A stretch of 64,000 nucleotides of DNA. It comes from Alphaproteobacteria bacterium (GTDB taxonomy: Bacteria; Pseudomonadota; Alphaproteobacteria; DSM-16000; Inquilinaceae). Position 1 is the stretch's first letter. Each line of letters opens with the position of its first letter. Under the pieces are notes generated by a model that was not told where the DNA came from, did no database searches, and saw only the letters and a program-made list of their open reading frames with translations. A program made the position numbers and the translations under genes. Below are positions 1 to 64,000 of this stretch, in pieces. The stretch spans positions 124,001-188,000 of the forward strand of contig JANQSN010000058.1 of assembly GCA_028284045.1 (NCBI GenBank), written 5' to 3'.

Positions 1-525
1 CTGCTGGCGCTGGCGGCCCGCGGCGAACGGCCGCCGCATTGGGCGGGGCTGAAGTTCTTCAACGTCTACGGCCCCAACGAGTACCACAAGGGCGACATGC
101 GCTCCGTCGTCCACAAGCTGTTCCCGGAGGTCGCCGCCGGGCGGCCGGCAAAGCTGTTCCGCAGCTACCGCAACGACTATGCCGATGGCGGGCAGATGCG
201 CGACTTCGTACATGTCGGCGACTGCGTGGCGGTGATGCTGTGGCTGTTGGAGGCGCCGTCGGTCTCCGGCCTGTTCAATGTCGGCAGCGGCCAGGCGCGC
301 ACCTGGGTGGACCTGGCGACGGCGGTCTTCGGCGCCGTGGGGCGCGCGCCGGACATCACCTTCGTCGACATGCCGGAAGCGTTGCGCGACCGCTATCAGT
401 ACTTCACCGAGGCGCCGGTCGGGCGGCTACGCGCGGCCGGCTACGACCGGCCGTTCACCGCGCTGGAAGACGGCGTCGCGGACTATGTGCGCGGCTATCT
501 GGCGACGGACGATCCCTACCGGTGA
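1..525 (+). CDS. hldD: ADP-L-glycero-D-manno-heptose 6-epimerase, C-terminal part
   Basis: The reading frame is open at the left edge, so the Rossmann-fold N-terminus and the catalytic Tyr-Lys lie outside the window. What remains is the substrate-binding half of an extended SDR epimerase. It shows FFNVYGPNEYHKGDM, a typical RDFVHVGDC segment, an FNVGSGQARTW stretch and the late QYFTEA motif, which together are characteristic of HldD/RfaD. The family interconverts ADP-D-glycero- and ADP-L-glycero-manno-heptose for the inner core of LPS in the cytoplasm. The gene ends 37 bases before lgt on the same strand. The family call is firm. HldD specifically rests on the YHKG and QYFTEA signatures. Confidence 0.85.
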   Translation: MLALAARGERPPHWAGLKFFNVYGPNEYHKGDMRSVVHKLFPEVAAGRPAKLFRSYRNDYADGGQMRDFVHVGDCVAVMLWLLEAPSVSGLFNVGSGQARTWVDLATAVFGAVGRAPDITFVDMPEALRDRYQYFTEAPVGRLRAAGYDRPFTALEDGVADYVRGYLATDDPYR

Positions 526-562
526 GGCGGTGAAGCGGGTCGATCCTTGAGGAGACGACGCG

Positions 563-1420
563 ATGGGCACCCTGGTGCTGCCGTTCCCGGCGATCGATCC
601 GATCGCGCTGGAGATCGGCCCGCTGGCGATCCGCTGGTATGCGCTGGCCTATCTGGCCGGCTTCCTCCTGGGCTGGCGGTACTGCGTGCGCCTGGCGCGC
701 AAGGCGCCGTTGGCGCCGACGCCGGAGCATATCGACGAGTTTCTGACCTGGGCGGTGATCGGCGTGATCGTCGGCGGCCGCCTCGGCTTCGTCCTGTTCT
801 ACGAGCCGACCTACTACCTCCAGAACCCGGTGGAGATCGTGAAGATCTGGACCGGCGGCATGTCCTTCCACGGCGGTCTCTTGGGCGTCGCGGTGGCGGA
901 GGTGCTGTTCGCCTGGCGCCACCGCATCCGTTTGCTGTCGCTGGCCGACGTGATCGCCGCGGCGGCGCCGATCGGCCTGTTCTTCGGGCGCATCGCCAAC
1001 TTCATCAATGGCGAGCTGTGGGGCCGCGCGACCGACCTGCCCTGGGCCATGGTCTTCCCGCACCCCTTGGCCGGCGGCGTGCCGCGACATCCCAGCCAGC
1101 TCTACGAGGCGGTGCTGGAAGGCCTGGTGCTGTTCGTCGTCTGCTGGCTCTTGGTCCGGCGGCGCGAGGTGCGGTTGCGGCCCGGCCTGGTCACGGGCGT
1201 CTTCCTGATCGGCTACGGCATCGGCCGGTTCCTGGTGGAGTTCGTGCGCGAGAGCGACCCGGCGCTGGGCGATGTGCTGCTGGGCATGACCATGGGCCAG
1301 GCGCTGTGCGTGCCGATGGTGCTGGCCGGGTTTGGCCTCGTCCTCTATGCGCGGCGCCGGGCGCCGGTTTCGGCCGATCCGCCGACTGCTGAGCAAGAAG
1401 CCGCGGCCGAAAGGCGGTGA
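563..1420 (+). CDS. lgt: Prolipoprotein diacylglyceryl transferase
   Basis: This is a 285-residue polytopic inner-membrane enzyme that transfers diacylglycerol from phosphatidylglycerol to the lipobox cysteine of prolipoproteins. Visible signatures are IRWYALAYLAG near the N-terminus, the HGGLLGV segment, the core GRIANFINGELWG motif and RHPSQLYEA, all diagnostic of Lgt. The ATG is preceded by GAGGAG at proper spacing. Length fits the family (about 260-300). The stop overlaps the GTG start of the next gene in GTGA, indicating translational coupling. lspA, the next enzyme of lipoprotein maturation, is about 33 kb away in the ileS operon. Confidence 0.95.
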   Translation: MGTLVLPFPAIDPIALEIGPLAIRWYALAYLAGFLLGWRYCVRLARKAPLAPTPEHIDEFLTWAVIGVIVGGRLGFVLFYEPTYYLQNPVEIVKIWTGGMSFHGGLLGVAVAEVLFAWRHRIRLLSLADVIAAAAPIGLFFGRIANFINGELWGRATDLPWAMVFPHPLAGGVPRHPSQLYEAVLEGLVLFVVCWLLVRRREVRLRPGLVTGVFLIGYGIGRFLVEFVRESDPALGDVLLGMTMGQALCVPMVLAGFGLVLYARRRAPVSADPPTAEQEAAAERR

Positions 1421-2502
1421 GCGATCCCGGCGCCCCGATTGCCCGGATCCTGGCGGATCGCGGCGAGGTCTCGCTGGCGGAGTACATGGCGCTGGCCGCC
1501 GGCCATCCGCAGGCCGGCTACTACCGCCGGGCGGCCGCCATCGGCCGCGATGGCGACTTCGTCACGGCCCCGGAGATCAGCCAGGTCTTCGGCGAGCTGA
1601 TCGGCCTGTGGGCGGCGGAGAGCTGGCGCGTGCTGGGCGCGCCCGATCGGCTGGTGCTGGTGGAGTTGGGCCCCGGCCGCGGCACGCTGATGGCCGACGC
1701 GCTGAGGGCGGCGCGGGTGCTGCCGGGCTTCCTGGCGGCGGCGGAGCTGCATCTGGTGGAGACCAACGCGCGGCTGCGCGCGGCGCAGGCGGAGCGCCTC
1801 GGCGACCGGGTGGCTGGCTGGCATGACGGGCTGGCGAGCGTGCCCGACGGCCCCATCCTGGTGATCGCCAACGAGTTCTTCGACGCCCTGCCGATCCGCC
1901 AGCTCGTGCGCACGGGCGACGGCTGGGCGGAACGCCGGGTGCGCTGGGACGCCGCCGCCGGCCGGCCGGCCTGGGCCTTGTCGGCGCCGTCGGCCGCGCT
2001 CGCCCGGCTGTTGCCGCCGGCGCTGGCGGATGCGCCGGCCGGCGCGGTGGTGGAGGTGTCGCCGGCCGCCGCTGCGGTCGCCGGGACGGTGGCTGAGCGC
2101 CTGCGGGCAGCGGGTGGGGCGGCGCTGATCATCGACTACGGCTATGAGACCTGGCCACTGACGCCGACGCTGCAGGCGGTGCGGGCGCATGGCCCCGCCG
2201 ATCCGCTGGCGGTGCCGGGCAGCGTCGACCTGTCGGCCGATGTCGATTTCGCCGCCCTGGTGGCGGTCGCACGGCGCGCGGGCATCGCCACGGCCGGGCC
2301 GATCGGCCAGGGGCGGTTTCTGCACGGCCTCGGCATCGGCGTGCGGGCGGCGCGGCTGAAGGCCGGCGCCGATGCCGCTGGTGCTGCGGCGATCGATCGG
2401 GCGGTCGCCCGCCTGACCGGGGAGGATGCCATGGGGTCCCTGTTCCGTGCCTTGGTTTACTGGCACTCTCCCGCCGGCGCGCCGCCGGTGTTTCCGGCGT
2501 GA
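1417..2502 (+). CDS. SAM-dependent methyltransferase, MidA/NDUFAF7 family
   Basis: The protein has 361 residues and starts at a GTG overlapping the lgt stop. It matches the MidA/NDUFAF7 (DUF185) methyltransferase family: an N-terminal helix region with SLAEYMALA, YYRR and GDFVTAPEISQVFGELIGLW, a SAM-binding LVELGPGRGTLMADAL, the NEFFDALPIRQ motif, and IIDYGYE late in the protein. The mitochondrial member methylates an arginine of a complex I subunit. Bacterial substrates are less certain. The lgt-midA-pgeF order with overlapping stop/start codons suggests one transcript. Function beyond methyltransferase is inference. Confidence 0.88.
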   Translation: MSDPGAPIARILADRGEVSLAEYMALAAGHPQAGYYRRAAAIGRDGDFVTAPEISQVFGELIGLWAAESWRVLGAPDRLVLVELGPGRGTLMADALRAARVLPGFLAAAELHLVETNARLRAAQAERLGDRVAGWHDGLASVPDGPILVIANEFFDALPIRQLVRTGDGWAERRVRWDAAAGRPAWALSAPSAALARLLPPALADAPAGAVVEVSPAAAAVAGTVAERLRAAGGAALIIDYGYETWPLTPTLQAVRAHGPADPLAVPGSVDLSADVDFAALVAVARRAGIATAGPIGQGRFLHGLGIGVRAARLKAGADAAGAAAIDRAVARLTGEDAMGSLFRALVYWHSPAGAPPVFPA

Positions 2503-3341
2503 CGCGATCGACGGAACGGGGCGCCCGACGCATGACCGACCTTGCGGCCGCGCTGCCGACCCCGGTGACCGAGGCCGGGCTTGCCGCGGTGCCGGGCATC
2601 GCCCATGGGTTCTTCGGCCGGGCGGGCGGCGTCAGCGGCGGGATCTATGCCGGGCTCAATGCCGGCTTCGGCTCGCGGGACCGGGCAGCGGATGTCGCGG
2701 AGAATCGCCGCCGCGCGCGCTGCGGCCTGGACGCGCGCGCGGCGCATCTCGTCACCCTATACCAGGTGCACGGCCGCGACGTCGTGCGGGTCGAGGCGCC
2801 GTGGCCGGACGGCGCATCGCCGAAGGCCGACGCCATGGTGACCCGCCAGCCCGGCATCGCGCTGGGCGTGCTAGCCGCCGATTGCGTGCCGGTCCTGCTG
2901 GCGGCCGGCAACGGATCGGTGATCGGCGCGGCCCATGCCGGCTGGCGCGGCGCGCTTGGCGGCGTGCTGGAGGCGGTCGTGGCGGCGATGCGCGCGGACG
3001 GGGCGGTCGACCTCAGGGCCGCCGTCGGTCCGTGCATCGCCCGGGCGAGCTATGAGGTGGGGGCGGAGTTCCGCCAGCAATTCCTGGCGGCGGACCCGGC
3101 CAACGACCGATTCTTTGCCGAGCCTGAGACCGGGGGCGGGCGGCCGCATTTCGACCTTGCCGGCTATGTCGTCGCCCGCCTCGCCGGTCTCGGCGTCGCG
3201 GTCGCGGCGACCGGCGGCGACACCTGCGCGGAAGAAGACCGGTTCTTCAGCTACCGCCGGTCCTGCCAGCGCGCCGAAGGCGACTACGGCCGCAATCTGT
3301 CGGCGATCGTCCGCACCGCCGGGCGAGCGCAGCAAGGCTGA
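2499..3341 (+). CDS. pgeF: Polyphenol oxidase/purine nucleoside phosphorylase family protein (YfiH/PgeF)
   Basis: This is a multicopper-laccase-domain protein of the YfiH/LACC1 family (280 residues from the GTG at 2499, or 269 from the ATG at 2532). Signatures are [19 protein letters not shown] at the start, LYQVHGRDV, the metal-site [19 protein letters not shown], and [12 protein letters not shown]. Zn-ligand His and Cys residues are therefore present. The family acts on purine nucleosides and, in E. coli, has been linked to peptidoglycan editing. The GTG start overlaps the preceding stop in GTGA. The ATG eleven codons later is an equally possible start. Confidence 0.88.
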
Positions 3342-3352
3342 GGAGGCGGCCA

Positions 3353-3421
3353 ATGCCTTACATCCTGATGTTCTTCGCGCTCTGCCTGATCGGCCTGGTT
3401 GCGTCCTGTCTGGTCGCCTGA
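3353..3421 (+). CDS. Possible 22-residue membrane peptide
   Basis: A very short frame begins 11 bases after the pgeF stop, and an AGGAGG ribosome site sits six bases upstream of its ATG. The predicted peptide begins [16 protein letters not shown] and ends ASCLVA. It is almost entirely hydrophobic, with two cysteines and no charged residue, so it would form one membrane helix. The ideal Shine-Dalgarno spacing directly behind an operon is the main evidence. No known family is recognised. It could also be fortuitous, because AGGAGG occurs readily in GC-rich DNA. Confidence 0.4.
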
Positions 3422-3720
3422 GACGGGGCGGCGAAGCGGCGTTTACAGGGGGCGCGGGCCGCTGCTATATCCGCGCTCGTCCGCCTTGGGGTTATGGCGA
3501 TCGCGCGCTGCGGTCGCGGGGCCGGTGGACTCAGGTGTCCGTTCAAGACTGGGGCAAAACCCCAGGCTCAAGGCGGCGCCGGCCTTCTCCCCCGCCCGGC
3601 CACCCATTCCAGGATACTGCCGTTGGGTGGCCGGGGGGTGGCCGGGCGGGGGAGAGGGCCGGCCGTGGCAATCTCAAGCGGACACTCAGTCGACGCAACC
3701 GACGGGGGCCGGATGCGCGC
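3422..3720. other. Intergenic region upstream of prs
   Basis: No gene is supported in these 299 bases. The region holds a small palindrome, TGGGG-CAAA-ACCCCA, near 3550 and the long inverted repeat listed at 3579-3662. The prs promoter should lie here, but no convincing -35/-10 pair stands out. Confidence 0.6.
3579..3662. repeat. Long inverted repeat (27-bp arms)
   Basis: The arms 3579-3605 and 3636-3662 are reverse complements over 27 bases with one mismatch, separated by a 30-base spacer. The arms are rich in CCCCCGCCCGGCCACCC. As RNA this would form a very stable hairpin between the pgeF operon and prs. No T-run follows on either strand, so it is not a standard intrinsic terminator. A REP/MITE-like dispersed element or an mRNA-stabilising hairpin are the alternatives. 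Confidence 0.75.
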
Positions 3721-4650
3721 ATGAGGATCATCGCCGGCAATAGCAATCGGCCCTTGGCCGAAGCGGTCTCTGCGGCGCTGAAGGTGCCGCTGACCCAGGC
3801 GAGCCTGCGGCGCTTCGCCGATATGGAAGTGTTCGTGGAGATCCTGGAGAACGTCCGTGGCGAGGACGTCTTCGTGATCCAGTCCACCAGCTATCCCGCC
3901 AACGACAATCTGATGGAGCTGCTGGTCACGGTGGACGCGCTGCGCCGCGGCTCGGCACGTCGCATCACCGCGGTGATGCCGTATTACGGCTATGCCCGCC
4001 AAGACCGGAAGACCGGGCCGCGCACGCCGATCTCCGCGAAGCTGGTGGCCAATCTGATCACCCGCGCCGGGGCCGACCGGGTGCTGACGCTGGACCTGCA
4101 TGCCGGGCAGATCCAGGGCTTCTTCGACATTCCGGTGGACAATCTCTACGCCGCGCCGGTGCTGGGCAACGACATCGCCGAACGCTACGGCAACGACCTC
4201 GTCATCGTCTCGCCGGATGTCGGCGGCGTGGTGCGGGCGCGGGTGCTGGCCAAGCGCCTCGACGTCGATCTGGCGATCATCGACAAGCGGCGCGAGCGGG
4301 CCGGCGTGTCGGAGGTGATGAACATCATCGGCGATGTCGGCGGGCGGCAATGCGTGCTGGTCGACGACATTGTCGACAGCGCCGGCACGCTGTGTAATGC
4401 GGCGACCGCGCTGATGGAGCGTGGTGCCCGCTCCGTCAGCGCCTATGTCACCCATGGCGTGCTGTCGGGCGGGGCGGTCAGCCGGGTCACCGCCAGCCCT
4501 CTGCAGGAGCTGGTCACCACCGACAGCATCCAGGAGACGGAGGCGGTCAGGGTCAGCGGCACGGTTCGCCATCTGACCATCGCGCCGCTGATCGCCGAGG
4601 CGATCGACCGGATCTGGAAGGAGAAGTCGGTCTCCAGCCTGTTCGATTGA
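3721..4650 (+). CDS. prs: Ribose-phosphate pyrophosphokinase
   Basis: The ATG at 3721 gives [16 protein letters not shown] and a 309-residue protein, the normal family length. A longer in-frame reading upstream lacks any family similarity. The enzyme makes PRPP from ribose 5-phosphate and ATP for nucleotide, histidine and tryptophan synthesis in the cytosol. Motifs are [44 protein letters not shown] and the PRPP-binding loop [12 protein letters not shown]. It stands alone after a 299-base gap and converges with the kinase gene that ends 19 bases later. The call is secure. Confidence 0.97.
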
Positions 4651-4669
4651 TGGGGCGGCAGGCCCCGGC

Positions 4670-6274
4670 TCAGCCGGCGCCGGCGGCCAGCTTCACGCGG
4701 GCAATCACCGCGGCGAGGCTCTCCAGGCTGATCGGCTTGGGCAGATAGTCGTCCATCCCCAGCGCCAGATACTGGTCGCGCGCGGCGGTGCCGGCATTGG
4801 CCGTCACCGCGACGATCGGGATGTCGCGCTGGGGGCCGGCGAGGCTGCGGATCTGTTCCGTCGCCCCGATGCCGTCCAGACCGGGCATCTGGATGTCCAT
4901 CAAGACCATGTCGTAGGTGGCGTCGGTCACCGCATCGACTGCCTCGAAGCCGTCATTGACGACGGCCGCGCGGTGGCCGAGCGCGGCCAGCATGTCGCGC
5001 AAGACGACCTGGTTGAGCGTGTTGTCTTCGGCGATCAGGATGCTCGCCTCGCCGACATCCGGGGTCTCCGCGTCCGCCGGCCCGTCGACCGTCTCACGAT
5101 CTGCTTCGACCGGTGCGACGGGCAGATCGAAGAAAAAGGTGGAGCCGCGGCCCTGCGTGCTGGTCACGCCGACTCGGCCACCCATCAGGAAGGCGATCTG
5201 GCTGCAGATCGACAGACCGAGGCCCCAGCCCCCGCCGCGGCTGGCGAAGCCGGTGTCGGCCCGGACGAAGGGCTTGAAGAGCTTGGCGATCTGCTCTTCC
5301 GACAGGCCGATGCCGGTGTCCTCGACCTCGAAGCTCAGCGTGAGGGACGGCGCGGTCGGGGCGTCCGCGGTCGCCGGGCTCGCCGGTTCCTTGACCGAGG
5401 CGCAGAAGACCACGCTGCCGCGGCTCGTGAACTTTATCGCATTGCTCAAGTAGTTGTTGAGGATCTGCCGGATCCGGCTGTCGTCGGAGATGATCTCATC
5501 CGGCACATCCTCATCGATGGACAGGTGGAACTGCAGTCCCTTGTCGGCGGCACTGGAGCTCCACCAGTCACGAACATCGTTCAGCAGGTGATGCAGGCTG
5601 AAAGGCTCGGACTCGATCCGCATCTGCCCGGCCTCGATCTTCGACAGGTCGAGCAGATCGGTGAGCAGGCTCATCAGCGTCTCGCCGGCACCGAGGATCG
5701 CGTCGACCTTCTTGGCATCGCGCGGCGCCAGCTCGGAGCGCTGGAGGAGATGGGCGAAGCCGAGAATCGCGTTCATCGGCGTGCGGATCTCGTGGCTCAT
5801 GGAGGCGAGGAAGCGGGACTTCGTGGCGTTGGCCTCCGCCGCCTCCTGGGCCTTGGCCTCCAGCGCGCGCTGGGCTTGCGTCGCTTCGGAGTTGTCGAAG
5901 ATGAAGGCCAGCGAGCGGACGAACGCACCGTCGGGATCGTAGACGGCGACGGCCGACAGCAGGATAGGCAGGGCGCTGCCATCCTTTCGGACAAAATCAT
6001 AGGGTGTAAGATTGGTTATCCCCGTATCAATAAAGCGGGGAATGGTTGTGTCGCGCGCCAAAGTTCGCGACTCTTCAGTAAGAAAGTCAATCGACTTCTT
6101 GCCGATCATTTCATCTGGGTTGTATCCTAGAGTTTGTGCCCAATTTCGGCTGACGCGAAGAAGAACTCCATCTTTGTTGATGGAGTGCATCATCAAATGG
6201 TTGTTTTCAAATAAAACGTCGAACGGATCACCGCCGCAGACCGGAGCCGGCGTCATCGTCGTCTTGTCGATCAT
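4670..6274 (-). CDS. Soluble hybrid sensor histidine kinase/response regulator (PAS-HisKA-HATPase-REC)
   Basis: The protein has 534 residues and no membrane segment. Order of domains: PAS (about residues 18-130, with [16 protein letters not shown]), a short coiled coil, HisKA with [16 protein letters not shown] (phospho-acceptor His161), HATPase with [10 protein letters not shown] and [10 protein letters not shown], then a C-terminal receiver with AEDNTLNQ, phospho-acceptor Asp460 in [12 protein letters not shown], and Lys512 in YLPKP. This suggests a cytoplasmic phosphorelay kinase whose PAS ligand is unknown. No partner phosphotransfer protein or output regulator is adjacent. The start has AGGAGG four bases upstream and lies behind an AT-rich leader. 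The 5' end is noticeably less GC-rich than its surroundings. Confidence 0.92.
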
Positions 6275-6557
6275 GCCGCCTCCTGTCCGTTTTCTTGATA
6301 TATTGATATATAAGATATCAAATTGTATCTCGGGCGGATTTCTATCTGGTCACCGGCATGAGGAACTTTGGATGGGATCTTCGCAAAGATCAATCGGCTC
6401 GCCCCTTGGCGCCCATAGCGTCCTTGGCTGGACGGCGGCGGGCGCCGCCGCCATGGTGGCCCAGCCGGACGCCGCGCCCGCCCGCGCGCGTCGTCCCCCC
6501 AGCGGCTGGTACGCCGGGTGGCGATCGACCCCGACAGACGAGGACATGCGGTCAGTC
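6275..6557. promoter_or_regulatory. AT-rich divergent intergenic region
   Basis: The part near 6293-6330 is strikingly AT-rich for this genome, with repeated GATAT/ATATC words around TATATTGATATATAAG. It lies just upstream of the kinase start (minus strand) and probably holds its promoter. The rest of the interval toward 6558 has normal GC and no supportable gene. Specific -35/-10 boxes cannot be assigned with confidence. Confidence 0.45.
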
Positions 6558-6908
6558 ATGAGCGAAGCGCCCGGTTCCATCACCTTCGACGACTTCCTGA
6601 AGGTCGATATCCGCGTCGGCACCGTGGTGTCGGCCGAGCCCTATCCGGAGGCGCGGCGGCCGGCGATCAAGCTGGTGATCGATTTCGGCGACGCCATCGG
6701 CACGCGCAAAAGCTCCGCCCAGATCACCGAGCATTACGATATCGCAACGTTGCCCGGCCGCCAGGTGGCCGCCGTGGTCAACTTCCCGCCCAAGCAGATC
6801 GGCCGCTTCGTCAGCGAGGTGCTGGTGCTTGGCTTCGCCGACGACGAGGGCCGCGTCGTGCTGGTCGGGCCGGATCGCCCGGTGCCGAACGGCGGACGGC
6901 TGCATTGA
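6558..6908 (+). CDS. csaA: tRNA-binding domain protein, CsaA-like
   Basis: Starting at the ATG at 6558, the 116-residue protein is a free-standing EMAP-II/Trbp OB-fold: [39 protein letters not shown], then [24 protein letters not shown]. This is the length and sequence pattern of CsaA, a dimeric tRNA-binding protein described as a secretion-linked chaperone in Bacillus. An in-frame ATG four codons upstream (6546) is an alternative. It precedes the arginase-fold gene by 14 bases, so the two may be co-transcribed. Cellular role in this organism is inferred only. Confidence 0.85.
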
Positions 6909-6922
6909 CCGGGGCGGCGGCC

Positions 6923-7780
6923 ATGAGCCGGGCGGCGCGGCTGATCTACGTGCCCTATGACAGCGGCCGGATGGGCGAACGCTTCGGGCGCGGCCCGCTG
7001 GTCGCCCGGGATGCGGGCCTGGCGGCGCGGCTGGACGGCGCGCTGGCGGTGAGCGAGCAGGTCGTCACCCATGGCGGCTTCTTCCCGACCGAGGCGGCGG
7101 TGGCGTTCGACCTGGCGGGGCGGATCGGCCGCGCGGTCGACCGGTCGAAGGACGCCGGCGTCTTTCCGGTGGTGATCGCCGGCAACTGCCTGTCGTCGCT
7201 GGGGACTGTCGCCGGCATGGGCGGCCGCCGCCGCGGCGTCGTCTGGTTCGACGCGCATGGCGACTTCAACACGCCCGACACCACCATCACCGGCTTCCTG
7301 GACGGCATGGCCGCGGCGATCCTGGTGGGCGAGGCATGGCTTGCCGCCGCCGGCCGAGTCGCCGGGTTTCGGCCGGTCGAGCGCGCCGACCTGTTGTTCA
7401 TCGGCGCGCGCGATCTGGATCCGGAGGAGCGCGCGCGCCTCGCCGATCCGCCGGTCGCCGTGTTCTCCGGCGACGACGTGCGGACCCGGCGGCCGGCCCT
7501 GGACGCGGCGATCGCCGCCCTCGGCCAGCGTTGCGACAGCGTTTATGTGCATGTCGACATGGACGTGACGGAACCCGACCCGGTGCCGGCCAACGAGTTC
7601 GCCGTGCCCGGCGGGCTGAGCGACGCGGAGATCGCCGGCCTGCTGGACACCATCGCCGCGGCGGTGCCCCTGGCGGCGGCCGGTGTCACCGCCTACGACC
7701 CGGGCCTCGACCCCGATGCCAGCATGCGCGCACGCTACCTCGCCGTCATCGAGCACCTGGCCCGGCTGGGGGCGGGGTAG
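6923..7780 (+). CDS. Arginase/agmatinase-fold protein with altered metal site
   Basis: The 285-residue protein belongs to the ureohydrolase superfamily. It has the VVWFDAHGDFNTPDTT stretch (three of the usual metal ligands, DAHxD) and YVHVDMDVTEPD, corresponding to the late SxDxDxxDP motif. The first metal motif, normally GGDHS, reads AGNCLSSLG here, so the usual His ligand is replaced by Cys. Classical arginases and agmatinases need that His for the Mn-A site, so activity or metal preference may differ. Actinobacterial and other distant arginase-like proteins also deviate at this position. Substrate is unknown. It follows csaA closely. Confidence 0.8.
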   Translation: MSRAARLIYVPYDSGRMGERFGRGPLVARDAGLAARLDGALAVSEQVVTHGGFFPTEAAVAFDLAGRIGRAVDRSKDAGVFPVVIAGNCLSSLGTVAGMGGRRRGVVWFDAHGDFNTPDTTITGFLDGMAAAILVGEAWLAAAGRVAGFRPVERADLLFIGARDLDPEERARLADPPVAVFSGDDVRTRRPALDAAIAALGQRCDSVYVHVDMDVTEPDPVPANEFAVPGGLSDAEIAGLLDTIAAAVPLAAAGVTAYDPGLDPDASMRARYLAVIEHLARLGAG

Positions 7781-7806
7781 CGAGCGTCGTTGCGCTCAAC
7801 CGCCGG

Positions 7807-8853
7807 TCAGCCGTCGGAGATGCGTTTGCTGTCGTCGTAACCTTCCCGCGCCGGGCCATTGGATGACTTCGAGGCATCTCCCGCTTCCGATCCTTTTGCA
7901 TTTTGGGCAATGCCGGTGATCAGCGAGAACAGGATCGCCGTTAGCGTCAGGACCGCGGTCGCTCCAAGCACGTATGGATCGCGGATCGCCCGATCTGCCC
8001 AGCTTGGCACGATCGTCGTCGGTTCGGTGCCGAAACGCTCGACCACCAAACGGGTTCGGCCAAGCGCAGAGTAGCTGGTGATGTTGAAGGCATCGTCCAC
8101 GGCAGGTCCCGGCGAGATCACGCCGTGCGCCTTCTGCGGCACCGGCGCGCCACCATCGGTGCCGAAGACCGTCACGCTGTCGCCGCTGTACAGGGTGCCG
8201 GCGGCCACGGCGATCCCAGTCGATCGCAGCGGCAATGTCTCGCGGACCTCATAGCGGCCGCTGCGCAGCAGTCCGCGGGCGCCGGCGCGCGACAGCGCAC
8301 CGATGGTAACCGTCCCGGAAAACACGAGACCGCCGCTCGCTCGGAAGGCATTGCGGGTTAGCAAGAGACGCGAGCCCACGGTGATTTCGAGAGGGTAATC
8401 GCCCGTCACCGCAGGTTCGCCGCCGGGCAGGGCCCGCACATCGATCTCCAGACCGCCGCCTGGCCCCGCAGTGAACAGAAGCACGGTCCCGGGTTCCCAG
8501 ACGAGCGGCAGTGAACGCACCTTGGCCACATCGTAGAGGGCGGACTGGCAGCTTGATTGCGTCGCGGAGGCGATGGTTGAGGCTTGCCGAGGACGGCGAA
8601 TGCAGAGCACCGTCTGTTCCAGATGCCAGGCCGATCGTGCGCTGCCATCGAACGCGATTTCCGCGCCATAGGTCTCGGCCGTCACCAGGAAGGTTCGCTT
8701 ATGCTGGTCAGCATAAATCAGTATTATTGTCGTTACGATGGTAAGCAATAGTATAATCGAAATCAGATTGGATCTCCATAAGGAGATCTTTGTAAGAACA
8801 AGTCTCCCAAGTTCTCTTATATTATTCCTGGTATTGATTGGCGTTAGTTCCAT
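7807..8853 (-). CDS. Unknown bitopic membrane protein
   Basis: This is a 348-residue protein of no recognised family. It has a polar N-terminus, a strong membrane segment around residues 29-47 (ISIILLLTIVTTIILIY), a long region of beta-rich appearance (about 50-285) with two cysteines (CIRRP and SSCQS), a second hydrophobic segment around 290-314 and a polar tail. The likely topology puts the central domain in the periplasm. The start overlaps the end of the upstream secreted protein by 10 bases, so they are probably co-translated. The 5' third is AT-rich compared with neighbours, which may mean horizontal acquisition. Confidence 0.7.
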   Translation of the reverse strand: MELTPINTRNNIRELGRLVLTKISLWRSNLISIILLLTIVTTIILIYADQHKRTFLVTAETYGAEIAFDGSARSAWHLEQTVLCIRRPRQASTIASATQSSCQSALYDVAKVRSLPLVWEPGTVLLFTAGPGGGLEIDVRALPGGEPAVTGDYPLEITVGSRLLLTRNAFRASGGLVFSGTVTIGALSRAGARGLLRSGRYEVRETLPLRSTGIAVAAGTLYSGDSVTVFGTDGGAPVPQKAHGVISPGPAVDDAFNITSYSALGRTRLVVERFGTEPTTIVPSWADRAIRDPYVLGATAVLTLTAILFSLITGIAQNAKGSEAGDASKSSNGPAREGYDDSKRISDG

Positions 8854-9575
8854 AGCTTGATGATTTCAGGTCGCTGCGGGGCGCCGAAGCTGATGCGATT
8901 GATTTCGATCTGAGTGGCTTCGCCTACAGCAAGCTGGTCGCGCGGCAGGGCGCAGACATGGTCAAATGCAACGGCGGAACCGTTTGGCGGGATGCGGCAG
9001 GAGATATCGAAGCCACCGTCCGGCGCGGCCACCCAGGCATAGACCTCCGTCGCACCCAGCCCGTTGACCAGTACACGCACCTCATCGTCCGCAGAGGGGT
9101 CAACGCTCCGCCACAAGGCGGCGGCGAACTCCGTGCCGGCATCGGCGCAGCGGCCGCGAGACAGGGCGATGGCGAACTCCTCGGCGTGCAACGCCAGCAG
9201 CGCGTCGGCGTGCCGCGTTGCGAACTCCAGCAACGCCGTGCCGGTGCCAAGATCGCCCGGGACCTCGTACTCGGTTCTGGCTTCGTAAAGCGCCTCAGCC
9301 GACACAAAGCGTGCGCAGACCGGCGCGCCGCCCCAGGCCGCCGGCAGGGTGACTGCAACCAGCGGTTCGTCGCCCGGGTCTTCGGTATCGAGCATGACGC
9401 CGACAACTATGCGCGGGGCCGAGACCTCTGCTGCCGCTGTCAACTGTTCGTCGAGATCGCCGGACGCATGGATCATCGGCAGCTCCTGTGCGGCTGCCAC
9501 ACCGCAGATCGCGGTGCAGACCGTAAGTGCGCCAACCATTCGCCAACGATGAGGAGTATCCATTTTTCTTCGCAT
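8844..9575 (-). CDS. Unknown secreted protein
   Basis: The predicted product is 243 residues (an internal ATG at codon 5 is also possible). It has a Sec-type signal peptide: a basic start, hydrophobic MVGALTVCTAICGVAA and cleavage near AAAQE. The mature part contains about four cysteines (VCARF, RCADAG, ISCRIP, HVCALP), consistent with disulfides in the periplasm, and a recurring IEINRISFG-like beta segment at the end. No family is recognised. It is divergent from the trypsin-like gene across 82 bases and overlaps the membrane protein gene downstream, suggesting a functional unit. Confidence 0.7.
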   Translation of the reverse strand: MRRKMDTPHRWRMVGALTVCTAICGVAAAQELPMIHASGDLDEQLTAAAEVSAPRIVVGVMLDTEDPGDEPLVAVTLPAAWGGAPVCARFVSAEALYEARTEYEVPGDLGTGTALLEFATRHADALLALHAEEFAIALSRGRCADAGTEFAAALWRSVDPSADDEVRVLVNGLGATEVYAWVAAPDGGFDISCRIPPNGSAVAFDHVCALPRDQLAVGEATQIEINRISFGAPQRPEIIKLWN

Positions 9576-9657
9576 TCTTTGGTGTCGTTGGCCCAGGGCT
9601 TCGCCTAGGGTGCCTGTCCGAGATTACTGTATCAACCGCGTTGGAGAGATCGAAGCC

Positions 9658-10809
9658 ATGCGTCGGACCGGAATGGGGGCGAGGCTGTTCCGCTGGCTGG
9701 GGCGCGCCGGTGTCGCCTGGCTCGCCGGTATCGTCGCGCTTCTGCTTGGCTGGTCGGTCGCGTCGTCGGCGGAACCGGTGTCCGTCAATCGCAACAGCGG
9801 GCAAGGGTTCGTCGTCACGCACCGCGGCAACTGCTACGTGATCCTGCCTCACCATGTGCATGGCGACCGACTATCCTTGAGCCTGTCCGCCGGTGCGCCG
9901 CCTGTCATCGGCCAGGCCTGGGTGTTCGAGATGTTCGCGCCGGGAACCGATCTGTCGATCGGGATCGTCACCGGCGGGATGGAAGGCCGATGCACCGATG
10001 CGTTCGCCGAACTGCCGCAGGAGATCGACGCACTGGTGTCGGCGGACGGGGCGGTTTCGGTCGTGGTGGTTTCCGACACCGGCGTCGTCCGCCGGATGCC
10101 GGGGCATGTCGGCGACCTGAGCTATGAGACGATGCTGGTGGATTTGGAGGCGTCCGACACAGGCACCGGCATCGCGCGGGGCACAAGCGGCGCCTTGGTC
10201 TTCGCCGGCGATACCGCGGTCGGCATGGTCGTTCGCGCCTTCGGGCGTCAGCGGGCCGAAGCGCTTCGCATGGACGCCATCGTTTCGCGACTCGACAGGT
10301 TGCTGGAAGGGGCGCTGGATCCGATCGAGGTCGTGCCGACGCCCGTCGGTACGGCCGATGGCACCGGATCGGGTGCGGCGCTGGGGATCGTAGGGCTCGC
10401 CACGGCCATCGCCGCCTGCTCGGCCGAGCCGGTGACGCCGGAGGCGAGTTGCTGGAGCATGGCCTCGGGCGTGGGACCCTTGCTGGTGCCGCCGGAAACG
10501 CTGCCTCTCGTCATCGAGATTGAGGTCGGCGGCGGCGACGTCACCGCGGTACGGTCGGTGAGGCTCCGTGCAGGCGTCGACGGCGATAGCGCAACGATTC
10601 CGCAAACCGTGCTGGTGGAGCGCCAGGTCCGCACGGGCACGGGTGGGCAGTCTTCCTGGTTGTCCTTTGGGCGAGGCGACATGTCGCCGCTGGGAACGCT
10701 GCGGGTCGACAACGGGGCCGCGCCGCGCACCCGCGCCCTGCGGCTGACCATCCTGGATGCTTGGGCCCCGGCGTTGCCGATGCGCCTCGACTCGATTGAA
10801 ATCCGCTGA
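9658..10809 (+). CDS. Putative exported trypsin-like serine peptidase
   Basis: With the ATG at 9658 (GGAGAG upstream) the protein has 383 residues and a clear signal peptide: basic start, hydrophobic WLAGIVALLLGWSVASSA. The mature N-terminus has the spacing of a chymotrypsin-fold peptidase: GQGFVV followed by ILPHHV (candidate His66), APGTDLSIGIV (Asp98) and GTSGALVFAG (Ser177). The usual GDSGG is replaced by GTSGA. The remaining 200 residues have a hydrophobic stretch (about 237-256) and a beta-rich end of unknown type. A GTG at 9610 could extend the N-terminus by 16 residues but would bury the signal peptide. Peptidase activity is inferred from motif order only. Confidence 0.65.
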   Translation: MRRTGMGARLFRWLGRAGVAWLAGIVALLLGWSVASSAEPVSVNRNSGQGFVVTHRGNCYVILPHHVHGDRLSLSLSAGAPPVIGQAWVFEMFAPGTDLSIGIVTGGMEGRCTDAFAELPQEIDALVSADGAVSVVVVSDTGVVRRMPGHVGDLSYETMLVDLEASDTGTGIARGTSGALVFAGDTAVGMVVRAFGRQRAEALRMDAIVSRLDRLLEGALDPIEVVPTPVGTADGTGSGAALGIVGLATAIAACSAEPVTPEASCWSMASGVGPLLVPPETLPLVIEIEVGGGDVTAVRSVRLRAGVDGDSATIPQTVLVERQVRTGTGGQSSWLSFGRGDMSPLGTLRVDNGAAPRTRALRLTILDAWAPALPMRLDSIEIR

Positions 10810-10811
10810 CC

Positions 10812-11444
10812 TCAGTCGATCAATGGTACACGGATGGTCACGGCGGTGCCGCGCCCCTCGACCACGAAGCTGCCGGTCAGAGCGCCGGCGTCGTCGAGTC
10901 GCATGACGGCAGATCCATCTCTGCCGGCGAAGTGCCATCGTACGGTCATCACTTCCTCACCGGCCATGCGGAAGACGCAGTATTGCGAGTTCAGCCACAA
11001 CCAGCAGGCCTCGGCATCGTTGTAGGCGCCGACGGCGAACCCGAAGTAGCCCGTCAGTCCATCCGGCGACCAGCTTCCTCCGGCGCGTGACAGCCAGTCG
11101 AAGATCGGCGTCAGGTCAGCTTGGTCCGCCGGTACCTGGAACTCGGCGCGGAAGGCACCACCGGCATTGAGCGTGGCGCGGATGGCTGCGGCGCGCAGCC
11201 GCGGATCGTCAGAGAAGAGCCCGACCTCCCGAGCCATTCGCGTCAGCGCCGGATCTCCGCTCGCCAGAATGGCCTCCATCGCCGCGATCCGCCGCCTAGG
11301 GTCGGGATCTGCTAGCAACTGCTCCGCGCGCGCCAACTCTGCCGACCGACCCTCGACCGCCGACTCTATGCTATCGAGCACGGATTGGGCCGATGCGGTC
11401 GAAAACGCAAGGCTATAGGCGAGAATTGCCAAGATCACTCTCAT
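10812..11444 (-). CDS. Unknown secreted protein with possible HEAT-like repeats
   Basis: Choosing the ATG at 11444 gives a 210-residue product with a textbook signal peptide, MRVILAILAYSLAFSTASAQ. A longer reading to 11492 would place 16 extra residues ahead of it. The mature N-terminal half is helical and repeats the pattern DPRRRIAAMEAILASGDPAL and DDPRLRAAAIRATLNAG, similar to HEAT repeats. The C-terminal half is beta-rich with two cysteines (EACWLW, QYCVF). No family is recognised. Its stop lies two bases from that of the trypsin-like gene (convergent), and its start faces the puhA promoter region. Confidence 0.65.
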   Translation of the reverse strand: MRVILAILAYSLAFSTASAQSVLDSIESAVEGRSAELARAEQLLADPDPRRRIAAMEAILASGDPALTRMAREVGLFSDDPRLRAAAIRATLNAGGAFRAEFQVPADQADLTPIFDWLSRAGGSWSPDGLTGYFGFAVGAYNDAEACWLWLNSQYCVFRMAGEEVMTVRWHFAGRDGSAVMRLDDAGALTGSFVVEGRGTAVTIRVPLID

Positions 11445-11627
11445 AAGCACATCCCCAAGCATGCTAGTTCCTGCTAATGCAGTGTACTTCATCAGGAGAT
11501 GCGATTATAGGCGGTGGGTAGGGCGTTCTTACGGCCCGGGTATGGCGGGCGGCACCCGTTCGCCATCCGGCGGCCCCGCGAACCGATGGGTCGACGGCGG
11601 CATTGCGCCGGCTCATACGTCCGCAGG

Positions 11628-11661
11628 TGTCAGTTTTTCTTGACGTCCAAACGAATTGACA
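11628..11661. promoter_or_regulatory. Overlapping PpsR/CrtJ-type palindromes upstream of puhA
   Basis: Two palindromes overlap by two bases. TGTCA-N8-TGACG lies at 11628-11645, and CGTCC-N8-TGACA at 11644-11661 (TGTCA-N8-GGACG on the other strand). The PpsR/CrtJ consensus is TGT-N12-ACA, so each copy departs at one end. The first form, including its final G, recurs exactly at the puf promoter. Regulator identity is inferred, because no ppsR gene is in the window. Confidence 0.6.
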
Positions 11662-11685
11662 TTTGCGTTGCGGACCCCCTAGACT
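11656..11685 (+). promoter_or_regulatory. Predicted puhA promoter
   Basis: A perfect -35 box TTGACA (11656-11661) is followed after 18 bases by TAGACT (11680-11685) as the -10 box. The -35 box is part of the second palindrome, so a protein bound there would block RNA polymerase. It would leave a leader of about 200 nt before puhA. Confidence 0.5.
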
Positions 11686-11892
11686 CGAGGAAGCCGGACA
11701 AGGGTCTTGGGCGACGGTTCTTGCGTGTCGTGTCGGTCCGCCGGGGTCGGCCGACGGGCGGGCACGTCCTAGGGGGTGATGCCCTCTTTTCCCGTTGCCC
11801 TTGCCGCGACGGTGCGATCGCTGACGCGCCGTCGCTCCGGACCGCGGACACGACCGTACGGCCCGGTCGCGCGGACCCGCCTGGAGGACGAC

Positions 11893-12675
11893 ATGGGAAT
11901 CGGAGCCATCACCGCAGAGATCGACTTTACGCAGGTCCTGCTCTACGCCTTCTGGCTCTTCTTCGCGTATCTCATCTTCTATCTGCAAAAGGAAAGCCGC
12001 CGCGAGGGCTATCCGCTGGAGGCGGACGAGACCGGAAAGCTGGAAGACCCCGGCTTCGTCTACATGCCCCAGCCGAAGACCTTCCGGCTGCCGCATGGCC
12101 ATGGCGAGGTGCAGAAGCCCGACGGCAAGCGCGAAACCCGCGAGCTGAAGCTGCGGCCGCTGCAGGTCTGGGGCGGCGCACCGAAGGAGCCGACGGGCGA
12201 CAACCCCTTGCTGGACGGCGTCGGCCCCGGCGCCTATGCGGAGCGGGCGGACCATCCCGACGTGACCTTCGAGGGCAAGGTCAAGATCGTGCCGATCCGC
12301 ATCGCGGAGGGCTTCGGGCTGTCCGCCAACGACCCCGATCCGATCGGCATGGATGTGGTCGGCTGCGACAACAAGGTCGGCGGCAAGATCACCGATGCCT
12401 GGGTCGACAAGTCGGAGCATCTGCTGCGCTACTATGAAGTCGCACCCACCGGCGCGAAGGACGGCGACCGCGTGCTGTTGCCGGTGCCGTTCGCCGTGGT
12501 GCGCGGCCGTCGCCGCCAGATCTACGTGCATGCCATCACCGGTGCGCAGTTCGCCGATGTGCCGAGGACCAAGCAGCCCGAGCAGGTCACCCTCTTGGAA
12601 GAAGAGAAGATTTGCGGCTATTACGGAGCAGGCCTGCTCTACGCCACGCCGCAGCGGACAGAGCCTCTCTTCTAA
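11893..12675 (+). CDS. puhA: Photosynthetic reaction centre H subunit
   Basis: From the ATG at 11893 (GGAGG nine bases upstream) the product has 260 residues, the normal H-subunit length. It has one membrane helix near the N-terminus (about residues 12-31, TQVLLYAFWLFFAYLIFYL), then the cytoplasmic PRC-barrel domain with DPGFVYMPQPKTF, PIRIAEGFGLSANDPDPIGM, a GKITDAWVD stretch and LLPVPFAVV. The H subunit caps the L-M core and shapes proton entry to QB. The conserved Glu/Asp-rich regions expected around the proton path are present, but individual residues were not mapped. It is followed 77 bases later by the puhB-puhC fusion. Confidence 0.97.
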   Translation: MGIGAITAEIDFTQVLLYAFWLFFAYLIFYLQKESRREGYPLEADETGKLEDPGFVYMPQPKTFRLPHGHGEVQKPDGKRETRELKLRPLQVWGGAPKEPTGDNPLLDGVGPGAYAERADHPDVTFEGKVKIVPIRIAEGFGLSANDPDPIGMDVVGCDNKVGGKITDAWVDKSEHLLRYYEVAPTGAKDGDRVLLPVPFAVVRGRRRQIYVHAITGAQFADVPRTKQPEQVTLLEEEKICGYYGAGLLYATPQRTEPLF

Positions 12676-12752
12676 GGGTGCCGCGCGCCGACACTGGGCG
12701 GTTCAGTTCAGCCAGGCGGGAACGGCCGTAACCTGGAGCCCTGCCGGCGAGC

Positions 12753-13898
12753 ATGTACAGCGAAGGTGTCGCGGCTGACGACCAGCCGCCGGCGAGGGAT
12801 CAGACAGCGCAACCGATACGGGGCCTGAACGCCCGGCTTCAGCCGGGCGAACGGGTTCTGTGGCAAGGCGCGCCGCGCTGGCGCAGCTTCGCGCTGAGCG
12901 TCTTCCACACGCGCCTGATCATTCTCTATTTCGCCGTCTATGCCGTCTGGCAGGGGGTGTCCGTCAGCACCGATGGCGGCGCGCTGGCCCAGGCGCTGTT
13001 TGCCGGCGTCACGACGGCTGCGCTGGGCGTGCCGGCGGTCGGCATCTTCTGGCTGATCGCCTGGCTGGTTCAGCGCACGACGGTCTACACCATCACCGAC
13101 CGGCGGGTGGTCTTCTCCATCGGCGTCGCCTTGCCGAAGACCTTCAACTTCCCATTGAAGGAGATGGACGGCGCGTCGCTGCGGACAGAGCCCAACGGCA
13201 CCGGCAATATCTCGCTGGCGTTGAAGCCGCACACCACCATCGCCTATCTGATCCTGTGGCCGCATGTGCGGCCCTGGCGGCTGCGCCGGGCGGAGCCGAC
13301 CTTGCGCGCCATCCCCGAGGCCGAAGCGGTCGCGCGCCTGCTGGCCGACGCCTTCCGGGCGGCCACCGCCGAGGCGCCGCCGCCGGCCGCCGCGGCCGAG
13401 GCGGCGGCACCGATCCAGGCCCAGGAGGACCCGGCGGCGGAGGAAGCCCGCCAGCGGATGCGGCGCGCGCGGGTGCCGCTGATCGCGGCGGCCAGCCTGG
13501 TCGTGCTGTGCGCGGTGCTGGTGGTGATCGGCCGGTTCACCGGCATCGGGACGGTGCAGGAGGCCGAGGGTACGCCCGCGCTGGTCTACCAGCTCCGGTT
13601 CGAGGACCTGGGCGAGGCGCGCATCGCCGTCGTCGATGCCGAGGGCGGGGAGACCCTGACCGTCATCGAGACCGGCACCGACGGCCTGCTGCGAGGCGCC
13701 CTGCGGGGTCTGACGCGCAGCCGCACGCTCGCCTCCGTGCCGGTGGATGCGCCCTACCAGCTTATCCGCTGGGATACCGGGCGGATCACCCTGACCGACC
13801 CCGAGACCGGCGAAGAGGTCCCACTGGACGCCTTCGGCCCGGTCGGCCCGGGCGCCATGGCGGACCTGATGGCGCTGATCGGCGCGGGGGACGACTGA
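12753..13898 (+). CDS. puhBC: Fused PuhB-PuhC photosynthetic complex assembly protein
   Basis: The single 381-residue frame contains two proteins that are normally separate. Residues 30-205 match PuhB: PGERVLWQGAPRWRSFA, two membrane segments (about 52-70 and 86-106), the PH-like YTITDRRVVFSIGVALPKTF and AYLILWPHVRPWRL. Residues 205-240 are an Ala/Pro/Glu linker. Residues 241-261 form a third membrane helix, and 275-376 match PuhC: LRFEDLG, VVDAEGGETL, GLLRGALRGL, YQLIRWDTGRITLTDP and PLDAFGPVGPGAM. PuhB assists reaction-centre assembly and PuhC organises RC-LH1. No internal stop or frameshift is visible. The usual alternative is adjacent puhB and puhC genes. Confidence 0.9.
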   Translation: MYSEGVAADDQPPARDQTAQPIRGLNARLQPGERVLWQGAPRWRSFALSVFHTRLIILYFAVYAVWQGVSVSTDGGALAQALFAGVTTAALGVPAVGIFWLIAWLVQRTTVYTITDRRVVFSIGVALPKTFNFPLKEMDGASLRTEPNGTGNISLALKPHTTIAYLILWPHVRPWRLRRAEPTLRAIPEAEAVARLLADAFRAATAEAPPPAAAAEAAAPIQAQEDPAAEEARQRMRRARVPLIAAASLVVLCAVLVVIGRFTGIGTVQEAEGTPALVYQLRFEDLGEARIAVVDAEGGETLTVIETGTDGLLRGALRGLTRSRTLASVPVDAPYQLIRWDTGRITLTDPETGEEVPLDAFGPVGPGAMADLMALIGAGDD

Positions 13899-13906
13899 CC
13901 TCGATC

Positions 13907-14311
13907 TCAGGTCCCCGGCAGGGCGCCGCGAATCAAGTTGCCCCCATCGGTCAACAACCCGATGACGGTGTTGACCTTGCCGAGCGTCGCGGCAATCTCC
14001 TTGTTGCGTTTCACCGCGTCTTTCAGATTTTTGGTGATGCCGGATAGTGTTTGTTCTTCTTTTTTCGAGAAGACACCGAGCTGGACCCAGGTCTTCTCAA
14101 ATTCAGCTAGGTTGTCCTTCTCAAGGTTGAGGGCATCACCCATGTTCTTGTGCCTTAGGGCTTGTGCCTCGTCCGTGGCGTTTTGCCAGGCGGCGTCTTG
14201 TTCATTGATCGCCGTCTGTAGCTCATCCTGTGCCTTGATGATTTTGGCGTACACGGCTTGCCAGGTCGCGCTGCCGTTCCGCCGTTCACTATCGGCTGGG
14301 TCATTGGGCAT
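13907..14311 (-). CDS. Unknown small helical protein
   Basis: The 134-residue product is highly charged and almost entirely predicted helical, with heptad-like stretches such as IKAQDELQTAINEQDAAW and LEKDNLAEFEKTW, then a small hydrophobic end (VNTVIGLLTDGGNLIRGAL). It has no signal peptide or cysteine and resembles no family I recognise. The base composition is lower in GC than the flanking photosynthesis genes. It lies downstream of the lipoprotein gene on the same strand, 59 bases apart, so the two are probably one unit. It converges with puhBC. Confidence 0.6.
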   Translation of the reverse strand: MPNDPADSERRNGSATWQAVYAKIIKAQDELQTAINEQDAAWQNATDEAQALRHKNMGDALNLEKDNLAEFEKTWVQLGVFSKKEEQTLSGITKNLKDAVKRNKEIAATLGKVNTVIGLLTDGGNLIRGALPGT

Positions 14312-14370
14312 GGGACGCGTCTCCCTTGCGTCGCTGCGAGGCCACGCGCCGGCCGATCGGCCGGATCGCT

Positions 14371-15672
14371 TCAGGGGCCGGCCGCTGCTAGCCCGCCGAT
14401 GGCCGTGACGCTTGCCTGGACATCGCCGGCGAAACCTTCGATCAGCGTCTTGGCCTCGTCGATGCTGATCTCGGGGTTCTCCAGCGCCTCCCTCAAGGCT
14501 GCGTGGGCGCTTGCGATCTGCAGGCCGGCGCTGATGGGGTCGTGCTCCAGGAGGGTTCGCAGTTCGCGGAGCTGGCTGTCGACGTCCTGTACAAGATCGG
14601 CCGTCCGACGCGAGCGCTCGATGGAGCTTTCGGTCTCAGCGTCTAGCGCCGTCCGGTTCGCCTGTTTGACCAGTTCGAGCAGACGTCTTTGATAGCGTCG
14701 CACATTCGTATCGAAGTCCACCAAGGACTGGTGGCAGGCGAGCGCGCCGAGTTGGGCAACCAAAGGATCCGCGGCGATCACCGACTGGCGGATCAGGGCG
14801 AGCCGCTCGCCTTCCAGAACCAAGTCAAGCAGCCCGACAGCAACGCCGCCCACGGCCTTCAGGGCGCCGGAAATGGCCACCCCCTTCGGACCGGCCAGGG
14901 CGGCCAGATTGGCAATCTTGGTGACGAACTGTTCGGCGGCGGTCTCTACGTCGTCGACGTCCTCGGCAGCGGCGGCGGTTGCCAGGGCCTTGCCGTACTC
15001 GCTTAGAAGCAGCAACGGGTCGTTGCGTCTGACGAGCGCGCCTTCGACGACCGCGATGTCGATGCCGCTCTCGTTGAAGGCGTTGGTCACCGCGGTGCTG
15101 TCTTCGTAGTCCTGCTCATTCGGATCGTCGATGGTGATCTCGTCGGTGTCGATCCCGCAGAGGTCGAGCCTTGCGTTGGTTTCCCAGTCAACGACGGCGG
15201 TGGCCCCTGGGTTGGCCCATGGGCTGGCGCCTCGGCCGGTTGCCGGCGTGTCCGAAGCGGCACCAACCAGACATCTTTCCGCGGGGCCTGTGCCCACACC
15301 GCCGACCAGGCAGACGTTGCAGCCCGCCGCGACGTGCTGCGTGCGGGCGAGCCACGCCTGGCGTATGGCGCGCTGTCGGGAGTCCGGGATGGATGCCAAG
15401 ACCGCCGGGATCGTCACCGGACCGAAGAAATCGGGTAGGGGCGCACACGCCGGCTGGATCTTGAGACGGCCGGCGCGGTCGACGGCCATATTCGCTGCGA
15501 CCGATTCCCGGTGGCTAAGCGCCAGCAGCTCGGCAGTGCGATCGTTCAACTGCTGGTTCTGGTCGGCGGCGTCCTGGATCGACTGTCCGAATGAGGCGGC
15601 CAGGTCCCGGGCCTCGCCGCCGCAGCCGCCCAGCAAGCCCAAGGAGGCCACAATCGCCAGCATGCGTTTCAC
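14371..15672 (-). CDS. Unknown lipoprotein
   Basis: The 433-residue protein starts at a GTG with GGGAG seven bases upstream. Its signal ends in the lipobox LLGGC (Cys17), so it should be lipidated by Lgt and LspA. The N-terminal half has further cysteines (PACAP, CNVC, RCLVG, LCGID) and an acidic patch DEITIDDPNEQDYEDS. The C-terminal half is helical, with a glycine-alanine segment (ISGALKAVGGVAVGLLDLVL) and long charged helices. No family is recognised. It sits behind pufM in the same orientation, beyond a strong hairpin, so co-transcription with pufLM is doubtful. Confidence 0.7.
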   Translation of the reverse strand: MKRMLAIVASLGLLGGCGGEARDLAASFGQSIQDAADQNQQLNDRTAELLALSHRESVAANMAVDRAGRLKIQPACAPLPDFFGPVTIPAVLASIPDSRQRAIRQAWLARTQHVAAGCNVCLVGGVGTGPAERCLVGAASDTPATGRGASPWANPGATAVVDWETNARLDLCGIDTDEITIDDPNEQDYEDSTAVTNAFNESGIDIAVVEGALVRRNDPLLLLSEYGKALATAAAAEDVDDVETAAEQFVTKIANLAALAGPKGVAISGALKAVGGVAVGLLDLVLEGERLALIRQSVIAADPLVAQLGALACHQSLVDFDTNVRRYQRRLLELVKQANRTALDAETESSIERSRRTADLVQDVDSQLRELRTLLEHDPISAGLQIASAHAALREALENPEISIDEAKTLIEGFAGDVQASVTAIGGLAAAGP

Positions 15673-15854
15673 GGCGAGTCTCCCGATCCTCAGGTCTGAC
15701 TAACGCATCATTATTCACCTTAAATTGTATTGATTGGCAATACAGCGTTCGGGGGCGTGCGCAGCCCTTCCGCCATCGGGGCGTGGGTATCGCCTTTGGC
15801 CCCGATCGGCTTTCATCGTCGTGGGGTGTCACCGCCTGCCCCCAAGACGCAAGA

Positions 15855-15882
15855 CGGGCGCCCGAGGGGTCTCGGGCGCCCG
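15855..15882 (-). terminator. Strong hairpin downstream of pufM
   Basis: A perfect 12-bp stem, CGGGCGCCCGAG with its complement, closes a four-base loop 27 bases past the pufM stop. On the minus strand it is followed by TCTTGCGTCTT rather than a clean T-run. It is probably a pufLM transcript end or a 3' stabilising stem of the kind known for puf mRNAs. Confidence 0.6.
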
Positions 15883-15908
15883 CGTTGGTTGGCGAGGAGA
15901 GGGGGCGG

Positions 15909-17090
15909 CTATTGCGCCGGAGCGGCCTCGCCCTCTGCGGCCTCCTCCGCCGCCGGTGCTTCTTCCGTCGCCGCGGCGTCGGCGCCTTCGCCCGCCGCCA
16001 GGGCATCGCCCTCGGCTGCCGGGGCATCGGCGGCGGGGGCCGCCTCTTCCGGCTCGGCGGCGGCCGGTTCGGCCGGGGCGGGCTCGGCGGCCGGGACGAT
16101 GACGATCTCGGGCTCCAGGCCCCAGCTCGACACCGTGGAGTCCGGCGTGCGCGGCCACATGGCGAAGTTCTGCGGGACGATGCCGCTCTTCTGGCCCCAG
16201 ACCGTCCAGTTGCTGACCACGGTGCCGGTGATCAGGATGCCGATGCCGCCGGTCAGCGTGGTCAGGACGGCGAACCACCACGCCCAGCGATGGATCGATT
16301 CCGCCGTGGCGTTGAAGCCCATGGTCCAGCGCCAGAACAGGGCCGCCCGTTCCGAGCCCGTGCCGCGGTCGCAGATCTGCTCCACCTCCCGCTCACCGCC
16401 ATAGCGGGTGACCGCCAGGATGGTCGCGCCGTGCATCGCGAACAGCAGCGCCGAGCCGTAGAGGAATGCGATCGACAGCGCGTGGAACGGATTCCAGAAG
16501 AGATTGCCGTAGATGATCGAGAAATTGTTGGTCCAGTCGAGATGGGTGAAGATCCCGAACGGCACGGCGTGATGCCAGCTTCCCATCAGCAGCGGGCGGA
16601 TGAAGCCCAGCACCAGATAGAGGAAGATCGCCGAGGCGAAGGCCCAGCAGACATGCGTGCCGAGCCCCAGCGCGATCGCCCGCCGGTACATCCGCACCCA
16701 CCACAACAGGATGGAGGCGGTGATGAAGAAGCCGGAGATCAGCCACCAGCCGCCTTCGTCGAGCGGCGGCAGGATCTTCAGCCCGTGCTCTGCCAGTGGC
16801 GGATCGAGCGAGAGCCAGAAGAACTCGCGCACGAACAGAACCGGGTTCCAGCCGACCGAGGCGGCCATGTTGAGGCCGATGATCGAGAACCCGACCATGA
16901 AGCAGATGATCGAGGCGACGCCCAGGAAGCCGAGATAGATCGGCCCGATCTGTGCGTTGCCGATGCGTCCCAGCAGATGGAAGATCTGCGGTTGGATGAC
17001 GCGTTCATAGTCGCCCTGGGCCACCGGCACGCCCATGTCGGGGTGGCCGGCCACCTGAACGCTGGTGAAGATGTTTTGATACTCTCTCAT
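15909..17090 (-). CDS. pufM: Photosynthetic reaction centre M subunit with long C-terminal extension
   Basis: The ATG at 17090 (GAGGAG upstream) gives 393 residues, against about 305-325 in the family. Five membrane helices are visible. Chlorophyll and iron ligands are present: His183 in [10 protein letters not shown], His203 in [10 protein letters not shown], and iron ligands His220 (AMHGAT), Glu235 (REVEQI) and His267 (SIHRW). The normal protein ends around [20 protein letters not shown] (299-317). Residues from about 325 onward are a low-complexity Ala/Pro/Glu tail rich in PAAE-type repeats. The tail is in frame with normal codon use. The gene follows pufL by 19 bases. No cytochrome pufC follows. 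Confidence 0.97.
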
Positions 17091-17109
17091 GACGACGTCT
17101 CCTCGCCAC

Positions 17110-17943
17110 TCACTGGCCGGCCCAGGTGAGCGTCTCGCGGATGAACTCCCACCATGTGATCCAGGAGGTGGAATGGATGGGCGGTCCGCTGATGATGATG
17201 CAGACGGCGCTCCAGAACCCTGAGGAGAGCGCGAGGAACAGGCCCAGCCGGTGGATGCCCAGCGTTCCCATCGAGTAGCCGATGGTGTCGCGGAAATAGG
17301 TGTCCTCGTGTTCCGGCTGCTTGACTTCCTGGCCCTTCGGCACATTGGCGGCGGACAGGATCATCCCGCCGTGCAGTGCCAGCGCGAAACACGTCGTGAA
17401 GAAGAACGCGATCGCCAGCATGTGGATCGGGTTGTAGTGGAAGTTGCCGTACTGGTAGCCGGTGAACCACACCCAGTTCAGATGGCTGAAGATCCCGTAG
17501 GGGAAGCCGTGGCCCCAGGCGCCCAGCATGAACGGCCGGAAGATGTTCAAGGTGACGAAGGCCAGGATGGCGACGCCGAAGGCGATCGGCACGTGGTAAC
17601 CGATGCCCAGCTTGCGGCAGATCTCGACCTCCCGCAGCGCCCAGGAGCAGAAGGCGCCCGTGGCGCAGATCGTGATGATCTGCCAGAGCCCGCCCTCCTT
17701 CATCGGCGCCAGCGCCAAGCGGTAGCTGATGTCCGGCGGGTTGATGCTGATCAGCCAGGGGTTCCAGGTCGGTCCGATCGCCGCCCCATAGAAGATCAGG
17801 GCGGTCCCGAGGATCGAGAAGAAGACCGTGGTGACGCCGAAGAACCCGACATAGAACGGCCCGACCCAGAAATCGAACAGATCCCCGCCGATCAGCGTTC
17901 CCCCGCGAACGCGGTACTTCCGCTCGAAGCTCAGCAAAGCCAT
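17110..17943 (-). CDS. pufL: Photosynthetic reaction centre L subunit
   Basis: The start [20 protein letters not shown] at 17943 gives 277 residues, the family length, and matches L subunits from residue 1. A longer reading to 18042 is not conserved. Ligands visible: His154 (FSHLNW) and His174 (NPIHML) for the bacteriochlorophylls, His191 (ALHGGM) and His231 (GIHRL) for the non-haem iron, and Glu213 in [10 protein letters not shown], equivalent to the QB-site proton donor. It forms the L-M core of the type II reaction centre in the inner membrane. It is the first structural gene after a leader of nearly 500 bases, and no pufB/pufA precede it. Confidence 0.98.
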
Positions 17944-18425
17944 CGCTCTACCCCCTAAGCTTGCCTCAGTCCGTCTTTCCGGCGCTCGGGGCCGGACACC
18001 GGAGACAAAGGACCGTCCGAGGCCGCCGCGCGCGCGGCCCATTCGTTATCGGGAAGGCTGGATCGCCGGGCGATGCCGACAGAGGCCGTCCGGTCGGCGC
18101 GACGCCCGCGAGACCCGGCACGACAAAAGCGCCCGGCGGCAGGGTCTCTGCCGTGGGCGGCTGGATGCCTTGGTCTGGGCGTGTGCATTCGCGGTCTAGG
18201 TTTCGCGTGCGCCGATCCCGAGAGCCGCCGGACCTGGGGCCGACGGACCTTGGGAGAAGCCCCTCATCTCGCTGGCCGCTGCCGTAGGTCGATCGCCGTT
18301 CGAGCCGGCCGACGGGGCCGAAACGGCAGGGGCTCAGATGATGCCCCTGATGCGCCGTTCAGGACCGGCGGGCCTGCCGCCGACGTGACGAACCGGCAGG
18401 GCGGAGACGGGACTCCTTCCTCACT
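17944..18425. other. Long puf leader without LH1 genes
   Basis: All three minus-strand frames between the puf promoter and pufL were examined for LH1 beta and alpha signatures (a His-containing membrane helix with flanking Trp). None was found, and only short arginine- and proline-rich frames occur. The leader contains the terminator-like hairpin listed at 18125-18158. If the mapped promoter is correct, the pufL transcript has an untranslated leader of roughly 480 nt. Confidence 0.6.
18125..18158 (-). terminator. Terminator-like hairpin inside the puf leader
   Basis: On the minus strand GCCC-A-CGGCAG pairs with CTGCCG-CC-GGGC around a five-base loop, then GC and four T residues follow. It lies between the predicted puf promoter and pufL. 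It could attenuate the transcript, end a short leader RNA, or be a relic of an earlier gene boundary. Confidence 0.45.
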
Positions 18426-18469
18426 TGTCAGTGTAAATTGACGCCGTCATATGTCAAGCGAAGTTAACA
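18426..18469. promoter_or_regulatory. Paired PpsR/CrtJ-type palindromes and puf promoter
   Basis: Two palindromes, 26 bases apart centre to centre, lie upstream of pufL. The first, TGTCA-N8-TGACG (18426-18443), is the same form as at puhA. The second, TGTCA-N8-TAACA (18452-18469), fits TGT-N12-ACA exactly. On the minus strand a -35 box TTGACA (18457-18452) and a -10 box TACACT (18435-18430) with 16-base spacing are built from these same bases. A repressor on either palindrome would cover the promoter. PpsR/CrtJ is an inference from the consensus. Confidence 0.65.
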
Positions 18470-18524
18470 TTTCCGCGGCGTTTGAGCCCGGCCCGCCGGC
18501 CTTGGCGCACGCCGCCCATTGGTC

Positions 18525-18638
18525 GCCCTCCCCCTCGATGGGGGAGGGAGGGGAGGGGGTGATCAAGGCATAGGACGAGGCGTTTCGTCGGTGGCACCCT
18601 CACCCCCACCCAAACCCTCCCCCATCGAGGGGGAGGGC
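18525..18638. repeat. Dispersed palindromic repeat, copy A (114 bp)
   Basis: Each end is a small palindrome of the form CCCTCCCCCTCGATGGGGG, and the two ends are inverted relative to each other. This gives terminal inverted repeats around a short unique core. The same ends occur in copy B at 38876-39068. The layout is that of a REP-doublet or MITE-like element. It sits in the gap between the puf promoter and the 3' end of the kinase gene. Confidence 0.8.
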
Positions 18639-18662
18639 TTTCTGATCGTCGGCGGACGCGGT

Positions 18663-20105
18663 CTAAACCGGCACCCGCACCTGGGCGCGCAGGCCGCCCA
18701 GCGGGCTGTCGGCGAGGTCGATCTCGCCGCCATGGCTGAGGGCGATGTCGCGGGCGATGGTCAGCCCCAGACCGCTGCCGCCGCTGTCGGTGTTGCGCGA
18801 CTGGTCGCGCCGGTAGAACGGCTTGAAGACGGCCTCGCGCTCGCTTTCTGGGATTCCCGGCCCGTCGTCGTCGATGACGATCTCCAGCATGTGGTCGCCC
18901 AAGCGCGCCGCCACCTCGACCCGCCGGGCATAGCGCCGGGCGTTGGACAAGAGGTTGGCGAGGCAGCGGCGGAACGCCTTGGGGCGCAGCGGCACCGTGG
19001 CCGACGGGGCGGCGGTCAGGCCGACCGCCGCCCCCTCGCGCCGGGCCGCCGCGACGACATCGTCCAACAGGGCGGCGATGTCGGTGCCTTGCGGGCTTTC
19101 CTCCCCCTCGCCGCGGGCGAAGGCGAGATAGGCCTCGATCATCTCCTCCATATCGGCGACGTCCTCGACCAGGCCGCCGATCTCCGGGCCGTCGCCGAGC
19201 ATGGCGAGCTGCAGGCGCATGCGCGTCAGTGGCGTGCGCAGGTCGTGGCTGACGCCGGCCAGCATCTCCGTGCGCTGGTCGATCGCGCGCTGCACGCGCT
19301 CGCGCATCACCAGGAAGGCGCGCGCGGCCTGGCGCACCTCGGTCGCGCCTTCCGGCTTGAACTGCGGCATGTCGCGGCCCTTGCCGAAGCCGTCCGCGGC
19401 GATCGCCAGCCGGCGAATCGGCCGGATCTGGTTGCGCATGAAGATCAGGGCGACGGCGAACAGCACGACGCCGGAGCCGACCATCCAGGCGATGAAGACC
19501 TGGCTGGTCGAGCTGAACAGCCGGCGGCGCGGCACCAGCACCTGCATGACCTCCGGTCCGAGGTCGACGGTGACGATGCTCCACTCGCCGGCCACCTCCG
19601 GATCGATGCGGAACGGGCGGCCGACCTGGTCGCGCAGCGCCTCGGTTAGACGGCCGCGCAGGATGCCCCCGGCATCGCTGGGCTGCTGGATCAGATCGCC
19701 CGGGCCCGGCGACACCGACACGACCAGGTCGAGCTGGCGCAAGGCCTGCTCGAACAAGGCGTCCACCGCTGCGGGATCGGCGAGCTTGCCGTATTCCTCG
19801 ATGACGAAGGCGATCTCGCCGGCCACGCCCTCGCTGAGTCGCGAGGTCATGGTGTCCCAGTGCCGGTCGTAGAAATAGTAGGCCGCGGTCGCCTGCATCA
19901 GCAGCACCGGCGTGATGATGATCATCAGCGCCCGGCCGAACAGGGTGCGCGGCAACAGGCGCTTGATGCCGGTGCGGGCGTGCAGCGCGCTTTCGGCGAG
20001 CGGCTGGTTGACCGGGATCTGCGCCGCGCGGCGCTCGCGCCGCCGCCGGGCAATCCAGCCGCGCCGCCCGGCCGGGCCGCGCCGCAGGCCGTCTGTCGTG
20101 GTCAT
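18663..20105 (-). CDS. EnvZ-like sensor histidine kinase
   Basis: A 480-residue transmembrane kinase. After a basic N-terminus there is a membrane helix near residues 58-78 (ALMIIITPVLLMQATAAYYF), a periplasmic domain of about 140 residues, a second helix (IAWMVGSGVVLFAVALIFM), and a HAMP segment (IRPIRRLAIAADGFGKG). HisKA carries GVSHDLRTPLTRMRLQ, and the ATPase domain carries NLLSNARRYA, DDGPGIP and GGSGLGLTIA. It overlaps the end of the upstream regulator gene by 4 bases, the standard EnvZ/OmpR arrangement in alphaproteobacteria. The signal sensed is not known from sequence. Confidence 0.92.
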   Translation of the reverse strand: MTTTDGLRRGPAGRRGWIARRRRERRAAQIPVNQPLAESALHARTGIKRLLPRTLFGRALMIIITPVLLMQATAAYYFYDRHWDTMTSRLSEGVAGEIAFVIEEYGKLADPAAVDALFEQALRQLDLVVSVSPGPGDLIQQPSDAGGILRGRLTEALRDQVGRPFRIDPEVAGEWSIVTVDLGPEVMQVLVPRRRLFSSTSQVFIAWMVGSGVVLFAVALIFMRNQIRPIRRLAIAADGFGKGRDMPQFKPEGATEVRQAARAFLVMRERVQRAIDQRTEMLAGVSHDLRTPLTRMRLQLAMLGDGPEIGGLVEDVADMEEMIEAYLAFARGEGEESPQGTDIAALLDDVVAAARREGAAVGLTAAPSATVPLRPKAFRRCLANLLSNARRYARRVEVAARLGDHMLEIVIDDDGPGIPESEREAVFKPFYRRDQSRNTDSGGSGLGLTIARDIALSHGGEIDLADSPLGGLRAQVRVPV

Positions 20106-20818
20106 GCCGGGTCGGGGCGCAGCATGTAGCCCTCGCCGCGCACCGTCAGCAGATAACGCGGCATGCGCGGGTCGGGCTCGATCTTGCGGCGCAGGCGGGT
20201 GATCTGAACGTCCACCGTGCGGGGCGAGGTGCCGCCGGCCGGCGCGCCCGCCGCGCCGGCCCCGGTCTCCACCAGCGCCTCGCGGGTCAGCGTCTCGCCG
20301 GGCCGCGCGGCGAACGCCTTCATCAGGCCGAGTTCCGCCGCGGTCAGCCGCACCCGTTCACCGTCGCGGGTCAGCTCCTCCCGGCCGGGATCGAACACCG
20401 CGCCGCCCATCTGTACCGGCCGGACGGGCATGGCGGGTCGGGCCGTCCGGCGCAGGATGCTGTTGATCCTGAGCACCAGCTCGCGCGGCTCGAACGGCTT
20501 GGGCAGATAGTCGTCAGCGCCGCTCTCCAGCCCGACGATGCGATCCTGCGGGCGGCCGCGCGCCGTCAGCACCAGGATCGGCGTCGCCAGGGTCTCGCGC
20601 AGCGACCGGGTGAGGCTCAGCCCGTCCTCGCCCGGCATCATCACGTCCATGATGATCAGGTCGTATTCCAGCCCGGCCAGGCGGCTGCGCGCCTCCGACG
20701 CGTCGGCCGCCACATCGACCAGAAAGCCGCTCTCCACCAGATAGCGGCGCAGCAGGCTGCGCAGTCGCGTGTCGTCGTCGACGACCAGGATATGCGGGCC
20801 ATGGTCGAGCATGGGCAC
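20102..20818 (-). CDS. OmpR-family response regulator
   Basis: This 238-residue regulator has an N-terminal receiver (HILVVDDDTRLRSLL, phospho-acceptor Asp in LIIMDVMMPGEDGL, Lys in DDYLPKPFEP) and a C-terminal winged helix (LTAAELGLMKAFAARPGETL, then VDVQITRLRRKIEPDPRMPR and TVRGEGYML). A Gly/Ala-rich insertion (TGAGAAGAPAGGTSP) sits in the DNA-binding domain. It is first in the operon and its stop overlaps the start of the EnvZ-like kinase, so the two form a two-component pair. Targets cannot be inferred from the window. Confidence 0.93.
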   Translation of the reverse strand: MPMLDHGPHILVVDDDTRLRSLLRRYLVESGFLVDVAADASEARSRLAGLEYDLIIMDVMMPGEDGLSLTRSLRETLATPILVLTARGRPQDRIVGLESGADDYLPKPFEPRELVLRINSILRRTARPAMPVRPVQMGGAVFDPGREELTRDGERVRLTAAELGLMKAFAARPGETLTREALVETGAGAAGAPAGGTSPRTVDVQITRLRRKIEPDPRMPRYLLTVRGEGYMLRPDPA

Positions 20819-20879
20819 AGTCTAACCGCCAAAGGCCCGCCGGGGGCAGGGGGCGGTTCGCCGGGTTGGCGACAGACCG

Positions 20880-21371
20880 CTACTCCTGCCCGGCGCGCAT
20901 CGCCTGGGGGCGGTTGGCTTCGTCGATGATGCCCAAGAGCACGGTGCGGAAGCCTTCCACCGCCGACGCGCCGGCCTCCCGATAGGCGCGGGCCAGCCGC
21001 TGGCGCTGATTCTCGGTGAGCTGGCGTTCCAGGTCCTGGCCGGTCTGGGTCAGCACCAGCAGGCGCTGGCGCCGGTCGCGGTCGCCCTTGCGCTGGGCGA
21101 TATAGCCCTCGCGGATCAGGTCGCCGAGGACGCGGCTCAGGCTCTGCTTGGTGATGCGCAGGATCCGCAACAGCTCGCTGACCGTGATCTCCGGGTTGCG
21201 CCCGACGAAGTAGATCACCCGGTGATGCGCGCGGCCCAGGCCGAGCCGCCCCAGCATCTGGTCCGGCTCCGCGGTGAAGTCGCGGTAGGCGTAGAACAGC
21301 AGCTCGATGCCCTGGCGGAGATCCTCCTCGCGGAGGAAGAGCGGGTTCACCGCGGATTTAAGGTCAGTCAT
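20880..21371 (-). CDS. MarR-family transcriptional regulator
   Basis: A 163-residue winged-helix protein: LGLGRAHHRVIYFVGRNPEITVSELLRIL is the first helix set, ITKQSLSRVLGDLIREGYI the recognition region, and KGDRDRRQRLLVLTQTG the wing. It is divergent from an aminotransferase gene with 86 bases between the starts. This marR-aminotransferase pairing is common in alphaproteobacteria, so it probably controls that gene and itself. Its ligand is unknown. Confidence 0.9.
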   Translation of the reverse strand: MTDLKSAVNPLFLREEDLRQGIELLFYAYRDFTAEPDQMLGRLGLGRAHHRVIYFVGRNPEITVSELLRILRITKQSLSRVLGDLIREGYIAQRKGDRDRRQRLLVLTQTGQDLERQLTENQRQRLARAYREAGASAVEGFRTVLLGIIDEANRPQAMRAGQE

Positions 21372-21457
21372 GCTGACGCTTCTTGACAGGGCGGTTTCGC
21401 AATGTTACACCTGCGATCAGTATCCGGTCATAATCGAATAACGGAACCCGCCCGGCC
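21372..21457. promoter_or_regulatory. Divergent promoter region of marR and the aminotransferase gene
   Basis: For the rightward gene a perfect TTGACA (21383-21388) is followed after 17 bases by TACACC (21406-21411), a weak -10. An AT-rich stretch CATAATCGAATAACG lies next to the aminotransferase start and could hold the leftward promoter or a MarR operator. No clean long dyad could be established by eye. Confidence 0.4.
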
Positions 21458-22360
21458 ATGACAATCATTCCCTTCGACGATCGCGACGGCGCGATCTGGC
21501 TCGACGGCGCGCTGGTGCCTTGGCGCGACGCCAAGCTGCATGTGTTGAGCCACGGGCTACACTATGCAAGTGCGGTGTTCGAGGGGGAACGGGTCTATGA
21601 CGGCCAGATCTTCAAGCTGACCGAACATTCCGAGCGTCTTGGCGAGAGCGCGCGGATTCTCGGATTCAGCCTGCCCTATACGGTGGACGAGATCGACGCG
21701 GCCTGCCGCGACGTGGTGGCCGCCAATGCCATCGGCGATGGCTATGTCCGGCCGGTCGCCTGGCGCGGCTCGGAGATGATGGGCGTCTCCGCCCAGGCCA
21801 CGCAGATTCGCGTCGCCATCGCCGCCTGGCCCTGGCCCAGCTACTTCGATCCGGCGGCGCTGTCGCGCGGCATCGCCCTGACGACGTCGCCCTGGCGCCG
21901 GCCGGCGCCGGACACCGCGCCGGTCCACTCCAAGGCGGCCGGCCTCTACATGATCTGCACCATGAGCAAGCATGCCGCGGAGGCCCAAGGCTTCCAGGAC
22001 GCGCTGATGCTGGATTGGCGCGGCCTGGTGGCGGAGGCGACGGGCGCCAACATCTTCCTGGCGATGGACGGCCGGCTGCACACCCCGGTGCCGGACTGCT
22101 TCCTCGACGGCATCACCCGGCGCACCGTCATCGACCTGGCCCGGCGGCGGGGGATCGAGGTGGTGGAACGCCAGATCCGGCCGGAGGAGCTGGCCCAGGC
22201 CGACGAGGTGTTCCTGACCGGCACCGCCGCTGAGGTCGCACCGGTCGGCCGCATCGACGACCGGGTCTTCACGCCCGGGCGGATCAGCGAATGCCTGCGC
22301 GAGGACTATGCCGCGCTGGTGCGCACCAGCCGGGATGCGGTGCCCGACGCGGCGGAGTGA
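21458..22360 (+). CDS. Branched-chain amino acid aminotransferase-like protein (fold type IV)
   Basis: A 300-residue PLP enzyme of the class IV aminotransferases. It shows HVLSHGLHYASAVFEGERVYDG, then EHSERLGESARILGF, the PLP-lysine region PVHSKAAGLYMICTMSK, EATGANIFLAMDG and the late EVFLTGTAAEVAPVG. These match the IlvE/branched-chain group rather than D-alanine aminotransferase or aminodeoxychorismate lyase, though the three are close. It should exchange amino groups between branched-chain amino acids and 2-oxoglutarate. Divergent regulation by the adjacent MarR is likely. A second ilvE elsewhere cannot be excluded. Confidence 0.88.
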   Translation: MTIIPFDDRDGAIWLDGALVPWRDAKLHVLSHGLHYASAVFEGERVYDGQIFKLTEHSERLGESARILGFSLPYTVDEIDAACRDVVAANAIGDGYVRPVAWRGSEMMGVSAQATQIRVAIAAWPWPSYFDPAALSRGIALTTSPWRRPAPDTAPVHSKAAGLYMICTMSKHAAEAQGFQDALMLDWRGLVAEATGANIFLAMDGRLHTPVPDCFLDGITRRTVIDLARRRGIEVVERQIRPEELAQADEVFLTGTAAEVAPVGRIDDRVFTPGRISECLREDYAALVRTSRDAVPDAAE

Positions 22361-22390
22361 CCCCGCCCGCCGCCGGCGGCCAGCCGCCGG

Positions 22391-22978
22391 GTGAGGCGTC
22401 CCCAACGCCGCCGGGGATGGCGGGCCGCCGACTTCGACCATGCGGCCGTGCGGCCCTTCGCGCTGCTGTTCGGCGCGGCGGTCGGCCTGTGGTTTCCCGA
22501 TATCGACCAGACGGTGCCGTTGCTCGATCACCGGTCCGTCGTCACCCACAGCGTGCTGCCGGCGCTGCTGGCCGCGCTGTGGCTGCCGCGGGCGCTGGCC
22601 GCTGGCATCGCGATGGGCGTGGCGGTCACCTTGACCGCCGACCTGTTTCCCGAGCGCTGGGTCGGCTTCGCCACCATTCACCTGCCGCTGTTCGGCAGCA
22701 TCGCCGGCGCCTCGCCGGTCTGGCTGGGGTTGAACGCCGTGGCGGCGATGGCGGTCGCCCACCGATGCGCGGGCCTGCGGGGCGCGCCGACGACCGCCCG
22801 CGCCGGCACCGCGGCCTGGCTGATCGGGCCGGATCGCATGCTGTTCGCGGTCACCGCCGGCGTCGCCGCCGTCTACATCGTCCTGGGTGAGGGCAAGCTG
22901 GTGCCGCTGGCGGCGGTGCTGGCGGTCTGGGTGGCGGGACGCGGGATGGCGCGGTGGGCGCCGGCCGGCGGCCGGTAG
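22391..22978 (+). CDS. Membrane-bound metal-dependent hydrolase-like protein (YdjM/DUF457 type)
   Basis: The 195-residue frame starts at a GTG and is rich in membrane segments. Near residue 35 it has LWFPDIDQ followed by LLDHRSVVTHS, the Asp/His pattern typical of YdjM-like putative membrane hydrolases. The remaining helices carry few polar residues. The start is uncertain because the first 15 residues are only basic and there is no clear ribosome site. It follows the aminotransferase by 30 bases on the same strand. Biological role is not established for the family. Confidence 0.65.
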   Translation: MRRPQRRRGWRAADFDHAAVRPFALLFGAAVGLWFPDIDQTVPLLDHRSVVTHSVLPALLAALWLPRALAAGIAMGVAVTLTADLFPERWVGFATIHLPLFGSIAGASPVWLGLNAVAAMAVAHRCAGLRGAPTTARAGTAAWLIGPDRMLFAVTAGVAAVYIVLGEGKLVPLAAVLAVWVAGRGMARWAPAGGR

Positions 22979-23193
22979 GACCCGGCCACCCGCGCCCGGA
23001 TCGACCCCGACGACGGGGCGCCCCGGCGATCGGGCTCTTGGCGGCGACGGATCGGCTCGCCTATGGTCGTCGCCGTCCGCCGCCCGTTACCGCCAGAATC
23101 GCCGATCGCCTTGCCGATGTCCCCGTCCCCGCGCCGCCGTTCCCGCGCGCCCGCCTGTCGGGGCGTCGGCCGGCCTTCGGTTCGTCCGGACGG

Positions 23194-23895
23194 ATGGTGA
23201 CCACCGCCGACCTCATCCTGGTGGTCGCCAAGGCGGTCCTGACGGGGTTCATCGTCGCCGCGCCGCTTGGGCCGATCGCCGCGATCTGCATCCGCCGCGC
23301 GCTGGCCGGCCGCTGGGGCACCGGCGTCGCCACCGGGATCGGCGGCGCCAGCGGCGATGTCGTGCTGGTCGCCTTCACCATCTTCGGGCTCGGGCTCGTC
23401 CAGGACTTTCTGGTGACCTACGAGCTCTATGTCCGGCTGTTCGGCGGCGTGTTCCTGATCGGCTTCGGCGTGCATATGGTGATCGCCCGCACACCGGCCG
23501 CCCCGGCGGAGAGCGCGGGACGGGTCGACCGGCCGCCCGCGCCGGTGATGCTGCGCGACATGGCGCGGGGCTATGCCACCGGCGTCTTCCTGACGGTCAT
23601 CAATCCCGCCCCGCTGATCGCCTTCATCGGCGTCTTCGCCGGGGTCGGGCTGTTCCAGGCGGTGCCGCTGGGCATCGGCTCACCCAGCGCGATCCTGGCG
23701 TCGGCCGTCGTCATGGCCGGGGTCTTCGCCGGTGCGGCCCTATGGTGGATGACCCTGGTGATCGGCTCCTCCGCCGCGCGCGGCTATATGTCGAACCGGC
23801 TGATCAACCGGATCGACCATGCGCTGGGTCTCTTGGTGGTGGCGCTCGGCCTCTACACGCTGGGCCACGCCGTGTGGCGCCTGTCGGTGGGCTGA
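23194..23895 (+). CDS. LysE-family exporter
   Basis: The ATG at 23194 gives a 233-residue, six-helix membrane protein with the LysE/RhtB signature GFIVAAPLGPIAAICIRRAL near the start and FLTVINPAPLIAFIGVFAG in the second half. The family exports amino acids or related solutes by proton exchange. The substrate cannot be told from sequence. A longer reading to 22954 adds a Pro/Arg-rich stretch that looks non-coding. It converges with the glucokinase gene. Confidence 0.88.
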   Translation: MVTTADLILVVAKAVLTGFIVAAPLGPIAAICIRRALAGRWGTGVATGIGGASGDVVLVAFTIFGLGLVQDFLVTYELYVRLFGGVFLIGFGVHMVIARTPAAPAESAGRVDRPPAPVMLRDMARGYATGVFLTVINPAPLIAFIGVFAGVGLFQAVPLGIGSPSAILASAVVMAGVFAGAALWWMTLVIGSSAARGYMSNRLINRIDHALGLLVVALGLYTLGHAVWRLSVG

Positions 23896-23925
23896 CTTGC
23901 GCGGTTGCGCTGCCGCCGCCCGGCC

Positions 23926-24888
23926 TCAGGCGGACGCCGCGCCGGCGAGCGCGGTGCCCTTCAGGCCCAGCATCGCCGGCAGCGGATCGATGATCGCGTA
24001 GGTCGGGATCGCCGCCATATAGCCGGTCAGCCGCCCCTTCGCCTCGAACCGGCTGCGGAACGACGAGCGCTCCAGTTCGTCGATCAGCCGGGGCAGGATG
24101 CCACCGGCCAGGTAGACGCCGCCGCGGGCGCCCAGCGTGAGGGCCAGGTTGCCCGCCACCGTGCCGAGGAAGCTGAAGAACAGGTCGAGCGCCAGCCGGC
24201 AGTGCCGGTCGCCATCGGCGCAGGCGGCGCTGGTCACCTCCGCCGGGTCGAACTGGCGCGGCTCTTCGCCGTCCAGGGTGGCGACCGCCTCGTAGAGGTT
24301 GACCAGGCCCATGCCGGACAGCACCCGCTCCGCCGACACATGGGTGTAGCGCCGCCGGAGATGGTCGATCACCGCGGCTTCCCGGTCGTCGGCGGCGCTC
24401 AAGGTGACATGTCCGCCTTCGCCGGGCAGGGTCGCCCAGCCGCCGGGCGTCGGCAGAAGACCCGCGACCCCCAGCCCGGTGCCCGGCCCGAGAACCCCGA
24501 TCGCCGCGCCGGCCACGCGGTCGCCGCGGCCGATCGGCACCTGTCCGTCCGTCGGCAGCTCCGGGATCGACAAGGCCACCGCGGCGAAATCGTTGATCAC
24601 CCGCAACCACCGGAAGTCGTAGCGCCGCCGGATCTCCTCGATCGAGAAGGTCCAGTTCAGATTGACCATCACCACATGGTCGTCGACCACCGGCGACGGC
24701 GCACAGAAGGCTGCAACCGGCGGCGCCCGGTCCAGCCCGACAGCCGCCAGATAGGCATCGATGATCGCGTCCAGCCCGCTGAACGCGGTCGAGCGCATCA
24801 CCTGCGTCTCCACGACCGCGCCATCGGCGACCAGCGCGAACCGGGCGTGGGTTCCGCCGAGATCGGCAATCAGGGCCTGGGGCTGCAT
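23926..24888 (-). CDS. glk: Glucokinase
   Basis: From MQPQALIADLGGTHARFALV at 24888 the protein has 320 residues and matches the bacterial Glk family. It has the phosphate-1 motif (ADLGGTHARF), NDFAAVALSIPEL, the LGPGTGLGVAGLLP loop, EGGHVTLSA and a late GGVYLAGGILPRL segment. It phosphorylates glucose with ATP in the cytosol. No other sugar-catabolic genes adjoin it. A reading 36 residues longer is not conserved. Confidence 0.95.
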   Translation of the reverse strand: MQPQALIADLGGTHARFALVADGAVVETQVMRSTAFSGLDAIIDAYLAAVGLDRAPPVAAFCAPSPVVDDHVVMVNLNWTFSIEEIRRRYDFRWLRVINDFAAVALSIPELPTDGQVPIGRGDRVAGAAIGVLGPGTGLGVAGLLPTPGGWATLPGEGGHVTLSAADDREAAVIDHLRRRYTHVSAERVLSGMGLVNLYEAVATLDGEEPRQFDPAEVTSAACADGDRHCRLALDLFFSFLGTVAGNLALTLGARGGVYLAGGILPRLIDELERSSFRSRFEAKGRLTGYMAAIPTYAIIDPLPAMLGLKGTALAGAASA

Positions 24889-25202
24889 GCGAGGCGACGT
24901 CCGTCTAGAGAGTTTCAGGGGGCGATGATGGGCGCGCCGCCGCGGGCCCACACGGGCGCCGGCGGTGGGCCGGGCGACCGGCCGGAGGGCCGGCACGGAC
25001 GGCGGCGCTGCGACGTTTTCGCCAGCAGATCAAACGACTGTCGCGCTTTCTGGCAACAATCCAATCTGCAGGCTGGTGCGGGCGCCAGATAATTGCGAGG
25101 GAATGGTGATAGTGATGCAACTTTGCAACAACCTGATGGCCGGCCGATAGGTAAAACGTTTTTCTGGCTTGATCGATCGTGGGTGACCCGTCATATTGTG
25201 CA
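24889..25202. other. Intergenic region upstream of glk
   Basis: No gene is supported here. The part from about 25040 on is AT-richer, and at 25171-25176 it contains TTGATC followed after 17 bases by CATATT (25194-25199), a plausible promoter for the downstream small RNA on the plus strand. Confidence 0.5.
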
Positions 25203-25292
25203 GTGCGGCATGCGGGTGATCCCCGCTGTCGTAGCGCACTTCTTGGGCGTTTCCTCCCTAAACTTGGGCCGCTTTCGAGCGGCCCTTTTTTT
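25203..25292 (+). ncRNA. Candidate small regulatory RNA (AbcR/alpha-r15-like)
   Basis: A short transcript is predicted from three features: the promoter just upstream, a 5' stem-loop (25203-25239, outer GTGC/GCAC with an inner GCGGG-TGAT-CCCGC hairpin), and a single-stranded linker holding GTTTCCTCCCTAAACTT before an ideal intrinsic terminator. Exposed TTCCTCCCT can pair with ribosome-binding sites. That layout resembles the alphaproteobacterial AbcR/alpha-r sRNAs that repress ABC-transporter mRNAs. No ORF explains the terminator. The family assignment is from memory of the motif and is tentative. The existence of a short RNA is better supported. Confidence 0.6.
25266..25292 (+). terminator. 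Intrinsic terminator of the candidate sRNA
   Basis: A perfect GGGCCGCT stem closed by a TTCG tetraloop and its complement AGCGGCCC is followed directly by seven T residues. Orientation is plus strand. No protein-coding gene ends just before it. Confidence 0.9.
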
Positions 25293-25359
25293 GCGCTGCG
25301 TCGATGCCCCGGAGGCTCCGTCACCGGCCGGTCCGGCCGCGACCCGCCGCCGATGGCGG

Positions 25360-26391
25360 TCACACACATTCCGGCGGGCTCCCGTCGCCGATATGGTCCG
25401 GCGGCCCGGCGCAGGCGCGCCGGCGCAAGGTCTGCGGCGCCAGCCGGTCCGCCGCCGGGTCGTCCCCTGCGGACGCCGCGTTCTCCGCGGCCGACCGGTC
25501 GTGGGTCGTTAGTGAGTGCGACCAGTCGGCCGTGCCGAGCTGCGCGACCATCCAGGCCATGTCCTTCGCGATGCGCGGCAGTGCTGCCCGCCGCGTCAGC
25601 GTCGGCTCATTCATATAGAGCGACCGGTTGATCTCGATCTGCACGGCATGAACCGCGTTGTCCGGCCGGCCGTAGTGGCGCGTGGTGTAGCCGCCGGCAT
25701 AAGGCGCGTTGCGCACGACGCGATAACCGCGCTCCGCCAGGCATCGTTCCACGAAGTCAACGACCGCGCTGTCGCTGGACCGCCCGTAGCAGTCGCCGAG
25801 CACGATGTCGACGGGCGCGGCCGTCCCGTCCCCGCCGGGCAGGCCGGCGGCCGACGGCATGGAATGGCAGTCGAGTAGGAGGCAGACCCCGAACCGCCGG
25901 CGCGTATCCTCGATCAGCCGGCTGAGCGCGGCATGGTAGGGACGGTAGCACCGGTTGATCCGCTGCACCGCTTCGGTAAAGCGCAACTTGCGGGCATAGA
26001 TCTCATGGCCCTGGGCGACCACGCGGGCGATGGTGCCGAGGCCGCCGGCGACCCGGGCCGACCGCGTATTGACATAGGCCGGCAGCGGGTCGGCAAACAT
26101 CCGCGGGTCGAGCTCGAAGGCTTCCCGGTTGGGGTCGACGAAGGCGCGGGCGAACAGGGCGCGGATCAGCGGCGCGCCGAGTGCGGAGGCGCCGAGGAAC
26201 AGCTCGTCGACGAAGCTGTCCTCCGACCGGCGCAGGCTGAAGGCGTCGAGCCGAGAGCTCATCACCAGCTCCGGCGGGTAGATGCGCCCGCTATGCGGCG
26301 AGGCCAGAACGATCGGCAAGCTCTGATCCTCCTGGCCGAGGATCTCCACCGGGCTTGCACGCCAGGCGGGTGGGGGCCGATCGGCGGTCAT
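25360..26391 (-). CDS. N-formylglutamate amidohydrolase family protein
   Basis: With the ATG at 26391 the protein has 343 residues. A GTG at 26415 would add eight. Family signatures are IVLASPHSGRIYPPEL near the start, RSEDSFVDELFLGA, VDPNREAFELDPRMF, LLLDCHSMPS and NAPYAGGYTTRHYG, matching the HutG-type N-formylglutamate deformylases. The reaction yields glutamate and formate in histidine degradation, but no other hut genes are nearby. The last 35 residues are divergent and polar. It is transcribed away from groESL and toward the sRNA terminator. Confidence 0.88.
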   Translation of the reverse strand: MTADRPPPAWRASPVEILGQEDQSLPIVLASPHSGRIYPPELVMSSRLDAFSLRRSEDSFVDELFLGASALGAPLIRALFARAFVDPNREAFELDPRMFADPLPAYVNTRSARVAGGLGTIARVVAQGHEIYARKLRFTEAVQRINRCYRPYHAALSRLIEDTRRRFGVCLLLDCHSMPSAAGLPGGDGTAAPVDIVLGDCYGRSSDSAVVDFVERCLAERGYRVVRNAPYAGGYTTRHYGRPDNAVHAVQIEINRSLYMNEPTLTRRAALPRIAKDMAWMVAQLGTADWSHSLTTHDRSAAENAASAGDDPAADRLAPQTLRRRACAGPPDHIGDGSPPECV

Positions 26392-26567
26392 GGTCGGGCG
26401 CGTACCCTTTTTCACTCTGCGGCGGGGCGGCCCGGCCGCCGGCTACCGCCGGCCGGGCCGCGCCCGGATTGTCCGCGCAGTGTGCAGAGGCGGGAACCGT
26501 TCGACAAGGCTTGCCGGCGCGCTCAGTCCACGCCCTTGCCGGACGGGGCGAATTCTCCGCCACAACC

Positions 26568-26596
26568 CTTGACGCGCCGGCGCGCTGCGCTTACCT
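26568..26596 (+). promoter_or_regulatory. Predicted heat-shock (RpoH) promoter of groESL
   Basis: CTTG at 26568-26571 is followed after 18 bases by CTTACCT (26590-26596). The alphaproteobacterial RpoH consensus is CTTG-N17/18-CYTATNT. One mismatch in the -10 part remains. Position just upstream of the CIRCE element supports the call. Confidence 0.5.
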
Positions 26597-26602
26597 AGCG
26601 GC

Positions 26603-26629
26603 CTGGCACTCACCGGTGTAGAGCGCTAA
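26603..26629. promoter_or_regulatory. CIRCE element (HrcA operator)
   Basis: CTGGCACTC-N9-GAGCGCTAA matches the consensus TTAGCACTC-N9-GAGTGCTAA with three deviations, and the N9 spacing is exact. It lies about 100 bases upstream of groES, right after the predicted promoter, as expected for HrcA repression. Confidence 0.75.
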
Positions 26630-26730
26630 CAGGCGCTGCGCCGGTCCAGAAGAGAGCAGCCCGCCCTTAGCGGCCGGGCCGATCCATCCGGGAGCAACCC
26701 GGACACGACCATTCGAGAGGGATCACACGC

Positions 26731-27042
26731 ATGACTTTCCGTCCACTGCACGATCGCGTCCTCGTCCGCCGCCTGGAGCAGGATGAGCGGACCAAGGGTG
26801 GCATCATCATTCCCGACACCGCCAAGGAGAAGCCGCAGGAAGGCGAAGTCGTCGCCGCCGGCCCCGGTGCCCGCAACGACAAGGGCGAGATCGCGCCGCT
26901 CGACGTCAAGGTGGGGGACCGCATCCTGTTCGGCAAGTGGTCCGGCACCGAGGTGAAGGTCGACGGCGAGGAGCTGCTGATCATGCGCGAGAGCGACATC
27001 CTCGGCATCGTCACCGCCGACGCCGCCGCGAAGGCCGCCTGA
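26731..27042 (+). CDS. groS: Co-chaperonin GroES
   Basis: A 103-residue protein beginning [20 protein letters not shown]. It contains the mobile loop [20 protein letters not shown] and the C-terminal [16 protein letters not shown], all typical of GroES. It forms the heptameric lid of GroEL in the cytosol. It is followed 109 bases later by groEL in one operon controlled by the CIRCE element upstream. Length is a few residues longer than average because of a DAAAKAA end. Confidence 0.98.
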
Positions 27043-27142
27043 TCGCGCTTCGGCGCGACGGCGACACCGCCTGACCCCCAAGAGATCGATCCCGGACGAC
27101 CGCTGCGGTCCGTCCGCCGGAAGACACAATTCAAGCCTGTGA

Positions 27143-28801
<1,659 letters not shown>

Positions 28802-28865
28802 GCCCGTAGGCTCGGGGATGCCGGCCGGCCTTCGGCTGGCGTCGCCGCCGCCGGTTGCGTATCAA

Positions 28866-28898
28866 GGGGCAGGGGACTTCGGTCCTCTGCCCCTTTTT
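28866..28898 (+). terminator. Intrinsic terminator of groESL
   Basis: A 12-bp stem (GGGGCAGGGGAC with GTCCTCTGCCCC, one G-T wobble) closed by a TTCG tetraloop is followed by five T residues. The next gene starts 17 bases beyond. Confidence 0.93.
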
Positions 28899-28914
28899 CT
28901 TTGGTCTATCGCGA

Positions 28915-30513
28915 ATGTCCGAGCGTCTCGACGCCGTCATCGTCGGCGGTGGTCATAACGGGTTGGTGGCCGCCGCTTATCTAGCCCGCACCGGGCTGAG
29001 CGTGCGGGTGCTGGAGCGGCGGGCGCGCGTCGGCGGTGCCGTGGCGACCACCGAATTCCATCCCGGTTTTCGCAACTCGCTGGCCGCCTACACCGTCAGC
29101 CTGCTCGACCCCGGGGTCATCCGCGATCTCGATCTGGCGGGGCACGGCCTGCGGATCGTCCACCGCAAGGCCGCGAATTTCTTGCCCGAACCGGACGGGC
29201 CGGGCCTGCTGATGGCCGACGACCCGGCGGAGCGCCGCGCGGAGATCGCCCGGCTGTCGCCCCGCGACGCCGACGCCGTTGGCGCCTATGGCGCGGCGAT
29301 CGAACGGGCGGCCGACCTGTTGCGCGCCCTGGCACGGCGCGCGCCGCCGCCGGGCATCGGTACGCCGGCCGACGCGGTGGCCGCCGTCTCGCTGGCGGCG
29401 CAGGCGATGCGGCTGTCGCGTGCCGAGCGTCAGACCCTGATCGACCTGTTCACCAAGAGCGCCGGCGACATGCTGCGCCTGTGGTTCGATAGCGATCTGG
29501 TCCAGGCCGCCTTCGGTTTCGACGCCGTGGTCGGCAGCTATCAGAGCCCGTTCGACCCCGGCACCGGCTATGTGCTGCTGCATCACTGCTTCGGCGAGGT
29601 GAACGGTCGGCGCGGCGCCTGGGGCCATGCCATCGGCGGTATGGGCGCCATCGCCGACGCCCTGGCGGCGGCGGCGCGGGCGGCCGGCGCGGCGATCGAG
29701 ACGGATGCGGAGGTCGCCCGCGTGCTGGTGGAGGACGGCCGGGCGGTCGGTGTGGAGCTGGCCGACGGCCGCGCGGTCCGGGCGGCCCGCATCCTCGCTA
29801 ATGTCGATCCCCAGCGGCTCTATCTCGGAATGGTCGAGGCGGACGCGCTGCCGGAGACGTTCCGCCGGCGGATCGAGGGTTACGCCATGGGCTCCGCGTC
29901 GTTGCGGATGAACGTGGCGCTGTCGCGCCTGCCGCGCTTCGCGGGCCGGCCGGCGGCGGACGATGCCGCGCTTTACACCGCCGGGATCCTCTGCGCGCCC
30001 AGCCTCGCCTATATGGACCGCGCCTATGTCACGGCGCGCGCGGGCGGCTTTTCAGAGCAGCCGATCGTGGAGCTGGTGATCCCCAGCACGCTGGACGACA
30101 GCTTGGCCCCGCCCGGCACGCATGTCGCCAGCCTGTTCTGCCAGCATTTCGCCCCCGACCTGCCCGAGGGCCGGTCCTGGGACGATCTGCGCGAGGCCGC
30201 CGCCGACCGGGTGATCGACACGGTGGAGGCGGTGGCACCCGGTTTCCGCGACAGCATCATCGCCCGCCAGATCCTCACGCCGCTCGACCTCGAACGCGAT
30301 CTCGGCCTGACGAAGGGCGACATCTTCCACGGCCGCCTGACCTTCGACCAACTCTGGACCGGTCGCCCAGTCCCCGGCTACGCCCAATACCGCGGGCCGG
30401 TGGCGGGCCTATACTTGTGCGGTTCCGGCGCCCACCCCGGCGGCGGCGTCACCGGCCTGCCGGGGCACAACGCGGCGCAAGCCGTGCTGGCGGATCGACG
30501 GCGGGGGCACTAA
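28915..30513 (+). CDS. FAD-dependent oxidoreductase, PYROXD2-like
   Basis: The ATG at 28915 gives 532 residues starting MSERLDAVIVGGGHNGLVAA, a dinucleotide-binding motif. Next come ERRARVGGAVATTEFHPGFRNS and a C-terminal GLYLCGSGAHPGGGVTGLPGHNAA, where the flavin is bound. This layout belongs to the phytoene desaturase/amine oxidase superfamily and, by its HNGLVAAAYL and GAHPGGGV signatures, to the PYROXD2 group rather than CrtI. Substrate is unknown. The gene is alone between the groESL terminator and the convergent M16 gene, with which its stop codon overlaps. Confidence 0.85.
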   Translation: MSERLDAVIVGGGHNGLVAAAYLARTGLSVRVLERRARVGGAVATTEFHPGFRNSLAAYTVSLLDPGVIRDLDLAGHGLRIVHRKAANFLPEPDGPGLLMADDPAERRAEIARLSPRDADAVGAYGAAIERAADLLRALARRAPPPGIGTPADAVAAVSLAAQAMRLSRAERQTLIDLFTKSAGDMLRLWFDSDLVQAAFGFDAVVGSYQSPFDPGTGYVLLHHCFGEVNGRRGAWGHAIGGMGAIADALAAAARAAGAAIETDAEVARVLVEDGRAVGVELADGRAVRAARILANVDPQRLYLGMVEADALPETFRRRIEGYAMGSASLRMNVALSRLPRFAGRPAADDAALYTAGILCAPSLAYMDRAYVTARAGGFSEQPIVELVIPSTLDDSLAPPGTHVASLFCQHFAPDLPEGRSWDDLREAAADRVIDTVEAVAPGFRDSIIARQILTPLDLERDLGLTKGDIFHGRLTFDQLWTGRPVPGYAQYRGPVAGLYLCGSGAHPGGGVTGLPGHNAAQAVLADRRRGH

Positions 30514-31910
30514 CTCCCCTCCGCCAGCTCCCGTGCCGCCAGGTACGCGGCGTCGATCACGTGGTCGGGCGCGAACTCGGTCGGCGGGTCGCCAGCGATC
30601 ACCATCGTCGGGGTCTCGCGGAACAGGCGCGCGGCGACGCGGGCCAAGTCATCCAGCGTCACGGCCTCCAGGGCCGCGGTGCGGTCGGCGATGTGGCTTG
30701 GAGAGCGGCCGTTGGTTTGCCAGCCGAGCAGGCGGTCGGCGACCTGGTCGGTGGAGGTGAAGTTGAGGGGGTAGGAGCCGGTGAGGTAGCGAACGGCGTC
30801 CGCCAGCTCCTCAGCGGTGATGTCCCCGGCGACCACGGCCTCCAGCACGGCCGCCACAGCCGCCAGCGCCTCCGGCACGTTCTCGTTGGACAGATCGCTG
30901 GACAGCATCCACAGATCCGCCGCGTCGGTCTCGAACAGGTAGCTGGAGATGCCGTAGGTCAGTCCGCGCGCCCCGCGCACCGCCTGACCGAGGCGGGAGT
31001 TCAGCGTGCTGCCGCCGACGATCTGGTTCAGCACCAGGGCGGCGTAGAAATCGGGATCCTCGCGGTCGATGCCGGGCAGCGCCATCAGCAGCGTGCTCTG
31101 CGGGCCCTCGCGGTCGACCTGCAGGCGCGTGCCGATGCCGACGGGCTCGGCGGGGTGCTCGGCGATCGGCGCGCCGCTGGCCGGCAGGTCGGCGAAGATG
31201 TGGTCGACCGCCGCCGCCAGGCCCTCGCCGGTGATGTCGCCGGAGGCGGCGATCACCAGCCGGTCGCGGGTGAAATGCGCGTCCGCGAAGGCGATCAGGT
31301 CGTCGCGGCCGATCGCCTCCAGGCTGGCGGCGGTGCCGCGCGAGGGGCGGGACAGCGGATGGTCGGGGAAGGCGGCTTCGAAGAAGGCGCGGCGGGTCAG
31401 CCAGGCGGGGTCCACCACCCGCCGGCGGATATCGCCCAGCACGGCGGCCTTCATCCGGGCGATCGCCTCGTCCTCGAAATGCGGCGCTTGCAGCGCCAGG
31501 CGCAAGAGCTCGAACGCCTCCTCGGCATGCATCGAGGTGGTGCGCAGGCTGCCATAGAAGCCGTCGATACCGATGTCGAAGCCGAGCTGGATCACCCGGT
31601 CGGCGAGGCGCTGCTGAAACGCCTGGCTGTCGAGATCGCCGGCCCCTTCGTCCAGCAGATAGGTGGCCAGGTTGGCGCGGCCCTCCAGACCCGGCGGGTC
31701 GGTGAAGGAGCCGGCGTCGCGGAAGGCGAATTCCAGCGAGATCACCGGCACGCGGTCGTTGGGCACCAGCCAGACCTCGATGCCGGCGGGCGTGACGATC
31801 CGCTCCACGCTCAGCGCAGCGGCCGGGCGTACCCCGATGACTGCCAACAGGGCGACGGCGAGGACGACGGCCGACAGCAGGGACCGAAGGGCGGCGGGAC
31901 GCCAAGTCAT
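30510..31910 (-). CDS. M16 peptidase-fold protein, inactive partner
   Basis: The start at 31910 gives 466 residues with a signal peptide (SLLSAVVLAVALLAVIGVRPAAA). The fold is M16 (LTYGISSYLFET, GGSTLNSRLGQAVRGARGL), but the zinc motif HxxEH is missing: the aligned segment reads GLEGRANLATYLLDEGAG. Such non-catalytic M16 subunits usually pair with an active one. Here the active gene precedes it and overlaps by 4 bases (ATGA). Periplasmic location is expected. Specific substrates are unknown. Confidence 0.9.
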   Translation of the reverse strand: MTWRPAALRSLLSAVVLAVALLAVIGVRPAAALSVERIVTPAGIEVWLVPNDRVPVISLEFAFRDAGSFTDPPGLEGRANLATYLLDEGAGDLDSQAFQQRLADRVIQLGFDIGIDGFYGSLRTTSMHAEEAFELLRLALQAPHFEDEAIARMKAAVLGDIRRRVVDPAWLTRRAFFEAAFPDHPLSRPSRGTAASLEAIGRDDLIAFADAHFTRDRLVIAASGDITGEGLAAAVDHIFADLPASGAPIAEHPAEPVGIGTRLQVDREGPQSTLLMALPGIDREDPDFYAALVLNQIVGGSTLNSRLGQAVRGARGLTYGISSYLFETDAADLWMLSSDLSNENVPEALAAVAAVLEAVVAGDITAEELADAVRYLTGSYPLNFTSTDQVADRLLGWQTNGRSPSHIADRTAALEAVTLDDLARVAARLFRETPTMVIAGDPPTEFAPDHVIDAAYLAARELAEGS

Positions 31911-33328
31911 GACCGGGGATCCTCCGCCGGCAGCAGCACGCCGGTCACCGACCGGTCGCGGTCGAACACGCGCGCAGCGGCGGCCATCACGTCGTCCACG
32001 GTGACGGCGGCCAGCCGCTCCGGCCACCGCTCCACCTGGTCGATGTCGCCGCCGGTGGCCAGCGCCTGGCCGAACACCCGGGTCGGCCAATAGAGGCTGT
32101 CTTGCGCATAGGCCGTGGCCAGCAGCAGGCGGTCGCGGGCCTGGTCCAGCTCCGCCTGGGTGATGCCGTCGGTCAGCAGCCGGTCGATCTCCGCGTCCAC
32201 CGACTGGGCGACGGTCTCCGGACCGACATCCGGCTTCGGCGAGACGGAGACGGAGAAGATGGACGCGTCCACCGCCGAGGCGCGGTAGCCGGAGCCGGCG
32301 CCGGTGGCGATCGCCTGGTCCAGCACCAGCGAACGATAGAGGCGGCTGGTGGTGCCGCTGCCCAGGATCTCGTCGAGGATCTGCAGGGCGTGAGCGTCGG
32401 CGGCGTCCATGTTGTAGCTGGGGGCGTGGTAGAGGCGGTGCCACGCTGGCTGCTCGACTTGGTCGTCGATCAGCGTCACCGACCGCGCGATCATCGCGGC
32501 CGGCTCCTGCGGGCGCTGGCGCGGCGGCAACGGCCCCGCCGGGATCGCCCCATAGATCTCTTCCGCCAGCGGGCGCAGCGTCGCCGCATCGATGTCGCCG
32601 GCCACCACCAGGACGGCGTTGTTCGGCACGTACCAGCGCCGATAGAACGCCTCGATCTCGTCCAGCGTCAGGGCGGCGATCTCGTGCTCCCAGCCGATGA
32701 TCGGCACGCCGTAGGGGTGGTTGAGGTAGAGCGCGGCATACATCTGCTCGCTCAGCCGGCCGCCGGGCTGGTTGTCGACGCGCTCGCGCCGCTCCTCCGT
32801 CACCACCTGGCGCTCCGCTTCAACCAGCTCGGCGTCCAGCACGAGGTTGACCATGCGATCCGCCTCCAGCTGCATCACCAAGTCCAGCCGGTCGGCGGCG
32901 ATGGTCTGGAAATAGGCGGTATAGTCCCAAGACGTGAAAGCGTTGTGCCGGCCGCCATTGGCGGAGACCAGCCGGTCGAATTCCCCGTCGGCATGGGTCG
33001 TCGTGCCGCGGAACATCAGGTGTTCGAGGAAATGCGCGATGCCCGATTGGCCCGGCGGCTCGTCGGCCGCGCCGACGCGGTACCACACCATGTGGCTGAT
33101 CGCCGGGCTCGACGGGTTTGGTACGACGACGACGGTCATGCCGTTGTCGAGGGTGAACGTCTCCGGCGCGAAGACCTCGGCCAGGGCCGGCTGCGGCGCT
33201 GCCAGCAGGAAGAGGCCGGCGGCCAGCCGGGCGAAGCGGCCCTGCCAGGATCGGTTGGGCCAGGATCGGCCGGGCCGGGGTCGAAGAGGCCGGCGCTCAG
33301 GCACGTCCGGCGGCAGTCTCGTCAGCAT
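31907..33328 (-). CDS. M16 family zinc peptidase, catalytic partner
   Basis: The product has 473 residues with a signal-like segment (FARLAAGLFLLAAPQPALA). The inverted zinc motif is intact: SGIAHFLEHLMFRGT (HFLEH), followed about 75 residues on by LEADRMVN with the third ligand Glu and the conserved EERRERVDNQPGG. The R-Y pair region LYHAPSYNM and LGSGTTSRLYRSL are present. It should cleave peptides in the periplasm together with the inactive partner downstream. This pair closes the ileS-lspA-BamF-like operon as in many alphaproteobacteria. Confidence 0.94.
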   Translation of the reverse strand: MLTRLPPDVPERRPLRPRPGRSWPNRSWQGRFARLAAGLFLLAAPQPALAEVFAPETFTLDNGMTVVVVPNPSSPAISHMVWYRVGAADEPPGQSGIAHFLEHLMFRGTTTHADGEFDRLVSANGGRHNAFTSWDYTAYFQTIAADRLDLVMQLEADRMVNLVLDAELVEAERQVVTEERRERVDNQPGGRLSEQMYAALYLNHPYGVPIIGWEHEIAALTLDEIEAFYRRWYVPNNAVLVVAGDIDAATLRPLAEEIYGAIPAGPLPPRQRPQEPAAMIARSVTLIDDQVEQPAWHRLYHAPSYNMDAADAHALQILDEILGSGTTSRLYRSLVLDQAIATGAGSGYRASAVDASIFSVSVSPKPDVGPETVAQSVDAEIDRLLTDGITQAELDQARDRLLLATAYAQDSLYWPTRVFGQALATGGDIDQVERWPERLAAVTVDDVMAAAARVFDRDRSVTGVLLPAEDPRS

Positions 33329-33459
33329 CCATCCTGTCCCGAGATCGGCTACGCAGAGTCTGTCATCGCGCCCCGTCGCCGGGCGCTAGGCCTTGGGCGG
33401 CAGGCGCCCCTGGCCGCGTCGCCCGGATGTCGAGAGACCTGGGGCGGACGCGCCGCCGA

Positions 33460-34080
33460 TCAATTGAAGATGCCGTCGAAAATGCCCTCCAGGGGGGCGC
33501 GGCGGCGGCGCTCGATGGTCGGCACCTCGCCCTGGTTGAGCGGCTGGCCGGTCGCCGCGGCGCTGGCCAGGCGGGCCCGTTCCGCTGCCGGATCGACCAC
33601 CACGCCGGGCGGCGGCTGCTCCTGCCAGAAGAACAGGCGATCGATGAAGTTCTCGTCGGCGATGGCCAGCTCGGTCGATTCCTGGTCGACCACCTGGCGG
33701 ATGCCGGGTTCGACGCGATCGGCGCCGGCATTGGCGAGCAGCGAGCTGGCGCCGGGGCTGAGGCCGCTCGCCTCGAAATCCGCGGCGGTCGGTGCTTGCT
33801 CGCCGACGCCGAAGACGGCCTGTTCGGCGCGCTGGCGGGCGGTGCCTTCCTGCGGTCGCGGCACGCCCGGCTGAGGCGGGCGAAGCGCAAATTCCGGCGG
33901 CATCGACAAGGGCGCGCGCGACATCACCATGAACTCGTCGGGGCTGCGCCGGTCGAAGCCGAAGGTTTCCCGGACATCGTCGCCGCAGGCGGCAAGCGCG
34001 AAAGGAACCATCGCCAAGGCCGCGACACGGGTGAGCGGTCGGGTCGCCCGGCGGCGCATCGTTTCGGATCGCTGGGTCAT
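33460..34080 (-). CDS. DUF3035 lipoprotein (BamF-like)
   Basis: The ATG at 34080 (GGAGGAG upstream) gives 206 residues with a lipobox, VPFALAACG (Cys32). The mature part is proline-rich with DEFMVMSRAPLSMPPEFALRPPQPGVPRP, the hallmark of the DUF3035 family. In Caulobacter such a protein has been named BamF, a subunit of the outer-membrane assembly machine. The position between lspA and the M16 genes is the conserved alphaproteobacterial context. The C-terminus (RRRAPLEGIFDGIFN) fits too. Confidence 0.85.
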   Translation of the reverse strand: MTQRSETMRRRATRPLTRVAALAMVPFALAACGDDVRETFGFDRRSPDEFMVMSRAPLSMPPEFALRPPQPGVPRPQEGTARQRAEQAVFGVGEQAPTAADFEASGLSPGASSLLANAGADRVEPGIRQVVDQESTELAIADENFIDRLFFWQEQPPPGVVVDPAAERARLASAAATGQPLNQGEVPTIERRRRAPLEGIFDGIFN

Positions 34081-34199
34081 GATGGCGAAGCGTCTCCTCC
34101 TGCGCGGCCCTCTGCGGGGCCCGGACGTTTGCGTCGATATAGGCCATCGCCGCAGCCTCCGCCACCCGTCGGCAGGTCCGGCGGACCGACCGCCGCCGG

Positions 34200-34778
34200 C
34201 TACGGGTCGTCTGACCGTTCGGGCGCCGGCCGTTCGGGCGTCGGCCGTTCGGGGGCCGGCCGTTCGGGCGCGTGCCGGTCGCCGGCGAACAGGCTGTCGG
34301 CGATCAACAGCGCCACACCGACGGTAATGCCGGAATCGGCCAGATTGAAGGCAGGCCAGTGCCATCCGGCGACATGCAGGTCGATGAAATCGGCGACCGC
34401 CCCGAAGCGCAGCCGGTCAATGGCGTTACCGATCGCCCCGCCGATGATCAAGGCCAGGCTGATCGCGACGAAGCGGCTGGGCGTGCGGGCCAGCCAAACC
34501 AACAGGCCGGCGGAGACCGCCAGCGCCACCGCCAACAGCACCCAGCGCATCGCGTCGGAGGATCCGGCGAACAGCCCGAAGCTGACCCCGCGGTTCCACA
34601 CCATGACCAGATTGAAGAAATCGGTGACGACGATCGGCGGATGCCAGCTCGTCAGCGTGATCGGCGCGGGCAGGGCGAACACCCGCTCCAGCATCAGCCA
34701 CTTCGTCGCCTGATCGGCAGCCAGGATGACGGCAGCCAAGGCGAGGCCGAGGCCGAGATGGCGACGCTGCCGTTCCAT
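34200..34778 (-). CDS. lspA: Lipoprotein signal peptidase
   Basis: From the ATG at 34778 the protein has 192 residues and four membrane helices. It contains the aspartate motifs GGAIGNAIDRLRFGAVADFI and FNLADSGITVGV, which hold the catalytic pair of the Lsp family. It removes signal peptides from diacylated prolipoproteins in the inner membrane. The last 22 residues are a polar tail with repeated APERP units that the family does not normally have (see repeat at 34216-34275). The gene follows ileS by 17 bases. Confidence 0.95.
   Translation of the reverse strand: MERQRRHLGLGLALAAVILAADQATKWLMLERVFALPAPITLTSWHPPIVVTDFFNLVMVWNRGVSFGLFAGSSDAMRWVLLAVALAVSAGLLVWLARTPSRFVAISLALIIGGAIGNAIDRLRFGAVADFIDLHVAGWHWPAFNLADSGITVGVALLIADSLFAGDRHAPERPAPERPTPERPAPERSDDP
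34216..34275. repeat. Four 15-bp tandem repeats in the lspA tail
   Basis: Four units of the form CGTTCGGGCGCCGGC follow each other without gaps, each with one to three changes. On the minus strand they encode five-residue APERP/TPERP units. Length variation by whole repeats would keep the frame. Confidence 0.85.
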
Positions 34779-34795
34779 GGTCGAGGCGCCGGCGG

Positions 34796-37702
34796 TCAAG
34801 GTGCCAGCACCGGATCGGCGGCGACCAGGCCCGCGACCACGTCGGCGCAGCGCCCGCACAGGTCGTCGTAGTCGTCGCGTGTGCCGACCTCTTCCAGCAC
34901 CCGCCAGCAGCGTTCGCAGCGCCGGCCGGCGGCCAGCCCCGGCACCACGGCGACGTCGTCGACATCGGCCAGGCGGAACGCGTCCGCCGGTGCCGGTGCC
35001 GTGCTGACCGTCGCAGCGGAGGTGATGGCGATCTCCGCCAAGTCGAGGCCGTCCAGAAGCGCGTGCCGGGTGGCATCGACATGCACAACCGGGTGCGCCT
35101 GCAGCGCGGCGCCGATGCGCTTTTCCGCCCGCTCCAGCTCCAGTGCGCCGGTGATCACCCGGCGCACCTCGCGGATCGCCGCCCAGCGCGTGCCCAGTGC
35201 GGTGTCCAGCCAATCCGCCGGCAAGGTCGCAAAGAGCTGTTCGTGGACGCTGCCGGCGGCCGCGCCGCGGCGCGCGGTCCACGCCTCCTCCGCCGTGAAG
35301 CACAGGATCGGCGCCAGCCACACGGTCAGGCAGTCCAACAGGTCCGACATGACCGTTCGGGCCGCCCGCCGGCGCGGGCTGTCGGCAGCGTCGCAGTACA
35401 GCACGTCCTTGCGGATATCGAGATAGAAGGCCGACAGGTCATTGGCGCAGTAGTTGTGCAGGAGGCGCGCCATCTCCGGGAAGTCGTAGCGCTCGATGGC
35501 GGCGCGGACATCGCGGTCGATCTCCGCCGTGCGGTGCAGGACATAGCGCTCCAGCTCCGGCATCGCCGCACGGTCCAGCCGCTCGGCATCGGTGAAGTCG
35601 GCGACCGCCCCCAACAGATAGCGCAGCGTGTTGCGCAGCCGGCGATAGGCGTCGGCGTGCAGCTTCAAGATCTCCGGCCCGATGCGGACGTCCTGGCTGT
35701 AGTCGGAGCCGGCGACCCACAGCCTGAGGATGTCCGCCCCGTGCTGGTTGGCGACGTCCTGGGGCGACACCGTGTTGCCCAGCGACTTCGACATCTTGCG
35801 CCCTTGCTCGTCGAGCACGAAGCCATGGGTCAAGACGGCGTCGTAGGGCGCCCGGCCGCGGGTGCCGCAGGCTTCCAGGAGCGAGGAATGGAACCAGCCG
35901 CGGTGCTGGTCGCTGCCTTCCAGATAGAGTGCGGCCGGCCAGGTCAGGTCGTCGCGCTGTTCCAGCACGAAGGCGTGGGTGGAGCCGCTCTCGAACCAGA
36001 CATCGACGATGTCGAAGACTTGGGCGTAGTCGTCGGCCTGATGGTCGTTGCCCAGGAAGTCGCCGGCCGGCCGCGCGAACCAAGCGTCCGACCCCTCCGC
36101 GGCGAAGATCTCCGCGATGCGGTCGAGCACCGCCGGATCGGCCAGCGGCTCGCCGGTCGTCTTGTGGACGAACAGCGCGATCGGTACCCCCCAGGCGCGC
36201 TGGCGGCTGATGCACCAGTCGGGGCGATGCTCGATCATCGAGGACAGGCGCGCATAGCCGGCCGCGGGGTGGAACTGCGTCTGGGCGAGCGCCGCCAGGG
36301 CCCGTTCCCGCAACCCGTTGGTCTGCATGGAGATGAACCATTGCGGCGTGGCCCGGAAGATGACCGGCGCCTTCGATCGCCACGAATGCGGGTAGGTGTG
36401 ATTGAGGCGGCCGCGGGCAACCAGCGTCCCGGCCTCCGCCAATGCGGCGACGACGGCGGGGTTGGCGTCGCCCGCCTTGCCGTCGGCGGTGTAGATCCGC
36501 TTGCCGGCGAACAGCGGCACATGCGCCTTGTAGCTGCCGTCGTCGTCGACGTAGTCGAGCAGCGCCAGCCCGTGGGCGCGGCCCAGCTCGTAGTCGTCGT
36601 CGCCATGCGAGGGCGCGATGTGGACGACGCCGGTGCCTTGCTCCGTCGTCACGAAGTCGCCGGGCAGCGCCGGGACCGGCCGGTCGCCATAGCTCCCCGC
36701 GTCATCGCCCGCTGCCGCCAGCGGATGGGCGCAGATGGTGCCGGCGAGCGCACTGCCGGGCAGCGTCGCCTCCGCCCTCCAGGCGGTGATGCCGGCCGCT
36801 TCGCGCACGCTGTCGGCGAGATCGGCGGCGAGGACAAGGCGGGTGCCGGGTGCGACGGTCGACCCGTCCGCCACCGCATCGACCCGCCAGACGCCGTAGT
36901 CGATCGCCTCGCCATAGGCCAGCGCCTGATTGGCCGGCAGGGTCCACGGCGTCGTCGTCCAGATCACCAGCGAGGCGCCGGCCAGCGCCGGATGGCCAGC
37001 CTCCACCACCGGGAAACGCGCCATCACCGTCGTGGAGACGTAGTCGCGATACTCCACCTCCGCTTCCGCCAGCGCGGTCTTCTCCACCACCGACCACATC
37101 ACCGGCTTCAGGCCCTTGTAGAGGCCGCCGTTCAGCAGGAATTTGTGGATCTCGCGGACGATCTGCGCTTCGGCGGCGAACGTCATCGTCAGATAGGGCT
37201 GGTCCCAGTCGCCGATGACGCCGAGGCGCTGGAACTCGTCCGACTGAACGGCGATCCAACGCTCCGCGGAGGTCCGGCATTCGCGCCGGAGATCGATCAG
37301 CGACACGTCGTCCTTGCTCTTGCCGACGGCGCGGTAGCGTTCCTCGATCTGCCATTCGATGGGCAGGCCGTGGCAGTCCCAGCCGGGCACGTAGTTGGCG
37401 TCGTAGCCGGTCATCTGCCGGCTGCGCACCACCATGTCCTTCAGGATCTTGTTCAGGCCGGTGCCGATATGGATGTTGCCGTTGGCGTAGGGCGGGCCGT
37501 CATGGAGGACGTAGGGCGGCCGGCCGGCGGATTGCTGGCGCAGCCGGCGGTAGAGGTCCATCTCCTGCCAGCGGGCGAGGATCTCCGGCTCCTTCTTCGC
37601 CAGGCCGGCGCGCATCGGGAAGTCGGTGCGCGGCAGGAAGACGGTCGGCCGGTAGTCGCGCTTCGGCCGAGTTTCGGGGTCCGCTGTGGGGTCCGCTGTC
37701 AT
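34796..37702 (-). CDS. ileS: Isoleucyl-tRNA synthetase
   Basis: The start at 37702 gives 968 residues. Class I synthetase motifs are intact: PYANGNIHIGTGLNK (HIGH region), GWDCHGLPIEW, the editing domain with WTTTPWTLPANQAL, EQGRKMSKSLGN (KMSKS), and the C-terminal zinc site with CERCWRVLEE and LCGRCADVV. The class is the bacterial type. It charges tRNA-Ile in the cytosol. It is the first gene of the minus-strand operon with lspA, the DUF3035 gene and the M16 pair. Confidence 0.98.
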   Translation of the reverse strand: MTADPTADPETRPKRDYRPTVFLPRTDFPMRAGLAKKEPEILARWQEMDLYRRLRQQSAGRPPYVLHDGPPYANGNIHIGTGLNKILKDMVVRSRQMTGYDANYVPGWDCHGLPIEWQIEERYRAVGKSKDDVSLIDLRRECRTSAERWIAVQSDEFQRLGVIGDWDQPYLTMTFAAEAQIVREIHKFLLNGGLYKGLKPVMWSVVEKTALAEAEVEYRDYVSTTVMARFPVVEAGHPALAGASLVIWTTTPWTLPANQALAYGEAIDYGVWRVDAVADGSTVAPGTRLVLAADLADSVREAAGITAWRAEATLPGSALAGTICAHPLAAAGDDAGSYGDRPVPALPGDFVTTEQGTGVVHIAPSHGDDDYELGRAHGLALLDYVDDDGSYKAHVPLFAGKRIYTADGKAGDANPAVVAALAEAGTLVARGRLNHTYPHSWRSKAPVIFRATPQWFISMQTNGLRERALAALAQTQFHPAAGYARLSSMIEHRPDWCISRQRAWGVPIALFVHKTTGEPLADPAVLDRIAEIFAAEGSDAWFARPAGDFLGNDHQADDYAQVFDIVDVWFESGSTHAFVLEQRDDLTWPAALYLEGSDQHRGWFHSSLLEACGTRGRAPYDAVLTHGFVLDEQGRKMSKSLGNTVSPQDVANQHGADILRLWVAGSDYSQDVRIGPEILKLHADAYRRLRNTLRYLLGAVADFTDAERLDRAAMPELERYVLHRTAEIDRDVRAAIERYDFPEMARLLHNYCANDLSAFYLDIRKDVLYCDAADSPRRRAARTVMSDLLDCLTVWLAPILCFTAEEAWTARRGAAAGSVHEQLFATLPADWLDTALGTRWAAIREVRRVITGALELERAEKRIGAALQAHPVVHVDATRHALLDGLDLAEIAITSAATVSTAPAPADAFRLADVDDVAVVPGLAAGRRCERCWRVLEEVGTRDDYDDLCGRCADVVAGLVAADPVLAP

Positions 37703-38162
37703 GAGGGGCTCGCGTTCGTTCTCTTGGGGCAGCGGCGCCATCGGTCGCGCGCCCCGGCATCGTGTCGACCGGCGGCGATCCTGTGCGCCCCGATCATGGC
37801 AAAGGCCGGCTATGGCAAAGAAAAGTCGGTCCCGGCCGGACGATGCCCTCAGTCGGCGGCGCCGGCCGGGCCGATAATTCGCGCGTCCCGCGATGCGCCG
37901 GCCAGCCGCCCGCCCAGGCACGAGAGGCCGTGGCCGCAAGCGGCGGAGACGCAGCGGGCGCGGGGTCGGCGAAGCGGGTCCGGGGCGTTCATAGCGTTGC
38001 GGATCCTAGTCGAACCGGGCACCGGGTCAAGCCGTGGCCGACCGGGCGATTTGCTTTGGTGACCGGCCGGGCTCATGCGACAGTCCGAATGAGAAGACTC
38101 GGTAAGGCGCGGCACCGCCGCTGGCCGCTGTCACGAGAGATGATCAAGGCAAGGGGCCGAAG
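37703..38162. other. Divergent intergenic region between ileS and the PilZ gene
   Basis: In 460 bases no gene is well supported. A 47-codon minus-strand frame from 37992 (starting MNAPDPLRRPRARCVSAACG) has a weak AGGA upstream but no recognised similarity. Promoters for ileS and the PilZ gene are expected here, but no strong boxes are seen. Confidence 0.5.
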
Positions 38163-38843
38163 GTGGCGCCCGATCCGATCGACAAGGTGGGTCCCGATCC
38201 GTCGCAGCTCTATGCCTCGCCGGATCAGCGTGCGCGCGACGGCGCCGGCCGGTGGGGCCACCGGCTGGCCGATGGCGATGAGGTAAGCCTCAGCGCCGAC
38301 GCCACCGCGCTCGCCGGTGGGGCTGCCGGCGCGTCCCGCCCGCCGGACACGGTCGGAAGCTGGTTGGGCCGGTGGATCGACCGGCTGCGCGCCGCGTTGG
38401 TGCGCGCCGTCATGGGATGGCGCCGCGTGCCGCCGCTGACGCCGGCACGGCCCGATCCGCCGCCGCCGAGCGTCTCCCCCCGGCTGAGAGAGGTGTCGGA
38501 GGCGGAGCGGCGGGTGCACGAGCGCTTCGACAGCGTCGATTGCACGGTTCGCATCGACAGCACCGTCTACCGGGTGCTCGACGTCAGCCTGGGCGGCTTC
38601 ACCTTCGGACCGGACCGCGGCCATCTGATCGCCAATCAGCGCTTCTATTTCGAGCTGAGGTTCCCGGGCGACCATCCGGCCCCGCCGGTGCGCGCCGACG
38701 GCACGGTGGTGCGGGTCAACAACGGCGTGATCGCCGCCAAGTTCTTCCTGCCGCTGTCGGCGACCAAGCGGCTGATCTCCGACTTCGTCGCCCACAATCG
38801 GGCCAACAACCGGGACATCCCCGCCGACCCGTCGGAAGGGTAG
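38163..38843 (+). CDS. PilZ-domain protein
   Basis: A 226-residue product from a GTG start. The first 110 residues are low-complexity, with many Ala, Arg and Pro and a basic amphipathic patch (WLGRWIDRLRAALVRAVMGW). The C-terminal half is a PilZ domain: ERRVHERFDSVDCTVRID (the Arg-rich entry) followed by VLDVSLGGFTFGP (D/NxSxxG motif), then beta strands ending AAKFFLPLSAT. Binding of cyclic di-GMP is likely from these motifs. The N-terminal start is uncertain. Confidence 0.82.
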   Translation: MAPDPIDKVGPDPSQLYASPDQRARDGAGRWGHRLADGDEVSLSADATALAGGAAGASRPPDTVGSWLGRWIDRLRAALVRAVMGWRRVPPLTPARPDPPPPSVSPRLREVSEAERRVHERFDSVDCTVRIDSTVYRVLDVSLGGFTFGPDRGHLIANQRFYFELRFPGDHPAPPVRADGTVVRVNNGVIAAKFFLPLSATKRLISDFVAHNRANNRDIPADPSEG

Positions 38844-38875
38844 GCATTCGGCGTCCATTGCCGCAGCCAGTTGAA

Positions 38876-39068
38876 GCCCTCCCCCTTGATGGGGGACGGT
38901 TGGCTGGGGATGATCCTTGTCGGAGGGAGAGGCGGACGAACAGTTCCCCTGTCGACCGGGCCATTGAACGGGCACGGATGCTGCGGCGCGAGATGGCTCC
39001 CCCCGAAGATGCTAACGCCGTGCGGCGACATCACCCCCACCCTAGCCCTCCCCCATCGAGGGGGAGGG
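38876..39068. repeat. Dispersed palindromic repeat, copy B (193 bp)
   Basis: The left end (CCCTCCCCCTTGATGGGGGA) and the inverted right end carry the same palindromes as copy A at 18525-18638. The adjacent GGTGGGGGTGAT motif is also shared by the right ends. The unique core is longer here. It fills the gap between the PilZ gene and the 3' end of ribF, a typical site for REP/MITE-like elements. Confidence 0.8.
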
Positions 39069-39089
39069 AATCCTGAATGTCGATTGAAC

Positions 39090-40046
39090 CTAACCCAGGG
39101 TGCCGAGGCGGTCGCGGGCCGCCTCGCTGTCGCGGTCCATCTGTCGGATCAGGGCGTCCACGCCGTCGAACCGCTGCTCCCCGCGCAGGAAGCCGGCGAA
39201 CTGGATGCGCAGGCGGCGGCCGTAGAGATCGCCGTCGAAGCCGAACAGATGCGCCTCGATCAGCGGGCGGTGAAGGGCGTACATCGGCCGGATACCGAAA
39301 TTGGCGACGCCGTCGTACCAGGCGGCGTCGGTCCCGGCGGCATCCTCATCCACGACGGCCACCCGCACCGCATAGACGCCGTAGCGCGGGCGGGCGTAGT
39401 CGCCGGGATCGACATTGGCGGTGGGGTAGCCGAGGGTTCGCCCACGCCGATCCCCGGTGATCACCGGGCCTTCGATCTCGTAGGCGCGGCCGAGCGCCCG
39501 GGCGGCGGCGTCCATGTCGCCGGCGGCCAGGGCCGCCCGCGCCCGGGTCGAGGAATAGACGGCGCCGGCCTCGTCGCTCGCCTCGGCGACCACGACCACG
39601 CCGAAGCCGAGATCGCGGCCCGCCTGGGTGAGGGTCTCGGTGGTCCCCCGGCGGCCCTTGCCGTATTGGAAGTCGAAGCCGACCACGACATGCGCCGCCG
39701 CCAGTGCGCGGCCGAGCACGCGCTCCACGAAGTCTTGCGCGCTGTGGGCGGCGAAGGCGGCATCGAAGGTCACCAGGAAATGCGCATCGATGCCGGCCTC
39801 GGCGAGCAGGCGGCTGCGATGTGCTGCCGGGGTCAGCCGGAAGGGCGGTTGGTCGGGCGTGAAGAAGGCGCGTGGGTGCGGGTCGAACGCCATCACCGCG
39901 GCGGGCCGGCCGATGTGGCGGGCGATCCGCCGGCACTCGTCGATCACCAGCCGGTGGCCGGGATGGACGCCGTCGAAATTGCCGATGGCGACGACCGCGC
40001 CGCGCGCCGTCTCCGGCACGGCGGCAAGGTCGCGGATCACCTGCAT
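39090..40046 (-). CDS. ribF: Bifunctional riboflavin kinase/FAD synthetase
   Basis: The 318-residue protein has an N-terminal FMN adenylyltransferase domain (VVAIGNFDGVHPGHRLVIDE, AFDPHPRAFFTP, VVGFDFQYGKGRRG, YSSTRARAALAAGD) and a C-terminal riboflavin kinase domain (TLGYPTANVD, YGVYAVRV, GVANFGIRPM, LYGRRLRIQFAGFLRGEQRFDG). It makes FMN and FAD in the cytosol. It follows the MaoC gene by 28 bases on the minus strand. In many bacteria ribF lies next to ileS. Here it is separated by the PilZ gene and repeat B. Confidence 0.97.
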   Translation of the reverse strand: MQVIRDLAAVPETARGAVVAIGNFDGVHPGHRLVIDECRRIARHIGRPAAVMAFDPHPRAFFTPDQPPFRLTPAAHRSRLLAEAGIDAHFLVTFDAAFAAHSAQDFVERVLGRALAAAHVVVGFDFQYGKGRRGTTETLTQAGRDLGFGVVVVAEASDEAGAVYSSTRARAALAAGDMDAAARALGRAYEIEGPVITGDRRGRTLGYPTANVDPGDYARPRYGVYAVRVAVVDEDAAGTDAAWYDGVANFGIRPMYALHRPLIEAHLFGFDGDLYGRRLRIQFAGFLRGEQRFDGVDALIRQMDRDSEAARDRLGTLG

Positions 40047-40074
40047 GATGGTGCGGATACCCCGGCGTGGCGGA

Positions 40075-40524
40075 TCAGGAATGGTCCTTGGGGTTGTGGC
40101 GCGAGGGCACGCGCAGCCGCGCCTCGCCGTCGATCACCACGCGGTCGCCGACCAGAGCCTTGGTCTCCAGGACCACTTGTTGCTTTGCCGTAATGATGTC
40201 GCACACCCGGACCGTCGCGGTCACCGTGTCGCCGATGCGCACGGGAGCGCGGAACTTCAGCATCTGGGAGAGATAAATGGCGCCGGCCCCCGGCAGCTTG
40301 GTGCCCATGACGGCGGAGATGATCGCCGCCGACAGCATGCCGTGGGCGACCCGGCCGTGGAACACCGTGGTCTCGGCATAGGCCTGGTTGATGTGCACCG
40401 GGTTGGTGTCGCCCGACACGCCGGCGAACAGCAGGATGTCGGCCTCGCTGACCGTCTTGGAGAACGCCGCCGTCTGGTCGATCGACAGGTCTTCCAGGTA
40501 GTAGCCGGTGACGTCGATGGTCAT
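40075..40524 (-). CDS. MaoC-family (R)-enoyl-CoA hydratase-like protein
   Basis: From the ATG at 40524 (AAAGGA upstream) the protein has 149 residues and a hot-dog fold. It carries FAGVSGDTNPVHINQAYAE followed by FHGRVAHGMLSAAIISAVMG, the Asp/His hydratase motif of PhaJ/MaoC enzymes. The reaction would be reversible hydration of trans-2-enoyl-CoA to the (R)-3-hydroxy form, feeding PHA or fatty-acid metabolism. It lies between folK and ribF in the same direction. A specific substrate cannot be assigned. Confidence 0.88.
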   Translation of the reverse strand: MTIDVTGYYLEDLSIDQTAAFSKTVSEADILLFAGVSGDTNPVHINQAYAETTVFHGRVAHGMLSAAIISAVMGTKLPGAGAIYLSQMLKFRAPVRIGDTVTATVRVCDIITAKQQVVLETKALVGDRVVIDGEARLRVPSRHNPKDHS

Positions 40525-40570
40525 GGGGGGTGTCCTTTCGCGGCCAGGCTGTTGGCGGGGGGCGGCGTCC

Positions 40571-41080
40571 TCAGCCGACGGCGCGGCGCGGCGCCTCCTG
40601 GGGCTGCCAGGGCAGGACATCGCCGCCGTCAGGCAGATCGGCGGCGAGCGCGCCGACGGCGCGGCCCAGGACCGGGTGGCGGCGGTCGGCGGCGATATCG
40701 GCCGCCGGCACCAGCACGAAGGCCCGCTCCGCCAGCCGCGGATGGGGGATCTGCAGATGCGGCAGGTCGACGATGTGGTCGCCGTAGAACAGGATGTCGA
40801 GATCGATCACCCGCGGTCCGTAGCGGGTGCCCGGCACCCGGCCGAGCCGCCGTTCGAGCTGTTTCAAGGCGCCCAGCAGCGCCTCCGGCGCCAACGCCGT
40901 CTCCGCCGCCAGGACCATGTTCAAGAACGGCGATTGGTCCTCGACATACATCGGTGCCGTCTCGTAGACCGGGGACGCCGCGGTGACATGCAGGAAGCGG
41001 CCGAGGCCCGCGACGGCCGCGTCGAGGGTGCGGGCGCGGTCGCCGAGATTGGCGCCGAGGCCAAGCAGAATGCTGTTCAT
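40571..41080 (-). CDS. folK: 2-amino-4-hydroxy-6-hydroxymethyldihydropteridine pyrophosphokinase
   Basis: The start at 41080 gives 169 residues: ILLGLGANLGDRARTLD, then SPVYETAPMYVEDQSPFLNMVLAAET, LKQLERRLGR, and the signature RYGPRVIDLDILFYGD, followed by IPHPRLAERAFVLVPAADI. It transfers pyrophosphate to the pterin precursor of folate. It is first in the minus-strand group folK-MaoC-ribF and diverges from folD, also a folate gene, across about 200 bases. Confidence 0.96.
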   Translation of the reverse strand: MNSILLGLGANLGDRARTLDAAVAGLGRFLHVTAASPVYETAPMYVEDQSPFLNMVLAAETALAPEALLGALKQLERRLGRVPGTRYGPRVIDLDILFYGDHIVDLPHLQIPHPRLAERAFVLVPAADIAADRRHPVLGRAVGALAADLPDGGDVLPWQPQEAPRRAVG

Positions 41081-41127
41081 GAAAGACCGTGTCTCGGAAA
41101 TCCGTGGCGTCGTGTTCCGGCGATGAC

Positions 41128-41184
41128 GTCTGAACGCGACGGTGTCGTCTGAACGCGACGGTGTCGTTGGGGCAGGACGGTGTC
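41128..41184. repeat. 19-bp tandem repeat between folK and folD
   Basis: Two perfect 19-base units (GTCTGAACGCGACGGTGTC) are followed by a third, diverged unit that keeps GTxxxxxC and GACGGTGTC. The repeat lies in the divergent intergenic region where both promoters are expected. An operator array or a slippage product are both possible. Confidence 0.75.
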
Positions 41185-41283
41185 GCGCCGCTGCCGGTTG
41201 TCCGGCTGCGACGGCGGATTTTATGGCGGTGACCGCCGGCAAAGTCGAGGACGATCTCCGTCCCTCGCGCCGCCGGGCTTGGC

Positions 41284-42213
41284 ATGAGAAAGGTCGAGGA
41301 GATGCATGACGGACCTTCGGGCATCGAGACCAGGACGTTGCGCGGCGGGCCGATCGCTGCGGCGCTGCGCGATGACATCGCCGGCCGGGCCGCGGCGTTG
41401 GCGGCGGAGGGGCGGGCACCCAAGCTGTGCGTGGTGGTCGCCGGCGACGATCCCGCCGCACACGCCTATGCCCAGAGCAAGGGGCGCACGGCCGCCAAGC
41501 TCGCCATCGGCTACGAGGTCGTATCGGTGGCGCCGACGGCCGGCCAGGCCGGGCTGATCGCCGCGGTCGACCGGCTGAACGCCGATCCGGCGGTCCACGG
41601 CATCCTGATCGACCTGCCGGTGGCACCGGGCATGGATGCGGAGGCGGCGTTGGACCGGATCGACCGGCTGAAGGACGTCGACGGCCTGACCGCCGGCAAT
41701 ATCGGGCTGGTCCAGCTCAACCGCGAGAGCGAGGCGATCGTGCCGGCGACGCCCGCGGCCTGCATCCGCCTGGCGGAGGAGGCCGGGCCGCTGGCCGGCC
41801 GGCGGGTCACCGTGGTCGGCCGGGGCCGCTCGGTCGGCCGCGCGCTGGCGCCGATGCTGGTCAACCGCGACGCCACGGTGACGGTGTGTCACAGCCGGAC
41901 CCGCGACCTGCCCGACGCCCTGCGCACCGCGGAGGTGGTGTTCGTCGCCGCCGGCCGGGCCGGGCTGATTGGGGCGTCTGATCTTCAGCCGGGACAGGTG
42001 GTGATCGATGCCGGCATCAACATGGTCGACGGCGGCATCGTCGGCGATGTCGATCCGGCGGGATTGGACGGCCGCGTTGCCGCCTTCACGCCGGTGCCCG
42101 GCGGCGTCGGCCCGCTGACCAGCACCCTGATCTTCGCCAACCTCCTCAGGGCCATGGCGCTGCAGACCGGCGGCGGGGCAGTCGCGGATGCGGCGAAGGA
42201 GGCCACGGCATGA
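41284..42213 (+). CDS. folD: FolD-like methylenetetrahydrofolate dehydrogenase
   Basis: A 309-residue FolD-family protein. Visible: the Tyr-Lys site [40 protein letters not shown], the NADP loop [28 protein letters not shown] and [11 protein letters not shown]. In classical bifunctional FolD the second motif reads GILVQLPLP, whose Gln helps the cyclohydrolase step. Here it is Asp, while Lys and the later Asp are kept. The gene overlaps the start of a separate cyclohydrolase gene by 4 bases, so this copy may be mainly a dehydrogenase. An ATG at 41302 is an alternative start. Confidence 0.9.
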
Positions 42214-42845
42214 GCGAGTCCAGCCTGTGGACGCTGGGACTGGCCGAGATGCGCGCGGCCACGGCCAGCGACAGCCCGACCCCGGGCGGCGGCTCCACCG
42301 CGATGGTGTCGGCCGTGTTCGGCGTCGGCCTGATCCTGATGGCCTTGCGCGTCAGTGCGCGCAAGGCGGCCGACCGCCAGGCGCTGGACCCGCTGATCGA
42401 CAGCGGCGAGCGGCTGATGGCGCGCATGGGCGAGCTGGCGGACGCCGACGTCGCGGTGTTCGAGCAGTACATGGCGGCGCTGAAGCGGCCCAAGGCCACC
42501 GATGAGGAGAAGGCCGAACGCCGCGCGGCGCTGGGCACGGCCGCCATGGACGCAACGGAGGTGCCGCTGACCGCCGCCCAGGCGGTGGTGGAGGCGCTCG
42601 ATCTGGCGCTGCGCGCAGGCGAGGTGGCCGACGCGCATATCGTCAGCGACGTGGCCGCCGGGGCCGCCCTGCTGGCCGGCGCCGGCACCGCCGTCCTCTA
42701 CAATGTCGACGTCAATCTGGGCTCGGTGCGCGACGCGGCGGCGGCGGCCGACTACGCCACCAGCCGCGACCATCTGCGCAGCCGCATCGACAACCGCGGG
42801 CAGGCGGTGGCGGCGTCGTGCCGGGTGCGGCTGGGGTCGGCCTGA
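42210..42845 (+). CDS. fchA: Methenyltetrahydrofolate cyclohydrolase (FchA/FTCD cyclodeaminase family)
   Basis: A 211-residue, all-helical protein. It has the family signature [25 protein letters not shown] at the N-terminus and [29 protein letters not shown] followed by [11 protein letters not shown]. This is the cyclodeaminase/cyclohydrolase fold found in FTCD and in stand-alone FchA. The start codon overlaps the folD stop (ATGA), giving translational coupling. Together they would interconvert methylene-, methenyl- and formyl-tetrahydrofolate. Confidence 0.88.
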
Positions 42846-42885
42846 CCCCTCGGCGCCCGCGTCGCCGGTTTCGGGCCAGGCGGTG

Positions 42886-43806
42886 ATGGGCGCCTGGATC
42901 CCGATCACCGTTGCCGCGGCGCTGCTGCAGACCGTCCGCACGGCGCTGCAGAAGCGGCTGACCGCCGATTTCTCGGCGACCGAGGCAACCTTCGCCCGCT
43001 TCGTCTTCGCCGCCCCCGTGGCGGTGGCGCTGGCCGGCGCGCTGGTCGCCGGCCACACCGCCTGGGCGGGGCCGGTCGGGCTGACCTTCACGGCCGGCTT
43101 CTTCGCCCATGCGGTGGTCGGCGCGGCTGCCCAGGTGGCGGCGACGATCCTGCTGGTCCAGGGCTTCGCCCGCGGCTTCGCCTTCGCCACCGCCTGGTCG
43201 AAGACGGAGACGGTGCAGACGGCGATCTTCGCTGCGGTCCTGTTGGGGGAGCCGGTCGGCCTCGCCGGGGCGGCGGCGATCGGCGTCAGCCTGGCCGGTG
43301 TCCTGCTCTTGTCGGCCGGCGGCAGCGGGGTCGGTCCGCTGGCGCTGATCGCCGGCCTCGGGCGGCGGGCGGCACTGATCGGCATCGCGTCGGGCGGCCT
43401 GTTCGGGCTGTCGGCGGTCAGCTATCGCGGCGCGGCCCTGGCGCTCGGCGACGACCCCGCGCTGATGCGCGCCGTCGTCACCCTGGCGGTGGTGACCTGC
43501 GTCCAGACGGTCGGCATGGCGCTGGTGATGGCGTGGCGGATGCCGGGCGGCGTGACGCGGGTCGCCCGCGCCTGGCGGCGCACCGGGCCGGTGGCGCTGA
43601 CCGGGCTTGTCGGCTCGATCGGCTGGTTCACGGCGATGACCTTGCAGAACGCGGCCTATGTGCGGGCGCTGGGCCAGGTGGAGCTGGTGTTCACCGTGCT
43701 GGTGGCGCGCCGGGTGTTCCGGGAGCCCTTGCCGGCGCGCGAGCTGGCCGGCATTGCGCTGATCGGCGCCGGGGTCCTGCTGATCGTCCTGGTGGCGCCG
43801 CTGTGA
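42886..43806 (+). CDS. EamA/DMT-superfamily transporter
   Basis: The 306-residue protein has about ten hydrophobic helices in two EamA repeats, starting with [22 protein letters not shown] and carrying a characteristic repeat end [29 protein letters not shown], repeated as [30 protein letters not shown]. The family moves metabolites across the inner membrane, often as exporters. Substrate is unknown. It follows the cyclohydrolase gene by 40 bases and may be in the same operon. Confidence 0.88.
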
Positions 43807-43986
43807 GGGCGGCGGCTGCGATGGTCGGCCAGTTCCATGTCGGCGGGCCCGCCGAAGACCCTATGCCCGGCGCGGATTTGCGATACTCTGTCGCGCGGGG
43901 AAGCCGGTTCGCGCAACCGGCGGGCCGGGTCGCCGCCCGAGCGTAGGGATGGCTCATCCGGTTTCGGGAGAGGAACCAGAACCGCG

Positions 43987-44688
43987 ATGACGGGAAGCCT
44001 GACGTGGCTGGCGATCGCCGGCCTGGTTCTGCTGGGGACCCATTTCGGGATGTCTTCGGGGCCGCTGCGCCGTCCGATGGTCGCCGTGATGGGCGAGGGC
44101 GTGTTCAAGATCGTCTATTCAGCGATCTCGCTGGCCGCCTTCGTCTGGCTCGGCTGGGCCTTCGCCGACGCGCCGCCGGGCGATGTGTTGTGGGCGTTGG
44201 GGGGCTGGGGGACGGCGCTGTCCCATTCCTGCGTGCTGATTGGCCTGGTCTTGCTGGTCGCCGGCGTCAGCGGGCCGAACCCGACCCTGGAGGGCCGCAT
44301 GGTCGGCGGCGCGGAGCCCTTGGCGGTCGGCGGGGCGTTGCGCATCACGCGCCACCCGCTGATGTGGGCGATCGGGCTGTGGGGGATCGGGCATCTCTTT
44401 GCCAATGGCGAGATGCGCACGGTTCTGCTGATGGGAACGGTGACGGTGCTGGCGCTGTTCGGCACCGTGCTGCTGGATCGGAAATTCGCCCGGCGCGAGC
44501 CGCAGCGCTACCGCGACTTCGTGGTGGTCACGTCGAACCTGCCGTTCCTGGCCATTGTGACCGGCCGCCAGTCGGTGCGCGCGGCGTTCGGCGAGATCGG
44601 CAAGGTGCGCCCAGCGGCGGCGGTGCTGCTCTACCTGGCGCTGTTCTACGCCCATCCCTGGTTGGGTGGGGTGCCGCTCAGCTACTGA
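43987..44688 (+). CDS. NnrU family membrane protein
   Basis: The ATG at 43987 gives a 233-residue protein with six to seven helices. The motifs GTHFGMSSGPLRRPM, IVYSAISLAAFVWLGWAF, LRITRHPLMWAIGLWGIGHLFANG and LDRKFARREPQRYRDFV belong to NnrU, a family related to plant 15-cis-zeta-carotene isomerase. In denitrifiers nnrU is under nitric-oxide control. In phototrophs a carotenoid role is also conceivable. No nor or nir genes are nearby. The two roles cannot be separated from the sequence. Confidence 0.88.
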   Translation: MTGSLTWLAIAGLVLLGTHFGMSSGPLRRPMVAVMGEGVFKIVYSAISLAAFVWLGWAFADAPPGDVLWALGGWGTALSHSCVLIGLVLLVAGVSGPNPTLEGRMVGGAEPLAVGGALRITRHPLMWAIGLWGIGHLFANGEMRTVLLMGTVTVLALFGTVLLDRKFARREPQRYRDFVVVTSNLPFLAIVTGRQSVRAAFGEIGKVRPAAAVLLYLALFYAHPWLGGVPLSY

Positions 44689-44713
44689 CGGCGATCGCCG
44701 GCCGACCGCAGAG

Positions 44714-44751
44714 AAAAAGCGCCGGCCCCGGGATGTCCCCGGAGCCGGCGC
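44714..44751 (-). terminator. Intrinsic terminator of the thiolase gene
   Basis: A GCGCCGGC-rich stem with one internal mismatch (arms 44719-44732 and 44738-44751) is followed on the minus strand by TTTTTCTC (44718 downward). It lies in the convergent gap between NnrU and the thiolase and should also slow plus-strand transcription, although no T-run exists on that side. Confidence 0.85.
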
Positions 44752-44777
44752 CCGCGCGAATACACGATCAGGCGCGA

Positions 44778-45953
44778 TCAGGCGCGTTCGATGCACATGG
44801 CGATGCCCATGCCGCCGCCGATGCACAAGGTGGCGAGGCCCTTCTTGACGTCGCGCCGATCCATCTCGTGCAGGAGCGTGATCAGCACCCGCGCGCCCGA
44901 CGCCCCGACGGGGTGGCCGAGCGCGATGGCGCCGCCATTGACGTTCACCTTGTCGGAGTCGAAGCCGAGATCCTTGACCACGGCGCAGGACTGCGCGGCG
45001 AAGGCCTCGTTGGCCTCGATCAGGTCCGGCGTGTCGATATCCCAGCCGGCGAGCGCCAGGGCCTTGCGCGACGCCGGGATCGGGCCGGCGCCCATGACCG
45101 AGGGATCGATGCCGGCGGTCGCCCAAGAGACGATGCGGGCGAGCGGCGTAGCGCCCCGCTTCTCCGCGGTCTCCCGGGTCATCATGACGACCGCGGCGCC
45201 GCCGTCATTGATGCCCGACGAGCTGCCGGCGGTGACCGTGCCGTCCTTCTGGAACACCGGGCGCAGCGTGGACAGCTTCTCGTAGGTCGTCTCGCCGCGG
45301 ATGCCCTCGTCCTTGTCGATCACGGTGTCGCCCTTGCGGCCCTTGACGGTGACCGGGACGATCTCGCCGTCGAACTTGCCGTCGGCCTGGGCGGCGGCGG
45401 CGCGGCGCTGGCTCTCCGCCGCGAAGGCGTCCTGCTGGTCGCGGGTGATCTGCCAGCGCTGGGCCACGTTCTCCGCGGTGACGCCCATGTGATAGTTGTT
45501 GAAGACGTCGACCAGCGCGTCGATCAGCATGGTGTCGACCATCTTCGCGTCGCCCATCTTGGTGCCGGCGCGCAGATGCAGGGCGTGGGGCGAGCGGCTC
45601 ATGCTCTCCTGGCCGCCGGCGACGACGATGTCGGCCTGGCCGGTCAGCAGGCTCTGATAGCCCATGGCCACCGTGCGCAGCCCGGAGCCGCAGAGCTGGT
45701 TGACGGTCACCGCCGTGCTCTCGACCGGGATGCCGGCCGCCAGGGCCGCCTGGCGGGCCGGGTTGGCGCCGGCGGCGGCAGTGAGGATCTGCCCCATCAG
45801 CACCTCTTCCACCTCTTCGGCCTTCACGTTCGCCCGCTTCAGCGCCTCGGTGATGGCGGTGGCGCCCAGCTCATGGGCCGGGATACTGGCCAGCGCGCCG
45901 TTGAACACGCCGATGGCGGTCCGTGCGGCGCCCGTGATGACGACTTCCTGCAT
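44778..45953 (-). CDS. phaA: Acetyl-CoA acetyltransferase (thiolase)
   Basis: A 391-residue thiolase with all catalytic residues in place: nucleophile Cys in [34 protein letters not shown] with His, and the second Cys in [29 protein letters not shown] and the covering-loop region are as in the biosynthetic type. It condenses two acetyl-CoA to acetoacetyl-CoA for PHB or the ethylmalonyl-CoA pathway. No phaB or phaC is adjacent. It could equally be called atoB. The family call is secure, the choice of pathway is inference. Confidence 0.93.
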
Positions 45954-46381
45954 TCCGTTGATTCCTCTTCGTCTGCTGCGGCTTTTGGCACTGGATGCGG
46001 CTGATGGTCACGTTACTACGGGTGGCCGTGGCGCGTCGCCGTTGCGGGGTACGGGGACTGTTTACCGTGGCCGGCGGATCGACGTCGAGCGCGGCGCCGG
46101 AGGCTGCCGCCGTAAGCTGCCCGTTTCTGATGGCTTGGACGATGGCCGAACGATGGCCGACCGGTGCGCGACGCGGGCTTGCGCAGACGCCATGCCCTAA
46201 GGCCGCAACGGCGGTTGATGATCCGGTCTCGCCCCACACGACGGGAGCACAGGATGCGGATCGGTCCGGTGCCGTGTCAACTCGTCTTCAAGCAGTCCGG
46301 TGCCGGGACAATTCGCCGGGCGCGGTGATCGGGCCGCCGGGCGCCGTGATGGGGCCCGCCCCCGTGGCGGGCAACCCCCGG
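45954..46381. other. Non-coding region upstream of the thiolase gene
   Basis: No gene is convincing in these 428 bases. There is an imperfect 21-bp tandem duplication at 46314-46355 (CGCCGGGCGCGGTGATCGGGC type) and a small GCCCGCC/GGCGGGC hairpin just before the end. The thiolase promoter should lie near 45960-46020. Confidence 0.5.
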
Positions 46382-46630
46382 TCAGTGCCTGCCGGCGGTG
46401 CCGGTCAGGGGGTCGTCGTCGCTCTGTCCGCCTCGGGCGATCATCGCCCGGTAGACCCGCCAGGCGATCTCCACAGAGACCTCGCCGGCGCGCGTGCCGG
46501 CCGCCAGCATCTCCGCGCTGGGTTTCAACGGGACCAGCGCCAACCCGGTCTCGCCGGGGAACGCACTGGCGGTTGAGGCGGCGTCGCCACCGATCATCAG
46601 CTCGCGGGTATCGTCGGGGCCATCCGGCAT
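46382..46630 (-). CDS. Small protein of unknown function
   Basis: The 82-residue frame starts at an ATG at 46630. The central part LALVPLKPSAEMLAAGTRAGEVSVEIAWRVYRAMI resembles short helical motifs seen in many uncharacterised alphaproteobacterial proteins. No ribosome site is clear, and the tail is polar. It is the only frame in this gap with plausible protein character. Unknown role. Confidence 0.4.
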   Translation of the reverse strand: MPDGPDDTRELMIGGDAASTASAFPGETGLALVPLKPSAEMLAAGTRAGEVSVEIAWRVYRAMIARGGQSDDDPLTGTAGRH

Positions 46631-47109
46631 GACAAGTCTCAACTCGAAGGGGGTGATGGGAAAGCCGAGACCGGCGTTTCACCGTCCATCAGCGGAGAGC
46701 GCAGCAAACATCATGCCAACGTTTCGAAAACCTCCTCTAAAGATATGAAATGCATGAAGAATTCCAGCTTTGTCAGCATCGGCGCGTGTCGAATTCGGGT
46801 CGCGCCGTGCGACAGGCACCATGCATATTGCAAGAATCCGTCTGGGAGTTGGTTGCAAATTGCGAATCCGCGTGCGACGCGTCGGCGCGGCTCGGCGCGA
46901 TCGGCCGGCAATCCGCGGCCTCGCCACGCAGGCGCCGACCCTTGCCGGTTGAGCCGGTGTCGCGGTCCGTGCTAGACGCCGCTTCGTGGACATGGCCGGC
47001 CGGACGGCACCGGCCACCCGAGCCTCCACCTCCACCGGAGTGCGCAAGAGGATAACGCCGTGGTGAGGCCGATCATGTCGCGAAGGCTATCGACGAAGGC
47101 GGCTGACGG
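46631..47109. other. Region upstream of sqdB without a clear gene
   Basis: The stretch 46690-46870 is less GC-rich than the surroundings and has several short overlapping frames on both strands, none convincing. Two GCATG-type palindromes (ATGCAT) occur near 46750 and 46825. Promoter elements for sqdB may be here, but no pair of boxes is convincing. Confidence 0.45.
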
Positions 47110-48288
47110 ATGAGGGTCGCTGTCCTGGGCGGCGACGGATTCTGCGGTTGGCCGACGGCGCTTCACCTATCCAACCAGGGTCACGACATCGCCATCGTCG
47201 ACAACCTGGCGCGCCGCAATGCCGACAACGAGCTGGGCACGGACTCGCTGACGCCGATCGCGCCGTTGCCGGTTCGGCTGAGCGCCTGGCGCGAGATCAG
47301 CGGCCGCGACATCGCCTTCCACAATTTCGACGTCGCGCGCGACTATGACGGCCTGGTGGCGCTGCTGCGGCGCTGGCAGCCGGATGCCGTCGTGCATTTC
47401 GCCGAGCAGCGGGCGGCGCCCTACTCGATGAAGTCGCCCTGGCACAAGCGCTACACCGTCGACAACAACATCAACGCCACCCACAACGTGCTGGCCGCGC
47501 TGGTGGAGGCGGCGCCGGACTGCCATCTGGTGCATCTCGGCACCATGGGCGTCTACGGCTACGACGCCGACGGGGTGACCATTCCGGAAGGCTATCTGCC
47601 GGTCCGCGTGGAGACCGCCGAAGGCGACTGGGTGGAGCGCGAGATCCTGCACCCGGCCAATGCCGGCAGCGTCTATCACATGACCAAGACGCTGGATCAG
47701 CTTCTCTTCCAGTTCTACGCCAAGAACGACGATCTGAAGATCACCGACCTGCATCAGGGCATCGTCTGGGGCACCCAGACCCAGGAGACGCGGCGCGACG
47801 AGCGGCTGGTCAACCGCTTCGACTATGACGGCGACTACGGCACCGTGCTGAACCGCTTCCTGATGCAGGCGGCGATCGGCTATCCCTTGACGGTGCACGG
47901 CTCCGGCGGCCAGACGCGCGCCTTCATCAATCTGCAGGACACGGTGCGCTGCGTGGCGCTGGCGCTGGAGAACCCGCCGCAACGCGGCGAGCGGGTCAAC
48001 ATCCTCAACCAGATGACCGAGGTTCACCGGGTGCGCGACTTGGCGCTGTTGGTCTCCCGCCTGACCGGGGCGGAGATCGATTATCTTGAGAACCCGCGCC
48101 GCGAGCAGGAGTCCAACGAGCTGAATGCCGAGGCGCGGCGGCTGCCGGATCTCGGCCTCCAGCCGATCACGCTGGCAGACGGCCTGTTGGGCGAGGTCAT
48201 CGAGATCGCCCGCCAGTACCGCCACCGCTGCGACGTCAGCCGGATTCCCTGCCGCTCCCACTGGCGCGCCGCGGCTCCCGACCGGTAG
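47110..48288 (+). CDS. sqdB: UDP-sulfoquinovose synthase
   Basis: A 392-residue extended SDR matching SqdB/SQD1: VLGGDGFCGWPTALHLSNQG, VDNLARR followed by LGTDSLTPI, VHFAEQRAAPYSM, and the catalytic Thr-Tyr-Lys set (GTMGVYGY and VYHMTK). IVWGTQTQET and VNRFDYDGDYGTVLNRFL are further hallmarks. The enzyme makes UDP-sulfoquinovose from UDP-glucose and sulfite for the sulfolipid SQDG, common in phototrophic membranes. No sqdD or other glycosyltransferase partner is adjacent. The call is firm because these motifs separate SqdB from other epimerases. Confidence 0.95.
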   Translation: MRVAVLGGDGFCGWPTALHLSNQGHDIAIVDNLARRNADNELGTDSLTPIAPLPVRLSAWREISGRDIAFHNFDVARDYDGLVALLRRWQPDAVVHFAEQRAAPYSMKSPWHKRYTVDNNINATHNVLAALVEAAPDCHLVHLGTMGVYGYDADGVTIPEGYLPVRVETAEGDWVEREILHPANAGSVYHMTKTLDQLLFQFYAKNDDLKITDLHQGIVWGTQTQETRRDERLVNRFDYDGDYGTVLNRFLMQAAIGYPLTVHGSGGQTRAFINLQDTVRCVALALENPPQRGERVNILNQMTEVHRVRDLALLVSRLTGAEIDYLENPRREQESNELNAEARRLPDLGLQPITLADGLLGEVIEIARQYRHRCDVSRIPCRSHWRAAAPDR

Positions 48289-48375
48289 CGGCGAGGTCCG
48301 CCACCCCCTTCAGTGCCGCCGGGCCGGCCCTTTCGTGCCGGCCCCACCTCTATCGAGATGAAAGAGAGAAAGACG

Positions 48376-49359
48376 ATGAGCTTCACCGTTGTCGAGCAGG
48401 CCCCCGCCCGGCTGAACCGTAGCGAGCTGGCGGTGCCCGGCAGCAATGTGCGCGCGGTGGAGAAGTCTGCCAGCCTGCCGGTGGACGTCGTCTTCCTGGA
48501 TCTTGAGGATGCGGTGGCGCCGGACGAAAAGGAGACGGCGCGCAAGAACGTCATCGCCGCGATCAACGATATCGACTGGGGCAACAAGACCCTGTCGGTC
48601 AGGATCAACGGCCTCGACACCCACTATATGTATCGCGATGTCGTCGATGTGCTGGAGCAGACCAACGGCCGCCTCGACCTGATCATGATCCCCAAGGTCG
48701 GCACCGCGGCGGACGTCTACGCGGTCGACATGCTGGTCACCCAGGTCGAGAACGCGATGGGCCGCGAAAAGCGTATCGGCTTCGAGATGATCATCGAGAC
48801 GGCGCTCGGCATGGCCAATGTCGACGAGATCGCCCGCGCGTCGAAGCGCAACGAGAGCCTGCATTTCGGCGTCGCCGACTACGCCGCCTCGACCCGTGCC
48901 CGCACCACGGTGATCGGTGGCCCCAACCCGATGTATGGCGTGCTGACCGATGCGCCGGAGGGCGGGGGTGAGCGCGACTATCACTGGGGCGACATGTGGC
49001 ACTACGCCATCGCCCGGATGGTGGTGGCGGCGCGCGCGGCGGGCCTGCGCCCGCTCGACGGGCCGTTCGGCGACTTCAACGATGCCGACGGCTACCGCGC
49101 CCAGGCCAACCGGGCGGCCGTCCTGGGCTGCGAGGGCAAATGGGCGATCCACCCGAGCCAGGTGGACTTCGCCAACGAGGTGTTCAGCCCGTCGGACGTG
49201 GAGATCGACCGTGCAAAGCGCATCCTCGACGCGATGGCCCAGGCCGCCCGGGAGGGCAAGGGTGCGGTCCAGCTCGATGGCCGGCTGATCGACATCGCGT
49301 CGATCAAGCAGGCGGAGAACATGGTCCGCAAGGCCGAGCAGATCGCCCAGAACCAGTAA
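48376..49359 (+). CDS. mcl1: L-malyl-CoA/beta-methylmalyl-CoA lyase-like protein
   Basis: The start at 48376 gives 327 residues of the CitE/HpcH aldolase family. VDVVFLDLEDAVAPDEK, LSVRINGLDTHYMYRDVVDVLEQ, IMIPKVG, FEMIIETALG (metal Glu), GVADYAAS (metal Asp), DGPFGDFNDADGYRAQA and KWAIHPSQV closely follow the Mcl1 of Rhodobacter as I recall it. That enzyme cleaves beta-methylmalyl-CoA and malyl-CoA in acetate assimilation. A segment around residues 192-205 (TDAPEGGGERDYHW) is longer than in the Rhodobacter protein. It precedes accA by 81 bases. It could also be a related citrate lyase beta-like enzyme. Confidence 0.85.
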   Translation: MSFTVVEQAPARLNRSELAVPGSNVRAVEKSASLPVDVVFLDLEDAVAPDEKETARKNVIAAINDIDWGNKTLSVRINGLDTHYMYRDVVDVLEQTNGRLDLIMIPKVGTAADVYAVDMLVTQVENAMGREKRIGFEMIIETALGMANVDEIARASKRNESLHFGVADYAASTRARTTVIGGPNPMYGVLTDAPEGGGERDYHWGDMWHYAIARMVVAARAAGLRPLDGPFGDFNDADGYRAQANRAAVLGCEGKWAIHPSQVDFANEVFSPSDVEIDRAKRILDAMAQAAREGKGAVQLDGRLIDIASIKQAENMVRKAEQIAQNQ

Positions 49360-49440
49360 CCGGCCGGGCGGCCGCCGATCGCGGCCGCCCGTCGTCCGCC
49401 CGCCGCCGTCCTCCGTCCGTCTTCTGGCCCGTCCCCACCG

Positions 49441-50406
49441 ATGCGCACCTTCCTGGACTTCGAACGCCCGATCGCCGATGTCGAGGGCAAGATCAAGGAG
49501 TTGCGGGCGCTTGCCCAGGACGGCGATATCAACCTCGCCGACGATATCGCCCGCCTGGAGACCAAGGTCGACCGCCTGCTGCGCACCACCTACGACCGGC
49601 TGACGCCGGTCCAGAAGGTGGAGGTGGCACGCCATCCGAGCCGTCCGCGCTTCGCCGACTACGCCGACCGGTTGCTGAGCGAGTTCGTGCCGCTGGCCGG
49701 CGACCGCCTGTTCGGCGAGGACAGTGCGCTGGTCGGCGGGATCGGCCGGTTCCGCGGCCGGACCGTCGTGGCCATGGGGCACGAGAAGGGCAGCGACACC
49801 GACAGCCGGGTCCGGTCGAATTTCGGCATGGCGAAGCCGGAGGGCTACCGCAAGGCCCAGCGCCTGATGCGCCTGGCGGAGCGGTTCGCCCTGCCGATCG
49901 TGTCCTTCGTCGACACGCCCGGCGCCTATCCCGGCGTGGCGTCGGAGGAGCGCGGCCAGGCCGAGGCGATCGCCCGGTCGATCGACACCTGCCTGCAGGT
50001 GCGCGTGCCGCTGATCGCCGTGGTGATCGGCGAGGGCGGCTCCGGCGGGGCCATCGCCATCGCGGCGGCCGACCGGGTGATCATGCTGGAGCATGCCGTC
50101 TATTCGGTGATCTCGCCGGAGGGCTGCGCCTCGATCCTCTGGCGCAGCGCCCAGCAGAACGCCGAGGCGGCGACGGCGCTGCGCCTGACGGCGCAGGACC
50201 TGCGGGCCTTCGGTCTGATCGACCGGATCGTCGAGGAGCCGATCGGCGGCGCGCACCGCCAATGCGAGGAGGCCTGCCGGCGGGTGGGCGACGCGATCGC
50301 CGCGGTCCTCGACGACCTGACCGGCGACGGCGCGCCCGACGGCGTCGCCCTGGTCGCCGAGCGGCGTCAGAAGTTTCTGGGCATGGGCCGCCCGGCGGCC
50401 GGCTGA
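49441..50406 (+). CDS. accA: Acetyl-CoA carboxylase, carboxyltransferase subunit alpha
   Basis: A 321-residue protein starting MRTFLDFERPIADVEGKIKE. It has the AccA pattern: FADYADRLLSEFVPLAGDRLFGED, GHEKGSDTDSRVRSNFGM, KPEGYRKAQRLMRLAERF, FVDTPGAYPGVASEERGQ, and the oxyanion glycines in GEGGSGGAIAIAAADRV, then EGCASILWRS. With AccD it transfers carboxylate from biotin to acetyl-CoA, the first step of fatty acid synthesis. Confidence 0.97.
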   Translation: MRTFLDFERPIADVEGKIKELRALAQDGDINLADDIARLETKVDRLLRTTYDRLTPVQKVEVARHPSRPRFADYADRLLSEFVPLAGDRLFGEDSALVGGIGRFRGRTVVAMGHEKGSDTDSRVRSNFGMAKPEGYRKAQRLMRLAERFALPIVSFVDTPGAYPGVASEERGQAEAIARSIDTCLQVRVPLIAVVIGEGGSGGAIAIAAADRVIMLEHAVYSVISPEGCASILWRSAQQNAEAATALRLTAQDLRAFGLIDRIVEEPIGGAHRQCEEACRRVGDAIAAVLDDLTGDGAPDGVALVAERRQKFLGMGRPAAG

Positions 50407-50483
50407 CGGGCGGGCTTGCGTATGTTCTCTTTATGTTCTTCAATCCCGGCGCGACGTCATCGCAGCGCCAGGGGATTGCGGGC

Positions 50484-50858
50484 ATGCACAAGAGCCGTTT
50501 GGGATCTTTGGTCATCGACTGCCGGGCCGACGACCTGACGGATAGCGCGGGGTTCTGGGCGGCGGCGCTGGGTTATCCGCCCCATCCCGATCAGCCCGAC
50601 CCGACCTATGTCGCCCTGACCGCGCCGGATCGGGAACTGCGGCTCTTGCTGCAGCGGGTCGACCACGACAGCCGCGTCCATCTCGACATCGAGACCGACG
50701 ACATCGCCGCGGAGACGGCGCGGCTGGAAGGTCTCGGCGCCCGGCGGATCGGTGCGGTGAAGAGCTGGGTGGTGATGGAGGCGCCGAGCGGCCACCGTTT
50801 CTGCGTGGTGCCGCCGCAGCGCCCGGACTTCGCGGAGAACGCGACGGAATGGTCGTGA
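50484..50858 (+). CDS. Glyoxalase-like (VOC-fold) protein
   Basis: The start at 50484 gives 124 residues: GSLVIDCRADDLTDSAGFWAAALGYP, then DRVHLDIETDD-like strands (SRVHLDIETDDIAAETARLEGLGA) and a last strand with MEAPSGHRFCVVPPQ. This is one VOC (beta-alpha-beta-beta-beta) unit of the glyoxalase-like type with a possible metal His/Glu set. The metal ligands cannot be assigned with confidence. Function is unknown. It is last of the sqdB-accA run, and a hairpin repeat follows. Confidence 0.8.
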   Translation: MHKSRLGSLVIDCRADDLTDSAGFWAAALGYPPHPDQPDPTYVALTAPDRELRLLLQRVDHDSRVHLDIETDDIAAETARLEGLGARRIGAVKSWVVMEAPSGHRFCVVPPQRPDFAENATEWS

Positions 50859-50907
50859 CGTGACGGCGGCGCGTCGGCGGAGATTTCCAGCCGATCGAAC
50901 CGCAGAG

Positions 50908-50927
50908 ATTCCCGCTTGCGCGGGAAT
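50908..50927. repeat. Short palindromic repeat (ATTCCCGC-loop-GCGGGAAT)
   Basis: An 8-bp perfect stem with a four-base loop, flanked by GAG and GACG, lies in the gap between convergent genes. The word GATTCCCGC...GCGGGAATGAC is a common dispersed motif in proteobacterial genomes. It may act as a bidirectional transcript end. Confidence 0.65.
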
Positions 50928-50964
50928 GACGTTCCGAGAAAATTTATTGTTTTTCAGGGGTTTG

Positions 50965-52302
50965 TTAAGGCGCGGTGGCCGCTGATCGGTCGATCAGACG
51001 CTCGGGCGGCAGGGCGACGGTGACGGTGGTGCCGTCGCCGGGCCGGCTGGTGATCGCCAGCCTTCCCTGGTGTAGCTCGGCGATCTCGCGCACCAGCGGC
51101 AGCCCGAGGCCGGCGCCCTTGAAGCGGCGGGCCATGAAGATATCGGTCCGGTCGGCGGGACGCAGGGCGTCGGCGATCGCCGCCGGCGTCATGCCGATGC
51201 CGGTGTCCGCCACCGACAGCACCAACCCGCCGTCCTCGGCGCGCCGGATCGTGACGGTGACGCGGCCCTCCGGCGTGGTCGCCGCGATCGCGTTGGACAA
51301 CAGATGTACGACCACCTGGCCGAGCATGCGGCGGTCGCCCCGGATCGCCGGCAGGGCCTCCGGGATCGCGGCATCGACCAGCACCTGCGACCGGTCGGCC
51401 CGCACCTGCACCAGCTTGCAGGCCGTCGACACCACGGCATAGAGATCGACGGCCGTGTCTTCGGGGGTGCCGATCCGATCGCTGCCCTGAGCGAAGTCCA
51501 GCACGGTGTCGATGATCGCCAGCAGGTCCATCCCGCTCTTCAACACGGTGCCGGCATAGTCGACATAACGGGCGCTGCCGAGCGGGCCGAAGGCCTGGCT
51601 GGCGATCAGCTCGGAGAAGCCGATGACCGCGTTCAGCGGCGTGCGCAGCTCGTGGCCCATCAGCGCCAGGAAATCCGCCTTGGTGCGGTCGGCGTCGGCG
51701 ACCGCCAGGCGCGATCCTTCCAGCGCCCGGGTCAGCCGCGTGCGCTCCTCCACGGTCCGGCAGGTCAGCAGGACCGCCTGCAGGACGTCCTGGAGGAACG
51801 GGTCATCGGCCGGCGCGGGCGCCGGTTCGGCGTCGCCGGCATAGCCCAGCGCCAGAATGAGGCCGCTGTCCGCATCGCGGCTCCAGCGGATGTCGGGCAG
51901 GCTCAAGGACCGCGCCAGATGGTCGCCCAGCCGGTCCCACTCGCCGGCGCCGCCATCCGTACCCAGGTCGCCGGGCACCCGGATCGGTGCCAGCGGGGCG
52001 GCCGGGTGCGCCCGGACGACCGACAGCGCGCCGTCCTCGTCGGCCGGGCGCAGCAGCACCGCGGCGTCCGCGCCGAGGGTTCCCGCCGCGATCGCCAGGA
52101 TGTCGCCGATGTCGCCGGTCCCGCCGGCGCCGGCCTGATTGGCCAGCCGATGCAGGTCGACGATCAGGCGGGTGGCCCGCCGCATCGCCGTCTCGTCCGT
52201 GCGGGCGCGTCGCAGAGGGGACTCCGCCGGAACCGGGCGGCGCCTGCGCCGTCCCGGTGGGGCACCCGGTTGCGACGGGGTGTCGAACCACCTTTCGGTC
52301 AC
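50965..52302 (-). CDS. Soluble sensor histidine kinase
   Basis: The GTG at 52302 (GGAGAG upstream) is chosen as start, giving 445 residues. An upstream GTG at 52395 would add 31 residues of unlikely composition. Residues of the first 200 resemble a GAF-type sensor without membrane helices. HisKA carries FLALMGHELRTPLNAVIGFSEL, followed by an ATPase domain with VVHLLSNAIAAT, VADTGIGMTP and GAGLGLPLVREI. No receiver domain or regulator gene is adjacent, so it is an orphan kinase whose partner is not in the window. Confidence 0.88.
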   Translation of the reverse strand: MTERWFDTPSQPGAPPGRRRRRPVPAESPLRRARTDETAMRRATRLIVDLHRLANQAGAGGTGDIGDILAIAAGTLGADAAVLLRPADEDGALSVVRAHPAAPLAPIRVPGDLGTDGGAGEWDRLGDHLARSLSLPDIRWSRDADSGLILALGYAGDAEPAPAPADDPFLQDVLQAVLLTCRTVEERTRLTRALEGSRLAVADADRTKADFLALMGHELRTPLNAVIGFSELIASQAFGPLGSARYVDYAGTVLKSGMDLLAIIDTVLDFAQGSDRIGTPEDTAVDLYAVVSTACKLVQVRADRSQVLVDAAIPEALPAIRGDRRMLGQVVVHLLSNAIAATTPEGRVTVTIRRAEDGGLVLSVADTGIGMTPAAIADALRPADRTDIFMARRFKGAGLGLPLVREIAELHQGRLAITSRPGDGTTVTVALPPERLIDRSAATAP

Positions 52303-52581
52303 GCTGCTCTCCCGATGCGCCCAAGCCGTGTCAAGGAGGGGGAGCCAAGCCTCAGGGGACGCCAACGCTGCGAAGTTTGTGCCGCATTGCAGCACAAATC
52401 CTGGGGTTGTGATACAATATTCGATCGATCCCGCGCGTCATTGCACCGGAACCGCCGTGACGGGCGCGCCCGCATCGGATCGTGCCGGCGATGGCAGATG
52501 GCGTCGGCCGCTAGGGAAACCAGGGTTCGCGCGTGCGATATGCTGACACAGTGCCTTGGCGAGGCGCCCTCGCGGGCGGTG

Positions 52582-55350
52582 TCAGACGGCGCCGTGGCAG
52601 TGCTTGAACTTGCGCCCCGAGCCGCAGGGGCACGGCGCATTGCGCGGCACCTTGCCCCAGGTCTCCGGATCGGCCGGATCGATGGTGGCCACGCCGGCCG
52701 CGCCGCGGCGCACCGGCTGCGGCCGTTCTCCCGCCGCTGCGGTGCCGCCGGCGCCGGGGGCCGGCTTGTCCAGTCGCGGCCCGGCCGCGTCGGCCGCCAG
52801 CGCGGGATCCAGCCGACCTTCGCTGGCCTGCTGCGCCAGATTGGTAAGCTGCTGGCGCAGATCGTCCATCGTGACCGGCCGGAACTCGGTCGTCGCCAGC
52901 ATCGAGGTCACCTGCTCGCGCAGCCGGGCCAGGAAGCCCTGGAAGATCTCGAATGCCTCCGACTGGTATTCGCGCAGCGGATCGCGTTGGCCGTAGGCGC
53001 GGAGCTGAATGCCCTGACGCAGATGATCGAGCAGCAGCAGATGTTCGCGCCAATGGGTGTCGAGCACCCGCAGCAGCACCTGCTTTTCCGCCGCGCGCAT
53101 CATTTCCGGCCCGTGCTGTGCCGCCTTCTCGGCCATGCGCTGGTCCAGCGCGGTGGCGACGCGTTCCTCGATCTCCGGCTCGGCGATCCCTTCCTCGCGC
53201 GCCCAGTCGGCGATCGGCAGATCGAGCCCGAGCTTGGTGCTGCACGCCCGGGTCAGCCCGTCGACGTCCCATTTCTCGGCATAGGAGTTAGGCGGGATCG
53301 CCGCCGTGACCATGTCCGACAGCACCTCCTGGCGCATGTCGGCGATCATCGGCTGGACGTCGTCGGCGGCCATGATCTCGCGCCGCTGCTCGTAGACGAC
53401 GCGGCGCTGATCGTTCATCACGTTATCGAAACGGAGCAGGTTCTTGCGGATCTCGAAGTTGCGCGCCTCGACCTTCGACTGCGCCCGCTCCAGCGCCTTG
53501 CTGATCCACGGATGGACGATCGCTTCGCCTTCGTCGAGGCCGAGCTTGCGCAGCATGCTGTCCAGCCGTTCCGGCGCGAAGATCCGCATCAGGTCGTCCT
53601 GCAACGACAAGAAGAAGCAGGAGCGCCCCGGATCGCCCTGGCGGCCGGAGCGGCCGCGGAGCTGGTTGTCGATCCGCCGGCTTTCGTGCCGTTCGGTGCC
53701 GACGACGCACAGCCCGCCGGCCTCGATGACCGTCTGGCGCCGCTCGGCGATCTCGCGCCGGATCTCCTCTTCCTTGCGCGCGCGCACGGCCGGATCCTCG
53801 ATCGGCTCCGCCTCCGTCTTCAGGCGCATCTGCAGATTGCCGCCAAGCTGAATGTCGGTGCCGCGGCCGGCCATGTTGGTCGCGATGGTGACGGCCCCGG
53901 GTTCGCCCGCCCGGGCGATGATCATCGCCTCTTGCTCGTGATGGCGGGCGTTCAGGACGTTGTGCGGGATGCGCAGGCCCTTCAGTCGGGTGGAGAGCTG
54001 CTCGGACTTCTCGATGGAGACGGTGCCGACCAGGGTCGGCTGGCCGCGCTGATGGCAGTCGCCGATCAACTCCAGGATCGCCTTGAATTTTTCGTCGGTG
54101 GTCCGATAGACCTCGTCGTCCTCGTCGGTCCGGTTGACCGAGACATTGGTCGGGATCTCGACCACCTCCAGCCCGTAGATCTCGGCGAATTCCGGCGCCT
54201 CGGTCATCGCCGTGCCGGTCATGCCGGCGAGCTTGGGGTAGAGGCGGAAATAGTTCTGGAAGGTGATCGACGCGAAGGTCTGGGTCTCGCGTTGGATCGG
54301 CACGCCCTCGCGCGCCTCCAGCGCCTGGTGCAGCCCTTCTGAGAAGCGCCGTCCCTCCATCATACGGCCGGTGAACTCGTCGATGATGACGACTCGGCCG
54401 TCCTTGACGATGTAGTCGCGGTCGCGCTGGAACAGCTTGTGCGCCCTCAGTGACTGGGTGGCGTGGTGCAGGAGCGGGATGTTGGCGGCGTCGTAGAGGC
54501 TGCCCTCCTGAAGCATGCCGCTCTCGCGCAACAGCACCTCCAGCGTCTCCTGGCCTTCCTCGGTCAGCGTGACGGTGCGCTGCTTCTCGTCGAGCTCGAA
54601 GTCGTCGTCGGCCAGCTTGGGGATCAGGCCGTTGACGCTGGTATAGAGCTCGGAGGAGGTCTGCGCCGGGCCGGAGATGACCAAGGGCGTGCGCGCCTCG
54701 TCGATCAGGATGCTGTCGACCTCGTCGACGATGGCGTAGTGGAACGGCCGCTGGACCATCTCCTCCAGGCGCGGCTTCATGTTGTCGCGCAGATAGTCGA
54801 AGCCCAGCTCGTTATTGGTGCCGTAGGTGACGTCGGCGGCGTAGGCCCGACGGCGCTCGGCGTCGTCCAGCCCGTGCACGATGCAGCCGACGGTGAGGCC
54901 GAGATACTCGTAGACCCGGCCCATCCAGGCGGCGTCGCGCTGGGCCAGATAGTCGTTGACCGTGACCACGTGGCAGCCCTGGCCGGACAGCGCGTTCAGG
55001 TAGATCGGCAAGGTGGCGACGAGGGTCTTGCCCTCGCCGGTCTTCATCTCGGCGATCTTGCCTTCGTGCAGGACGATGGCGCCGACGATCTGGACGTCGA
55101 ACGGGCGCAGGCCGAGCACCCGGTCCGCCGCCTCGCGCGCCGTGGCGAAGGCCTCCACCAGCAGGTCGTCGACCGTCTCGCCATCGGCGAGGCGCTGGCG
55201 GAACCGCGCCGTCTGACCGCGCAGATCCTCGTCGCTCATCGCCTTCATGCGGTCGGCGAGTGCACCGATCTCCGCCGCGCGGCGGCCGAGCTGCTTGACC
55301 GTGCGGTCGTTGGGCGTGCCAAAGAGTTTGCGAGCGATCGCGCCGAGCAT
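52582..55350 (-). CDS. secA: Preprotein translocase ATPase SecA
   Basis: The start at 55350 ([20 protein letters not shown]) gives 922 residues. It has the Walker A ([20 protein letters not shown]), the [15 protein letters not shown] Walker [27 protein letters not shown] and the [18 protein letters not shown] region. It ends with the zinc-binding tail ([17 protein letters not shown]). The motor pushes preproteins through SecYEG. Downstream on the minus strand is the histidine kinase. The gene is preceded by 284 bases with no further gene. Confidence 0.98.
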
Positions 55351-55634
55351 CCATGCCCTCCAGCAAGGCTGGGGTGGTCCGGTTCCGGTGTGTGGCCGGC
55401 CGATTTTCGTGGCCCGCCGGACGGCAACGCCGGCGGCGCCGGCGGTCGACCGGCGATCTACCGCATCCCGACCGGCCGGCCGAACCGTCGGCACGAGAGC
55501 TTGCGCTCCCGCCCACCGCGCCCCCGTGGTTTGCCCAGCAAAACAGGGGCCGGGGCGCGATCCGCCGCGACCGTTCAGACATAGGATCTGCCACGGGGGG
55601 TGTCAACGCGCGGGCGGGCGGTCGGTCGGGCGGT

Positions 55635-56375
55635 TCAGGCGCTGCGGCCGGCCGCGTTCAGCTCCTCCTGCAGCACCCGCAGCCGGGCTTCGGTCTCCAG
55701 CACGTCGTGTCCGCTCGCCCGGCGCCGCGCGTGCAGGTCGCGGGTCAGGCGGTCGATCACGGCGATCGCCTGGCGGGTCAGGGCGGGGTCGGCGGCATCG
55801 TCCTCCTGCAGGGCGAGCAGCGTCACCAGGACCGCTTCGACGGAGGTGAGCTGGCGGGTCAGCGCGCGCTGCAGGCGATGCATCGGCCGGGGGGCCGCCG
55901 CCAGGCGGGCGGCGAAGGGGTCGGCCGCGGCCACCAACGCCGCGACCGAGCGGGCCAGCGCCGGATCGCGCATCGTCCGGCCGGCGCGCGCCAGCCGGTC
56001 CAGCCGCGCTGCCGTGGCCGCCACCGGGTCGGTCAGGGCGGCGGCGGCGGCGATTTCCCGGCGCATCGCCGCGGCGGAGGCATAGACGTCCGGGTCGACG
56101 GCGTCGGCCGCCCCGGTCGCCCCTGCCGCCGGTCCGCCGTCGGTCACTGCCGGGCGCGGCTGTAGGACGTCGCGCAAGCCTCCCAGGAAGCGGGTGCCCG
56201 CCTGGACCAGCCGGCTGACGCCGGCGAAGGTGAGGCCGATCAGGAAGGCCAGGCCGCCGAGCGTGCCGGCGACGATCGCCACCCAGGTTCCGGCGAAGCG
56301 CGCCAACGCCCAGACGGCGAGCACGATCAGGACGGCGGCCAGGGCCGCCCGCAGGCCGGCGCCGAGCAGCGACAT
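55635..56375 (-). CDS. Unknown membrane protein
   Basis: The 246-residue product begins with two close hydrophobic helices (AALAAVLIVLAVWALARFAG and VAIVAGTLGGLAFLIGLTFAG). A long soluble, alanine-rich helical region follows (DPVAATAARLDRLARAGRTM, ALTRQLTSVEAVLVTLLALQED), ending in a charged helix. No family is recognised. It lies between uspA and secA on the same strand, 51 bases after uspA. A cytoplasmic helical domain anchored in the membrane seems likely. Confidence 0.65.
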   Translation of the reverse strand: MSLLGAGLRAALAAVLIVLAVWALARFAGTWVAIVAGTLGGLAFLIGLTFAGVSRLVQAGTRFLGGLRDVLQPRPAVTDGGPAAGATGAADAVDPDVYASAAAMRREIAAAAALTDPVAATAARLDRLARAGRTMRDPALARSVAALVAAADPFAARLAAAPRPMHRLQRALTRQLTSVEAVLVTLLALQEDDAADPALTRQAIAVIDRLTRDLHARRRASGHDVLETEARLRVLQEELNAAGRSA

Positions 56376-56426
56376 CGGCCGGTCTTCGCAACCGCGGCTG
56401 TGCGGCGCCCGGGGTCAGCGCCCAGG

Positions 56427-56870
56427 TCAGCGGACCACGATCACCGTGCAATGGGCGAGATTGGCGACCTTGTGGGAGACGCTGCCCAGGAGGTCGCCTT
56501 CCGGATCGCCGAGGCCGCGGGCGCCCAGAATGATCGCGCCGACGCGATGGTGGTCCGCGTACTCGACGATCGTGCGGGCCGGGCGGCCTTCACGGAACAC
56601 GGTCTCGATCTTCTTCAGGCCGGTGTCGCGGGCCTCGCGGTGGATGTCCTCGATCACCCGACGGGTGGCCGCGTCGATGTCGTAGAGCGGCTCGCCTTCC
56701 AAGTGCTCGTCGCGCAGATAGGCGCGCACGGCGTCCGGGACGGAGAAGCGCCGCGCCACATGGATCAGCGTCACCCGGCCGTCGTGATCGCGGGCGATCT
56801 TCAGCGCCGCCTCCGCCGCCTTAAGCGACATGTGCGAACCGTCGACGGGGACGAGCAGATGGCTGAACAT
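56427..56870 (-). CDS. Universal stress protein (UspA family)
   Basis: The ATG at 56870 gives a 147-residue protein. It has the alpha/beta fold of the family: [30 protein letters not shown], then [20 protein letters not shown] and the nucleotide-binding loop [31 protein letters not shown]. The last loop is a variant of the ATP-binding G-2X-G-9X-G(S/T) signature. Role in stress response is inferred. It is divergent from thyX. Confidence 0.9.
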
Positions 56871-57090
56871 GACGCTGCTTCTCCGCGATGCGCCGGGGGC
56901 GGATCGAATCGTCCGGCCCGGCCGCTGGGTGATGCCGCCCGCCCGTGCGGCGGACTCCGCGGCGGTTCCGCGCCACAGCTTAGGCCAGGCTTGGCGATGG
57001 TGGCGAGAGCGACGATGGTCGCCGGTAGGATTGGCCGTGCCGCCGCGCGCCCGAGCGGGGCTCGTGCCGGCGACGAGCGGAGGAGGGCCC

Positions 57091-58026
57091 ATGCAGACCA
57101 GCCGCGACGCATCCGCCGAGGACGAGGCCCCGGCGCTGCAGCCGACCGGGCGCGCCACCGTGCCGGCGCTGGAGGCGCTGCTCTACCGGCCGCTGCCGGT
57201 GCTCGACCACGGGTTCGTGCGCGTCATCGACTATATGGGCGACGATGCGGCGGTGGTGCAGGGGGCCCGCGTCAGCTACGGCCGCGGCACCAAGACGGTG
57301 TCCCAGGACCGGGCGCTGATCGCCTATCTGATGCGCCACCGCCACACCTCGCCGTTCGAGCTGTGCGAGATCAAGCTGCACGTCAAGCTGCCGATCTTCA
57401 TCGCCCGGCAGTGGATCCGCCACCGCACCGCCAATGTGAACGAGATCTCCGCCCGCTACAGCGTGCTGGACCGCGAGTTCTACATCCCCGCGCCGGACCA
57501 TCTGGCCGCGCAATCGGCCGACAACCGGCAGGGCCGCGGCGCTGTCTTGGAGGGGGCGGAGGCGGCGGATGTGCTGGACATGCTGCAGGCCGACTGCCGA
57601 CGCGCCTATCGCCATTACGAGCGGCTGATGAACCGCACCGAGGACGGCGCGGTGATCGAGGAGGGGCGCCAGGGCCTGGCGCGCGAGCTGGCCCGCATGA
57701 ACCTGACACTGAACACCTATACGCAGTGGTACTGGAAGGTCGACCTGCACAACCTGATGCATTTCCTGGCGCTGCGCGCCGACCCCCATGCGCAATACGA
57801 GATCCGCGCCTATGCCGAGGTGCTGATCGACGTGCTGCACCGCTGGGTGCCGATGACCGCCGCAGCGTTCGAGGAGTATCGCCGCGGCGCCTACGCCCTG
57901 TCGGCGACGGCCTTGGCGGTGGTGCGCCGGCTGTTGGCGGGGGAGGCGGTGACGGCGGAGACCAGCGGCCTGTCCAAGCGCGAATGGCGCGAGCTGATGA
58001 CGGCTCTGGAGCGCCCGGGGGAATAG
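57091..58026 (+). CDS. thyX: Flavin-dependent thymidylate synthase
   Basis: The ATG at 57091 with GGAGGAG just upstream gives 311 residues. The ThyX motif [15 protein letters not shown] is intact, with [55 protein letters not shown] and [18 protein letters not shown] around it. It makes dTMP from dUMP using FAD and methylene-tetrahydrofolate and releases tetrahydrofolate, so it does not need DHFR. A thyA is not visible in the window. The first 25 residues are not conserved. Confidence 0.96.
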
Positions 58027-58030
58027 GTTG

Positions 58031-58966
58031 CTACCCGTTAGGCCGGCGGGTCGCCAGCGCGATGCCGGTGACGATGGCGCCGGCGCCGACCCAGTGGAAC
58101 CAGGCGATCCGCTCGCCCAGGAAGATCACCGCCAGCACCGCGCCGAACAGCGGCATGAGGTGCAGGAAGACGCCGGCGCGGGCCGGCCCGACCTCGCGCA
58201 CCCCGCGGTTCCAGAAGAGATAGGCGACGACGGAGGCGAAGACCCCGACATAGCCGATTACCGCCAGGCTGGCCGGGGAGACGGCGATCCGCTCGCCGCC
58301 GGCCAGCGCGACCGCGTAGATCGGTATCTGGACGGCCACGCCGATCGCCGCCGTCGCCGTCAGCAGGACCAGCGGCGCCAACTCCGCCGGCCGGCGCATC
58401 AGCAGCACCGAGTAGACGGCCCAGCTCAGCGCCGCCGCCAGCATCCACAGATCGCCCGCATTGGCCCGGAGCGCCGTCAGCGCGCCGACATCGCCGCGGA
58501 CGATCACCACCAGCGCGCCGGCCATGGCCACCACGATGCCCAGCGCCATGCGCGGCGTGATCGTCTGGCGGAAGGCGACCCACCCCACCAGCACGATCAG
58601 CATCGGCGCTGCGGACAGCACCAGGACGGCGTTGATCGCCTGGGTCGACTGCAGCGCGGAGTAGGTGAAGAGGTGGAACCCGACGATGCCGCTGACCGCC
58701 AGCCCGGCGAGAATCCGCCAATGGGTCAGGAGCTGCCGTCGCGCCCGCCACAGCGGCCCGCCGGTCAGGACCAGCAGGATCGCCAGCGCCAGCGTCCAGC
58801 GCCAGAAGTTCAACGCGACCGGGGGCAGGGCGTCGCGCGCCGCCCGGCCGACGATGAAGTTGCCCGACCAGATCAGCGCCGTGACGGCCAGCAGCACATA
58901 GGCCGAAACCAGCTGCTGCAGCCAGCGCCGCCACCACGGCGTGGTTGGTGTCCGGCCGTCGGCCAT
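58031..58966 (-). CDS. EamA/DMT-superfamily transporter
   Basis: This 311-residue protein has ten predicted helices in two EamA repeats (LIWSGNFIVGRAARDALPPVALNFWRW and WMLAAALSWAVYSVLLMRRPAE). The ends AGVFLHLMPLFGAVLAVIFLGERIAWFHWVGAGAIVTGI are typical. It probably exports a metabolite, but substrate is unknown. It converges with thyX, the two stops being four bases apart. Confidence 0.9.
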   Translation of the reverse strand: MADGRTPTTPWWRRWLQQLVSAYVLLAVTALIWSGNFIVGRAARDALPPVALNFWRWTLALAILLVLTGGPLWRARRQLLTHWRILAGLAVSGIVGFHLFTYSALQSTQAINAVLVLSAAPMLIVLVGWVAFRQTITPRMALGIVVAMAGALVVIVRGDVGALTALRANAGDLWMLAAALSWAVYSVLLMRRPAELAPLVLLTATAAIGVAVQIPIYAVALAGGERIAVSPASLAVIGYVGVFASVVAYLFWNRGVREVGPARAGVFLHLMPLFGAVLAVIFLGERIAWFHWVGAGAIVTGIALATRRPNG

Positions 58967-59001
58967 GACGCCGCCGGCGGCGACGGTGCCGTGCCCCGTC
59001 G

Positions 59002-59559
59002 TCAGGCCGGTACGGCCGGCCGGCTTTCAGCAAGGGCCATGACACTGGCCTTGAGCGTGTATTCCGGCTGCAAGGACCACTCCTCCGGCGTGTCGATCTG
59101 GAACACGCCGAGCAGCCGGTTGACCCGCACGCCGTCGTCCGACAGCGGCATCAACAGCCGGCAATACTCCACCACATTGCCGTGATGGCTGGGAAACCGG
59201 GCCGACAGAAGATGCGGCATGGCCGACCGACGAACCGCGTCGTGCTCGGCCAGCGCGTCGGCGGCCATCTTACCCTGGAACAAGTCGCTCACCCGGCACC
59301 CCGTGACGTCACGGCCGTAAAGATTGCGCAGCCCGGTGCCGGCCAGCCGGATGACGTAGTCGTCGGCGTGGTTCCGGTCGGCCGGACAGTGCTCGTTGAT
59401 GAAGACATACGGCAGCGCGCGCACGATGGCATCCGGTGTGATGTCCCGGCGGGTCGGGGCGAGGGCGGCGCCCCGCACCGCCCGCCAATGGTCGAAGACC
59501 TGCGTCACTGCCCCCGGCGGCAGCATCGAGGCCAGCTCGTCCAAGCCGCGATAGTGCAT
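59002..59559 (-). CDS. PAS-domain protein (PAS_5 type)
   Basis: The ATG at 59559 (GAGG upstream) gives 185 residues. The sequence VFDHWRAVRGAALAPTRRDITPDAIVRALPYVFINE is the start of a stand-alone PAS_5 domain, followed by DYVIRLAGTGLRNLYGRDVTGCRVSDLF and the end VNRLLGVFQIDTPEEW. Such proteins are widespread in alphaproteobacteria and often have no output domain. A longer reading to 59730 is Pro/Arg-rich and unlikely. Ligand and partner are unknown. Confidence 0.78.
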   Translation of the reverse strand: MHYRGLDELASMLPPGAVTQVFDHWRAVRGAALAPTRRDITPDAIVRALPYVFINEHCPADRNHADDYVIRLAGTGLRNLYGRDVTGCRVSDLFQGKMAADALAEHDAVRRSAMPHLLSARFPSHHGNVVEYCRLLMPLSDDGVRVNRLLGVFQIDTPEEWSLQPEYTLKASVMALAESRPAVPA

Positions 59560-59957
59560 CAGGGGGCCTCGCGCCGGCGATCGCGCTAGCACGGGTGGAC
59601 TCCCGGTCGCGCGAGGCATCGCCGTGCGGGCGCCAGCCGGGCGGCGTAAGCCTTGGATCGAGGAATGCCGTGGATGTGGGAACGGTTGAGCAATGCGCGA
59701 AACCGGTAAAATGGGGGGACGGAAGCACATACTTTCGGGCGAGGGAGGCCATCAGCCGCAACCCAACACGATTTACCTTAGTATCTGATTTGTCCGTTGT
59801 CAGCCGGCTATCGAACACATGTGGCAAAATTCCCCACGCCCTCCGGCCCAAGAATTCCGCGAAGATGCATCGTTTTACCACAAACGAGGGCATCCGATCA
59901 CGAAATGGTGATCTGCGTCCGGTGCGGCGCCGGACAGCCGCCGCCCCTCACGCTGCG
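59560..59957. other. Intergenic region with mixed composition
   Basis: The segment 59690-59900 is AT-richer than average. Frames there are short on both strands and have no family pattern. It should hold the promoter of the PAS protein gene. No clear boxes are seen. Confidence 0.5.
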
Positions 59958-60536
59958 TCACGGACCCACCGGTCGCCCCGGTCGCGCATCGGCGACGCCG
60001 AAGTGCCGAAACACCAGATCGCGCGGATGCGGTCGGGCCGCGGTCTCGTCGAGACGGGCGCCCAAGCGTTCGGCCAGCCGGCGGGAGGGTTGGTTCTCCG
60101 GATCCACATAGCTGACCAGGGTCGCGAGTTGCCGCGCGTCCCGTGCCCAGTCGCGCAAGGCCGACGCCGCTTCAAATGCGTATCCTCGGCCTTCGGCGCT
60201 CGGATAGAGAAACCAGCCCAACTCCCACTCCGGAAACAGCGGACCGGCGTTGACCGCGACTTGCCCAAGACACGCCCCGGTCTCGCGGCAGTCCACCATC
60301 AGCGCCCCGCACCCGAAGAAATCCCATTGCGCGTGGTCGCTGCAGAACAGGCGCCAGGCCGTGTCCTTCGAGAAAGGCCCGCCCATATAGCGCGCCCGGC
60401 CGGCGCACATCAGGTCGGCATAGTCGTTCCAGTCTCCATACCGCATCGGACGGAGCGTCAGACGCGGCGTCGTGACCGTTGGAACCGTGACCGTCGGAAT
60501 CACCGGGCCGCCGGCGGCTGCCGGCCCGACACTCAC
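59958..60536 (-). CDS. GNAT family N-acetyltransferase
   Basis: The GTG at 60536 overlaps the stop of the upstream lipoprotein gene in GTGA and gives 192 residues. After TTPRLTLRPMRYGDWNDYADLM comes a GNAT core: CLGQVAVNAGPLFPEWELGWFLYPSAEGRGYAFEAASALRDWARD, then TLVSYVDPENQPSRRLAERLGARLDE. This pattern is close to RimJ-type ribosomal-protein acetyltransferases, but substrates vary widely. The first 20 residues (VIPTVTVPTVTTPR) are unusual and could be an untranslated extension if the true start is the GTG at 60503. Confidence 0.85.
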   Translation of the reverse strand: MSVGPAAAGGPVIPTVTVPTVTTPRLTLRPMRYGDWNDYADLMCAGRARYMGGPFSKDTAWRLFCSDHAQWDFFGCGALMVDCRETGACLGQVAVNAGPLFPEWELGWFLYPSAEGRGYAFEAASALRDWARDARQLATLVSYVDPENQPSRRLAERLGARLDETAARPHPRDLVFRHFGVADARPGRPVGP

Positions 60537-60778
60537 CAGGCGGTGTCGCCGAGATCGATCTGATCCTCGTCGGTCAGCGCACCGGCCGCGGCGCCGACGC
60601 CGGCACCGATCAGCCCGCCGGCCAGCGCGCCGCCCCCGCCATCGATGATGGCGCCGGCAGCGGCACCCGTCGCCCCGCCGATGGCGGCGCCGCTGAGCGC
60701 CCGATCCTGGGTCGAGGAGCCGCAGGCCCCAAGGGCGAGGCCGGCGGCGGCGAGCAGCGCGATCGTCTTCACGGACAT
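60533..60778 (-). CDS. Small glycine-zipper lipoprotein
   Basis: An 81-residue product with a lipobox, AAAGLALGACG (Cys19). The mature part is a glycine zipper: ALSGAAIGGATGAAAGAII, followed by GGLIGAGVGAAAGAL and an acidic end. The family is commonly outer-membrane or periplasmic. Its stop codon overlaps the GNAT start. Role unknown. Confidence 0.8.
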   Translation of the reverse strand: MSVKTIALLAAAGLALGACGSSTQDRALSGAAIGGATGAAAGAIIDGGGGALAGGLIGAGVGAAAGALTDEDQIDLGDTAW

Positions 60779-61045
60779 CTCTTGGGAACTCCTTGGCAGA
60801 TGTGGGGCAGATGTGGGGGAGATCGGGGCAATTGGGGATGGCCATCGGCGACGGCCGCGTGGGACTGTCCCGCGGTGGGCGAGACGATGGTCAGGATGGC
60901 GCGCCAATGCGATGGCGCCGCGGCAGCCGTAAGGTATATGCGCGTCAACACCTTGACCAAAAGCGGGCAGGGATGGCGAGCTTGCCATCCTTGTGGCCGG
61001 CGCGCGGCGCGATCGGCCGATGCACAAGCGGGATGAGGCGACGCA

Positions 61046-61909
61046 ATGGCCACCAGCCACCAGGACCCCGGATCCGGACCGCCCGTCGCCGTCCTGACCG
61101 GTGCGACCGCCGGGATCGGTCGGGCGACGGCTGAGGCGCTGGCGCGGCAGGGCTTCCGTTTGGTGCTGGTCGGCCGTGACCCGGGGCGGCTGTCCGCGGC
61201 GGCGCAGGCCTTGGCGGCGATCGGCGCCGCGACGGTGGAGACGGTGTCGGCCGATCTTTCCGTCCAGGGCGACATCCGCCGGGCCGGCGACGAGATCGGC
61301 GCGCGCCACCCCGGGCTGGACGTCCTGATCAACAATGCCGGGGCCATGTTCGGCCGGCGCGTCCTGACGGCCGACGGCGTGGAGAGCACCTTCGCCGTCA
61401 ACCATCTCGCCTATGTGCTGATGACTCGGTGTCTGGAAGGGCCGCTCCGCGCCGCCGGCGGGCGGGTCGTCTGGGTGGCCTCGGGCGCGCATCGCCGGGT
61501 CCGGTCCGCCGGCGACTGGCAGTCGACGCGCGGCTATCGGCCGATCGCCGCCTATTGCCGATCCAAGCTGGCCAACGTCATGGCCGGCTACGCCTATGCC
61601 CGCCGGCTGGCCGGCAGCGGCGTCACGCTCAACACGCTGCATCCGGGCTTCGTGCGCACCGATATCGGCACCGCGAACCGGGGCGTGCCGCGCCTGGCCT
61701 GGCGGCTCCTGATGCCGTTCGCGCTGACGCCGGAAGCGGGCGCGCGCACCAGCGTCCATCTGGCGACCGACCCGGCGGTCGCGGGCGTCACCGGCCGCTA
61801 TTTCGATCGATGCCGGCCGGCGTCCTCGTCGCCCATCGCGGGCGACGCGGCGGCCCAGGAAGCGCTGTGGCGCCTCTGCGGGGAGCTTATCGGCGAGGAC
61901 CTCGGCTGA
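61046..61909 (+). CDS. Short-chain dehydrogenase/reductase, retinol dehydrogenase-like
   Basis: The 287-residue protein has the SDR cofactor motif VLTGATAGIGRATAEALA, the NNAG motif (VLINNAGAMF), the serine region WVASGAHR and the catalytic YCRSKLANVM (YxxxK). LNTLHPGFVRTDIG follows. The layout is that of the retinol-dehydrogenase-like subgroup, but the substrate cannot be told. It stands alone and begins about 100 bases before the ABC transporter gene. Confidence 0.88.
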   Translation: MATSHQDPGSGPPVAVLTGATAGIGRATAEALARQGFRLVLVGRDPGRLSAAAQALAAIGAATVETVSADLSVQGDIRRAGDEIGARHPGLDVLINNAGAMFGRRVLTADGVESTFAVNHLAYVLMTRCLEGPLRAAGGRVVWVASGAHRRVRSAGDWQSTRGYRPIAAYCRSKLANVMAGYAYARRLAGSGVTLNTLHPGFVRTDIGTANRGVPRLAWRLLMPFALTPEAGARTSVHLATDPAVAGVTGRYFDRCRPASSSPIAGDAAAQEALWRLCGELIGEDLG

Positions 61910-62013
61910 GGAGGGGTGACAGCCGCCCGCCACCCCGGTAAATCCGAAGGATGCGAAGTGTGTGGCGGGCCGATCCCCGGTCCGTCGCCGACGGATCAGG
62001 GAGCCAATCAACA

Positions 62014-62859
62014 ATGCGGAGTCTTCTTGCCGGAACCGCGGCCGTCGCCCTCACCGCGGCCGGGTTCGTCGCCCCCCTGCTGGCCAGCGCCGAGGCTCAG
62101 GCCGACATCATGGACGAGATCCAGGAGCGCGGCGTCATCCGGGTCGGCGTCAAGGCCGACTATCCGCCCTATGGCTTCCTGGACGAGGACGGCAACATCG
62201 TCGGCATCGAGCCGGAGCTGGCGCAGGACGTCGCCGATGTGCTGGGCGTGGAGCTGGAGCTGATCCCGGTGGTCTCCTCCAACCGCATGCAGTTCCTGGA
62301 GCAGGGGCGCATCGACCTGATGATCGCCACCATGACCGACCGCATGGACCGTCGCGAGGTCGTCTATGCGGTGGAGCCGAACTACTACTCCTCCGGTACC
62401 AACGTTCTGGCACCCGCGGAAGCCGGTCTGACGGAGTGGGAAGCGCTGGACGGGCTGCCGGTCTGCGGCATCCAGGGCGCCTTCTACAACCGCCGCACGG
62501 AGGAGGATTTCGGGGCGGACATCGTCGCCTTCACCGGCACGGCGGAGGCGCTGAGCGCCCTGCAGCAGGGAAGCTGCATCGCCTTCGTCTATGACGACAG
62601 CTTCATCGTCAGCCGCTTGGGCGAAGAGGACTGGGCGGACTACGAGATGCCGCTGCCGACCATCGACGACGCGCCCTGGGCGATCGCCGTGGCGCTGGGC
62701 GAGGAGCGGTTCAATCGCTTCATGTCGGGGATGATCTTCGACTGGCACCTGTCCGGCCGCATCCTGGCGCTGGAGAGCGAGTTCGGTGTCGACAACACCC
62801 CGTTCGCCGAGCGGATGCACGAGACCTTCGTGGACATCAATCCGTCGATCGAGCGCTGA
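62014..62859 (+). CDS. Amino-acid ABC transporter, substrate-binding protein
   Basis: The ATG at 62014 (AGGGAG upstream) gives 281 residues with a signal peptide (LLAGTAAVALTAAGFVAPLLASA). The mature part fits the polar amino-acid family: IQERGVIRVGVKADYPPYGF, then EPELAQDVADVLGVELELIPV, RIDLMIATMTDRMDRREV and AWAIAVALGEERFNRFMSGM. It lies upstream of two permease genes in the same orientation. A hairpin at 62904 separates it from them, which commonly gives more binding protein than permease. Amino acid specificity is unknown. Confidence 0.92.
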   Translation: MRSLLAGTAAVALTAAGFVAPLLASAEAQADIMDEIQERGVIRVGVKADYPPYGFLDEDGNIVGIEPELAQDVADVLGVELELIPVVSSNRMQFLEQGRIDLMIATMTDRMDRREVVYAVEPNYYSSGTNVLAPAEAGLTEWEALDGLPVCGIQGAFYNRRTEEDFGADIVAFTGTAEALSALQQGSCIAFVYDDSFIVSRLGEEDWADYEMPLPTIDDAPWAIAVALGEERFNRFMSGMIFDWHLSGRILALESEFGVDNTPFAERMHETFVDINPSIER

Positions 62860-62903
62860 CGCTCAAGCGGACGCGTGCATCGTCGCGCCATTCGCGAGGG
62901 GAT

Positions 62904-62931
62904 GAGGGAGGTCCCGTAGCGGGCCTCCCTC
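62904..62931 (+). terminator. Hairpin between binding-protein and permease genes
   Basis: GAGGGAGG-T-CCCG pairs with CGGG-CCTCCCTC with one bulged base. No T-run follows, so it may be an RNA-stabilising or partial-termination stem that sets different levels for the binding protein and the permeases. Confidence 0.6.
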
Positions 62932-62965
62932 CGTCGTTGGCGCGCGCCGGATCGTCGGGGGCGGC

Positions 62966-63730
62966 ATGGAGGCGATCGAGGCCTGGTTCCTGGCCTTCTA
63001 CCGGGATACCGGCATCAACCTGACCATCATCTATGATGGGTTCGACCGCGCCCGGTTCCTGGAAGGCGTCGGCAACACGGTCCTGTTGTCGATGGTCTGC
63101 CTGGTCTGTTCGGTGCTGATCGGGATCGTCGGCGCGTGGATGCAGGGCAGCCCGCGGGCCTGGGTGCGCTGGCTGGCCCAGGTCTATGTGCAGTTCTTCC
63201 GCAACACGCCGCCCCTGGTGCAGCTCTATTTCTTCTTCTTCGGCCTCGGCCCGCTGTTCGTCATCACGGTGGAGCAGCAGGTCGGGCAGATGACCTTCGC
63301 GCGCGAGATGCCGCTGTTGACCAGCTTTCACTGGGCGGTGATCTCGCTGTCGCTGTTCGCCGGCGCCTTCAATGTCGAGATCTTCCGCTCCGGCATCGAG
63401 GCGGTGCCGCGCGCGACGGTGGAGGCCGCCGACGCGCTGGGCATGAGCCGGCTGCAGATCTACGGCAATGTCGTGCTGCCGCTAGCCTTCCGGATCTGCT
63501 TGCCGGCGCTGAACAACAATCTGGTCAATCTGGTGAAGACGACGACGCTGGCCTACGCCATCGCGGTGCCGGAGCTGCTCTATCAGAGCAATCAGATCTG
63601 GTCGGACTCGGTGAACGTGCCGGAGATGATGGTGGTCCTGCTGTTCTTGTATGTCGGGCTGGTCGGCGTGCTGGTCACCGGCATGCAGCGCTGGGAGCGG
63701 GCGATGCGCCTGCCGGGGTTCGGTCAGTGA
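62966..63730 (+). CDS. Amino-acid ABC transporter, permease
   Basis: A 254-residue permease of the HisMQ type with helices starting at VGNTVLLSMVCLVCSVLIGIVG, the conserved YVQFFRNTPPLVQLYFFFFGLG, the EAA-loop VEAADALGMSRLQIYGNVVLPLAFR and LVNLVKTTTLAYAIAVPELLYQSN. It forms the channel with the next gene. Its stop overlaps the GTG start of that gene. Confidence 0.95.
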   Translation: MEAIEAWFLAFYRDTGINLTIIYDGFDRARFLEGVGNTVLLSMVCLVCSVLIGIVGAWMQGSPRAWVRWLAQVYVQFFRNTPPLVQLYFFFFGLGPLFVITVEQQVGQMTFAREMPLLTSFHWAVISLSLFAGAFNVEIFRSGIEAVPRATVEAADALGMSRLQIYGNVVLPLAFRICLPALNNNLVNLVKTTTLAYAIAVPELLYQSNQIWSDSVNVPEMMVVLLFLYVGLVGVLVTGMQRWERAMRLPGFGQ

Positions 63731-64000
63731 GCGGCCGTTACGCCTGGCGCCGCCGCCCGCCGCTGACCGGCGGCGCCACCGATCTGCCGGTGCTGCTGCC
63801 GGCGGCCGACCGACTGGCCCGCCGTGCGGCGGCGGAACGGGTCATCGGCCCGGCGCCGCGGCTGACGGCGGCGCATGGCTGGGTGCTGGCGGCGGTGTTC
63901 GTGCTGTCCTGGGGGGCAGCCTATGCGCAAGGCACCGGCGCCGGCAGCCCCGATCCGCTGGCGGCCTTGTGGCGCTGGCTGCCGCTCCTCATGGAAGGCT
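63727..64000 (+). CDS. Second amino-acid ABC transporter permease, N-terminal part
   Basis: Starts at a GTG overlapping the previous stop (GTGA) and is open at the right edge. The visible 91 residues begin with a polar, Arg/Pro-rich extension (RYAWRRRPPLTGGATDLPVL) and reach the first hydrophobic segment (HGWVLAAVFVLSWGAAYA). Such partner permeases with an N-terminal extension are usual for this ABC type. The EAA loop and the rest are outside the window. Confidence 0.8.
   Translation, partial: MSGRYAWRRRPPLTGGATDLPVLLPAADRLARRAAAERVIGPAPRLTAAHGWVLAAVFVLSWGAAYAQGTGAGSPDPLAALWRWLPLLMEG

Follow-up and report, generated by a model that had tools for sequence, protein, structure and literature searches.

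Among the described systems closest to the genes reported here are the proteases of the HtrA family (DegS, DegP), which carry the motif GNSGG, and DegS-RseA, a case of regulated proteolysis by an envelope serine protease with a membrane protein. Trypsin-co-occurring-domain systems are defined by a TRYPCO domain in a partner protein, and protease-gasdermin pairs exist in the cytosol. At our locus, which spans positions 7807-11492 of the window (the whole 64,000-nucleotide stretch of alphaproteobacterial DNA that was analyzed), four unannotated genes, A to D, lie next to a photosynthesis gene, puhA. None of the four proteins matched a curated family in Pfam or NCBIfam at its cut-off, and each returned 0 families at E ≤ 1 in PADLOC-DB 2.0.0; weak Pfam matches of A, B, and the flanking genes (Oxidored_q3, DUF3717, E1_dh, and others) fell below the cut-offs and were dismissed as noise. 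The Trypco domain had no match in the A-D proteins of the window nor in the scanned C and D members. A weak Trypco match (0.075) was seen in an unrelated Haliea gene. The sequence search against solved structures returned no match for window C or for B and only noise for A, while a C profile matched only importin (E, 1.7) and D matched one chain, 9y6s (E, 2.1e-4). The Rfam search gave no match, and no paper on the A-D module was among those listed by searches of the open-access literature. The preliminary description had held that nothing recognized explains these genes, and this view stands, as clear homology of each gene to unrelated known families was not found. We regard A-D as an undescribed gene system, whose newness rests on its anatomy, its gene content, and the failed family searches, and whose function we infer. 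The chances are about even, in our estimate, that it constitutes one horizontally mobile functional module that builds a complex for proteolysis in the envelope.

Gene A (7807-8853, minus strand), delimited by its open reading frame and hydropathy, encodes a membrane protein of 348 aa and overlaps by 10 bp with gene B (8844-9563, minus strand; start perhaps at 9575), whose 239-aa product is a predicted exported protein (open reading frame and predicted model). Gene C (9658-10809, plus strand; alternative GTG start at 9610) diverges from B across a gap of 34-94 bp, according to the starts chosen, and its open reading frame and predicted model indicate an exported trypsin-fold protease of 383 aa. 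Gene D (10812-11444, minus strand; start perhaps at 11492 or 11462) stands tail-to-tail with C, their stops 2 bp apart, and encodes a predicted exported protein of 210 aa (open reading frame and profile scans). This anatomy bears out the divergent and convergent layout, the tiny gaps, and the overlap noted earlier. A terminator scan of positions 7600-11950 returned a single weak site, within gene A (shuffled sequence mean, 2.7), and none at the C/D junction. The block had also been called more AT-rich than its flanks, which is true in a mild form: its GC content is 0.651 against 0.697 for the window, a value equally low in 2.0% of same-length windows, with gene A at 0.611, C ordinary at 0.690, and puhA, at 0.651, equal to the block. 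Base composition is therefore weak evidence of acquisition and was rejected as proof of it, the deviation being too mild; the case for transfer rests on distribution and trees.

The same four genes were found side by side in 16 loci of alpha- and gammaproteobacteria, in three gene orders and among unrelated flanks, confirming that they are real and upholding the earlier proposal of a self-contained system: the four travel together. In a neighborhood comparison of 11 loci (blastp, 1e-4), which set aside L014 versus L017 as the same plasmid family, matches were confined to A-D except for the unrelated pairs L007-L031 and L012-L015. The distances of the A-D proteins co-vary (r, 0.83-0.93; permutations, 0/2000 in each case). 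B is encoded beside A in every case, with B-A ends that overlap or nearly touch across loci, and D beside C wherever C is present. Separate distributions of the genes were not found, save for two genomes (G1047 and G1187) that have B-A without C or D, one of these loci lying beside a transposase-like ORF and the other at a contig end; C and D may thus be dispensable. Weak C fragments (G042, G055, G316, and G636) and a weak B fragment (G561) were not counted as members. In nine of the 16 loci, C separates D from B-A and is read from the other strand; in three, B, A, and C follow one another in a single direction and D runs the other way; and in four, the whole set shares a strand. The C/D ends nearly touch in 12 of the 16 loci (-7 to +19 bp apart). 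The noncontiguous operon, or excludon (PMC7154746), is a gene set interrupted by a gene of reverse orientation. The nine loci with C interposed and the nearly touching C/D ends resemble that arrangement in gene layout, whereas the three loci with C co-directional with B-A and the four one-strand loci are unlike it; as an explanation of gene order it was set aside, being weakened by the former three loci, in which D alone is reversed.

The presence of the module is patchy (4/386 class genomes; 4/151 and 1/140 in two families). Plasmid copies occur in, among others, Cereibacter sphaeroides 2.4.1, Paracoccus aminovorans, and Tistrella mobilis, and trees of B, C, and D each place the copy from Haliea (gammaproteobacteria) as sister to that of an alphaproteobacterial genome (G008), a grouping which indicates that the module was transferred between classes as a unit. 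These observations support the early suggestion that the genes had perhaps been acquired. Their position next to puhA, also pointed out early, is accurate for this window and is incidental, since in three other genomes of the family puhA is followed by the PH-domain gene and the cassette is missing, and cassettes elsewhere border on different genes; the upstream sequence of those three genomes had no match to window genes, and the idea of an empty site at puhA was dropped. The patchiness, plasmid copies, and cross-class grouping would also suit an envelope conflict module (anti-phage or anti-rival), in which a dormant C, on attack, cuts A or A-bound B and thereby causes membrane damage or an entry block; moreover, some loci neighbor a caspase-domain gene, a dynamin-like gene (weak LeoBC match), or a ResIII helicase. 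Such a role is possible, although we consider it rather unlikely: A-D have no PADLOC match, the neighbors are mostly metabolic and those just named anecdotal, and the genes are absent from 50,697 phage records, with no relative in three IMG/VR scans, results by which a phage origin was likewise rejected.

Returning to the mobile proteolytic module, C carries His66, Asp98, and Ser177 (numbered from the ATG at 9658; codons 9853-9855, 9949-9951, and 10186-10188, plus strand) in the contexts PHHVHG, GTDLS, and GTSGA. These residues are proposed to be catalytic, with Ser177 as the nucleophile in a G-x-S-G motif. The triad, together with Cys59 and Cys112, is invariant in 16/16 loci, and the His-Asp-Ser order of a chymotrypsin-type protein had been read correctly. 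The model of C is of low confidence (pLDDT, 63; pTM, 0.41; built with 3 sequences). In VIA-align on this model, the HtrA/DegS-like protease domain (aa 44-218; 9787-10311, plus strand) aligned with 3lh3_H over 156 residues (Z, 13.4; rmsd, 3.4; model pLDDT, 63), and DegS and DegP were its top fold matches, suggesting with low confidence that C is a putative protease with an HtrA/DegS-type trypsin fold and a His-Asp-Ser triad. No trypsin or HtrA profile matched window C at its cut-off in Pfam or NCBIfam; the best protease-domain profile, Trypsin_2, was found in one C relative (E, 0.0034; 18.6 bits versus a cut-off of 27.6). The DegS and DegP matches would accord with an accessory role in envelope quality control or in proteolysis under stress, with C degrading damaged periplasmic proteins in a DegP-like manner, held in place and supplied with substrate by A, B, and D; a HEAT-like D and an Ig-like B could hold substrates. 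We judge this unlikely, as no PDZ match was found in eight scanned C members and four further C proteins, and a patchy, mobile distribution is unlike that of core quality control. The C-terminal domain of C (aa 243-383; 10384-10806, plus strand) is CBM32/F5-8C-like in VIA-align on the model (Z up to 14.3; identity, 6-16%), and gammaproteobacterial C relatives have an SH3b-like domain (SH3_3) in its place. These domains, and the prediction of all four products as exported or membrane proteins, might point to a surface or secreted product (an adhesin or glycan-binding assembly) that is processed and displayed, with C as a maturation protease, a very improbable reading given that no dedicated substrate gene is common to the cassettes. 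That the genes are chance neighbors without joint function, as their placement on both strands and the ability of B-A to stand alone might suggest, is hardly credible and already contradicted by the 16 four-gene loci with three orders, unrelated flanks, and co-varying distances.

As for the partners of C in the proposed envelope module, A was previously described as bitopic, which does not hold, since hydropathy reveals two TM-like segments (aa 23-41 and 295-313), as in 12 of the 13 A proteins scored; the approximately 250 aa between them probably face the periplasm. B has six cysteines, four of them invariant among relatives, and its model comprises two Ig/FnIII-like beta domains without a firm structural match (best Z, 5.8); the fold is Ig/FnIII-like at most. 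D has a HEAT-like N-terminal half and a C-terminal part with two cysteines. B, C, and D carry export-type N-termini as judged by hydropathy and reading, with N-terminal TM-like scoring covering some of the proteins. In a working model, A would be anchored in the inner membrane via its first and last helices and present its periplasmic domain, to which the Ig-like B with its conserved cysteines would bind. C would be the catalytic part, tethered to cell-wall or surface glycans through the CBM32-like (or SH3b) domain, and the HEAT-like D would serve as its adaptor or brake. In response to a signal from the envelope, C would cleave a target (in the simplest case A or B) and thereby alter the membrane state. 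Linkage, mobility, the conserved triad, the fold resemblance, and the export-type N-termini are the demonstrated parts of this picture, whereas the complex, the tasks of B and D, the substrate, and the trigger are inferred. A specific version, in which the module is a periplasm-facing switch whose glycan-tethered C, restrained by D, cleaves A-B on envelope perturbation and alters or kills the cell, is improbable in our estimate; within that version C and D may also be mutually restrained by tail-to-tail overlapping transcripts, and the noncontiguous-operon arrangement was retained only there.

Three of the module proteins have no known family above cut-off, and the system recurs across two bacterial classes. 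The plasmid copy in Cereibacter (Rhodobacter) sphaeroides 2.4.1, a model organism, is annotated as hypothetical proteins only and makes the module directly testable, and if the proteolytic reading is true, a mobile envelope protease system would be added to a compartment with few known. Like the HtrA family, C has a predicted double-barrel trypsin fold, a His-Asp-Ser triad, and an export-type N-terminus; it differs in having a CBM32-like or SH3b C-terminal domain where no PDZ domain was found, in a G-x-S-G motif without the next Gly of GNSGG, and in being encoded beside three uncharacterized partners. A-D likewise share with DegS-RseA the combination of a putative envelope serine protease and a membrane protein, whereas A has two TM-like segments and no match in Pfam or NCBIfam to a sigma or anti-sigma family or to a DNA-binding cytosolic domain. 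The C-terminal domain of C has the same fold in the model as CBM32/F5-8C modules, is fused in C to the trypsin fold, and, at 6-16% identity, is a putative carbohydrate binder. The proposed A-D switch would be a periplasmic counterpart of the cytosolic protease-gasdermin pairs.

Our comparative data indicated that four adjacent genes of the window (G000:C4:124001-188000; genome of 4.32 Mb in 63 contigs) form a module. The four ORFs have an arginase-family gene on one side and puhA on the other: A (7807-8853, minus strand), B (8844-9563, minus), C (9658-10809, plus) and D (10812-11444, minus), with alternative upstream starts possible for B, C and D. The A-B overlap measures 10 bp, and 2 bp separate the ends of C and D. 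The preliminary description had seen in them a self-contained envelope system that nothing recognised explains, to be checked by whether the genes travel together; all four were found together at 16 loci, and A-D matched no Pfam or NCBIfam family above cut-off and nothing in PADLOC. No paper on the four-gene module was found in the open-access literature searched. The AT-richness ascribed to the block is mild (GC, 0.651 vs 0.697; equally low in 2.0% of same-length windows), and the low value is mostly owed to A. The window also carries, in the interval from pufM to the PH-domain gene downstream of puhA, genes for a charged protein of 134 aa (13907-14311, minus; GC of 0.558, low for the window) and a lipoprotein-like protein of 433 aa (14371-15672, minus), neither of which belongs to a known family in Pfam or NCBIfam.

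Starting from relatives of C in G008 and G048, we reached loci with all four genes in the order and relative orientation of the window and with different flanks. Further four-gene loci were found in Haliea sp. E1-2-M8, on Tistrella mobilis pTM2, on plasmids of Cereibacter sphaeroides 2.4.1 and Paracoccus aminovorans, in four genomes of one family from another class and, via B, in G057, G1037, G1038 and G1141. The 16 loci, a count that leaves out the C. sphaeroides MBTLJ-13 copy (L017), are not all independent, as two P. aminovorans strains are nearly identical (C, 99%) and two Tistrella-like loci share 80% in C. The frames of the MBTLJ-13 plasmid copy (L017:3911-7666) are split in several genes, reflecting decay or sequencing error. 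Three gene orders were observed: A- B- C+ D- at nine loci (window, L006, L012, L007, L016, L014, L015, L018, L058); C D B A on a single strand at four (L023, L031, L032, L033), where D/B overlap by 4 bp in 4/4 and B/A overlap in 3/4; and B A C with D opposed at three (L046, L054, L057). B adjoins A and C adjoins D in 16/16 loci, with C and D tail to tail in 12/16 (ends -7 to +19 bp apart). Noncontiguous-operon biology, as presented in PMC7154746, would be compatible with the first order and not with the other two.

The module is sparsely distributed in counts that include the genome seeding each search. C was detected in 5/61 relatives at E<=1 (convincing: G000, G008, G048), 4/386 class genomes, 4/397 phylum genomes at E<=0.01 (convincing: G000, G649), 4/151 genomes of the family of G649 and 1/140 of the family of G755, the Haliea genome. 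B was detected in 4/397 genomes (convincing: G000, G057 and G649, each with all four genes), 3/7 of the family of G057 and 4/194 of the order of G649, two with four genes and two with B-A only. Of the 17 genomes listed for the family to which the window belongs, G000 and G008 were positive. None of 50,697 phage records and 10 of 72,556 plasmid records were positive, the latter all from Cereibacter, Paracoccus or Tistrella. B-A occurred without C/D nearby in G1047 (L055) and G1187 (L056), and the C-profile search returned only a fragment (E, 3.7e-4) in the former genome and no match in the latter; C/D can therefore be absent and may be dispensable. B of L056 starts 89 bp from a contig end. At L055, an unrelated-looking ORF (6569-7330) overlaps B by 8 bp, another (5900-6589) is presumably transposase-like, and L055:6569-8905 may be either a cassette that has been truncated or a variant consisting of B-A only.

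Pairwise distances of A-D correlate across 13 loci (r, 0.826-0.932; 0/2000 permutations for each of the six gene pairs). The gammaproteobacterial Haliea copy is sister to the alphaproteobacterial G008 copy in the B, C and D trees (support, 96/93, 94/95 and 95/95, respectively), the A tree being unresolved. The C proteins of Haliea and G008 share 53% identity, compared with 39% between Haliea and the window and 39% between G008 and the window, although the last two belong to one family. In an all-against-all comparison of 11 neighborhoods, with L014-L017 pairs set aside, matches were confined to A-D except in two unrelated pairs (L007-L031, L012-L015). Our confidence in the module as a real and mobile unit is far above even odds.

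A conflict role is hinted at by caspase-domain, dynamin-like and ResIII helicase neighbors at single loci; the remaining flanking genes mostly look metabolic or hypothetical. In C. sphaeroides plasmids, the caspase-domain gene (E, 4.4e-26) and two small unknown genes adjoin the cassette (L017:1469-2917; L014:1042-2023). The Haliea dynamin-like GTPase gene (L012:7933-9966; weak LeoBC match, 5.9e-6) lies beside D on the same strand. The helicase gene adjoins the L023 cassette, which is flanked by a 300-bp direct repeat (6859-7158 and 11851-12150; 95% identity) corresponding to the 3' part of that gene and resembling a duplication from insertion or transposition.

Export-type N-termini are predicted for B, C and D from hydropathy and reading. 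A, the least conserved protein, had been described as bitopic; two TM-like segments were instead found in the window protein and in 12/13 A proteins overall, the thirteenth scoring one only. B has four invariant cysteines in 12-member alignments, and its model (pLDDT, 70) suggests two Ig/FnIII-like domains, with no firm match in the fold search. D has a HEAT-like N-terminus (weak model matches; E, 0.003-0.02), and its C-terminal part contains one cysteine invariant in 12/12 alignment rows and another in 8/12. P. aminovorans carries a second, divergent D-like gene beside D (L015:8702-9325; hmmsearch E, 5e-20). C and B gave no useful match to sequences of solved structures. In C, His66, Asp98, Ser177, Gly175, Gly178 and Cys59/Cys112 (numbered from the ATG at 9658) are invariant in 16/16, and C of L046 scored 18.6 bits against Trypsin_2 (cut-off, 27.6). 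The C model, built on three sequences (pLDDT, 63; pTM, 0.41), aligned to DegS over its residues 44-218, with a Z of 13.4 across 156 residues (rmsd, 3.4; identity, 14%), and to CBM32-type domains over its residues 243-383, with a Z of about 14 across about 130 residues; Foldseek listed CBM32-type, DegS and MamO chains. In gammaproteobacterial copies, an SH3_3-like domain replaces the CBM32-like one, with matches in one member of a set of eight C proteins (6.5e-5), L031 (1.2e-4) and L033 (0.019) and none reported for L032.

The best-supported reading, to which we give roughly even odds, is that A-D would form a complex in the envelope that works through regulated proteolysis. Because no PDZ domain was found in C and it reaches no curated profile, HtrA membership is not claimed. 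Its triad, the fold alignments, and the CBM32-type and SH3_3-like tails make it likely that in C a putative protease domain is joined to interchangeable tails that would bind the wall or glycans.

Follow-up and report, generated by a model that had tools for sequence, protein, structure and literature searches.

PuhB and PuhC, which aid assembly of the purple-bacterial reaction centre and the LH1 antenna as known from work in Rhodobacter capsulatus, are fused into one polypeptide in an alphaproteobacterium of the family Inquilinaceae. We found the fusion gene, here called puhBC, in a 64,000-nucleotide stretch of its genome (hereafter the window). The fusion is genuine, recurs in other genomes as a single clade and is co-inherited with the PufL and PufM reaction-centre subunits. 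Our reading, which we hold at a probability of roughly 0.77, is that puhBC encodes a single-protein assembly factor inherited together with a reaction centre of its own. The role in assembly is inferred, without support from expression, proteomics or phenotypes. The relevant features of the window are as follows.

11893–12675, + strand: puhA, reaction-centre H subunit, directly upstream of puhBC (TIGR01150, 345.7 bits)
12753–13898, + strand: puhBC fusion gene, 381 amino acids in one open frame (NF040894 and TIGR03054 both above cut-off)
12798–13319, + strand: PuhB domain, residues 16–189 (NCBIfam; Pfam bPH_2; AlphaFold2 model)
13365–13469, + strand: Ala/Pro/Glu linker, about residues 205–239 (low-confidence stretch of the model; codon scan)
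13470–13871, + strand: PuhC domain, residues 240–373 (NCBIfam; AlphaFold2 model)
15909–17090, − strand: pufM, reaction-centre M subunit (TIGR01115, 504.8 bits; ligands and lineage-specific residues)
17110–17943, − strand: pufL, reaction-centre L subunit (TIGR01157, 410.1 bits; tested ligand histidines all kept)

On translation, the puhBC frame runs for 381 codons without an internal stop and ends in TGA. Residues 16–189 match the PuhB model NF040894 at 203.8 bits (E=1.7e-60, profile positions 3–176 of 176; curated cut-off 110 bits), with the Pfam bacterial PH domain bPH_2 at residues 108–196. Two membrane helices followed by a bacterial PH-like domain satisfy what we required of a PuhB family member. 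Residues 240–373 match the PuhC model TIGR03054 at 118.3 bits (E=2.9e-34, profile positions 3–137 of 138; curated cut-off 55 bits) and comprise a single membrane helix and a predicted periplasmic domain. This half lacks an N-terminus of its own, the usual short one (often MSD...FP) being replaced by the linker, and it does not qualify as a separate gene. A first-pass annotation, made from sequence alone, had claimed an uninterrupted frame with complete PuhB and PuhC signatures, an Ala/Pro/Glu linker at about residues 205–240 and a membrane helix. All of this held, and the separate alignment of the two halves that it proposed as a check gave a strong family match for both, the C-terminal half to PuhC included.

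An AlphaFold2 model shows two well-folded domains and a flexible linker. Confidence is high in the PuhB half (pLDDT mostly 88–98 from residue 21 on) and good in the PuhC half (mostly 78–93 over residues 271–380), and low at about residues 207–226 of the linker, after which a short helix follows. Membrane helices lie at residues 53–73, 78–109 and 243–263, and the mutual placement of the halves is poorly defined (pTM 0.60). An arginine-rich stretch before the PuhC helix suggests a topology with the N-terminus, PH domain and linker inside and the PuhC domain outside, that is, a predicted cytoplasmic PH domain and linker and a predicted periplasmic PuhC domain. The earlier suggestion that fusion ties the PuhB domain to the PuhC periplasmic domain needs refining: on the predicted topology the linker is cytoplasmic and joins the cytoplasmic domain of PuhB to the membrane anchor of PuhC, not directly to its periplasmic domain. 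Searching the PDB with the model recovered PH-like domains only, and weakly (best E 3.7e-3); comparison with PDB sequences found no relative of the fusion protein.

Could a sequencing or assembly error have deleted the stop codon between two ordinary genes? Two observations favour this explanation: several relatives carry puhB and puhC in the same frame with one stop between them, and a codon scan showed several codons of the window linker to be a single substitution away from a stop. Against it, the same fusion occurs in five independently assembled genomes, at 41–46% identity to the window fusion, and forms one clade with it. Two are Azospirillaceae bins (L062 in G811 and L064 in G810), two are Chromatiaceae bins (L063 in G834 and L065 in G835) and the fifth (L196) lies in G856, a genome drawn from the family sample of G835. 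The three gammaproteobacterial hosts are in or near Chromatiaceae. Furthermore, the linkers of these three lack any start codon in the stretch of about 29 residues that precedes the PuhC membrane helix, which leaves the fused product as the sole plausible reading there. We regard the error explanation as virtually ruled out. Two of the other modules sit on contigs of 43.5 and 45 kb; the remaining three are on 4.9–6.9 kb contigs of metagenome bins and might have been misbinned. Four of the five other fusion genomes have PL bin names matching those of a metagenome study of Porites lutea coral skeleton (PMC9868349). Their origin in coral skeleton is conceivable and suggestive for ecology, based on the name match alone.

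Fusion is the exception among puhB and puhC loci, in keeping with the earlier claim that they are normally separate neighbours. The genes are separate in 76 of 80 named loci, which were the best of 269 loci confirmed by scanning, and every other standard pair examined likewise consists of separate genes. They adjoin each other in 26 alphaproteobacterial loci, often with an ATGA overlap or in one shared frame interrupted by a single stop, and loss of one stop codon could therefore create such a fusion. Long open reading frames resembling fusions in L008, in G617, G641, G833 and G821, and in G905 proved to be separate genes in different frames; frames of 324 amino acids in G831 and G832, from the genus of L008 and G833, were left out of that check. 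A contig scan of genomes with the single fusion protein as query gave no match, and plasmid records yielded matches to the PuhB half only, none reaching 80% query coverage.

A second objection accepts the continuous frame and supposes that the working proteins are nevertheless separate, either because an internal start also yields free PuhC or because a protease cuts the linker. In its favour, the window linker contains an in-frame ATG at 13458–13460, just before the PuhC helix, with a GGAGG beginning 19 bases 5' of it, and the linker is predicted to be flexible. However, a ribosome binding site would normally lie closer to its start codon, the ATG is not conserved among the fusions, and three of the others have no plausible internal start. 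We consider separate products unlikely; the ATG and GGAGG may perhaps be a relic of an old puhC start, an inference we offer only as a possibility. Barring cleavage or internal initiation, the fixed 1:1 ratio of PuhB to PuhC proposed in the first-pass annotation follows from their being one polypeptide.

The history of the fusion is tied to that of a reaction centre. In a tree of concatenated PuhB and PuhC, the six fusions form one clade with support of 100/96, the bootstrap being not fully settled; in separate trees of PuhB and PuhC, five fusions group together with SH-aLRT values of 88 and 94. PufL and PufM from five fusion genomes also form a clade (100/100) despite belonging to alphaproteobacterial and gammaproteobacterial hosts. 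Because the fusion clade cuts across host taxonomy in this way, horizontal transfer is indicated, and in all probability the fusion had a single origin and travels with a distinct lineage of reaction centres. The first-pass annotation had missed this aspect: the fusion marks a module of puhA, puhBC, pufL and pufM that moved between Alpha- and Gammaproteobacteria and apparently replaced the standard genes here.

Gene order within the module varies. Both Azospirillaceae modules read puhA-puhBC-pufL-pufM, the gammaproteobacterial L065 and L196 read pufL-pufM-puhBC followed by pufBA-like antenna genes, and in the window puhA-puhBC (+) converges on pufLM (−). The reaction-centre genes are grouped apart from the pigment cluster and their tree is discordant with host taxonomy, as in a mobile reaction-centre mini-cluster of the Citromicrobium type. 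Window PufLM is 79.5% identical to that of the G811 module; against the standard PufLM from two genomes of its own family, the figures are 72.4 and 70.2%. The window encodes H, L and M subunits and keeps all the cofactor ligands tested (His L153, L173, L190, L230, M182, M202, M219 and M266, and Glu M234), which fulfils the sequence criteria for a functional type II reaction centre. Several residues set this lineage apart from the rest of 23 aligned rows, including Trp for Ser at L158, Phe or Ala for Asn at L159, Trp for Tyr at M198 and His for Glu at M173. On possible carriage by an integrating conjugative element, the window offers only the observation that it contains no tRNA gene. Between the puh and puf genes lies a lipoprotein-like gene of 433 codons (14371–15672, −) without a Pfam or NCBIfam match. 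The last 70 or so residues of window PufM also form a tail rich in Ala, Pro and Glu, in style resembling the PuhBC linker, and a long tail is likewise present on the M chain of PDB entry 9h19.

Mobile reaction-centre sets are already known as a kind. Citromicrobium sp. JL354 carries an incomplete second cluster, pufLMC-puhABC, on an integrating conjugative element (PMC3338782). Like the module described here, it is a compact set of reaction-centre genes only, with pufLM beside puhABC, and horizontal transfer is thought its likely origin; unlike it, puhB and puhC are listed separately, pufC is present and the standard set is retained (PMC3338782). Hyphomonas sp. DS1.007 has a second PufM copy, reported from a PufM tree, and so likewise combines reaction-centre subunits of different origins within a single genome; PuhB and PuhC go unmentioned in the relevant passages of that paper (PMC12700997). 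Compared with the standard purple-bacterial puhA-puhB-puhC operon, the window shares the domains and their order after puhA, and both halves pass the NCBIfam models. It differs in that puhBC is one polypeptide, does not lie beside bciE-acsF-puhE and is placed with pufLM of a separate lineage. The literature we searched contained no report of a PuhB–PuhC fusion, of its tie to one lineage or of the apparent replacement.

Evidence for replacement comes from the rest of the window genome. A genome search found only two Photo_RC genes, both inside the window; it gave no further PuhC scoring above 13 bits, and the fusion protein matched nowhere else. The lack of a separate puhC elsewhere and the five independent homologous fusions dispose of two refutations that the first-pass annotation had itself named, a distinct puhC gene and a joining error. 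The main photosynthesis cluster is on another contig, C10 (locus L178, 5153–14453). There, bchX-bchY-bchZ-pufB-pufA is followed by a radical-SAM gene on the opposite strand instead of pufLM. On the same contig, lhaA is followed by a small open reading frame and acsF-puhE-hemA-bchE, with puhABC absent in between. The small frame matches one found just after puhC in dozens of relatives, and we read it as bciE, following the gene order in PMC10576062. Both gaps, at the pufLM and puhABC sites, are internal to the contig and contain no detectable reaction-centre remnants. Contamination is an unlikely source of C10, given tetranucleotide correlations of 0.94–0.96 with the two halves of the window.

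Standard pufLM and puhABC are thus absent from their usual sites, and the genome search recovered no reaction centre other than the window module, which probably represents a replacement of the standard set. On the simplest reading, acquisition of the module came first and loss of the standard genes followed, the direction of replacement being inferred.

Matters differ in the other five fusion genomes, all of which also carry a separate, standard PuhC or puhB-puhC pair; G811 has a clear second full pufLM pair. This coexistence could suggest that the fused module is a spare copy, silent or in decay, without a photosynthetic role. The same suspicion is raised by one Chromatiaceae bin, in which the pufM beside the fusion (L063, 3678–4214) is split over two frames, possibly as a decaying copy or through an assembly fault. 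Two points weigh against the idea: the module is the only reaction centre found in the window genome, where pigment and antenna genes are kept, and all five complete PufLM sets from fusion genomes retain their ligand residues. We judge a silent copy highly improbable.

Under our preferred reading, PuhBC would assist the assembly of purple-bacterial (type II) reaction centres of a distinct lineage, whose genes travel compactly as puhA, puhBC, pufL and pufM, joined by pufBA-like antenna genes in two gammaproteobacterial members. The PuhB half would sit in the membrane with its PH-like domain and the linker in the cytoplasm, and the PuhC helix would cross the membrane and deliver the PuhC domain to the periplasm. 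A single PuhBC molecule could then touch both faces of the assembling H–L–M complex with a constant 1:1 ratio of its halves, and matching H, L and M subunits would always be inherited along with it. In the window genome, the module would have replaced the standard puhABC and pufLM, with the original pigment and LH1 antenna genes kept.

A bolder reading makes PuhBC an assembly factor dedicated to a second kind of purple-bacterial reaction centre. Several bacteria, four of the six being from coral-skeleton metagenomes to judge by their bin names, would maintain this centre alongside the standard one to suit other light or redox conditions. Fusion would separate the two assembly lines, and the window organism would have switched completely. 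The changed residues L158 Trp, L159 Phe or Ala and M198 Trp adjoin bacteriochlorophyll ligands. On balance we lean slightly against this reading.

The one-piece assembly factor that we favour would offer a natural joined version of two poorly understood proteins, making their order of action and stoichiometry testable in one gene. The fusion also labels a lineage of reaction centres found in more than one class, which here apparently swapped out a native reaction centre, with antenna and pigment genes retained. Exchange of reaction centres between organisms, and the coexistence of two in one cell, become directly testable. Elsewhere in the window genome (C27, 26614–28123), we observed two LHC-type antenna gene pairs that lie apart from pufBA and are probably LH2-like.
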